Positions 1-64,000 of a stretch of DNA of 64,000 nt are shown in pieces. Source of the stretch: Sphaerolaimus hirsutus (lineage: Eukaryota; Nematoda; Chromadorea; Monhysterida; Sphaerolaimidae); contig OZ038458.1 in the NCBI GenBank assembly GCA_964036195.1, forward strand, positions 19,729,832 to 19,793,831. The letters are read 5' to 3'. The notes under the pieces are model-generated. The model was not told the DNA's origin. It made no database searches and saw only the letters and a program-made list of their open reading frames with translations. Within the stretch, counting starts at the first letter, position 1, and each line of letters starts with the position of its first letter. The translations under genes were made by a program, and so were the position numbers.

Positions 1-260
1 GTGGGCTGAAGAATTTCATCCTAACTTTTGTATGCTTTGAGGATATTGCATTTTGTGTCATCCGTTTTGGGTGGGCGGGCATGGATTTTACCGTGCGCAG
101 TTTTAGCCTTTGTTTGAACATTTCCATTATCCATTCATTGGCGAAGTTCCGTTGTTTGATGTTTGACGGGTCAATGAATAGCTTATTCTATTCATTGGGC
201 GGGTACCGGCAATGTTTGAATGGTCGCCATTTTGAGTGTATGGGTCGTTTCATTGACTGA

Positions 261-634
261 GGCCCTCTGTGCATGTTTACCCGCTGTGCATGTAGACCCT
301 AATTTTCACACAAAATCGCTCATTTTCATACCATTTTATACATTTTCACCTTCAAAATCACTAGTTCATGTGTTTTGTGCTTATATATGTATGTGCTTAT
401 ATACCCATTTTTAGTAATTTTTCACCTACTTTTAGCGATTTTTCTACTCTTTTTCCTCATTATGAAAAAGCCTATATAATGAAACCCCACGAACCCCCAA
501 ACCCCCTAAAAAATTTTTCCTAGCTATATATCCCTCCAGAGGAGCGATGAGCCATCTATCCAACCCCCTGGAGGGTCAAAGTCTTGAATACTCCTGACGT
601 GCACAGCGGGTAAACATGCACAGAGGCACAGGCC
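261..634. mobile_element. Element with GGCC...TGTGCATGTTTACCC ends
   Basis: Left CTCTGTGCATGTTTACCCGC at 265 and its complement at 600-625. A CTATCTATCC segment inside resembles those at 35320 and 54910. Confidence 0.55.
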
Positions 635-1347
635 CGTTTCATTTGCCCATATCAATTCGTGCTCGTATGCCGGTTAATTGTGGATGGCGCAGTTCAGTTA
701 ATTGTGCTAATTACAGGTGTAATTAATATGCTTGTTGTGAGTGATGCACAATGCCCATGGGGGCGCATATTTCCTGTGATTTTGCTGTAATCTGAAAGTA
801 GACGCGACGCTGCCCTGTGATTAGATATGATAGATTGGCACCAAACAGAACCGCGTGAAAACGGCAGGTGCAAATAACCCCATATTTATATTGTTTGGAT
901 ACAATGAATCTGGCTGCCCAAAGTAGGTAAACTTTGAAAGTGAATTTCATCCCCGATCAAAATTTCCGGTAGCCCTGATTTCTCATTAACACAAATATTT
1001 AAATCTTCCGCGTGACAGCTGTACAGCCTGAAACATTGATATTTATGAGATAAGAATCAAATCGATATGCAAGATCGCTGCGCTGACAATTTTCACCCAT
1101 CTTCCAAAATTTGACCACTCATAAATCTGTGCTTTTTGTTGTCCACCTCAGATAGAGATAGAGATCAGTATGGTTGCATGTGTTGAATTATGGCAGGTTA
1201 TAATGTGGACGAGTGTGTGTGCCGCTTGCCAGGTGTTATGCACATGAATATAAGCCGGAAAAACTCACTAGTGTCAAGTTTTAATATCTTTTATAATCTT
1301 GCAGCGCAACTGCTAGATTTGTGCTGTGTTTGCAATCAATTTAGCAG

Positions 1348-1739
1348 AGTTGTTAAAAGTACCGAACTTTTTTCAAAGTATACGTAAACGTAAAGTATTA
1401 TTTACTCACCACGTGAGTACAGAAAACGTAAAGTAATTTTGTTTTACTTTTACTCACGAGTAAACGTGAGTAACGTACTTTTGCTCCAAGAAAACGTAAA
1501 CATGAGTATTTTTGAGAAATGTCACTCCAATTTTCGCTCAAAATCACTAAATTTCATAACTTTTTGACAGTTTTTAGCAATTTTTGGATATGTATGTGCG
1601 TATAGACACATTTTCGACTATTTTCCCTACTTTTAGCATATTCTCTCTCTTTTTCCCTTCTATTCCTTCAAAAAGTCGATAAAAACACTTACCAGAAAGT
1701 ACGTATTTATCGAGTAAAAGTAAATACGTTTTAATAACT
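1348..1739. mobile_element. AGTTGTTAAAAG element, first copy
   Basis: Starts AGTTGTTAAAAGTACCGAAC, ends TTTTAATAACT; the interior is rich in TACGTAAACGTAAAG and ACTCACGTGAGT motifs. Confidence 0.55.
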
Positions 1740-1970
1740 ATGCGATTAAGTCCGCAGTGCTGGGGCTAGTCATTTGGGTTCGTTCCGCACCCCGTAAAGT
1801 GACCTGTCAGATGGAAATTCAGACAAATTTTCAAATTCCAGTTACATGGTTTACGGTTTATCTGAAACTTTGCCATTATTGGGCAGTGTATTTAGAATAT
1901 TGACGCAGCAGTTCTACGGGAATTATAATATTTAGCTGAAATTTGTCACTTTACGAAATGTGGCTTGAAA

Positions 1971-2130
1971 CCTTGAACCCTGTAAAATGTTATAAAAAGT
2001 GTCAGAAGTCAAGTAAAATGCCCTGGAAAATGGCAAACGAACGTTGACATTTTACATGGTTTTCACATGACCTTTGATACTTTGCATGACATGACATTTT
2101 ACAGGACATTTAACGGGATCTGGGCACCCT
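1971..2130. mobile_element. M1 MITE, degenerate copy
   Basis: ACCCTGTAAAATG on the left, ACAGGACATTTAACGGGATCTGGG on two halves of the right end, and the internal TTTGCATGACATG core. Intergenic and decayed. Confidence 0.55.
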
Positions 2131-2700
2131 GATTTCGATGGTGCCTGACGCTCATTTTCCGGCATTTTCTTGTTCCGGCAGAGTTACAATAAAAATTTTA
2201 AATCGCAATTTCACATTTGAATAGATTGGAGAGCTCGGCGCAGTCATTCACAAATTCCCCCGTTTGATGAATAATTTATGTAGTGGCACCGAAAGTGCTA
2301 ACGACAGTTGTTCCGGTCACTTTTTATTGCAAACACATAAATATTTTCACCCGACCAAGTGAAAGTGACAGATTGTGCCTAATTGCACCGAATCGGGATT
2401 CGGGGCGCGACCAATCTCGCCAATTTTCAATTTCGGGTCAAAAGCAACTGTTCTGGCGGGAGATTTGTGCCACCGATTCTATGAATGGAGTCTATTTGAA
2501 GCGGCGGCGGTGGCAAAACGATCTTTCATTCGGTATGACGTATTTAGGTTGTTGCTGGTGATCGACACCGGCACTTGCACCAGGACCGACACCAGCACCA
2601 GCTCCGGCACCGGCACCAGATTCGCCATGGACTATCACCACCACGCAGCAGGAACTACCGCTACTAGTGCACACTTGATACCGGACTATATAATTGAAGC

Positions 2701-2838
2701 GCCGCTTCCAGACCATGTAAAATGCCCGGGGAATGTTTAATTTTCTTGCCGATATTTTGACATTTCTCCTGACATTTAACATCGCTTTTGACACTTGGCA
2801 TGACATTTCACATTTTACGTGGTCTGGGAGTGGCCCCC
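2701..2838. mobile_element. M1 MITE
   Basis: CCAGACCATGTAAAATGCCC on the left and TTTTACGTGGTCTGGGAGTG on the right, complementary ends of a short hairpin. Intergenic. Confidence 0.6.
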
Positions 2839-5342
2839 GGAGCAACCGATCAGTTCGAGAATTGTTGCTTCTCACAGGTAACTCGTCCACAAAACACTGG
2901 CGCAGTGTGGCGCCCGGCGCCAATTCCATGGCGCTATCGGTGTTGGCGCCAGAAATTGCACGCGTGTATTACTCGTCCCTGCCAGCCTCTCGGCGCAGTC
3001 CATTGAGCATTGTGCAAAATTTATGCAGGTGGACTTTGTGACTCCGCCCACTTGCTGTAGCATGGTGCGATTGCAATATACGCAGTCATTCGCGCCACGA
3101 GATAGATGTTTTGCCTGTTTTTTAGGAGGATTTCGTCATTTCCTTGTGTCTTTTTCCTCATCTGTGCGTGAGAAATGCTTCATGCATTTACCACAAGTTG
3201 ACAAATCTTTTGCGTTTATATTTGAAGTTAATTTTTCTTTAATTAAGATGGGTATGACAGCAACAAATAGGTGTGTGATGCGCGGTTAAGTGTCTACATA
3301 AACGTGAGGTGTCAGATAGTAACTTCACTGCGCCTTCAGACGCTTCACGGCGGTTCACGAACCATGCAAGGTATGCAATGATGCTTCGTGAAGTCTGCTG
3401 CACGAATTTTGTCCGTCGTGATGATATGTGAAGTGCGTTGAAGACACTTCACTTAAAATCTGGTGAAGCGGGCGGAAGCGTGTGGAAGTGTCTTCACAAA
3501 GACCTCTTCCACACTCTTCACGACTTTTTTTTTGCAGAGTATAACACCCGAAATCCCAACTCTATAGAACTGTGGGAATTTGCACCTTCCAGCCGCCTAC
3601 GCAACTTTGGGCTGAACATAAATTAGCGGTGGGTGCAAATCTGTAAAACATAGAACTTAGCCGTGGTGACAAATTGGTCTGCAGTAGCAGCTGCTAAAGC
3701 GCACCGAAATTTTTGTAGTGGGTGTTCCGTGTGATTTTCTATATTTTCGTGATTTTATTCTGTAATTAAAGTGGAAAATTTAAGATTTTTCTCTACAAAA
3801 GCGACATTTTGTGTAATTTATTGAAATAAACAGGTACGTTTATTTCTTTAGGACAATGTTATTTAAATACAGGAATTCGCCAATGAATATCTTGCAAATT
3901 ATGATTATAAAATGACAGTTTTTTTGTGCCACCCAGTAATGGTGCGCAGCATCTCAAACTTCAACTTTTTACCTCCCTGCATTAAACTGTACGATGAACA
4001 GTTAAATGCGAAGTTGAAATTCAGTACGGCAAAGGAAGTTTGATTTCGAGCAAATTTCTGAGAAACGACAAATTTACATTTACGACAATTTTCAGCCCAG
4101 CAAAAATCTCAGACACATTTATGTTTTTGTTTGTTTTTCTTCCAGATCAGGAAAATTGATGGCGGAAGGGAAAAGTGTTCCAAAATGACTTCTTTACTTC
4201 GTACTTTTTCCGACCAAACGTCCCATTTAGATTCCGTCCATTCATACTTTACTTTTGCGGCGGCCGTTTTGCATTCACAGACAGTCGGGCGTCATTTTTG
4301 CCCGCGACACGTCATATTTTTTGTGCCCTTTCGCAAAAGTGCCCGGATATTTTCCAGGTTTTTTGCTCCTATTCTGCATAGATGGCATTGAAAATGTTAA
4401 TTTTTCTAAACAGTTTTCATTCTGGGAAAGCGTGGTGTTTTGGAAAATATTTTGGAGTTGATTTTTCACTGTTTGCAGGGTCTGCGGCAGGATTTTTTTA
4501 TGTATTATCACTGTGTTAAAAATATATTTAAATATTTATTTGTGTTTTTTACAAATAATTTCACAATAATTTGCACAAAACTTTTTTTTTCCAAATTTCA
4601 TATTGTACATTTCATGACCTATTTTTAAAAACCTACTCAAGCAAAATACTTGCACCAGGGTAATAAAAACCTTTCCTTCTTAGTTACAAGGTTTTATGTC
4701 TTTAGTATGGGCGTTTTCTCCACCCAAACAGTAGCACGTGTCTACAATATGAAAAAAAAGTAAGATGAATTATTTTGTTGACTTTACATGTAGATACTTT
4801 TATGGTACGCTTAAGTATACATATCAGGTCAATTTTACATTGTAATGTTTCGTGGAAAAATGATAATACAATTAAAGTAACTGTTGTGTGGTGAACACTT
4901 TATTTGTTGATTTTTTTGCGTATGGTTTAATTGGTGTTTTTCAGCCTTGAAAGGGACAAAAATCAATTAAATTCTCATAGTGTGACGTCGTTAAAATCAG
5001 GCAATCAAAATAAATTTCGAACAATTTCCGTTTGCACGTTGCACTTTCGCAGATCACAGTGTAGATTTACTAATCAAAATTGACTGGGCCATTTTTGTTT
5101 CTCTCCCATCCCCCCAATCCCAATTTGAGCGCGCACACAAATCATCGAATGAAATCACGAAACGACCTTGAAACATCGAATACAAATCTGTTTTTGCCCC
5201 CGGGGTGAAACTTTTCAAGATTGCTCCACGAAAATTTAGTGCGAAATGGGACTGGAATTATAGTAATGCGCAATCAGGGGCGAGATTTAATTAGCCCGGC
5301 ACGATTTTTGCCCGCCGACCAATTCACTGGCAACATTGGCAT

Positions 5343-5580
5343 TAGGTGCCACTGCCAAATCCTGTAAAATGCCTTGTAAAATGTCAAATGTCACGCAAAG
5401 TGTCAAAAGTTATGTAAAACGCCATGCAATATGTCTATTGCATGTAAAATGCCATGTAAATGGCAAATTTCATTCAATGTGACTAAATTCATGTAAAATT
5501 CCCTGTCAAATGTCAACTGTCATGTAAAGTGTCAAAAGTCATGTAAAATGTCCTGGAAAGTGGCAAACGGGCCTGGCAGT
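5343..5580. mobile_element. M1 MITE with rearranged right half
   Basis: Left end AG|GTGCCACTGCCAAATCCTG at 5343, followed by repeated ATGTCAAATGTCA-type segments. The right terminus is not recognisable; the left half seems to be repeated. Confidence 0.5.
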
Positions 5581-5962
5581 AGCATCATAACAACTTAAAA
5601 CTGGGCGGCGTTTTAATTCTTTTTATTTCTGATAGGGTGAACTTGGCTGCCCAAAAAGCTGTCGGGCATACCTATTTAATCTCACATCGTGTCGCTGATA
5701 TGGTGCGATATTTAGTTTGTCCAAATTTTTCACGTGCCATTTCGTCTTAATGTTTTTCGAGCCTCTAATTTCGCGGACAGCAAAAAAACAAACTGGGCTC
5801 AGTTTCGTCTACGTAAGCGGCGCGCAAATCAAATTTTTGTTCCTCATTCTGTTTTTTTAGGTAATTAGTAATTTAAAGTGCAGTTTAAATCAACCAATTC
5901 GCGTCCTGATTGGCGTTGGCACTTGCATTTAGTTGGATTGGGTTGTTTGCAATGGGTCAGGC

Positions 5963-6873
5963 CCGTTATGCATGTAAACCCATTTCGCATCTACATCCAT
6001 TATAGACACATTATACCTGCAGGGATAAGAAAGGGGGTGGCTTCCCCACCCCAAACTGCCCAGCTATCTATCTATACCAGAGGCAAATTTTTTGGGAGGG
6101 TACTGATGAACATCTCCGCAAACATCTCCATCTAGCTATGAATGATCATCCTACAGTGCGAGATGTTCATTACCTCTTGTGAATTGATGAACATCTTCAG
6201 TGTACTGATGAACATCCCACTCGCGTGTATTCAGTGCATGTGGTTAGATCTAAGCAGACAATGGGGATGTTGTAGTGCAAATAGATAAGTGAGTGCAAGC
6301 TGGATTTTACTGTCAATCAAAAAACGATTTGGCTTTTGCTTTGATGTCACTGCATGGTTGAAATTGACGCCTGTTGCATCTGCTGTGCATTCCAAAAGAA
6401 CGCCACAGATAGAGGATTAATTAAGCTTTGAACTTTGACCATTGCTGACATTTTTAGGTTACAAAAGACACACAAGTGATGTGAGATGTTCATTGGTACA
6501 TTAGCTTTTGTATGATCATCAGCTGTTCAGAATTATTTACCAATGATCATCCACTATGTATGAATGATCATCTCAATTGGATGTTTATCAGTAAAGATGT
6601 TCATTGTGGAGATGTTCATTGCGAATCTACTGCCACTCATTACTTTTGGCCACCCCAAGCAAATTGCCTGGCTTTCTAGGTATCTGGATCGCTTTTAAGC
6701 ATTTTTACCCTAATTTTCACCCAAAGTCACTAATCTTCATACTTTTGATAGATTTTCACCTTTACAATCACTAGGCTATGTGTTTTATTGCATATTTTCA
6801 GCATGTCGGGTATCGTTAAATGCGTTTTGGTTCTAGATGCATAATGGGTTTAGATGCGCAATGGCACTAGGCC
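5963..6873. mobile_element. Larger relative of 261-634 with a nested GATGAACATC element
   Basis: GGCCCGTTATGCATGTAAACC on the left and an approximate complement ending ACTAGGCC on the right. Between 6098 and 6632 GATGAACATCTC and GAGATGTTCAT alternate, a nested inverted-repeat element. Confidence 0.5.
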
Positions 6874-8164
6874 GTTTGCAATACACGAATCCCGCATCGA
6901 GTGCACAGAATTCTTTGAATTTAAAATTGATATGCTGAGAGTGTGAACTGATCAATCTAAATTTGGCATTTCAATTTTTTTATAATTATTAATCCTTGTT
7001 CCTTCGTTTTCATTATTGGTTTAAGAAAATATGCATTGCGAAACAGCTGAGCTTCTCGCTGTGCCGAAAAATCAACGTTAATTATTAATTAAAGTAGTAA
7101 CTGAGAGTGAACATCGCTGTATTTTTAATTTCCAATCACTGAATTTTCTATCGGCATTTTCTCGCTAGAATGATTTGAAGATTTTTACTTGAAGTTGCTG
7201 TCGGCCGCCGGACATAAAATGTCATTTTAAACCAGATAGAACGGATTTTAAATGTGTCCGTGAATGATAAATGAAAATAAAGTGCAAATTGCTCTATGTT
7301 GTTTTTGTCAAGTTTTAAGATTAAGTAGCCAGTGATAAGATTAAAATATGTATGACCGGAAGAGTGAAGGGCAAACGGAAATTGATTTATCATTATCAAA
7401 TATCTTATGTCTTTTGTCTTGTAAATTTCTTGCCACTTGCATAATTTGTTCTCAGTTTAAAGGTGCAAATTTAGCCCCCAATTTTCTCCCAAAGTTCACT
7501 TTGTAAATACTGAAGTCTGTATTAACTCGAGCTTTGCTCAAATAACAGGTACACAGGTAAAACCAACTTAACCTGTCGTCACATAAATAAATGTGTATTT
7601 ATAATAAAGAGTTTACATACCACCTGAGTGGCAAAACGCCTGCCAAAGCTTACATATTTATTTACATTCTGTGTGCAAACATTTGCAATTTGCATAACAA
7701 CAAGTCTAAGTCTATAAGCAGTTTGATAAATGCAAAGTTCACTCCCTTATCGCATTATTACAGAACATTTATTCCGGCTTCCGAAAATCATTTTTCATGT
7801 CTGATCGAGATCAGTGGAAGACCTTGAAATACCTCGCTTTTTACTGTGAAAACGCGACAAAACACAAAACATGTTGAAAAATGTATACGTGATAAATAAG
7901 TGAATATTTTCTCGCGTCGTTGTGTAAATATTTATACCAGATTCCCGCCGCTTTATATTCCTATTTAATTCCTTGAATGGTTCCCGACTTGACTCACACT
8001 CTAAATAAAACTCCCCCATTCAGGTGACCGCGCATTCACTATTCACAAAAAGTCGCCCAAAACTGAGAGAAAAAACTGGCGCTAAAATGCCAGAACCTCG
8101 GCGAAAAAGTCGCGCGCGCACCAGATGGAAGGGAAACAACTTCAAAATCAATTTGTCAACTAAA

Positions 8165-11100
8165 ATGGGCCAGCCGCTATCAATTTCAATTACAATTCTG
8201 CTAATTGCGTCGCCGATTTACGCGTCGTTAGCGTCGCTGCTAGGCGCGAGGGAAAATAATGGATGTATGCTGCAGCAATGTGCCCAGGAATTTGACAGAG
8301 TTATACAGAGGGACAAGATTATACCCACAGCCACTCCTAGATACTGCCAGCTGATGAAAACGTCAGTTTTAGTGCTTTGCATAGTTGTTAAAGCGTATTT
8401 ACGTTTACTCAAAAAGTACGTATACTGGAGTACTGAGTAAATACGTTTACGTATACTTTGTAGAAAAGTAGCTGTACTCGCTTTTACGTATACTTTTTGA
8501 AAGTACTCGAGTACAGAAAACGTATTTCAGATTATTTATATTGTATTTCAGATTTCGGCTTATTTATTGGCTTTTCAAGGCATAGTTAGGAAAAATGGGG
8601 GAAAAAGTTAAATATCAGATTTTTTTTGCAAAAATAGCTTAAAATAGGCAAATAACACACGGAATAGTGAATTTGAAGGTTAAAATAGTGAATAAGGTAT
8701 GAAAATTAGTTATTGTGAGTGAAAATTGGGGCAAAATTACTAAAAAATACTCACTTTTACGTTTTCTAGGGGGAAAAGTATTTTACTCATGTTTATTCAT
8801 GAGTAAAAGCAAAAAAATTTATTTACGGTTTCTGTACTCAGGAGGTGAGTAAAAAATAAATACTTTACGTATACTTTGAAAAAAGTTCGGTACTTTTAAC
8901 AACTCTGGTGGTTTGGTGTTTATGTAAGATTGTTCTTTTGGGGTTTTATGAGAAATTTCTCAGGTTGATTAGGCTTTGGGAGAGTGAAAATTGGAGGTAA
9001 GTACCTAAGTTATTCAGTGATAAGGTACTTCTCTGTTGCACTTTGTGATGCCGCGTTTTTCAAACGATATTGCGGTCATCACAGGTATTTGTAAAACGTC
9101 CAGGTGACAGGTAAAAGTTCACAGTTCACATCTGGATTCAGCAAAGGTGCATACCTAGATTGTTTGGTCTCACCTCACATAGTAGCATCACCTAACTTAA
9201 GTTTGACACATTTCTCAATCCTTTACACTTGACCTGTCACTTGACAGAGTGCGGAATTGATACAACACTTATTCTTTCTTGTTTACCTACATTCTTGCGT
9301 GCTAGGAAAGAATAATTATTTTTACACACACTAGTTTCCAACCGAAAATTTGAAAACACCGGAATGAGGTGTCCGTCAACTACAGTTGATGGGGACTAAA
9401 AGTATTTCACTCAGGTAAATTTCAAATGCGTTCAAAGTTAATTTATAGTTTTCGAACTTTTGGTTGAAAACTAGTGTGTGCGGGTACAATAGCGTATTTC
9501 CACGAAATACCCCCTCGAAATACCCCCCCCGAACCCCCCCTTGAAACACCCCCCCCCCGAACCCCCCCCCCCCCTTGAAATACCCCTCTATGAATGACAC
9601 TATGAATTAAATGGACACTATGAATAAATTAGCCCCCCCTCCTCGAAGTACCCCCCCAAATTGAGCGTAAAGAGTATGTAAATGACAAAAGCTGCTGTTT
9701 GCGATCCGGGCAATGCAGAACTACGTTTAAAACATTGACTGTGTTACCTTCGAACCTGTTTTTTACATCTACATACTTATAAAATGCCAAACCTATAGAC
9801 TCTTATACAAGCTCCACTCGAAATACCCCCTCGTAAAACCCCCCTCAAAATTCTCCCTCTAGAACAATCACCCGCGTGGGTATTTCGAGGAAATACGGTA
9901 AGTAAAATCAATATTCATGACGTAGGACAAATGTATTTTGTAATTTCATAAAATACAAAACTAGGTATTTGGAGCAATCGGAAACGATAGTAACTACTAA
10001 ACTGGGCACTCAATTTTTATCATTTCCCAAATCCACAGTTACGCAAAATGCCTGGCGTCGACATCGGGCCCGTGCAGGGGCGATCTGCGATTCCACGGCA
10101 TAGAATCCGTACTAAAACGAGAGTTATATTCATTGGACTGCGACAACGTGCTGGCCAGATTCGAGAATGGCACCGATTCGGTGGATTACGGTAGCTGCTT
10201 GGACATTTTGCCCCAGGGCTCGTTGGGCGGCGGCAGGCAGAGGGTGTGCCAGTTGTTTGGCGACACGCATTTGAGGACGTTTGATGGACAATATTCTACA
10301 TGCACTGTCAAGTTGGTTTGGATACTGATTGTTTTTCATGTTTTTGATGTTAGTCGTACTTTACTAAATATATAACGTATTTCCTCGAAATACCCCCGAT
10401 GATTTATTCGCGGCGCAAATTTTGAGGGGGTTAATCGAGGGGTAGGTATTTCCAAGAAATATGGTAATCCAATGACCCGCACCCACATCCACTGACCGCA
10501 AAATCCAGCAGATCTACCCCATCTAGCTGAAAACCCTCAAAACTTCTGGTGGATTCGGTGCAAAATTAAACACGTCACTGTATTGATAAGCTACGGTATC
10601 ATTCTTAGCATAGCGTTCAATACATATAATCAGCAGCATAATCAAAATTCTTCTCTGCCAGGGGCGCGTGGCCGCTAGTGGAGAACGACTACTTCGCTGT
10701 GCAGATCACCTCATCTGTGCCTGACGATGCACCCAGTCAATCCCTAGCTGCGAGTGTAAGCCAGGTGAGATAGGGTTTGGGTAGGTTGCGTTGAGGTTCT
10801 ACCATGGCAGCAGGTTCATGGTGCTGGCGCCCACCACTGTGGCGCTGATTGGCGTCTGGCGCCATGGTTTGTGAAAGATCCATTGGTGTAGTTGGGGCGC
10901 TGCCATATCGGTGTTCTCAGCTTGGGCGTCGACGACAAACCGTTCATTTCCGGCTGGTACTAGTGAACTGCCAGCGCTCTTTTGTTCAGAAAGGTTCAGA
11001 TTTTGAACAACCACAACAAAAAAACTGCGACGACGGCAATTTCCCACCACGAACAGTTTCAACACAGACATTTTTTGGCTCAAAAATAGACCATCATGCT

Positions 11101-14100
11101 CTTGTAAATAGACAGTAGGCACATGGTGAGGCGCGCGCATGAATGTCCAGTGCATTTGGATTCATGCATTTCATTCGCTCATTCGTGACGCATGGCCGCG
11201 ACACCGTGGCGCCAGCGGCGACTGGCTGAACGGGGTGGGTCAGGGTGAAAGTGCGTGTGATGTTGTCAATATGTTGCTTTTTGTGTCAAGAAGTGACGAG
11301 GAAGTTTCAGTGCTGCTCAGTTTCAAATGACAAGATTTCATGCAAAGTTCCATATTTATGTTTAAATTTTGGTTCATTTGAAACTTCAAAATGTATCATA
11401 ATGTGGGGAGAAAGATTTCAGGTGAAATCAAATTGAAACTTTTAACAAATTTTTTCCCACCTGACAGGACCTGATGCGGAAGCAGTATTGATCCCTTTCT
11501 CATTCTCTTTTCGTTTCTGCTCATTATTCAAACATTTTTCAACCACACTGCCTCAAAACATCCATTATGACCCACCCTGTAAACATCAGCGATTTAGCCG
11601 CCGCGCCGACTGGCCTCATTTCAGCGCGCGCGCTTGACACACGATTGTGTTTGCTCGCGCCGGGTGAAGTGCGGATTAGCCGGCTGAATTACGGTAAAAT
11701 GAAAGGCTGCGCGGCTTGTTGATTGGCTCACAGAGTCGGTGCTTGTCGATAATCGACATTTTTCAACATCCAGTTTCAATATCTCGCTCGCAAATTGGAA
11801 ATGTGCCAAAATCTTGGTTGAATTGAATGTGGGGGCTGGTGACGGGGCGCTGGCGCCATAGTGTCGCCGCATTTGCTCATCATTGATGACCAGTCGCTTA
11901 ATATTGCTGTGGCCTTCGGGAAAAAGACACTGCCGCAGAATTTTGTATTTTGTGTAATTTTGTTGCAATTTTTTATGTTGTAAATGTGAAAATTTAGTGA
12001 AAAATGTAAAACGTAAATTTTCCACCGACGTTCTGTAGGAATGCAAATACGCGTGACCGATGCTCGAATCGAAATGCGGAACCCGAAAATGACCCCTTGA
12101 CAACAAAAACATCACATTTGAAGACAACTGTTTTCCTGTAGAATTATGAAAACAAATCGAAAACGCGGTTAACGCGTGCAAATTTTCAAACTTCAATTTT
12201 ATTGCCGCTGGAAGAAATAAAATTCCATTTTATTGTTCACCGGATTTCGATGCAAGCGCGTGTCATCATTGGACGAAGATTTATGTGAGAACTAAATTAA
12301 ACCGGAATTGGGAAGATCGGAACAGAAATGGGCATTTTATGAACCCAATCTTACAGTAAGATAGTAAAAATCTCGATTTTAAAAACTCGAAAACCGCGGT
12401 GTATTTACGGCGAACCAAATAAAATCAATGATGAAAAACAGGGCCCTTAATAGTCAATAATTGATAACAAAAACAACCTAAAATACCCCCGCGACCGCAG
12501 GTAACCGTAATCGTGAAATCACTATCCGGTTGCACGGGCGAAAAACTGTACACAACCTTCGGCAACGATTCGGCCGTGTCGCGGACGTTCGTCGACGGCA
12601 CCATCGGCACCAAGCCGTCCGCCGGTGGCTTCCCAGGCGCCAGAAGGAGGGGCGTGTCAATTGGCATGGGGCACCAACGAAGGCATTACTATAGGCCCGT
12701 GGAGATTGTGCCCTATTCGACTAGTTATGTGGAGATCAAGTTGAGGTGTGGTGATTTTGGGGTGTTGTGGTTTTGCAGTTGGGAGAGCGTGAGGTCGGTG
12801 AAAGTGAAAAATTGCTTGGAGCGATGCTCGATTCTTTCAAACTCCGCCAGTAGAAATGCCAGTAAAAATGGTAACACATTCAAATACTTTAAATTCAAAT
12901 GCAATTTCTGCCTCCAGGGGGCGGTCCCAGACCCTGTAAAACACCCTGTCAAATGTCAAATGCCATGCAAGGTTTCAAAAGTAATGTAAAATGCCCTGCA
13001 AAATGACAAACGTACTGTTTTACAGCATTAGGTGCATTTTACAGCACATTTGACACTTTGCATAACATTTATCATTTGACAGGGCATTTTACAAAGGGTG
13101 GGATTGGCATCAGAGACCACACGAGACACGAACAAACCCATCCACCACGCCACAGGTACATCTCGACGCGCATAGTAATCCGCCGCCACGGGCGGCACCT
13201 GTCCACGTTGGTCCGCATGCCCGAGCCCATCGTGCTATCGTCGCTGTCCAAGCCGCCGCCCAGCGGCGAGCCCGGCACCGTCCCCGCCGACGCGCGCGTG
13301 TACATGGACTCGCCGCAGCTGTGCACCGGCGGCTGCCCGCCCAATGGGAAAATGCACGTGAACGAGGCCTTGGTGAGGTGGGAGGAGCTGAAGCAGTGTG
13401 GAATTGGCGGCATGAGTAGGGAGCAGGCGTTCAGGATTTGCGTGGAGGAGGTGAGTGGTGGGGATGGGAAATACGTTGGCGCCAGTTGTGTCACTGGCAG
13501 CGTCTAAATTCAGCGCCAGTACGGTTGGTGCTGAATATAAACGTTGCCAGTGCGTGGCACAAATCTATACAGAAATTATTTGCGTCATGAAATACTCTCT
13601 TGAACTATTCTACAATTAATGCTGTAACATTTCTTTCGAAAAAATTTCGATGCATAAAATAGTGACGTTGAAGGAAACCGGAGTCCCCATGGCCCATGGC
13701 AAAAATAAATATTTTACTTGGCGCCGTGCCTACGAAAGCCGCCACGGCACTTTTGGCGCGATTTCGTCGAGCCGCCCAATACGCAACACTGACGCCACCT
13801 GGGGACCCGGCGTCCCAGACCATGTAAAATGTCAAATGTAATGCAGAGTGTCAAAAGTCATGGAAAATACGCTGCAAAGTGGCAACCGAGTTGCCATTAT
13901 GCGGGGCATTTTCCATGACTTTAGACACTTTGCATTACATTTGACGTTTTACAGGGTCTGGGAGCGGCACCTGCTCGAACCACCAGAAACCCTCCCCCAC
14001 ACCCGCAGCACTCGGTCACCGACTCCTACCTGGACGCGTGCGTCTACGACCTGATCCTGACCGGCGACACCGCCCTAGCCGCCGCCGCCGCCGCCGCCCT

Positions 14101-14350
14101 AGCCGACATCAGGAGCAACCACCCGCCCTACAGGAAGCACATCGAGACGAATCGAACCCAGCTGGTCTTGTTTCAATCGGCCGCGGGAACGAGTGTGGGC
14201 ACTGAAAGGCCGGACAATGGCCTTTTGGCAGAGTGTGGATTGGGCGTGGCTGAAGTTAGGAGCGCGGGTGTGAGATTTCGACGCTCACTTGTGGGGGTGT
14301 TGACGATGGTTTTTTCGGTGCTAGTCAGAATGATTGTGATAGGTCTGTAG
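8165..14350 (+). CDS. RGM: Repulsive guidance molecule (RGM/hemojuvelin family), six exons
   Basis: RGMs are GPI-anchored BMP co-receptors and neogenin ligands at the cell surface. Exons: 8165-8361, 10039-10311, 10662-10764, 12501-12739, 13156-13450, 14009-14350; all junctions are GT-AG and in frame, giving 482 aa (family about 430-450). Start 8165 has A at -3 and G at +4 and opens a hydrophobic signal peptide; an in-frame ATG at 8087 would add 26 basic residues. Seen in order: N-terminal Cys-rich RGM domain (exon 1 CMLQQCAQEF; exon 2 CRGDLRFHG with the RGD at 10076-10084), the partial von Willebrand D motif CQLFGDTHLRTF, then GAWPLVENDYFAVQIT, GRHLSTLVRMPEPIV and CVYDLILTGD. The last 20 residues are hydrophobic, as expected for a GPI signal. 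Oddities: the autocleavage Asp-Pro is Asp-Thr (10262-10267), and a short GCC run encodes polyalanine near 14080. Introns hold M1 copies at 12918 and 13808. Family assignment is firm. Confidence 0.93.
8384..8906. mobile_element. AGTTGTTAAAAG element in RGM intron 1
   Basis: Inverted relative of 1348-1739, ending GGTACTTTTAACAACT. It starts 23 nt after the donor of RGM exon 1. A partial copy lies at 26329-26600. Confidence 0.55.
9487..9898. mobile_element. P1 element in RGM intron 1
   Basis: GCGTATTTCCACGAAATACC on the left, GTATTTCGAGGAAATACGGT on the right, many CGAAATACCCCC units between. Long C runs suggest instability or assembly error. Confidence 0.6.
12918..13110. mobile_element. M1 MITE in RGM intron 4
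   Basis: GCGGTCCCAGACCCTGTAAA on the left, CATTTTACAAAGGGTGGGAT on the right. Its right end is 45 nt before RGM exon 5. Confidence 0.65.
13808..13972. mobile_element. M1 MITE in RGM intron 5
   Basis: GGCGTCCCAGACCATGTAAA on the left, TTTTACAGGGTCTGGGAGCG followed by GCACC on the right. It ends 36 nt before the acceptor of RGM exon 6. Confidence 0.7.
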
Positions 14351-14382
14351 TGTAGTTTCGTGAAACGGTAGTGGGTGGGTAG

Positions 14383-14488
14383 TGATGTACAAGATCTATG
14401 GCGTTGGCGCCTGGCTCTAGCGCCTGAGCAAAAAGCGCCATGGCACTTTTGGCGCCTGGCGCAATTTCGCTGTGGCTTTTTCATCACT
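14383..14488. mobile_element. H6 short copy after RGM
   Basis: TAGTGATGTACAAG on the left, TGGCTTTTTCATCACT on the right, GGCGCC/GCGCCA units between. It starts 33 nt after the RGM stop. Confidence 0.5.
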
Positions 14489-15399
14489 CCGATTTCTCAT
14501 TTCGCTTTTTATGGGAAATCATAGTGTACATTTGAACATCGAACCACCCACTACCTGTCCTAGTAAAGATAGCTGTAAAAACCATTTTGCTCACAAACAA
14601 ACCTTCATATTTATAATACTAACAGATTTCTAGCGAGACGGTCGTATTTATCAGTATCCCTGTGTGCCATACAACTTTAATTTTTTCCTTACTTCGAAAT
14701 CACACTTATTTATTTATTCTTGTGAACGAAATTCGAGTGCCAACGCGAGGTCACATGCACTTGCAAATGATATCTCAACTCAAATTATTGCGCACTTTTC
14801 TTTCAGTTTTACTTATGTTTAATTTGCATATTAATTATCATCTTTTTAATTGATATTTACACCATTTACCGCCGACCACACCAATTACCGCGCTGTGACG
14901 AACGTTTTCATTTTATATTTACTTTTTTCCCTCTCGAATCTGCTGCACATTTGTATGTACAGAAAATAGCGGTGTCAAAATCAGCAGCCACTTCAAATAA
15001 AGAAAAAATTTGTAATTTAAGATTTTTTCAGATTTTCAGAAAAAAATGAAAAGAAGGTTTGATTCCATACCATAATCTAAAATTCACAAATAATTGCTGA
15101 TTTTCACCGCTGTTCAACTGAGTGTTCTTTCGAGCGATAGCAAGTGCGTCCGCGTTCGGACGTTACTGCGACGATTTTACGGGTACATTTGTGACTACGG
15201 ATCAATTACACTTTTATTTGATTTGTTCTGGATTTAGTGGGATGTTACGCTGAGTATTTCGGTGTATAAATATACCTTGATGCGGTTAGAACGAGATTTT
15301 TCAAGCGAGATTTTGCAGCTAAAACGCAAAAAAAAATTCCAGCGTTTTCCCACCAATTTCAGAACAGACCAAGTATCGACACGCGATATATTGACGATA

Positions 15400-15740
15400 T
15401 TTTTTATATTATTGTGAATTTTTTATTGATATTGCATGTAAATAAGTGTGAAAGAATAGTATGTAAATGGTAAAAAGTATGGCCGTAATTCGCGAATGAA
15501 TGTAAAAAATCACCGCCTCGAATGTGAAATGAGATAAAATGTCCATATTTTTTTTCAATTCAAGCTCAGCTCATACGGAAAAATTCGAATATAAATCGTG
15601 TGAAAGCAACAAGTTGATGCGGAAGATTCGACGGCACGAAACGCGGCAATTGTATCGACACGGGGGCGAACGATCCCGCAAATTGCAAATGTAGAAAAGT
15701 TTCGAAGTTGCCGAAAATTTCCGAAACCGCATTACAGCAT
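15400..15740 (+). repeat. Diverged repeat upstream of gene A
   Basis: Shares ordered segments with 23440-23715: GTGAAATGA, GAGCTCATA-like, GGCACGAAACGCGGCAATTG, AAATTGCAAAT. Roughly 70 percent similar by eye. Confidence 0.45.
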
Positions 15741-15802
15741 CCAGCTCGGCAAAGTGATGATTCTCTCACACTCGAATAATTTCCTCGGCAGCTAGCGCCC
15801 AC

Positions 15803-15945
15803 GTGCCACTCCCAGACCCTGTAAACTGCCCTGTAAAATATCAAATGTCATGCAAGTGTCAAAAGTCATGGAAAATACCCTGCAAAATCGCAAACGTACG
15901 TTTTCCATTTTACAGGGCATTTTATAGGGTCAGGGACTGCCCCCA
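15803..15945. mobile_element. M1 MITE
   Basis: GTGCCACTCCCAGACCCTGT on the left and ATAGGGTCAGGGACTGCCCC on the right. Intergenic between RGM and gene A. Confidence 0.7.
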
Positions 15946-16726
15946 AGTGTTGATTTCTGCCAATGAATACTCAATGTTATTTACATTGTGTCATTATGTA
16001 GAACATTCGTGACTTAGAAGGGAAGGTGAATACATTGAGAGATATACTTCATCATCAGAAGCGGGTTGGCACACTGGCTGAATTTGTATAATAAATATCA
16101 GTAACATAAATAATAGAAAACAAGATAAAGTAAATACATGCTAGCTCGCAGAAATGGAAGATTTGATACAACAACGACAAGACCAAACAAACAAAACAAA
16201 TGAAAACAATCACCCCGATCAAATCAACCCGATTTGTATGTAAATAGGCGCGCAAAAATTGCAAAAGTGGATCGGTACTAAAGTTTTGGTCAGATTTTAG
16301 AATGCTGATTTGAACCTTACTTTTTGAAATCTCATTTTAAAAACTACATCAGTTGAAAATATGAAGTGCCACTCTACCCATCGGTCCGGGGACTTTTCAA
16401 GGTAATAATTTTTAGTAGTTTTATGCATCATACTTTAGAAAGATAGTTACAATCTAATAGGGTCTCATGTTGGAAATTTTTTTACCACGCACTCATTTCA
16501 GGTAAAATTTAAAAAAAAACGTTCGTTAAATGTTATCCAAACGCTACACGATCTAAATCATCAATTTCCTAAGCTAAATGCTAATTACGTACGGACCAAA
16601 ATCTCGTCAAGTCAGACGCATAAAATAGATGCGAATCCAAATAATACAGAACATGTCCAGATTTTGAGCGTCGTCCTTTTCAATCGAACGTTTTTACCAC
16701 TTGAACAGCCAATTCCAGGTGCCAGC

Positions 16727-17481
16727 TAGTGATGGTAAAGCGCCAGAAAAAAGGGCGCCAGGCGCGCCATGGCGCCATTCGAAAAGTGGGCGCCAGGCGC
16801 CAGCGGCGCCACAGAAAGAGGGCGCCAAGCGCCAAGGAAGCCATGGCGCCATTTAGAAAATAAGGCGCCAGGCGCCAATGGCGCCAGGAAAAATAAGTGC
16901 CTACAACACCCTGCATGTGCTAAAAGTGTTTCTACAGCACCGTGGACACTTCTGATTCGCGTACACCAGAATGATGTGAACTAAAACAAGCCTAGAAACA
17001 AAATTTTTTTAAATAAAACCTACATGATGAATTCAAACACAATGGAAATTGTCATTTGACAACAATCCATTCACTTCAAATATATTTTTCCGATCAATGT
17101 TTCCTTGAAATGGACAAAAACGGAATTTATTTACGAATCCTTGTATTTATGATTTTGCGAGTTCGACCATACATCATTCTTGTTTTCTGATCCGCCAGAC
17201 ACATGTGATCAATCGTTGGATGAACGATTTCCACCCACTCACACCACTTCGTCCATTTTTCTGGCGACTTTAGATCATCCACGGATGCATTTGTCATTTT
17301 TTTAACTTGCACAGCACTCGCCTTGAAAAGCTGGTGGCGCTTTTTTGGCGCCCTTTTAAAGCAGGGCGCCAGGCGCCAAGAGCGCCACGGAAAATAGGGC
17401 GCCAAGCGCCAATGGCGCCATGGCGTGGCGCTCTTTGGCGCCATCAAATGGCGCCAGCGCAGTCGCGCCATTCCATCACTA
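16727..17481. mobile_element. H6 element with GGCGCC-rich ends
   Basis: Begins CTAGTGATGGTAAAGCGCC and ends GCGCCATTCCATCACTAG. Blocks of GGCGCCAAGCGCCAATGGCG type lie at both ends (16740-16890 and 17335-17470). The middle shows no gene. Confidence 0.6.
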
Positions 17482-17623
17482 GTGCCAGCCCAGATCCTGT
17501 AAAATGCCCTGTCAAATGTCATGCAGTTTGCCATTTTACCAGACATTTTACATGACTTTTGACACTTTGCATGACATTTGACATTTAACAGGACATTTTA
17601 CTGGGTCTGGGACTGCCCCCCAG
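17482..17623. mobile_element. M1 MITE just upstream of gene A leader
   Basis: GTGCCAGCCCAGATCCTGTA on the left, ACTGGGTCTGGGACTGCCCC on the right, followed by CCCAG. The AG directly precedes the leader segment shared with gene B, so it may serve as the acceptor of a 5' untranslated intron or a trans-splice site. It inserted beside the end of a GGCGCC-rich element. Confidence 0.65.
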
Positions 17624-17669
17624 GTTGATCGCAAGCTCGTCACTGCCACGCACCGTTAAAAAACTCAAA

Positions 17670-20600
17670 ATGCATTTGTTTCAACTACTCATTGCAGCAG
17701 CCACAATAGCCGTTTCAACGCAGACGTCAGGTAAATATTTATGATGGGATATGACAAAATAATATAGGGTAAGAATTTGCTATGGTAAAATACCATTTAC
17801 AAGCTTGTTAAGATGCATAAATTTAGATTTGTAAATGCATAAATCGTGCCCTGAAAGCCCTCAGCTATACCAATCTGTCCGGAGAATTAAGAGTTCATCA
17901 TTTATTGAGAGACTTTCATTCTAACAAAAAGTTCCTGGGGGTAGTCCCAAACCCTGTAAAATGTCATTCAAAGTGTCAAATATCATGTGAAATGCCCTGC
18001 AAAATGGCAACCGAGTTGCCATTTTGCAGGGCATTTCACATGACTTTCGACACTTTGCATGACATTTTACATTTTACAGGGTCTGGCAGTGGCACCTCAA
18101 TGTAACTGAATTCTGACGCTCAGTGGTATATCTAGGGTTGGCCCAAATTGATTCTTTCAAGCTGCCCGCATCAGTATCGATATCAATCTTGATATTTTTA
18201 ATACCACGGTTTCAGTATCCTTATGGGAAAATCAAAACTTTTTATACCTAAACATTGATATCGGTCTCAGAAACCTAGCGTTGTTTCAACCCTAATTGGC
18301 AACATGTATAACTAAAGAAGGCCTTGACTAGTGATGGAAAAGCGCCATGGCGCTGGCGCTAGCGTCAAAGCAAAAAGCGACACGGCGTTTGGCGCTGGAG
18401 TTCGGATAAATACCATGGCGCTTTTGGCGCTTAGTGCTAAACTACTGGCGCGTTTTCCATCACTAGCCGTGATACCACCGCCCGACATTTTGGCATAACA
18501 GAAAATCAAGCATTAACATCACATACACAACATGTTTTTTTTATCCGCAGTGCGGTGCCGTGACGCGCACGGATTTTGCAGCTTCTGGGCAAGCCAGGTG
18601 GCAGTCCCAAGCCCTGTAAAGTGTAAAGTAAAGTGTGAAATGTAAAGTCAAATGCAAAGTAAACTGTCAATTGTCATGCAAAGTTCAGTAATAAAATATT
18701 TTCTTTTTTTGTTTTGATTCACACTTTACCTTACATATGACACTTTACAGGATTTGGGACTGCCCCAGAACCGGTGCGGCGGCAACGCCAAGTGGATGAA
18801 AGCGAATTGCTGCAGTGCGTGTCGGACCACCGGCAGAACGGCTAGTTAACAGATTGCACCATTAAAATTGACAGAAAAACGAGAGAGAAAAAGAAAATGG
18901 CAAAAATAATCATCCACAGAAAGTGATCACGGCCCCGTATTATGACTGCAAAAACGCGCATCGGTATTGCGTCGCGTGGGCACAAAATGGACAGTGCTAC
19001 AAAAACCCATACTGGATGAAGGTGCACTGCCAGAAAGCGTGCAACTCCTGCGGCTGCACCGGTGAGCGATTTGGAAACTACAACGAAATAATTTGAGCAT
19101 TGGTTGAAAAATGTCTTGCCATGGTGCTTCAAAATAGGCACAAGATTAGTCAGCAGTCCAGAATAGTGATGTAAAAAGCGCCATACTTTTAGCGCCAAGC
19201 GGTATGTGTAGCGCCAAGCGCCAACGGCGCCACAGCAAAATAGCGCCAAGCGCCAACGGCGCCACATCAAAATAGCGCCAACCGCCAAAAGAACCATGGC
19301 GCTTTTCTAGACCGCGGCGCCAGGCGCCAATGGCGCCAGAGGATGTTGGCGCCAAGCGCCAATAGCGCCAGCGCCAAACAATTTCGCTGCTCATAAAGCG
19401 CAGCCATGCTATTGCCGTGGGTTTTATTCATTTAAGATGCAAGTTTTGAGTCAATTACAGTCAAGTTTTGTCTTTTTGTCATGTTTCTTTACTGTTGGGA
19501 TTTCGTGTTAACGCTGAAAAAAGAGCTTAGAGTTTCATGGACACTGTATACCTATTTCATTTTTACATATGTATTTCCGCATTTTTGTGCGTCAGCTATT
19601 ATGAGTGGGTCAGGTGCAGCCTGCCTCGGCTGACGCATCACCACCCCCCCCCCCCCCAATATGCTGGAATACCGTAAATTCTCTAACAGACTACTGTGCA
19701 GAATAGTTGAGACTTTTCACACATAGAGAAACAGTAGGCTGGGGGTCCACCGCATTTTTTGCTTCCCAATTTCTTGTCCCTTGCCCAATTTTGATGCCGT
19801 TTGAGTATGTTGGGGTTTGATGCTGCGGCTACTATGAAAATTTTTTGTTTGCTCAAATAATCCTCCAGGCCCAAGATAATGGGGGTCTATAAAAAGATGG
19901 TCAATAAATATACAAAAAATGGGCAAGCTGGATGAGTGTCTTTGAAGCTTAATAACTCAACCATTTCTGGGTTGATTTGAATCATTCAACACTTAAAATG
20001 ATCGGGACAACCTTCAGATTCTATTTTTGTGGTCAGTTTAGTGATGTCTAAATTCCTTATGTTGATTTGACCCAGTTTTTGAACATGAAAAAATAATTTT
20101 TTTGAACATGCTATCATATAGTTTAGACAACGAGGATTCATTTAAAACAAAAATGAGTTCAATATCTCTTTCCAATCAAAAGTTATGGCACTTCAAAGTT
20201 TTCAGTGGTGTCTAAATATTTTACGCTTATTTTACTGGGGTTTGCAGCATGAAAATTTTGTTATTGAACAGTCTATAACATACTTAAGACAGAGAGAATT
20301 AATATGGCAAAAACGTTTTTTCAATATCTCTTTCCAATCAAAAGTTATAGCACTTACAAACTTCCATCTTCATTCCATCCAAAATAATTGCACATTACTC
20401 ATTCACAGTTGGGCCAAGTTTTCTCCCTAATAGAGCAAAGCCAAAACCTCAAATTTACACACCAAATAGCCCCACTCAGTAGTATGCCTACTCCCATTTC
20501 TTAGTTGTTGGCTATGGATGCAAAACTGCAGCAAAAAAATAAATAAATGCCACATTTCCATATATGCATTGCCATATGCTGTTCATGCTTAGAATGTTTC

Positions 20601-23324
20601 TTGCTGCACACAGAGCTTAGCGATGCAGGCAAGCAGTTGGCATGGTAAAAGATTTGTTTAAAAATGAACGTAGGAATTGGATATAGACTTTAAAGTGGGA
20701 TACTGGGTGGCTACTGCCCAAAACAAGAAAAGTCTCAACTATTCTGAAACATGAACAAACAGTGTTAATATGTTTGTGCACTAGGAACATATGCAGATGT
20801 GAACTCGGGGGGCGGTCATCCCGGGCATGTGTAGTCAACCCCCCAGGGTACCCATGTATAGTATCCAAATGTTTTGCATATCAACCATTTCAAAATCCTG
20901 GCAACATTAATCATGCAGCGCAAAAATTCTCAACTATTCTGCACGGTAGTGTAATGCGACTGTCGTAAATACTATTGTTTTCAGCACATTTTTGGATGTC
21001 GCACTATTGGAGATGTCATATTATTGGAGACTGTCGCATTATATTTTTCGTCAAATCATAAAGTTCATTGTTCACATAACTCAAATGTGAGCATGGCATT
21101 GTAAAGCGATGAACATCGTAAAGCAAACTCTTGCGAACTGCCCAGCGGCCCTTGTGAACTTGCCGCCGTGTCCGAAAGCGCGGAATCCGCGGTTTCCGCC
21201 GATTGTGACATCGTTACGTGTTTTCTGTGTTTTTTTCTCAGGGTGTCGCATTATTGGAGAGTGTCGCATTATTAGAGTGTCACATTATTTTCACACAACG
21301 TGCCCAAGAGTGTCGCATTATTGGAGATGTCGTATTATTAGAGACCTGTCGTATTATTAGAGAATTTACGGTACATTTATCTTCTGTGTGTGCTACACGG
21401 ATCAAAATTCGGATTGGCCTCACACACACTAGTTGACAATGACACACAATGTCAACCTGTTCCGATCCCAATTCAAAGCTTGCTGCGATTCGCACATGCA
21501 TAAATAACCATATTTTTTCAACATTACAAGCCAACTTCAGTTGCAACATTCGTAATGCAACACTCTGCATTTGAACAACGTTTGTCGGCTTGTCAGCAAA
21601 CTTAATTGGAATGGGAACCGGTTGACATTGGGTGTCGTTGACAACAAGTGTGTGTAGGGCCATTATATGACAAAAGTGTTGAATATTCTTGCAGTTAGAC
21701 ATCGTTTAAAAAATGGGCAATAAGAGGATTTGTTTTCCCTGTGATAAACTTACAGTACCGCATGTGTTCATGTAAATTATACGCACAAGGTATTTTTGGA
21801 TCAAATAATGAGAATTTTTTGGATAAAATAATGAGATATTTTTGGATAAAATAATGAGATACTTCATGGCGCTTTTTAAAACACTAGCGCCAAGCGCCAA
21901 TGGCGCCACGGCATTATAGCGCCAAGCGCCAAAAGCGCCATGGCGCTTTTCAATAGCACAGTGCCAAGCGCCAATGGCGCCACAGCAAAAAGGCGCCAAG
22001 CGCCAAAAGCGCCATGGCGCTTTTCAATAGCACAGTGCCAAGCGCCAATGGCGCCACAGCAAAAAGGCGCCAAGCGCCAAAAGCGCCATGGCGCTTTTAC
22101 ATTACTAGTCCAGAAGTTTTGAAGCTTTCAGTGCGTTCGGTGAAAATAAACGATTAGAGCCGAGTACTCAGTTACAAAGTGGTCCGACCTCCCCTTTCCA
22201 CATTCGGCAAGTGTCTTACATATTTACCTACTTTGTTGCCAGCCTAAGTCCGCAGGATAAATATTTATGTGGAACCGAATGGAAGAATTATCGAGCACAC
22301 TTTCATAACAAATATCCTCAAATCGGAGAGTATTTATATACCGTATCTCCGCGAAATACCCCCTCAAAATGACCACTATGAAGTAACAACCCCCTCGAAA
22401 TACCCCCTCAAAATAACCACTATGACTGAGTACCCCCTAATAAATTTCGTTTAAATTAAGTAATCATAAGCGAGATCACAAATGCATACGCTCGCAGTTG
22501 AGAATGCGGACACGTGCGCCGGTGCCAAAGGCGTCAGCACGACAGAGTTTCCCGCAATACGTCCACAGACGGAGCCAAAACCGGTGACTTTTTTAAATAC
22601 AATAAGCCAGCTCTCTTGAATAACCCCCACAAGCCCCACTTGCATGTGGTAACCCACATCGCTTATGAATGATATTTACACCTCGGACTACACAATAAAT
22701 AAGTGTAGGCTGGATCACAGGGCACTTGAATACATAAGCGAAGTGCAGTACCTATATCGATACCAAGTGGGAATTGGGGAATTTGTTGAATGACCAAAAG
22801 TTTCGATTCGTGGGGGGGGGGGAGTGACAGCAGAAAAATTCATGGTGGCATAGACGTCGGTTCAGGGCACTTTAGGTCACTTTGTTATTAAAACATAAGC
22901 CTACAGAAACTCAAGGTTACTTTGTTGTTCACGCCAGGCAGCCAGAAACTTGCACCAAACCCACTTAGGTATCTCGAAAAAAAACAACACTTTTCAATCC
23001 TCAAAAATCACGCAGTTTGTAGGCGGCCCAGACAAGTACCCCCTGTGTTGCCAATGGGCGTGGAAGGGCCAGTGCGACACGAACCCGTATTGGATGAGGC
23101 GTAACTGCCAGGTGCCACTCCCGGACCCTGTAAAATGTCAAATGTCATGCAAAATGTCAAATGTCATGTGAAATTCCCGGTAAAATGGCAACTCAGTTGG
23201 TAATTTGCAGGGAATTTTACATGACTTTTGACTCTTTGCATGACGTTTGACATTTTACGGGGCATTTTACAGGGTCTGGGACCGCTCCAAGACGTCCTGT
23301 GGAACCGAAGGCTGCGCAGGTTAA
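17670..23324 (+). CDS. Secreted protein with three ShK (ShKT) domains, gene A
   Basis: Exons: 17670-17730 (signal peptide, 20 codons), 18551-18597 and 18769-about 18830 (ShK1), about 18920-19061 (ShK2), 23023-23111 and 23292-23324 (ShK3, TAA stop). ShK domains are six-cysteine modules found in secreted enzymes, immune effectors, matrix proteins and some venom peptides; no enzyme domain is seen, so the function is unknown. ShK2 has the full pattern CVAW, NPYWM and [10 protein letters not shown]. ShK1 has [16 protein letters not shown]; ShK3 has CCQWAWKGQC, NPYWM, SCGTEGC. ShK1 and ShK3 are each split by an M1 hairpin element that reads as a perfect intron (18598-18768, 23112-23291). Intron 19062-23022 contains nested transposons. 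The ShK1-to-ShK2 junction is uncertain: candidate donors near 18815-18845 are weak. Gene B at 32799 is the paralogue. A conserved leader (GCAAGCTCGTC at 17630) precedes the ATG in both. Confidence 0.8.
17937..18096. mobile_element. M1 MITE in gene A intron 1
   Basis: GGGGGTAGTCCCAAACCCTG on the left, ACAGGGTCTGGCAGTGGCAC on the right; the core GAGTTGCCATTTTGCAGGGC is self-complementary with the left arm. Confidence 0.7.
18132..18294. mobile_element. TAGGGTTGG-terminated short element in gene A intron 1
   Basis: Starts TAGGGTTGGCCC, ends TTTCAACCCTA. The interior carries GATATC-type units. No clear target duplication. Confidence 0.45.
18329..18466. mobile_element. H6 short copy (TAGTGATGGAAAAGCGCC)
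   Basis: 138 bp with both termini present, interior of GGCGCT/AGCGCC units. In gene A intron 1. Confidence 0.65.
18598..18768 (+). mobile_element. M1 hairpin MITE acting as intron in ShK1 of gene A
   Basis: 171 bp. It begins GTGGCAGTCCCAAGCCCTG and ends CAGGATTTGGGACTGCCCC plus AG, with both arms complementary. The upstream exon ends GCAAGCCAG and the downstream exon starts AACCGG. Removing GT...AG restores an open ShK domain that aligns with the uninterrupted exon of gene B. AG on both sides is the likely 2-bp target duplication. Read through, the element has in-frame stops, so it must be spliced for a full protein. Confidence 0.85.
19163..19400. mobile_element. H6-type GGCGCC array
   Basis: Starts TAGTGATGTAAAAAGCGCC and holds repeated GGCGCCA/AGCGCCA units; the right end is degenerate. 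In gene A intron 4. Confidence 0.55.
19673..21372. mobile_element. P3 element (ACCGTAAATTCTCTAATA termini), interrupted
   Basis: Left ACCGTAAATTCTCTAA, right TTAGAGAATTTACGGT. The interior reiterates GTGTCGCATTATTGGAGA. Interrupted by 19687-20951. In gene A intron 4. Confidence 0.6.
19687..20951. mobile_element. PIF/Harbinger-like element nested in P3
   Basis: 1265 bp, terminal repeats containing TGTGCAGAATAGTTGAGA and its complement. TAA on both sides (19684-19686 and 20952-20954) splits a P3 element exactly. No transposase is seen. The 3-bp TAA duplication fits PIF/Harbinger. Confidence 0.6.
21413..21662. mobile_element. W-type MITE in gene A intron 4
   Basis: CTCACACACACTAGTTGACA on the left and TGACAACAAGTGTGTGTAGG on the right. 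Confidence 0.55.
21865..22109. mobile_element. H6-type GGCGCC array with tandem 82-bp unit
   Basis: Near-identical units repeat at about 21940-22020 and 22021-22100. Ends GCGCTTTTACATTACTAG. In gene A intron 4. Confidence 0.6.
23112..23291 (+). mobile_element. M1 hairpin MITE acting as intron in ShK3 of gene A
   Basis: 180 bp between TGCCAG and ACGTCC. It starts GTGCCACTCCCGGACCCTG and ends AGGGTCTGGGACCGCTCCAAG. Removal joins NPYWMRRNCQ to TSCGTEGC followed by the stop, completing the cysteine pattern of ShK3. AG flanks both sides as in the ShK1 copy. Confidence 0.82.
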
Positions 23325-23439
23325 TTTATAACGTTCTATAACGTTATGACGTTATCTAATAATACGCCATAATAATGCGCCAAATCGACGAGTGAGTAAC
23401 GAAATTCAAATGTTATTGAAGTTGCACGTAAATATTCAG

Positions 23440-23715
23440 TAAATAATTGTGTGAAAAAAATTGTATTTGAATGGTAAATATACAGTAAAAGTTTGTGAAT
23501 AAATGTAAAAATCACTTCGAAATGTGAAATGACGTAAAATTATAGGAAAAAAATACCTTAGTTTGAGTTGAGCTCATATGAAAAGTTTGGAATAAAAATT
23601 GTGGGAAAGAAACAGCATGGTTGTGAAAGATTCAATGGCACAAAACGCGGTAATTGTATTGAAAAAGTACGGAATGGTCCCATATTGCAAATATATTAAA
23701 AAAGCTTAAAACTAG
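23440..23715 (+). repeat. Diverged repeat downstream of gene A (probable 3' region)
   Basis: Begins about 115 nt after the gene A stop and contains an AATAAA at 23591. It resembles 15400-15740. Confidence 0.45.
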
Positions 23716-23871
23716 CCTAAAATACCGTATTACCTCGAAAAAGTCCCCAATCCGGAAAAGGGATGACCCTCCTCATCTGAAAAACGATTTTTACGATGCT
23801 GTTAAGCAGGAAGTTCATTATAAACAGTTCTTTGGAATGCAGCCTGTGAGATATCTTTTGTTTTTGGTAAA

Positions 23872-24328
23872 GCTGCGTTTACACTGGCACCTGTGACGAC
23901 AAAATTTTTTTGGGCTTTCAACTTTCTTTATGTGACGAAAATTGAATATTTGTTGTGTCAGATACCTAGATCTCGATCACTCTTTTTGCCTAGGACAAAC
24001 ATAAATTTTTATATATGACGTGATCATACACAATAAAACAAACAAGAAAATTTGTCGTCACAAGTTGTCGGTTCGAGTTGTTCCCGGGAGCCTCGTTAAC
24101 GAGGCTCCCGGGAACAACTCGAACCGACAACCTGTGACGACAAAAATTTTGTTTCGTTTTATTGTGTATGATAACGTCATATATAAAAATTTATGTTTGT
24201 CCTAGGCAAAAAGAGTGATCGAGATCTAGGTATCTGACACAACAAATATTCAATTTTCGTCACATAAAGAAAGTTGAAAGCCCAAAAAGTTTTTGTCGTC
24301 ACACGAGTCAGTGTAAACGCCGCTTTAA
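23872..24328. mobile_element. Near-perfect palindromic MITE, arms about 225 bp
   Basis: Outer ends AAAGCTGCGTTTACACTG and GTGTAAACGCCGCTTT; the centre GAGCCTCGTTAACGAGGCTC is a perfect palindrome. Arms match almost base for base, so the strand would fold into one long hairpin. Between gene A and UGDH. Confidence 0.8.
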
Positions 24329-24896
24329 TCATAAATAAGCTACCATCACTGTTCGTTTCAGAATATTTCTTACGCAATAAATTAATTGCGAAAATTGTGT
24401 AAAAAATAGATATCGTAGCCCTTGAACAAACACTAGTCAAATAAACTAAAAGATAAAATAGCCCTCGATACCGGGGAAATTTTCAAGGTAATAAGAAAGG
24501 TACAAGATAAGAGTGATTAGAGGGATAAGGCCACGTAAAATGCGAGACAATCAAACAAATTCACAGAAAACATCAAAAATGTAAAGACACACCAAAGAAA
24601 GAAGAAAAAATTAAAAGCAGATACTGCGTCACATTGTTGAATTTTCATCACCACATTGGCAACAGAAGCGCGTAGTGCATAAAAATAATTGATAAAATGG
24701 AAAATAGTGCAAATAAATGAATAAAAAAGATAAAAAGGAATAGGCCCCACAGAAGAAAACCACGTTGAATCTCCAAAACACTCCAACAGCATAAACCCAA
24801 ATAAATATAGGTTATACTCGGTTCGGTGGACCGCAAATTATGTGCAGAGTCCTACAATAATTAATGAATTAAATCTTGTAATAAATTTCGTAATTA

Positions 24897-24902
24897 TTTA
24901 TT
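24897..24902 (-). terminator. Candidate polyadenylation signal of UGDH
   Basis: AATAAA on the minus strand, about 195 nt after the UGDH stop codon. Position is plausible, but the region is AT-rich and the motif could occur by chance. Confidence 0.35.
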
Positions 24903-25095
24903 CCATAGTAAAAACGGAATATTTTGATAAAAACTATATACCTAATTTTTGGTTCATTATTCTGATGGATTATGGTAGGTTTCCATACTAAGCGCAATGT
25001 CCACCGAGTATCTATAAATAGCAATCCCCCTCAAACATCATTCCAAAACCCCACCGACACCCAACACCCAAGCCCCGCCCCCTTCCACCCAAAAA

Positions 25096-28000
25096 TCACT
25101 CAGCCACGGGTCTAGTGGCGGCGGTAGTTTTCCTCATGGCCGGCCTGAGGCCAATGGCGCTCACCCTGAACCCGATGGCGGCCAGTTTGTCGTGGTCGAG
25201 CACCAACCTGCCGTCGAACAGGAAGGCCGGCTTGGACATGGACTCGTACACGCGCGTGTAGTCGTACGTCTGTGGGGGGGGGGGGGTGGAGTTACGCGTT
25301 AGAGGGGAAATTTATGAAGCGTTTGCGAGTAAAGTGAACGTTCTCCGCCATTTGTTACACGATAGCTTTCGGTGCTATTCGTGGGGACTCCCAGATACTG
25401 TAAAATGTCAAATGTCACGTAAATTGCGCTGTAAAATGGCCACAAATTTTACGGGCCATTTAACATGACTTTTGATACATTGCGTGACATTTTACATTTT
25501 ACAGGGTGCGGGACTGCCCCTTTTTACACATTAGTTGGAAAAGTGTTGAACGTTGAATCAAAACTGTCACATTCCTGCGCTTCTACTACTTTCAAGCTGA
25601 ACCTCACAGCATCTGCAAACAACAGATCACCCACCTGGAATTCATCCCACTCCGTGAGCACCACAATGGCGTGCGCGCCGGCCGCCGCCTCGTAGGGATC
25701 AGAGTGAACCTCGACCAGCTTGTCGACTGTGTCATATATTTCGAATATTCAAATTGACGGTTGCATAGGGCCCACACACACTTGTTGACATCGCAAATTC
25801 GTGTCAACTGAATGTCAACTAAAAAACACAAAAATGTTAAAAATCATCACTTGACAGATCTAGCGCCAAAGCAAAAAACGCCATGGCGCTTCTGGCGCTT
25901 GGCGCTAGAGGTCGGAAAAGCGCCACGGCGCAATTGACGCCAAAGTCCTGGCGCTTTTTCATCACTAGTCACGATACAAAATTAACTACCTATGCTTTAT
26001 CTCATAGGAAAGTTGAAAGCACAAAATAATCCAAAATTAAGTTGAATTCAGTTGACACGAATTTTGATGTCAACTACCGTAGTCTGTGGGCCCATACAGA
26101 CGCAAAAGCATCCAAACACACCACTATCGGGATGATAGTGCTCAGCGACGGCGGGGTGCTGCAGCTCGGACAGGATCTGCTTGGCGGGCACTTTGGGGTC
26201 GTAGATGGACAGGCGGGCGCCCTCCTCCAGCAGGTGGCCGCACACGTAGATCGCCGACGATTCTCTGGGGGGGGGGGTTGCGATTTAGAGCGGGATTTAC
26301 AACATTATTGAAATCTGTGTCTGGCAGAGTTGTTAAAAGTACCGAACTTTTTTCAAAGTATGTGTAAACGTCAAGTGTCTATTTTTTACTCACCCTTGAG
26401 TAGGTACACAAAACGTAAAGTAAATTTTTTGCTGCTTTTACTCATGAGTAAATCATAGTAAACATACGTTTCCCCAGAAAACGTACAAGTATTTTTTGAA
26501 AAATTTAGCGCCGATTTCCAGTCAGATCACTAATTTTCATATTTCTATTTGTTTACACATTTTTACCTTCATAAGAACACTATTTAATCCGAAATTAATA
26601 AGTTAATAAATACGCACTGACGCACCTAGTATCTCCAGTATTCTTCTTGAACGCGAAGCCAAAAATGGCCAAACGTTTGTCGGTGACCGTGTTGAACAGC
26701 GCCTGAACTATGGACGTGCTGAAACGTCTACGTTGCCATTCGTTGATGGATAAAACGCCCGCCCAGTAGTCAGCTGCCGGCTGGATGGCCAGTGGGTGGG
26801 TGTGTGAAAGATGACTATTGTCAGGTGCCCAGTGCGCATCCTGTTTATTGCTTGTCAAGTGAATGATTTCTGGGGGAAGTCCCAGACCCTGTAAATTGTC
26901 AAATGTCATGTAAAATGTCAATCAAAAATAAAAAGAATATATGTTATTACTGAACTTTGCATGGCAATTGACATTATACTTTGTTATTACGTTATTATTT
27001 GTCATGACAATTGACACTTTGGATGACATTTCAATTTTTTTTACACTTTACAGGGTTTGGGATTGGCACAGGATGGAGCACTTGTCACTTGATAGGGCAC
27101 GTTCCAGGATAAGGCACTGGGTTCTGGACTGTCACCTCTAGCAATTAAATATAGCCCTCACTTGGAAAACAATTCAACATAATGAATCACCTGCAAATTC
27201 AGGCATTCGCACAGATACACCAAATTGAGCACGTCCTTCTGGAAACAGCTGCCGCCAAAGCCCACGCTGGGCTCCAGAAATTTCGGTCCAATCCTTGAAT
27301 CCATGCCAACAGCTCGGGCGACTTCGCGCACATCGGCGCCGGTCGCCTCGCAAATCGCTGAGACTGAAAAAATTGAGGTAGGTAGGTAGGTTTCCAAAAA
27401 TTTTCGAACAGAATAATGTCAATAATTGTCGAATTTCGAAGAACCTTGCATTGTGCGTGCGCACTAGTTTTCATCGGAAATTTCAAAAAGTCATAAATCT
27501 GCGTTTCAGTTTTTTTAGAATGAGGTGTACGTCAACTAGTTGACGGAGATAGAAATGACTCAGTTTAGTACACTTAAATGCGCTCAAAGTTGATTTTAAC
27601 TTTCGAAATTTCAGTTGAAAACTAGTGCGCGCACTGCGCAGGACAATGGTGCGGAAATCTTGTATTAATCGACCAAAAAATTCAAATGGCAAAATTCGTT
27701 TCAATACCAGACGCCATCAATTCCCCACACCGTAAACGTATGAACTCGATCGAACCTGTATTAATATTGGAGATGCGCTGCGCCAGGAAAGCATTGGCGG
27801 TCAATTTCGACAGCTCAGACGACCTGCAAAGCATTCACACATTTTCATTATAAACATGCCTCAAAAATTCGTGGGCCAAAAAACAGCCACAAGCCAGGGG
27901 TTTTCTAGATTTGGACCCCCGCGGGCGGTTCATAATTTAGATAGGCTTTTCCAAGGTAGCTGGCGAATAGGGGGGAGGGGGTAACCCCACCCCTACCCCC

Positions 28001-31000
28001 TACTAGACCCCTGCCACAAACCATGTATTCGTAGTGATAATCCTCTCGCTGGGCACCCAATGCGTGTAAATGTGAACCAATTCCTCAATTGCGGATCTAC
28101 CGGCCGCAGTTGTCACATCGCCGCCAATCAAAACACGGTCCGGTTTCAGTAGATTGTTGATAGCTGTGCCTTCGGACAGGAATTCCGGGTTGCTCAGCAC
28201 CTGCGGAAGGGGTGGTTTTGGGGGCTTCAAAAGTAGTGATGGAAAGGCGCCAGAAAAAAGGCGCCAGGCGCCAATGGCGAAATGGTTCGGGTACGTAGGG
28301 CACAAGTGAAGTTCTTTGACTGACAATCATTGGATTTTCGATCTTAAAATCCAAATGAGCTCATAAGTTCCCGTGAATCAGAGTGAACACAGTGAATTCA
28401 ATTGATTGACATGACATGGTATGACATTGAATTCAAAAAATAAATGCTAAAAACTGCCATTTCCATTGACCGAAGGATTCACAATAACATCGCAACTTAT
28501 ACAGCAAATAATAGTTTTGATAAAACCATCAGCTCGCACAAAAACCAACCACAGTCCAAACACAAATTCACCCAAAGTACCCAAAACTTATTGGCCCCAC
28601 GCACACTACTTTTCACACGAAATTTCGGAAACTCATAAATTAGCTCTGAACGTGTTTGAGTTTTCCACAATGAGTCAGTTTTAATCTCCGTCAACTGCAG
28701 TTGACGGTCACCTGATCGTAGAATACTCAAATGCATTCTAAGCTGATTTCAGAGTTTTTGAAATTTCGTGTGAAAACTAGTGTGCGCAGACCCCAATTCT
28801 CACCTGAAAAGGCACACGAGTTTCCCTTTGGGCAGCGGACAATATCTGCCTTATGCTCTCGGCAGCCTTCACCGGCACCGTGCTTTTTTCCACCACAATT
28901 TTCGGTTCGTTCGAGTGCGCGGCGATCGTTCGGGCTACCGATTCCACGTAGCGCAGATCGGCCGCTTTGCCCTGGAAAATGGGTTACGGTAGGGTTACGG
29001 TAGGTTATGGTAATGGGATGGGGCTGTGGAATTAAAATGTGATGAGACTGAGATATGGTTTGTGAAAATAACGGCGATTGATTACAGTGTGTATTATGTG
29101 TTTTTTTAATAGCAGGCGCACCGGGTGCCAGGTCCGCAAGTGGAGAAGTGAGAAGTGAAATGCGAAGTGACAGGGGGAGTTTTTCAAGGGGGTGATTATT
29201 CAAGCAAAAACGGTAAAATCCATATCTAAAAAGTCAACCGAAAATTGGGACGCACGAAATTCTCAAGAGTCAGTCAAGCTCAACCTGATTTGATATTAGG
29301 TAATTTTTTTGATCTTTGAAACCGCAATGTGATTTCTTTTATGTGACCGCTTTATTAATAAAAAATGGCATCTGATAAACTGTAGTCGGTTACATCAAAA
29401 TGATTTTGATGTTTTTTTGATAATCGAATGTGGAAATTGATCTGTTTGTCGCCCGAAGGCAGGAATAACACAAATAGTTCATAAGAAAAGAGCGGTATAA
29501 GAAAAAAAGAATAGTGGCAGGGGAAGATGATGATTTTTTCAACAGTTCTTATCAAGATCGTTTTTAAATTGAAGAGTCAGAGATCATTGATTCTTATTCT
29601 TGAAAATTACTATGATTATACTCATATTTCATACCGAATTGCAAAACATCTGTGCCAATGCACTGACATGCACTTAAATTTTTATGATATCTGTATTTTT
29701 TAACCAGGCAGCAATGCCCGATTGTTTTCAACAACATAAGAGGAAAATAAAAAGTTAACAAACAATGCATAAATGCGAATAAATATGAAAATGACATTTT
29801 TTTGTGAAATTTTCTAGAAGTATACATCTACGCGACAAGATATCAGCTTATCAGCTTCATTTTGGCACTATGCCCAGTGACATAAAATGTGGCGGTGACG
29901 CAGTGATTGTCACCGCCTGCTTTTCGGATGTCACCGCCGCAAAATGAGGTGTCATCGCGGTGACAATCACCGCCACATTTTGATCCGTAGTTCAGTTTTA
30001 ATTGGTGGCACGATTTTTCAGCGCATTCCATCATATTTAATAAATAGAAGCGTAAAGGCCAAATTTGCCAGCGCCAAATTTGCATATGACACGCATAAAA
30101 AATATTCTGGGCAGCGATTCATAGCCGCAGCGGGGGAAGCATTTAAATATTTAGCTTTGTGCACATACCTAATACCTAAATCGAATGAAATAAAAACATT
30201 TTCCTTACATTTTTAGGATTTCGTTTTCCACATGCTTAAGCGGTGTTCACACGGTTTTGTGTGAATAATACCATAAAAAATAGTGAAAACGTTCCATAAT
30301 TCCGGAATAAAGTTCCGTATTATATCTGCAAAGAAAGGCAGTATGCTCACGTAAGAAAGTGTGCTCACTAGCGTAAATACACACATGCCAATTTGCAGAT
30401 AATTATAGCCTGTCAGGTTGTATCAGGTTGTCCTGATCATTTTAACGATTAACACAATGATTAAGTGTTTAATCGGCCCAGAAAGAGTGGTGGACCACCA
30501 GCCTACTGTTTCTCTGTAATGAAAAAGTCCCAACTATTCTGCACGGTAGTGCACATCCATGCATCCAAAGCAAAAAGAGCCATGACGCTTTTGGCGCATG
30601 GTGCTACTAGGGTTGGCCGATGTTTTTTTTAAAACGTTTTTTATTTAAAAAAAACGTTGTTTTTTTTTAAAAAACATGACATCCGAAATGTTTTTTTTTT
30701 TTAAAAACATCGACCGAAATTTTTAGTACTAAGCACTAGGTATTTTGCAAAATTTTTGCGCGCAAGCGCGCAATTTCACACACAAATTGACATTGGTGGT
30801 TGTTTTCATTTGTTTCCACAGTGTGTAACTTCACTCCCAAAGTAACAACCTCGTTTTATAACCTTGTTTGATCACTATTCCGTGCCAAACTTTACCTGAA
30901 GTCACGAACATTTGACTGTAAGGCGATATAAGAACAATATGTCGACGAAAAATGGATATTTTTGACACAAATCACCACTTATAATGCTATCCCATGGCTC

Positions 31001-34000
31001 CACAGACATTATATGGTCATATATAACATCACAGAGTATTGCCACTGTCTGATATACCTATATATGTTGACACAAGGTCATATCTGGGAGCTTTTAAAAA
31101 AAAACGTTTTTTAATTTTTTTAAAAAAAACATCGAGTTAAAAAAAACGTTTTTTTTCCAACCCTAGGTGCTACCATGGTGCTTAGCGCCATGTCCATGAA
31201 AAGTGCCATGGCGCTTTTGGCGCTTTTCGTAGTTGTAAAAAAAGTGACAAAACCTGCCATTCTATTGGATGTATGCCTTTCTATTAGAAGAAGTACAGTA
31301 AACGTAAATATATCGCTACACAAACTAGCGTATACTGCGTTGCAAAATGGATGCAAATACATCATGTACCTCGAATACATTATGCACGATATTTCAGACG
31401 GAATATTTCATGGGGGGTTAGTTCAAGGGGGGGCGAGTATTTCGAGGAAACACAGTATATAATTGAGGTGTCTAATTCTAAAAGTCGACAAGTCCACAAA
31501 ATGTGATTTTGAGTAAATCGCATTTTAAGTTTCCGATCCAATTCCAGGCCCGTGGTGCATGTCCAATTTGGCTCTCTCATGCTTTTCATAAAGTTCCATA
31601 TGTTGACAATAAAGTGTCAAATTTTCAGCCCCTAATCTCAACGTATATGTGAAAAATGGGGTGTCCATAAAATTCCATTCGGTCAGAGCAAAACTGTTTC
31701 GGGGAGGGAAATGGACTTGACGCCTTCTTGCACGCGAGAACATGTTTGTTCCCGCCCGCGTTGCGCCCCCCTTATGGGAAATTTATGCACTTGTCGCCTT
31801 TTAGAAATCGGTTTCCACAGTGGACATATCACATTTCTTGCGTTTTTTCCCATAAAAAAAGGAAGCGGAGGATGGACTTGTCGCCTTTTAGCCCAAAACC
31901 AAGTGGACTTGTCGACTTCTTGCCCAAACTTTTTGTATTTTTCCCCAAAAATGTCAAATTTGGCACTTTGCCATATGGGCATGTGAGGTCAAAAAATTTA
32001 TGGAAAATGATAAAAAATGTGCACAAGTAGCCCCAGATGACGTTTCCGGGCCTAACTCGAAATTTTCATATTATGGACTTGTCGACTTTTAGAATTGGAC
32101 GCCTCAATTACATAATGGTGTCACTGCGACAAAATAGCCTGTCACTCACCGTCACCGCTAGAATTTTGGACGATTTTATGTCTATGACTATGTCCACCTT
32201 TCGGGTCGTTTTGAAAAAAGAAAATCGTTTTAAAAGGTTCTTCGAACGCTACACGGAAACCTAAAATTTCCCACCAGCTAAATGGTGATTACGCGGCGCG
32301 ACAAAAAGTGCCCGAACCAGACACATAAAAATGTATGCGAGACCATATAAATATAGAGAACAATCTTCAGTCCTCATGTTGACAACAATCATCATCTCCA
32401 CAAATTAAATAAGTAGTACCGATACCGATCCAAAACAGAGGAAAAAGTCGGTATTTTCCTGTTACGATCCAACACCCGATACCCCAGTCCCGTTCCCGAT
32501 TTCAATACCGACATTTTTTTATTCCTGGGCGCACTCCCAGCCCCTGTAAAATGTCAAATGTCATGCAAATTGCCACAAGTCATGGAGAATGCCCTGCAAA
32601 ATGGCAACCGAGTTGCCATTTTGAGGGGAATTTTCCATGACTTTGGACACTTTGCATGACATTTGACATTTTACAGTGCTTTTTACAGGGTCTGGGAGTG
32701 GAACCAGTCCCGATCCCTCGTTAAAAACCCAAAATTTTACAAGTAAATTGCAGATAAACCGTAAGCTCGTCGCTGCCGCGCACCATTAAAAACTCAAAAT
32801 GCATTCGCTTCACCTACTCATCGCAGCAGCCACAATAGCCATCTCAACGCAGACGTCAGGTATGATGGAAAAGTATCAATCTCGTGGTTAAAAAGCCAGA
32901 TCGCCAAAAAAAGTCATTGCCATGGAACATTTCATAGGCGTTCTTATATTTTTGTCGCATCAGTAGCTGCTCAGCATAACCAAGGACATATCGAAGGCCT
33001 TGTAAAATGCTCTGTAAAATGTGAAACTTTAATTTATTTTTAACAAGTTGTTATAACATTTTTCACAACGTTTGCGTTTTGCGTGACATTTTACATTTTA
33101 CAGGGTCTGGGAGTGGCCCGCTGTATATGTATATCAATATATATATTTAAATATAAATATACATGTATTTAAATATACATATGAAGACCGCATCACCACA
33201 CCACCTCCCCGGGTTTTTGAGTGTTCAGAGAGAAATCTGCTGAAAATACTGTGCTATCGAAAAATGGCAAAAAAATTACAAAACCTAAAAAATCGGTAGC
33301 GAAAGTTACAATCCCCCCCACGTTAATTTCGGCCGATAATGAAACAGACTCAACACAACTTTATGTTTGAAAAATACAAATCCACAGTTCCATGCCTTGA
33401 CAAGGACGAGCTGTGCAGCTTCTGGGCGAGCGAGAACGAGTGCGACAAAAACGCAAAATGGATGAAAGCCAATTGCTGTGATTCATGCCAGGGTACCGGC
33501 ACAACGGCTAGTTTCCGCTTCAAAGATTGATTAAAAAGTGCTACTGTAGTGCTTCTTATAGAACGGTATACGTCCAATAGAAGGGCATCTTCAATAGAGC
33601 GGCAGGTTTTGGCACCATTTTTAACCCACGAAAAATAGAACAGCAGCCTCCAATTGAACGGCACCAGCGACGTATCCAGGATTTTTGAGCGGAGGATTCT
33701 GTTTGTTTACGGAGCCCGGCGAACGGGGGGGGGGGGCTCAACCCCCCTCCACATTTTGCTTACACAGTGAAGGAATCGGGATCGGGATCGGGATCGGGGT
33801 CGGGATTGGCCGGGATTGGGGTCACGGGATCGGGATCGGGATTGGCATTTTTTCGGGATCGGGGTTGGGGTCTAGGGATAGAGATTTTCGTCACTGTTCT
33901 GACATTCACAGTTGTTCATAAAGGTCTTAAAACACTATTGGATGCTAGAAAAGTGACATAAAATGGACGCTGGGGGTTTGCGTTCACATTTTTGCACGCA

Positions 34001-37000
34001 AAAATGTCATTTTTTCACTTTTTATAATTTTTACTATTTTTTCCGGGATCGGGATCCCGGACTTGGGAGATTCTCGGGATCGGGATCGAGATTTGAAAGT
34101 TTTCGGGATCGGGATTGGTATTTTTGGATTTCGGGATCGGGATCGGGATTGGAGTTTCGGGATCGGGACTGCTAAATCCCGGAATTTCACGGGATCCGGG
34201 ATCGGGACTGCTAAATCCCGGAATTTCACGGGATCCGGGATCGGGATCCCGTTTGAACCCTAGTTGACGGGTCGCAGATTTTAAATTTTCACATACCGCA
34301 ATATTTATACTTCAAAATTGCGCATGTGCATTTCAACATCATTGGGTGTCCCATAAACTAAAATCTGAATTGGCATCGAAACCAGTTGACATTGGCACCA
34401 AGTGTCAACTTTTGTGGTGTACGCAGCGTCAATGCAGGGTAAGATTCAACTTTTCCGCAGGGTAAGGAACCAAAGGATGACTGCAAGGATGAGAAGGGTA
34501 AGGAACCGGAGGATGAATGCAAGGATGAGAATGAAAACTGCGCCGCGTGGGCCAAAAAGGGAGAGTGCGACAAAAATCCATTCTGGATGAAGGTGCACTG
34601 CCAGAAAGCGTGCAACTCCTGCGGCTGCACCGGTGAGGGTTTACGAAGAAGTTTACAGCATACTTTGTCACTTACAGTTCGGATCATATATACCGTATTT
34701 CCTCGAAATACCCCCCGGTAGGGTGGCACGGTAGGGTGGCAAACCGTACGGTACGGCAAACCTCGAAATACCCCCCTACGGTAATAAATTGCCATATTTA
34801 AGGTCAATCTGAGAAAAATTTACCGCATTTTCGGCGGTAAATGAGTGCGGTACGCGGTACGGTACGGTAAATTTTGGAAAATGCGGTACGCGGTACGGTA
34901 CGGTAAATTTCTAAAAGTGCGGTAAACGGTACGGTAAATTTCCCAAAAATGCGGTACGGTACGGTACGGTACGGTAAATTCTGCCACCCTACCCCCCGGG
35001 GGTGATTGTTTCAGATTGCAAATTTTGAGGGGGATTATCCGAGGGGGGTAAAACGACGGGGTTTAAATGAGGGAGGGGTATTCCGAGTTGTGCTATTATT
35101 TCGCCAGAAATTTTTTGAACTCAGAGTACTAATTTTTTGTTTGTAACATACGCAAACGTAGAAAAATGTTAAAAATGACTGCCCTGCATAAGAGTCTATA
35201 CACTTTTTTAAGTACCGTAGATCCCCTTAATAAGTCCTCCCTCTCGAATAACTCCCCCCTGTTCAGGGGTCTCCTAGGGGGGGGGGCTGCCCCCCCCCCA
35301 AATCGGCCAGCTATTTATCTATCCCGGAGGCCGCTCAGCTATCTATCTATCCCGAAGCAAAATTTTTTGCTACTACCCCAAAAGACCCCCCCCCCCCCAA
35401 ATCGCTCAGCTATCTATCTATCTGGAGTGGTTTTTGAGAAATTTTGCCCCAATTTTCGCTCAAAATCACTAATGCACCTTTTAATAGTTTTTCACCTTCA
35501 AAATCGTGCTTTCCGGCTATATACATGGTTATATACCTATTTTTAGCCATTTTATATCTACTTTTGGCTACTTTTAACTGATTATTTGCGATTTTTACTC
35601 CTTTCTGCCTTCTTAACCTTGAAAAAGCCTATATATTGTGGCCCCGGCAGCCCCCCCCCAGAAAATTTTTCCAGCTATCTATCCCTCCGGAGGAGCGATT
35701 TGCTATCTATCCAGCCCCCGCGAGGGCCAAAATCCTGGAGACCCCTGCCCCTGTTAGCAGACTGAGGAAAAAATAACTCCCCCCCTCGATAAACTCCCCC
35801 CTACTCTATGGGTGGGAAAGTCTGTATGTATAAAACTGCTGTAAATATGTATCTGTACATAAAAAGTATGTATTCTTTTGCAAATGATGTTTACTAGCAT
35901 TGATTTCATTGCATTAAATACAGATACATGCATGAATTTAACCCAATTGCTACAGTATATTGATCATGCATTTAAATTTATACTCTGGCGAAAAAATAAC
36001 TCCTCCCCTCGAATAAGTCCCCCCTCAAAAAATTCTGACGAAAAAATAACTCCCCCGGGGACTTATTCGAGGATTTACGGTATGTAAATACGAGGTATAA
36101 ACCCTGTTCTAACGTAACACAGTCATTGTTTTTAACGTGTATTCAGCGTTGCCCAGAACACAAACCGCAGGTTTTCTTATTTACGTTCTATTTACACTCC
36201 ATTTGGGGGGGGGGTTCGAGTAATTAGATAATCGTATACTAAAGGCAAAACCGATACGCTCGCAGTCAAGAACGCGCACGAGTGCTGAATTACCTGGTGA
36301 AAACTTACCTTGATAAAGATAAGATAAATACATCGGACTGCGTGCTTTACAGACAATTTTACCGCATTTTCACGAATCAAATTACATGATAAATTTTGGA
36401 CGAAAAAAGTGATACGGGAAAATAGTTAAATTTTCCCGATGGGATATGGTAGATTTGAGTGTAAAGTGTGCGGTCCTCAGACAACGACACATACGAAGCT
36501 GCGGGTCGTAGCTAGGGCCGGTGACATATTTACATGACTTAATCACAAATACGCCGCGTATCCTCACATGAGCATAATTTCACCCGCAACTCTCGAATAT
36601 AAAATGTCATTAATAGTTTACAATATTACTGTTGTTGCAAATTCGTTGATTAAATACTTTCGCTTTTGTAAGCACTTTTTGTCACAGCTACACCTTTAAA
36701 TATTCATCTTATCGTACAGTAATACTTATTAGTCAGAGTTCATCTTGCAAATATTCGGGCCAATGTAGTGAATAAAAGCACCCTTATTTAGCTTTGTCCA
36801 AAGATGGATAATAAAAAACAAGTAACAAATGCACAAAAACAATAGCAGAAAAGACGCACCTTTCCCAAGCCGGACGTTTTGGTGGGCGTGTTGACGGATA
36901 TGAAAATGAGCTGAGCCTCCCTGATCGCCTTGTGCACATCCTTACTGAATGTCAAGTTTGTTTGCCTGCGCCGTGAAGTTTTACAATGAAGACAACTGCA

Positions 37001-40000
37001 CAGAATTTCGGTGGACTAATACAAAACACAGAATTCTTTTTTGAAAAGTTGACGTGATACTGAAAAACTGATATGGTTCCTCAAACTACCCCCCCCCCTT
37101 AAATCGAACCGGTTGCAATTAAGTTAAGTAAAAAAACTCTGCATAGAATACTCTCCGGTGTTAAACTGATAAAACGACACACAAAAGTAGAAAAACAATG
37201 GCTCCCACAACAACAATACTGTGAAATGATTCACCATCGCACACCACAGAACAATCAAAACCAGGTGCCAATCCCAGACCCTGCAAAGTACAGTGTCAAT
37301 GTCTTGCAAACTGTCAATTGTCATGCAAAGCCAGGGACGTATCCAGGATTTTTGAGCGGGGGGGGGGCTGCTTGTTTACGGAGCCCGGCGAACGGGGGGG
37401 GCTCAGCCCCCCCTAAAATTTTGCCTGTACAGTGACGGAATGGCGCCATGGCGCTGGCGACATTCGTAGGCGCCACGCCATGGCGCCATTGGCGTTGGCG
37501 CTAGCGCCAGAGAGCGCTGTAAATGTATGTAAATATACGTACATTCCCAGCGAAAGGTACATTATTGGGTGCATTTTCTGGTATGTGTGCCACAGGGACC
37601 GATATGCTGAAAATACCATGTGTAAAGGGGGCAAATGCGCGCTGGCGCGCAAAATTTTTGCATACACCGTCGAAAATTTGTACTAAAAGTGGCATTTTCG
37701 GGGGGTTTTCATGTCTCACCCCGGGAAGGGGGGGGGCTGCAGCCCCCCCCCGCCCCCCCCCTGGATACGTCCTTGTGCAAAGCAGTGGCGTAGCCAGGAT
37801 TTTTGAGCGGGGGGGGGGATTGTTTACGGGTCAAATTTGCGAACGGGGGGGGGGGCGGCGCCCCCGCTTAAATTTGACCCCTGTAGTAGGGAATTTGCGC
37901 CATGGTGCATTTAAGTGACAATTAAGTGCATTTTCACCCAGCTTGGGGCAATCGTGACATGTGTAGTAAAACTGCGTAAAATGTGAAGTAAAAATGCGCG
38001 CTTGCGCGCAAAATTTTTGAACATTGACCCCAAGATCGTTGCACGAGAACGCATTTCCTTACATTTCCATGTTGCACCTAGGGTTCAAACGGGACCAGTT
38101 TTTCGGACCGGGACCGGGACCGGGACCAGAAATTTTCTAATGTCGGGACCGGGACCGGGACCGGGACCGGGACTGGGGTGTCGGGACCGGGACCGGGACC
38201 GGGACTGGCTTTTTTCAATTGTCGGGACCGGGACCGGGACCGGGACTGGGGGGTCGGGACCGGGACTGGGATTTGCCGAACCAGGTACCGGCACCGCGGT
38301 ATTGTTTGAAATTTATTGGTATGTAATATCCAGCCAATGTTGTTCCACACACCTCCACTGTGTGAAGGACCACTCTCAATGTATTAGCCTTTTCTTATAA
38401 CATTATTCAAGCAGTATTCCATTGCCATCTTCACTTGAACGTGTGAATATATGATGAAACGCAATGTACGCAGGATTTTTTTGGGAGGGGGGGGGGCGGC
38501 GCCAGTTGTAGGCGCCAGCGCCATGCCAGCATTGGCGCTGGCGTTGGCGCCAACGTCTATAATATAGGTATCTATATACACCTATATTTCGTACTAGAAT
38601 CATGTTGGGGACCGTTCTAATGCTGTCACATTATGGAAAAATACATAGTAATCATTGGCTGGGTATTTGCGCGCTTGCGCGCAAAAATTTTTTAGATGTC
38701 CCTACAAAATCGCTTTAGAAAAGTGCCATTTCTGGCAAAAATTTTTGAAAGATACGTTTTTTCCATCCCTTGTCGGGACCGCTATAAAATTCCGGGACCG
38801 GGACCGGGACCGGGACTGGGTGGTCGGGACCGGGACCGGGACTGGCTTTTTTTAATTGTCGGGACCGGGACCGGGACTGGTGTGTCGGGACCGGGACCGG
38901 GACTGGTGTGTCGGGACCGGGACCGGGACCGGGACCGCCCCAGTCCCGACTTTTTGCCGAACCATGTACCGGGACCACGGTCCCGTTTGAACCCTAGTTG
39001 CACCCCGGAAGGGGGGGGGCGGCCGCCCCCCCCCGCCCACCCCTGGCTACGCCACTGATGCAAAGTTCAGTAATGAACAGAATCATTTCTTTTTTGCTTC
39101 GATTGCCATTTCACATGCCACTTGACACTACACTTTGAAGTATCTGGGACATCCCCCATCTCAACAAACACCCAACATGCCACTACCAAGCAACCGACCT
39201 GCACCTGTTCACGTACTCGACCAACTGGGGCTCGTAAATAGGCAGCTGGTCAGAGTTCCACGCGTCGATCTTGGCCGCGTTCATGTCCACCACGGTGACG
39301 CGGATCGACGGGCACATGGCCGCAATCATAACCGACGTCGGCCCGCCCACGTAGCCCGCGCCCACGCAGCATACTGAGGTTACCTGGGTGGAGGGGATTT
39401 GGGGTGGTGCAGGTAGGGTTTAATGGGGGGTGACCCATTTTTTCAACCAGTTGACATTTGGGTTCCTTGTCAACTAGTGTATGTATGGCCAGTTCTTTCC
39501 TTGTAAATTAGTAAAAAACTCATGTTCCCTCCCTTCAGACATTCTACAGTTTTTGAAGGATTTTATGCAAACCAAAAAAGCTAGATATTGAACCCCACAG
39601 GAAATTTTTTCAAGCAATCTACCCCTAGAGATGAAAGATCAAATTCTTGGTCAACGTCATTAAAAAATTATTATCAACGTCCAACTGAACTACCGTATAT
39701 CCTCAATCCCTGTTGGCCAGGCGAGGAAAAAATAGCCACCTTTGAATAGGCCCCCCTCTGGTCCTGTTTACTTGGATCACCTGTAGTTTTGACATTTATA
39801 TTCTCTTTAAACCCAACTTGGGTGGGGGTATATAATTTGCACCCCTCTCCCATTAAATATTTCCCTGTTACATGTGTGGTGGACAGATAGGTATTTCGAA
39901 GGAGGCCGGGGTTGTTTTCTATCTGTACATGAAAATGCAGTCTCATTTCATTTTTTCAATTTCACCACAGGGGTAATTTCAATTTCCCCAGATCTCTGAG

Positions 40001-40876
40001 ACCTGTGGGTATTTCGAGGGTAGAAAATACCAGGCGAAATACATAATAAATTTACCGGGCAAAATAATAGACTCCTCTCGAATAAGAACCTTGAATTAAC
40101 CCCCCTCAAAGTTTCTGACGAAATAAAAACCCTGGGGGTATTCCTAGCTATTATAAATTATATTCATGATAAAATGGTGTTTCACCATCAGAAAAAATAG
40201 TATAACACTTCACTCATCTGTAAAGGCTTATGTGATGATATAATTGCTGGAATAGTGAATTTTATTGTTGGCGCCTTGTTTCTGGCGCCCTTTGGCGCCC
40301 CGCGCCATTTTTTCAGATGGCGCCATTTTCTCTGGCGCCCGGCGCCAATTTTTTGAATGGCGCCATGGCGCCATTTTTCCTGGCGCTTTTCCATCACTAG
40401 CTGGAACGCATCGGCAGTGTTCCGGAGAAATAATGACGCAACCCCCAAACTTCTGAAATAATGGCGCTCCACACACGGCGATTTTTAAAATAAGTTCGAA
40501 CGTGTTCTGGCAAAGTATGAATACCGTATTTCTTCTAATAGCAGAGCGCCATTCTATTTTTTTTCCCATCAACCTCCAATAGAACGGCAGGTCGCCTCCA
40601 ATAACCCCCTCGGGGCTGCATTCGAAGATACATCGCGTGCAGTCAGTTTCACCGGTTGTAAAGTAGCACCATGGCGCCAGAACTCCCCCATCTCCACCAT
40701 AAATCCGAAAACCTTGCAGTACACCACGGGCCCCAAGACAACTCTCGAAAGGGCAACTGAACTAAACAGCATCAACTCACAGGCATGATTCTCCGGCAGC
40801 TCCAATTAAACCGACAGCAGTCGGACTCGGGCAGCGGCGGCGACGGCTCCACCGCTTGCACTGTAACGGCCGGCAT
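25096..40876 (-). CDS. UGDH: UDP-glucose 6-dehydrogenase, eleven exons
   Basis: Oxidises UDP-glucose to UDP-glucuronate with two NAD+, in the cytosol, feeding glycosaminoglycan and glucuronide synthesis. Exons from 5' to 3': 40876-40781, 39383-39199, 36965-36860, 28971-28804, 28200-28022, 27823-27756, 27363-27191, 26780-26626, 26264-26122, 25726-25635, 25269-25096. All are GT-AG and in frame: 512 aa (human 494). Motifs: NAD-binding [45 protein letters not shown], catalytic cysteine in [13 protein letters not shown] (about residue 307), [29 protein letters not shown]. The first 30 residues have no counterpart in typical UGDH; an in-frame ATG at 40786-40784 would give a 482-residue protein with the usual N terminus. 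Intron 3 (28972-36859) hosts the antisense ShK gene B. An AATAAA lies at 24902-24897 on this strand. Introns carry many transposons; the exons are intact. Confidence 0.96.
25382..25520. mobile_element. M1 MITE in UGDH intron 10
   Basis: GGGGACTCCCAGATACTGTA on the left and TTTACAGGGTGCGGGACTGC on the right. Confidence 0.65.
25766..26095. mobile_element. W-type MITE in UGDH intron 9
   Basis: Left GGGCCCACACACACTTGTTGA, right TCTGTGGGCCCA. Interrupted by the GGCGCC element 25857-25971. Confidence 0.6.
25857..25971. mobile_element. H6 short copy nested in a W-type MITE
   Basis: CTAGCGCCAAAGC on the left, GCGCTTTTTCATCACTAG on the right. It sits inside 25766-26095. Confidence 0.55.
26872..27070. 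mobile_element. M1 MITE in UGDH intron 7
   Basis: GGGGGAAGTCCCAGACCCTG on the left, TTTACAGGGTTTGGGATTGG on the right; the middle is expanded compared with other copies. Confidence 0.65.
27455..27638. mobile_element. V-type hairpin MITE in UGDH intron 6
   Basis: GCGTGCGCACTAGTTTTCAT on the left and AACTAGTGCGCGCAC on the right, centre GTCAACTAGTTGAC. Confidence 0.6.
28593..28794. mobile_element. V-type hairpin MITE in UGDH intron 4
   Basis: GGCCCCACGCACACTACTTT on the left, AACTAGTGTGCGCAGACCCC on the right, centre CAACTGCAGTTGA. Its edge is 9 nt from the UGDH exon 4 donor. Confidence 0.65.
29884..29984. repeat. Short hairpin of GCGGTGAC units
   Basis: AAAATGTGGCGGTGA on the left and TCACCGCCACATTTT on the right with GTGACA/TGTCAC units between. 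In UGDH intron 3. Confidence 0.55.
30608..31165. mobile_element. H1 hAT-like element (TAGGGTTGG family)
   Basis: TAGGGTTGGCCGATG and its complement at the ends, with the 8-bp duplication GGTGCTAC at 30600-30607 and 31166-31173. The interior begins and ends with AACGTTTTTTTT runs. It lies in UGDH intron 3, inside a GGCGCC-type element. Confidence 0.8.
31460..32110. mobile_element. TAATTGAGG element with GGACTTGTCG units
   Basis: Ends TAATTGAGGTGTCTAATTC and GAATTGGACGCCTCAATTA; GGACTTGTCGMCTTTTAG-like motifs recur inside. In UGDH intron 3. Confidence 0.6.
32529..32705. mobile_element. M1 MITE upstream of gene B
   Basis: GCGCACTCCCAGCCCCTGTA on the left, TTTACAGGGTCTGGGAGTGG on the right. It lies about 50 nt before the leader of gene B, mirroring the copy upstream of gene A. 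Confidence 0.65.
32799..34632 (+). CDS. ShK-domain paralogue (gene B), nested in UGDH intron 3, possibly incomplete
   Basis: Exon 1 at 32799-32859 is 61 nt, the same length and phase as in gene A, and encodes a near-identical signal peptide; the leader GTAAGCTCGTC before it is also shared. Exon 2 (33388-about 33492) encodes ShK1 without interruption: [23 protein letters not shown]. Exon 3 (34461-34632) encodes ShK2 with [20 protein letters not shown] and CNSCGC, ending at a good donor (CACCG|GTGAGG). The start of exon 3 contains an imperfect 33-nt tandem duplication rich in Lys, Asp, Glu. No canonical in-frame junction joins exon 2 to exon 3, and no ShK3 exon is seen before 36860. It is therefore either partly mapped or decaying. 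It could also end at the TGA at 33528-33530. It lies antisense to UGDH and about 15 kb from gene A in the same orientation. It preserves the intronless state of ShK1. Confidence 0.6.
32993..33120. mobile_element. M1 MITE in gene B intron 1
   Basis: GAAGGCCTTGTAAAATGCTC on the left, TTTACAGGGTCTGGGAGTGG on the right; the left end is decayed. Confidence 0.55.
33669..33775. mobile_element. H2 hAT-like element, truncated
   Basis: GCGACGTATCCAGGATTTTTG and the following G-rich segment match the left part of 37332-37775; the rest is replaced by GGGATC repeats. Confidence 0.6.
33776..34262. repeat. GGGATC-repeat element related to H4
   Basis: Many GGGATC/GGGATTGG units; it ends GGATCCCGTTTGAACCCTA, the H4 right terminus with GATC in place of GACC. 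It lies in gene B between the ShK1 and ShK2 exons. Predicted peptides here are repeat artefacts. Confidence 0.65.
34719..34991. mobile_element. H5 hAT-like element (TAGGGTGGCA family)
   Basis: 273 bp, termini TAGGGTGGCA / TGCCACCCTA, 8-bp duplication CCCCCCGG on both sides. The interior is built from ACGGTACGGT units. Inserted into a P1 element. Confidence 0.75.
35215..36083. mobile_element. P2 element (CTCGAATAAGTCCCCC units)
   Basis: Left ACCGTAGATCCCCTTAATAAG, right GGACTTATTCGAGGATTTACGG, repeated AATAACTCCCCC units. A CTATCTATC-rich block sits inside at 35320-35720. In UGDH intron 3. Confidence 0.55.
36960..37207. repeat. Source segment in UGDH duplicated into an H1 element
   Basis: Covers the last nucleotides of UGDH intron 2, its acceptor and the start of exon 3. 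It matches 56747-57000 in inverted orientation. Confidence 0.85.
37332..37775. mobile_element. H2 hAT-like element (CAGGGACGTATCCAGG family)
   Basis: Starts CAGGGACGTATCCAGG, ends CTGGATACGTCCTTG. The 8-bp duplication TGCAAAGC is at 37324-37331 and 37776-37783. G and C runs lie near both ends; a GGCGCC-rich block is inside. Confidence 0.78.
37783..39057. mobile_element. H3 hAT-like element (CAGTGGCGTAGCCAGG family)
   Basis: Termini CAGTGGCGTAGCCAGG and its complement. The 8-bp duplication ATGCAAAG is at 37323-37330 and 39058-39065, now separated by the later H2 insertion. It hosts element H4. Confidence 0.78.
38079..38996. mobile_element. H4 hAT-like element (TAGGGTTCAAACGGGACC family)
   Basis: Termini TAGGGTTCAAACGGGACC and its complement, 8-bp duplication GTTGCACC on both sides. 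The interior is mostly GGGACC repeats, with a unique central block at about 38310-38780. Nested inside H3. Confidence 0.75.
40262..40400. mobile_element. H6 GGCGCC element in UGDH intron 1
   Basis: GGCGCC units and right end GCGCTTTTCCATCACTAG. The left end is less clear. Confidence 0.55.
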
Positions 40877-41702
40877 TTTCACAGAGTTTGGATTTGATCA
40901 AAAATGAAGCTTGGATTTAATCAATAGATATTTATATTTATTGCACGCGGTACTTTATCTGGTAGATTTTGCTTTAAATGGGCGGCGTTTATCGAACGAT
41001 TTTGACGCATTTAGAAAGGGTTGAATGCAAATGTTTAAATGCGACACGCGCGCACTCACGCACCGGACGCGGTCATGTCGTTGGGTGAGATTCGGATAAA
41101 AAATATAGGTAACGATCGGAAATCCCGATTTTGCGAATCGCTTTCGACGGCTGGAAATTTCGCCCGCTGCGATGCCGCGACACGTGTGAAATTGTGCAAT
41201 GTTAAAATTATCACAGGTCACGCATAAATCAGTTGCGGAGAAACAAATAAAAAGTGAAAGACGAGACGGCATGCGCGTATTACGCATGTAAATACGCACA
41301 CAAAAATTTTTTGCCGTAAACTGTTTTGCAGGCTTACCTATGATTATTGAAAAAATGATAAATAAAAAATAAATGGTCAGGTATTTTACAGTTTGTACAC
41401 ATTCTCAGCCTTCATCCACAAAATTTACAAAAAGCAGTGTGAAAACAGCTTCCGTTAGAAACGGAATTTTTATATCCGGCCAGGATTAATTGTGTGGTAA
41501 ATATGTACAAAAAAAACTTTGGCAAATGAACATTTCTACAATCAAATTTCAATAGTGGAAAAGATCAGTTGTAAATACACAGTGGTATTTTGTGATGACG
41601 TTGGCATTAAAGATGCATAAGCATTCGCGCAAAAACACAATACCACACACATGCACAGCATTTGTGATAAATACCTGCTTAAGAGTGAAAAAAACCTATA
41701 TA

Positions 41703-42111
41703 CCGTATTTCCTCGAAATACCCCCCCCCTCTCGGGACCACTATGAAACAATCACCCCCCCCCCCTCGAAATACCCCCCCCCCCAAATTGAGTGTAAAGG
41801 GAACGTACATGACAATAACTGTAGTTTGTGTTCTGTGTACTGCAGAACACACGTTAAAACAATGTCGGTGTCACGTTAGAACAGTGTACATACCATCTAC
41901 ATACTAATATTAGTCTACAGAACCTCATAAATGGCGGTTTTTGTTTTCGAACATTTTTCGACGTCTGCGTACGTTTCAGACGACAATTTCGTACTTGGTT
42001 TTCAAATATTGTCTTGTGAAATAATAACCCCCCCCCCTCGAAATACCCCCCCCCCCTCTCGGGACCACTATGAAACAATCACCCCCCGGGGGGTATTTCG
42101 AGGAAATACGG
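41703..42111. mobile_element. P1 element (CCGTATTTCCTCGAAATACC)
   Basis: Termini CCGTATTTCCTCGAAATACC and its complement, TA on both sides. CTCGAAATACCCCC is repeated inside with C runs. Between UGDH and AARS. Confidence 0.65.
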
Positions 42112-42263
42112 TATTTATTTATTATGGCTATTGCTGTGAAATATAAATTTACTATGGGTTTTTGCAATCGTGCCGCTGGCGCTACGTGGCGCTTCAGTTT
42201 TGGCGCCATTGGCGCCCCACACACTAATACACCACTGAAATTTGGGAAACTCATAAATCTGTA

Positions 42264-42403
42264 AAGCTGCGTTTACACTGCCACGTGTGCCGACAAAACA
42301 TTTTTGGCTTCCATGTAGACGTCAGGCACAACAAATATTCGATTTTCATGACATGAAAGCCAAAAATGTTGTCGTCACACGTGACAGTGTAAACGCAGCT
42401 TAA
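42264..42403. mobile_element. Short relative of the palindromic MITE
   Basis: AAGCTGCGTTTACACTGCC on the left and its complement on the right, about 140 bp. Confidence 0.65.
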
Positions 42404-42833
42404 GGGTCGTTTACACGGTTTCGTGTGCCGACAAAAAAGTTAAGCGAGAAAGTTCCATAATTCCGGAATAAAGTTCCGTATCTGCGGGAAAAGCCAGTGA
42501 AGTATACTCACTAGTTAAGTTTACACACAGATAATTTGCAAGTAATTTGAGCCTGTCGTTCAAAACTTATTTGCATTTGAAGATGAATTTCAGTTGTCGG
42601 TTCGGTTTCAAAACGAAAACCGAACCGACAACTAAAATTCATTTTCAATTGCCTATAATTCGTGAACGACATGCTCAAATTATCTGCAAATTGGCATGTG
42701 TGTACACATAACTAGTGAGCACAATTCACCGTTTTTTCTTGCATATATGAAACTGCTTTCCAGAATTATGGAACTTTTCCACCAAACTTTTTTGTCGGCA
42801 CACGAAAGCGTGTAAACGCTGCTTTAACACATT
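42404..42833. mobile_element. Palindromic MITE, second family
   Basis: Left GGGTCGTTTACACGGTTTCG, right CGAAAGCGTGTAAACGCTGC. The centre AGTTGTCGGTTCGG...CCGAACCGACAACT is self-complementary. A left-end remnant occurs at 30236-30420. Confidence 0.65.
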
Positions 42834-43014
42834 TTACTTTGCCAGAATGAGGAGTCTGGCGAACAACAATCATTCATTCCGGTAAACTGAAATCTGTACA
42901 AAACGCATTATAATTTGCCCAAATTTTTATGGTGTACTAGTGTGCGTGGTTAGCTTGGGAGCCAGTGCGAAGTTCCAATTAAACGGCACCGCGCATCATA
43001 CTTCTACACATCTG

Positions 43015-43177
43015 GTGCCAGTCCCAGACCCTGTAAAATGTCATGCAAAGTGTCAAAAGTAATGTAGAATGCCTTGGAAAATGGCAAACGGGCAAATGTA
43101 TATTACAGGGCATTTTACATCACTTATGACACTTTGCATGACAATTGACATTTTACCGGGACTGGGACTGCCCCCAG
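43015..43177. mobile_element. M1 MITE between UGDH and AARS
   Basis: GTGCCAGTCCCAGACCCTGT on the left and ACCGGGACTGGGACTGCCCC plus CAG on the right. Confidence 0.7.
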
Positions 43178-43352
43178 TATATCAATTTAAATATAGTGCA
43201 TGTATATTTCAGCAAATGAACAGGTGAGCACACAATGTAAAATTATTCGCGCAGTGCAACGCATGCAAATGCATTCACATTTTGCAAACGATAAATGTTC
43301 GATGAACACCGCCCGCGCAAATATTGGATATTTTTTTGTTTTTAAGGTGTTA

Positions 43353-43557
43353 TACCGTATTCACGCGATTAGTCCCCCAGAGGAATGATTTTTTCGTCAG
43401 ACTTTTTTTCAGGGGAATTATTCAAGGGGGTTTGGGGGAGAATTATTTGTACGTCAGAATTCTGCCTGGTGTTTCTACGAATGCAATCGATGGAAAATGC
43501 TGAAAATATTCATAATATCACCCTCCAGACAGGGGGGACTATTCAAGTAAATACGGT
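43353..43557. mobile_element. P2 element, short copy
   Basis: ACCGTATTCACGCGATTAGTC on the left and its relative GACTATTCAAGTAAATACGG on the right. Confidence 0.5.
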
Positions 43558-44363
43558 AAATACTTATGTATAAGGATAGATGGAAAAAACGGCTGAAAAA
43601 CTGAATCACCAGGGGAAATAGCTACCCAGTGTGGAGTGCGTAAATACATGAATTCCATTTAGCTTGTTCCGATAATAGTGGGACAATAAACCTCTCTTCA
43701 CGGGTGGATTACAAAATAATTTCCCAACACATGGATTGAAAATTTCATCCACGCACAATGAAAACCTTCCTTGAAGCACCTGGAGCCAATTCATCACTCT
43801 GTAAAGTATGGTTGGATAGGAACACAGCAAATACCGACATTTGAAAGCGAAGTAACGTAAAGTTTACTGCCCCAATATTTTTTGGTAAATACAAAATACA
43901 ATTCGCGGTACGCGCTGAGCTTCATTTAAGGCATTCATTTTACACAGAGAATCTCACACTGAACCCATTTATATTATTTAAATAGTTGATGCAAATATAT
44001 GGTCTAAACCAGATGCTACCACGCCACCGAGCCGTGTGAAGAAAAATAAAAATATGCAGCACGTAAGACACCAGAAGAAGGCAATTTAATTCATTTTAAA
44101 CGCGACGCCCAGCACATTCGTTCTTTCCATACACGTTCAAAAAACCCACGTAAGAAATAACACAGTCAGATTCCAGCAATCATTGGCCTGTTTCAAACAA
44201 CGAAGAGAATATCAGAACTTCAACTCAAAACACAACAAATTCAATGCCTAAACGTTGAAAAGAAAACCTCAACAGAAAAAGTAGCAACGTTCGCAAACAG
44301 CGCATTAGAACCTCCAGAACCTCCAAAACCTATCCAATAAATAACCTCAACCTAAACCTCAAC

Positions 44364-57737
<13,374 letters not shown>

Positions 57738-58627
57738 GGCCGAATTTCGTCGAGTCGTGATTAAACTGCGATTTGAGATAAGAAAATTGAGTTGCGAATG
57801 TGACTTACGGTTTTTGAAAGCCGCGTCGACAAGGAAAGAGGAACGAAAATGTGATAAATTGCGTCAGCCAAATTTTCACGAGACCTGATAAGAGAAGATT
57901 TCAACATACCCAACTTTTCCGATGTAGCACACCGCAGCGGTCGTTCTGAGGCCCGAACAAACGCGTAGAACCGACTGAGGGCGGAATAGCATGCAAAAGA
58001 CAACGGGGCAAAAAATAGTCGGCGCGTATGTTTTTCCGATTTTACTTTTTTAAAGAAAAGTTTAATTTGTTTCGCAATTCTTGAATTAATACACCGGCGC
58101 TGCAGCACTGTTGTCCTCTGATGGCGCCAGCGCCATGGCACCACTGTGGCAATCCGCGATTTGTTTCTGGCGCTTTTCCATCACGTATTTGCAGGTAACC
58201 AATTTCCGAAAAGTTTTTTTCGGGTTTCTTTGACACTTGGGGACTTCCGTTCCAAAAGTTCACAAGCGCCAAATCCAGAAAAATCGAGTTAGCTGTGGAT
58301 TCGACATCCACGTATAATTCTGCCCATTTTGGTAAAAAAATCAGTGTTATAGTCCATTTTGTTCCCGAGATACAGTGGTACCGTTTTTCAGAAAAATCAC
58401 AATTTTCATATTGAAAGTGCACATATCCATCTCAGATCCCCTATGAAAAACAGGACTTTCATTTCGTAAGTGCACATATCCATGTCGGACCACCGGAGTT
58501 TCATTTCATAAGTGCACATATCCAAAAAAATAGTTTCATTTCCAAAAGTGCACGCGTGCTCCGGATCGCTCGCGAAGAGCCGGCCGGATTTCCCATACAA
58601 AATAAAGTTTCATTTCCAAATGTGCAT

Positions 58628-59047
58628 ACCGTAAATTCTCTAAAAATACGACAGTCATACTATTTTTTTCAGCACATTTTTAGGTGTCGTACTATTGGAG
58701 ATGTCGCATTATTAGAGAGTGTCGCATTATTGTTTTCGTCAAATCAACAACTTCTCGGCCAGTGAATAGTGGCGGATGTGACGCTGCCGGCGCCCTTGCG
58801 AACTGTCCGCCGACCCTTGTGAACTGCCGCCAGCCGCCGCTTTGTCCAAAAGCGCCGAATCCGCGGCTTCGGCAGATTGCGACATCGTTACGTCGCTTTT
58901 TCTTTTTATTTCTCAGGTGTCGCACTATTGAAGAGTGTCGCATTATTGGAGAGTGTCGGATTATTTTCACACAACGTGCCCAAACCTGTCGCACTATTGG
59001 AGATGTTGTATTATTGGAGACCTGTCGCCGAATTAGAAAATTTATGG
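58628..59047. mobile_element. P3 element, uninterrupted copy
   Basis: Starts ACCGTAAATTCTCTAAA, with GTCGCATTATTGGAGA-type units at both ends. The middle matches 20990-21240 of the copy in gene A. Confidence 0.65.
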
Positions 59048-59164
59048 TACGTGAATTTCCAAATTTATTTTGCTCTATAAATCGAGTACGGGTATAAATA
59101 TAGATCTGAAAATTTAGGTTTGTGTACTTCTCAAAAAGGGCTTCTCAGTGGTGTAATTGGTTTT

Positions 59165-59607
59165 GCCCTGCGATGCACCGTTAGGAAGTTATTTACATGT
59201 CAATTTCAAATTTTCAAATTTACTCCTTTATGGGTGGTTTACAAAATATGACATAACTCCCAAAATATTTACCAGCCGACAAAATTTAGAGACACAAAAA
59301 TTGTAGACAAATGTCCGAGATATCTGAAAAGTGCAGGGCAAGCTTTGTCGCCCAAACATGGTGCTGCCAGGTCAGCGCCAAACTTTAAAATGCGATTTTG
59401 AAAAATCGAAAAATCTGGATATGTTAACTTTTGGAATGAAAGTCCCCACTTCCAAGAACAGAATGTTGTCGTTATCACTTTCAAATGAACATTAGGTAGG
59501 TTTATTTAATACATTTTCATTTGTTTCTCCGTTTTGATCATCATGAATCGTTACGTTGGTGGAGTGGGTGATATGAGACTTTTTGAGTGTTCACATTAGG
59601 TGTACCG
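59165..59607 (+). repeat. Direct repeat, left copy, flanking the retrotransposon fragment
   Basis: Starts GCCCTGCGATGCACCGTTAG and ends GTGTACCGTATTTCCTCGAA. It matches 60519-60963 with scattered substitutions. Confidence 0.75.
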
Positions 59608-60518
59608 TATTTCCTCGAATTGAATTGAATTTGATTTGTTCATTATTGGTTCGCCGTGGCAGTGACTACCATGCAAGACATGTGTGTCGAGTCACACCAA
59701 TAACCTTTGTATCACAGTTAATATGTGAACGGGGAAAATAAACTGCAATGACTACTATGCAATTGTATATTATGTACATACACTACTCGTACATCAATGA
59801 CAAATCAAAAAGTAAACAATGGGACTAGTATCAGTCGACCAGTGACGCGAGGAGAGCCTTGTAGTTGTCGTCGGCTGCCGGCGCGGTGTATCCATAACTC
59901 CAAGATATCTAGCAAATCCAATGCAATGGATTTTGGCTGACCACATCATGTCTGAATTGTGACGGCAGTCATGTGTGGCATCCAGACGATATTCGCGCAT
60001 CTGGCAAGCACCTTTTCAATATGGATGCTGACTGCAGTGCGATGCAAGTCACATCTGTCAGTCGAAGTAAGCCAACTCAATTTCTGGAGTGGAGACATGG
60101 CAGGTTTTGCAATGCATCTGCAACCTTCACCCATGCTTTTGAATAGGCTTTTGCTACTCTCGCATGTTTTCGTGTGTTGACAAGTCAATAACACATGTTT
60201 CACTGTCAAAACCGCTCCGCCCGTAATCCCAGTGCAGTGGGAGCATCTCTGTTCGCCTTTTATTTGCAGGCTATTGTACCGCGCTTGAAGCCACCAGAAG
60301 TGACCATTTCTGCATGCTCGCAGGTTTAAGGGGGACAGGTCCGTGTGCCGGCTGGCAAGGCTGTCGCGCTCCAAAATTGCGCGATCTTGCCTTTCCGTGC
60401 AATTTTTTCAGCCAGAACTTTTTAAATTTGTTTGTTTCCGCCAGAGTATTGCCCCACCCTCGGGCGTAAATTTCCGCTCTATCGGGTATGCACGAACCCA
60501 TATGCTCTATCGGGCATG
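59608..60518 (-). pseudogene. 3' end of a non-LTR retrotransposon ORF2, frameshifted
   Basis: On the minus strand a broken reading frame includes HFWWLQARYNS, then CSHCTG and HVLLTC. This is the Cys/His region typical of the C terminus of non-LTR reverse transcriptase ORFs. At least one frameshift lies near 60370. The 3' end (59608-59640) is a TTGAATTGAATT-like tail, as in elements without poly(A). The 5' part is missing, so it cannot move by itself. Direct repeats of about 443 bp flank it. Confidence 0.6.
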
Positions 60519-60963
60519 CCCTGCGATGCACCGTTAGGAAGTTATTTACATGTCAAGTTCAAATTTTCAAATTTACTCCTTTATGGGTGGTTACAAAATA
60601 TGACATAACTCCCAAAATATTTACCAGCCAACAAAATTTAGAGACACAAAAATTGTAGACAAATGTCCGAGATATCTGAAAAGTGCAGGGCAAGCTTTGT
60701 CGCCCAAAGATGGCGCTGCCGGGCCAGCGCCAAACTTTAAAATGCGATTTTGAAAAATCGAAAAATCTGGATATGTTAACTTTTGGAATGAAAGTCCCCA
60801 CTTCCAAGAACAGAATGTTGTCGTTATCACTTTCAAATGAACATTAGGTAGGTTTATTTAATACATTTTCATTCGTTTCTCCGTTTCGATCATCATGAAT
60901 CGTTACGTTGGTGGAGTGGGTGATATGAGACTTTTTGAGTGTTCACGTTAGGTGTACCGTATT
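60519..60963 (+). repeat. Direct repeat, right copy
   Basis: Same orientation and start as 59165-59607; a few percent of bases differ. Its end continues into C-rich P1-type sequence. Confidence 0.75.
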
Positions 60964-61142
60964 TCCTTGAAATTCCCCCTTGAATTAACCCCTCCACCCT
61001 CGATATACTCCCAGGTGTTTTCAAACTGAGGAAAAAATACCCCCCCCCCCCCTCGAAATACCCCCGTCTGGAATGATGTACATCATGTATGCAGTGTACA
61101 TGATGTATTGATTGATGCCAGTTTGCATCCCAGATACACATA

Positions 61143-61512
61143 CCTACCGTATTTCCTCGAAATACCACCCCCCCTCGAAATACCCCCCCCCCTTGAAATA
61201 CCCCCCTCGTTTCACCCCCCCTCTCGGGACCACTGTGAAACAATCACCCCCGGGGGTATTCCGAGGTAATACGGTATACGCTAATTTGTGTACGATGTAA
61301 ATACGTCTACAGCCCGAATGAAACCTATTCTCTCACGTTTATTACCGTTTTTGTGTATGAAAAAGTGTATTCTTTACTATGGATTTCACGAAGTTTTCTG
61401 ACGAAATAATAAACCCCCTTCGAATAAGCCCCCCCCCCACGAAATACCCCACCCCTCAAAATTTTCACTCTGAAAAAAATAACCCCCCTGGCGGTATTTC
61501 GAGGAAATACGG
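61143..61512. mobile_element. P1 elements, adjacent copies
   Basis: Terminal motifs CCGTATTTCCTCGAAATACC and complements occur at 61146, 61252, 61490; at least two elements lie side by side upstream of the peptide gene. Confidence 0.55.
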
Positions 61513-61775
61513 TATATAAAAACATTAGGTATACATATTTTTCTGACCCAGTAAATACAATGTGGCTGGACAGAACTTCAACAAACAACTGTGCCAAAAA
61601 TAAACAATAACAGGAAACAAAAGAAAAGATAAGCTGTGCGGGGAACACCAAGTCAGAAATTCATCTGAATATTGCTCAGTAAACTGATAAATTTATCAGG
61701 ATGTAAACAAAAATTTAGAGTATCTGTAAACAGGATGCATGCATAAACAACATTGAAAAACAAACAATTCCAGAG

Positions 61776-61782
61776 TATAAAT
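61776..61782 (+). promoter_or_regulatory. TATA box of the cysteine-rich peptide gene
   Basis: TATAAAT lies 96 nt before the ATG at 61878. With initiation about 30 nt downstream, near 61806-61812, the 5' leader would be about 70 nt. This is inferred from position and sequence only. Confidence 0.5.
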
Positions 61783-61877
61783 GCACACTGTTGCTGGCTG
61801 GTTCCCAATCAAATTTCAAAAAACAATAGCAAACCATTTCTGAACCAACCCCACACAAAGAACCTACAACCTCAAAA

Positions 61878-63536
61878 ATGAACAACACCCTACTTTGCAC
61901 CTGCATTATCCTATGCATTTTCATGGCCTATTCAACCTTCACAGGAGTTATAGGGGTCAAAATGACTGTGCGGGGAAGTGGCCCACTGCAGAGATGCAAG
62001 GATAGGTGCAAGCTTCAGTGTATTAGAGGGATGGGCTGCGGTTGGTTGATATAATGGCCCTGTGCACACTAGTTTTCACGCGAAATTTAGAATACTCATA
62101 AATGATATTTGAATGTGTTTGAGTTTACTACAATGAGTCATTTTTAATCTCCGTCAACTGTAGTTGACGGCCACCTCGCTCTAGAAAACTCAAATGCGTT
62201 CTAAGCTGATTTGTGAGTTTTCGAAATTCCGTGTAAAAACTAGTGTGCACAGGCACATAGTTAAGGTGTATGTATTTCTCATTAGACGCAATTGCTATTT
62301 TTCAAATTCAAGTCGTGTTGGCAAGTAGCCATAAAGTTCTACCATGAATCTTTTTCAAGCAAAATATACCTATTTTTTTCTAATTTTTGAAAAGCTGTAA
62401 AGTATAAATATAAATAAAATGCATGATTTGATATTGAGAAACTTTTGCATTGCAGAAAGATCACAATGCAAACGCCGACATGTGGGATACGGCAACTGCG
62501 TCCCGCAGCATAACAGTTATCAGATCGGGTGAGCGTTTTGATATCAGGTGCCACTCCAGAGTCCAGACCCTGTAAAAAGCCCTGTAAAATGTCAAATGTC
62601 ATGCAAAGTGTCAAAAGTCATAGAAAATGCTTTGCAAAATGGCAACTCGGTGGCCATATTGCAGGGCATTTTCCATGACTTTTGACACTTTGCCTGACAT
62701 TTGACATTTTACAGGGCTTTTTACAGGGTCCGGGAGTGCACCCAGATGGCCATGTTTTTTTATAATAAATATGTAGGTATTTTTTATGAATCTCTCTATG
62801 TGTTTTGCAGGGTTTGGCCACATCCCTTTATTTCCAATGGGGGGCAGCCCCTCCAAATCTGTCAAGTTTCTACCGTATTTCCTCGAAATACCCGCCCCCT
62901 TGAATTAACCCCCCCCCCCTCGAAATACCCCCAGGTGTTTTTGAGCTGGGGAAAAAATACCCCCCCCTCGAAATACCCCCCGTCTGAAATGATGTACATC
63001 ATGTATGCAATGTAAATACATGATGTATATATTGGTCGCAGTTAGCATCGCAGCTACACATATACTAGTTTGTGTAGCGATGCACGTTGATATGTCCAAA
63101 TATACCCTACTTGGACACGTTGATTACCGGTTTTGGGTATGAAACCGTACTATTTACTATGAATTTCATGAAAATTTCTGACGAAATAATAACCCCCCCC
63201 CCCCACGAATAAGCCCCCCCCCCTCGAAATACCCCCCTCAAAATTTCCACTCTGGTTCCACAAATTTCCACAATGAGTTGTCTTGTTTCCCGGGGGGGCG
63301 TTATGTTGCCCTACCCTTTTTGTATCCACCCTTTACTATCATATACCAAACTCGAAATTACAGCACGTAACATTTAATGCGCAATTAACATTTTCGATCC
63401 CAATTAATTTGCAATTAATTATTTTCAACGCAGCGGCAGCAGACGCGACTGCACGGCCAGCGCCGTTTATCAGGAACGCTGCAGGTGCAGTCGATGCGGC
63501 GAGAACAAAGAGATCTTCTATGTGGAGCTGAACTGA
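61878..63536 (+). CDS. Small cysteine-rich secreted peptide precursor, three exons
   Basis: Exons 61878-62040, 62456-62528 and 63434-63536 join in frame at GT-AG sites to give 112 aa ending in TGA. Residues 1-26 are a hydrophobic signal peptide starting MNNTLLCTCIILCIF. The rest is short, basic and cysteine-rich: ten cysteines, spaced roughly 3-3-5-4-9-16-9-1-2 residues apart, suggesting a disulfide-stapled secreted peptide (antimicrobial, toxin-like or signalling). I do not recognise a named family. Donor of exon 1 is GTTGGT, the same unusual form used by the RGM exon 2 and AARS exon 6 donors. Without splicing, exon 1 runs to a TAA at 62050-62052, giving a 57-aa alternative. Intron 1 carries a V-type hairpin element at 62056-62254 and intron 2 an M1 copy at 62548-62745 plus a P1 element. 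A TATA box lies about 100 nt upstream of the ATG. Exon structure is inferred from frame and splice logic only. Confidence 0.68.
62056..62254. mobile_element. V-type hairpin MITE in peptide-gene intron 1
   Basis: CCTGTGCACACTAGTTTTCAC on the left and its complement on the right, centre CAACTGTAGTTGA. It starts 15 nt after the exon 1 donor. Confidence 0.65.
62548..62745. mobile_element. M1 MITE in peptide-gene intron 2
   Basis: GTGCCACTCCAGAGTCCAGA on the left and AGGGTCCGGGAGTGCACCC on the right. AG precedes and AG follows, the same 2-bp flank as in the two ShK introns. Confidence 0.7.
62871..63245. mobile_element. P1 element in peptide-gene intron 2
   Basis: Left terminus CCGTATTTCCTCGAAATACC, internal CTCGAAATACCCCC units and C runs; no clean right end. 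Confidence 0.5.
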
Positions 63537-64000
63537 ATTGTGGTGGTGGACCTAACGCTTTCATTATGATTGACAAGAAAATTGATTTTTTTGGATTTGT
63601 TTTGATGGTTTAGATTTTTTATGATTCTTCTAAAACACGATTTTAAATGTGTGTTTTTTTGTATTTTTACGTTCTTGCCCACTGTACATACCCAAACTTT
63701 CTATGACATTGTGGGCAAAAAAATGACATTGTGAAAGAATAACATTTTTTTTTAAACACGCCTAACTGGGCAAAAAATGACATTGTGAATGAATAACATT
63801 TTTTTTAAAAACGCCTAACTGTTTATTTGATAGATATAATTCGGCTCTGAAAGTGAAATGTACATATTTTTTATCAGTTAGACATATTCATGATGTGCAT
63901 AAAATGCAAAAAAATTGTCCATGAATGAATTTGTACAATTTCAAAGGAAAAAGTGCCAATGTTTTTTTCCAATCCTGTATGTATTCTGTATTTCTGTTCT
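63537..64000. other. Downstream of the peptide gene
   Basis: AT-rich. The motif TGGGCAAAAAATGACATTGTG, followed by TGAATGAATAACATTTTTTTT-like text, appears twice at 63710-63830. No gene seen. Confidence 0.4.

Follow-up and report, generated by a model that had tools for sequence, protein, structure and literature searches.

Can a mobile element that lands inside an exon arrive as an intron, with splice sites that would return the interrupted reading frame to its former state? Where new introns originate has long been debated, and hardly any introners are known from animals, one survey reporting them in two groups (PMC9860276). The window analysed here, a stretch of 64,000 nucleotides (C14:19729832-19793831 in an assembly of 348,482,957 bases and 762 contigs), raises the question directly: one gene, A, carries a MITE of the M1 family within its ShK1 exon, and its paralogue, gene B, has the same exon uninterrupted. 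Judging from the DNA, we put at about 0.62 the probability that this GT-first M1 element, having landed in a CAG, is a spliced new intron that was gained after the duplication separating genes A and B, and we regard M1 as a probable introner family in an animal. The features of gene A are as follows.

17670..17730, plus strand: signal-peptide-like first exon of gene A, 20 codons, 15 of them identical to those of gene B at 32799
17731, plus strand: donor of the first exon of gene A, AG/GTAAAT, read from the sequence
18551..18597, plus strand: 5' piece of the gene A ShK1 exon, ending in the 5' copy of the target duplication (TSD), CAG at 18595-18597; from tblastn to gene B 33393-33434
18598..18765, plus strand: M1b MITE, GT-first, in the gene A ShK1 exon; from alignment and fold
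18766..18768, plus strand: 3' TSD copy, CAG, the would-be acceptor; from comparison of end trinucleotides
18769..18846, plus strand: 3' piece of the gene A ShK1 exon, its end approximate; from tblastn to gene B 33435-33509
18920..19061, plus strand: gene A ShK2 exon, free of insert at both MITE positions, its start approximate; Pfam ShK, E 4.3e-7

The first-pass annotation had read this locus as GCAAGCCAG (ending at 18597) / GTGGCAG (from 18598)...CTGCCCCAG (ending at 18768) / AACCGG (from 18769), slashes marking the cuts, and both sequence and coordinates are right. Its description of the insert as an M1 copy from end to end needs one amendment: the element proper spans 18598-18765, and the last three bases are a copy of the TSD. 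That a hairpin MITE lies within the ShK1 exon is borne out by folding (-62.1 kcal/mol, z -8.7, with 0 of 200 shuffles as good), and the GT at the start of the insert does belong to the element itself, the M1b tip being GT-first. The acceptor AG was said to derive from a duplicated AG; a target duplication would indeed supply it, but the duplication is of 3 bp and of CWG type, not a 2-bp AG. Searched apart with tblastn, the pieces 18553-18597 and 18769-18843 of gene A match gene B at 33393-33434 and 33435-33509, exactly abutting at 33434/33435 and in one frame, so that the uninterrupted paralogue is as had been claimed and removal from GT to AG would restore the reading frame of gene A exactly. 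The abutting match fits a single extra CAG.

The mechanism proposed for this arrangement runs as follows. M1 inserts mostly into CWG and duplicates its target, and one of its tips reads GTG; a GT-first copy entering a CAG in a sense exon makes the exon read CAG/GT...CAG/, in which the element brings the donor and the second TSD copy provides the acceptor AG, and removal from the GT to the second AG would restore the exon to the base. This geometry is a rule of the M1 family and is not particular to gene A. Because a terminal GT...AG follows automatically from the M1 tip and its target, it is by itself no evidence of splicing. At the level of DNA the mechanism is well supported; spliceosomal removal of the gene A insert is likely, if unproven.

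The ancestral state can be read from gene B and its relatives. The exons of gene B are these.

32799..32859, plus strand: signal-peptide-like exon of gene B; from codon comparison with gene A
33387..33527, plus strand: ShK1 exon of gene B, the uninterrupted paralogue; Pfam ShK, E 1.9e-4, passing the cut-off
34461..34632, plus strand: ShK2 exon of gene B, uninterrupted; Pfam ShK, E 1.4e-9

At an E threshold of 0.1, a search of the whole assembly with the gene B ShK exon gave 57 rows, and 56 of them (gene B itself included) span residues 16/17 in one match; the exception is the interrupted exon of gene A. Stop codons occur in 2 of the 56 spanning rows. Because the other ShK rows run across the position of gene A's cut, the uninterrupted exon is, by parsimony, the ancestral state. 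A protein homologue search with the gene B ShK exon gave no match at threshold.

A six-frame scan of the window found a further ShK exon, lying outside those 57 rows, that is split as in gene A by an M1 copy, here followed by AAG. Its junctions read AACTGCCAG (ending at 23111) / GTGCCACTCCC...CGCTCC / AAG (ending at 23291) / ACGTCCTGTGG.

23010..23111, plus strand: 5' piece of the third ShK exon, with CAG at its end, its 5' start approximate; from tblastn with the gene B ShK2 exon, E 1e-8 and 4e-9
23112..23288, plus strand: M1 MITE with GTGCCACTCCC tip, within the third ShK exon; from alignment and fold
23289..23291, plus strand: AAG in place of the expected 3' TSD copy CAG; from the sequence
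23292..23319, plus strand: 3' piece of the third ShK exon, TSCGTEGCA; from the frame, with a donor G/GTTAAT at 23320

When rejoined, this exon shows the same C-x3-C spacing as its ShK counterparts; taken by itself, the 5' piece of 34 residues has no Pfam match. The insert has a folding energy of -99.1 kcal/mol (z -12.6).

If M1 carries the proposed geometry wherever it lands, its copies should reveal a consistent tip and target. Twenty M1 intervals lie in the window, 15 near-full copies of which were aligned, and among the seven window copies compared the closest to that of gene A are 26873-27069 (minus strand, M1b type) and 48226-48408, at 85.6%/86.1% identity; the three form a common subtype, M1b. 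A search of the assembly with the gene A element gave at least 79 matches, and 40 of 1253 first-look candidates were scored. The exact 27-base CAG/GTGGCAGTCCCAAGCCCTGTAAAG occurs 395 times in the assembly (199 forward, 196 reverse), and a reversed control occurs 0 times. Because the copies compared were picked either for ranking highest in similarity to the gene A element (L002-L031) or for an exact CAG/GT tip (L062-L111, the 50 of the 395 in listing order), they are biased toward young copies, and older ones are under-represented. Median divergence from the consensus is 1.6% in 50 aligned sequences from these selected copies; 6 of them were taken in reverse orientation, so that the tail of the distribution is inflated.

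Target duplications were scored on the genome copies, the window's own older copies being ambiguous. Identical trinucleotides stand at both ends in 42 of 69 distinct GT-first M1 insertions; among copies not selected for CAG the figure is 19 of 27 (shuffled mean 10.3; so high a count was reached in 1 of 2000 shuffles). The target is mostly CWG, that is CAG or CTG, and one ATG and one CAT insertion are also duplicated at both ends, so that the duplication cannot derive from the TIR. The remaining 27 of 69 have unequal end trinucleotides, often CAG with CTG (e.g., L011, L013, L019, L021, L073, L090); in the unequal CAG/CTG pairs of M1b copies it is the W base that is affected. One tip of M1 is GTGG and the other GGGG, and the arms match over about 72 nt. 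M1 is, on its sequence features, a non-autonomous DNA transposon of the MITE kind. Exact M1 TIR patterns had 0 matches in one search of viral contigs and 0 in a genome-contig collection; one TIR match in a viral contig was set aside as chance, the record being AT-rich and unrelated and the match falling within one of its coding frames. Rfam and tRNA scans gave no matches. One M1b insertion recurs in near-identical host stretches (L105, L106, L108, L062), i.e., within a larger repeated unit. Two further M1b copies, L078 and L074, lie in or 5 nt past acceptor-like sequence (TTTGGTTTCAG; TTTTTTCCACAG), where the insertion would restore or extend an intron already present.

The gene A copy is 4.8% off the consensus (8 of 167 positions; rank 51 of the 67 copies compared), has lost 24 nt, and has the second weakest hairpin among those 67 (-61.8), the hairpin lying between -113 and -136 in 32 of the 33 copies less than 2% diverged. 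In gene A and in the third ShK exon alike, the donor and acceptor ends pair in one strong stem, which could hinder splicing. A stem in which both splice sites are buried is expected to impede splicing, so that the weakened hairpin of gene A would fit adaptation to splicing; it may also be plain decay. Scored with simple weights, the terminal donors are middling (12% of GTs are as good as that of gene A, 15% as good as that of the third ShK exon) and the terminal acceptors weak, 34% of plus-strand AGs scoring at least equal to that of gene A and 67.5% of AGs at least equal to that of the third ShK exon. Some internal donors of gene A outscore the terminal one, the best being GTAAAG at 18628, 30 nt inside. 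Under a neutral model, the gene A exons would have stayed intact with a chance of 2-74%, depending on the rates assumed.

The recurrence of such insertions in other genes, which the first-pass annotation had proposed to look for, was found in the third ShK exon, in three loci outside the window (L079, L098 and L095) and at sites in a 7TM family. Frames through the insertion site were tested for 33 CAG/GT copies and 20 further short loci (of these 20, one had an unreadable 3' end and several were near-duplicates), and the three loci are the coding cases that emerged. In L079, a 375-codon frame crosses the junction (88 codons left, 287 right), with 340 codons from Met to stop; the protein has 28 other rows in the genome and by eye looks 7TM-like. 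It has no 7TM Pfam match and no PDB match, the left piece has one unrelated Pfam match below the cut-off, and a homologue search with 199 residues gave no match at threshold. Chance was considered as the source of this frame and set aside: 10 of 4000 random flank points reached 287 codons, L079 being among the loci drawn. A neutral model gives a 0-49% chance of an intact L079 frame, depending on the rates assumed.

L098 has a Pfam TTL match (E 4.6e-5, passing the cut-off) that extends to the final complete codon ahead of the insert, and weakly matches TTLL6 in the PDB (E 0.014). The L095 exon is tentatively synaptotagmin-like, its only PDB matches being two synaptotagmin-3 chains (E 1.4 and 1.5). 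The copies in L095 and L098 are 1.0% and 2.1% diverged from the consensus, too young for an intact frame to count as evidence. Age was also considered as a sign of retention and gave no trend, the copies in gene A and L079 being older and those in L095 and L098 young. L017 has an exonic-looking frame, perhaps of a transporter, with no Pfam or PDB support, and its copy lies in the incompatible CTG configuration. Reading 44 exact-tip insertion sites in antisense proved no antisense coding exon; L097 looks possible as one and has no Pfam match. A Pfam scan of the open frames in L087 and L094 gave no family support, and these two, like the open frames of L103 and L104, were left out of the count. 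Judged on sequence, the ends are flush in gene A, the third ShK exon, L079, L095, L098, L113, L120, L123 and L124. The M1 inserts thus lie in unrelated genes (ShK, the 7TM family and TTL), and insert-free homologues exist for the ShK and 7TM genes.

The 7TM family allows the fate of interrupted genes to be followed. We compared the stretch after TM1 in 11 members (L079, L112-L117, L120, L122, L123 and L124), chosen for short frames (L112-L115), for long frames (L116-L117), or because the left and right matches lay apart (L120, L122-L124); L121 is the far end of L114, whose insert is known from its ends. A flush MITE is present at 8 of these 11 chosen sites, or 7 of 10 beyond L079. L112, L116 and L117 run uninterrupted through the stretch (KIAKKGKPGFWMQTVIF and similar), the upstream part of L112 being broken off or in another exon. 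M1 lies at the IAR site in L079 (an M1b copy), at the KPG site in L113, L120 and L122, and at the WLQ site in L114 and L115, which have the insertion in common at both ends; L123 and L124 carry a different MITE family, with GTGCCRGTTCCGCAA tips, at the KPG site. If a common position and family is counted once, there were at least four insertions at three positions. The second hairpin family, M2 (GTGCCRGTTCCGCAA.. tips), also has a CWG TSD and is flush in L123 (C1:28598905-28599165) and L124 (C15:13199718-13200015); an M2-like end occurs in the window at about 29131.

A terminal AG with an open downstream frame is present in 7 of the 8 MITE-bearing receptor genes, with downstream lengths of 301 (L079), 291 (L113), 296 (L114), 289 (L115), 253 (L120), 293 (L123) and 289 (L124) residues. 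L122 is the exception: CTG stands at either end of its insert, and the match downstream is frameshifted, falling into two frames (residues 4-110 and 106-199). That the sole receptor without a terminal AG is the frameshifted one is suggestive, being one case against seven. Beyond their common insertion, L114 and L115 have exons identical at 518 of 578 positions, with differences mainly at third codon positions (13, 8 and 39 by position), no stop or indel, and a dN/dS of 0.24. Because the insertion predates the split of the two genes, both seem to have been kept functional with the insert in place, and strong evidence of post-insertion selection comes from this comparison only; the downstream part may be expressed alone from another promoter. 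The L114/L115 insert starts with GG rather than GT, so that exact end-to-end removal would need another donor, which may be the GT 18 nt inside, adding GPIPNP in frame.

How well do these observations fit readings other than a spliced intron? If the MITE had simply disrupted a decaying or dispensable duplicate, with neither gene A nor the third ShK exon spliced across its insert, the terminal GT...AG would still arise automatically and weak terminal acceptors would be unsurprising. The differences between genes A and B, which are not biased toward synonymous changes (30 codons differ non-synonymously and 10 synonymously among the 100 compared in four pieces), sit well with such decay, as do the phases of the gene B ShK1-ShK2 intron, not matched on inspection, and the exonic-looking copy in L017. 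Decay is harder to reconcile with the retention of every Cys codon, in both genes, across the ShK1 pieces compared, with the recurrence of flush insertions in open-frame genes, with the constraint downstream of the insertion common to L114 and L115, and with the frameshift falling on L122, which among the eight receptors lacks a terminal AG. We therefore hold this disruption to be unlikely, if far from negligible. An older intron at the gene A position, invaded and replaced by the MITE, is very improbable: gene A shows no intron remnant beyond the element and the 3-bp TSD, neither gene B nor the other ShK rows have an intron there, and the KPG site, where two MITE families at the same nucleotide could indicate turnover in an old intron, is CC(A/T)G, the target type that the family uses.

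Splicing could also proceed at sites within the terminal repeats (CCCT/GTAAAG, 18 nt in, and/or TTTACAG/G, at the same distance from the other end), and the product would then carry 6 or 12 additional residues in frame. The inner acceptor of gene A, 18 nt within the element, scores 2.76 vs -2.28 for the terminal one, and both inner sites keep the frame; an inner GT would also serve L114 and L115, and comparable additions are described for Aureococcus introners (PMC9860276). The inner donor 18 nt in, however, scores below the terminal one both in gene A (-1.22 vs 0.03) and in the third ShK exon (-1.61 vs -0.55); in the latter, use of the inner acceptor, which stands 19 nt short of the end, would break the frame; and in the receptor paralogues the extra residues would fall just before or in TM2. 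This variant seems to us improbable, and we continue with exact removal of the insert as the preferred reading.

The mechanism proposed for M1 is of a kind already known. The non-canonical introns of Fritillaria borealis are reportedly of MITE origin. That species is, like this one, an animal, and has many unusual introns, mostly AG-A(N) in contrast to the GT...AG of M1 (Henriet et al. 2019, via PMC7789003 and PMC12621601). Of 3,325 genomes surveyed, 175 were found to contain introners; animals and land plants together accounted for no more than two groups with them, each an animal group, and copepods are named (PMC9860276). Like M1, the TSD co-opting introners of that work (Gozashti et al. 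2022) are multicopy, resemble DNA transposons, have their ends at splice boundaries and bear TIRs and/or TSDs (M1 has both), a TSD being able to supply a splice site; they also leave mRNA length mostly unchanged, as exact removal of M1 would. Closest in logic are the introners of Chrysochromulina, with an element-borne 5' site, a co-opted 3' site, a 4-bp TSD and no TIR (PMC9860276). M1 differs from the introners of that paper in combining a 3-bp CWG TSD with long hairpin arms, in an animal.

The CWG TSD marks the NuwaI group of PHIS (PIF/Harbinger-related) transposons, found in animals only in the survey of PMC4482050. M1 has the 5'-CWG-3' duplication and shares the G-rich TIR start and the animal host; its tips are GTG or GGG where those of NuwaI are usually GGG, and its arms of about 72 nt compare with NuwaI TIRs of 12-61 bp. 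M1 is a putative member of the group, like it in TSD, TIR start and host. Hairpin introns of euglenids, for which a MITE origin has been proposed (PMC4770533), and the hairpin introner elements of Amoebophrya, for which it has been discussed (PMC7789003), resemble M1 in that inverted repeats join the intron ends, but their borders are mostly variable and non-canonical, whereas M1 has GT...AG ends and a fixed TSD rule, the GG start of L114/L115 excepted. As far as our searches show, a CWG-TSD Harbinger-type MITE is new as a source of introns, and the host animal is probably new for introners; in the introner literature searched, co-mention of Harbinger was found in fungal-genome work alone.

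A broader reading, to which we give somewhat less than even odds, is that this animal genome is in the midst of a burst of intron birth, in which CWG-targeting Harbinger-type MITEs would carry intron geometry on arrival, persist in or ruin genes according to whether the target supplies an AG, and later shed hairpin strength, as gene A may have done. If so, the burst would involve hundreds of copies (395 exact tips, with a median divergence of 1.6% among those compared) and repeated CCWG exon insertions, at three positions within about 10 codons of one receptor family, persisting where the target supplies an AG and ruining the gene where it does not. This one genome offers insertions of different ages, insert-free paralogues, configurations that do and do not suit an intron, and a simple rule for the target, so that intron birth, splicing efficiency and retention become measurable in it, as does the influence of a stem enclosing the two splice sites.

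The window contains other features besides these. A frame with the RGM N/C-terminal domain (Pfam) lies at 10001-10375 and an alanyl-tRNA synthetase exon (Pfam) at 57525-57863; together they mark the genome as that of an animal. An inverted repeat at 23868-24327 has 230-nt arms that are 94% complementary, with no spacer, and a long repeat is present in four copies of 94-99% identity (30691-31100, 45234-45753, 53914-54433 and 56145-56664).
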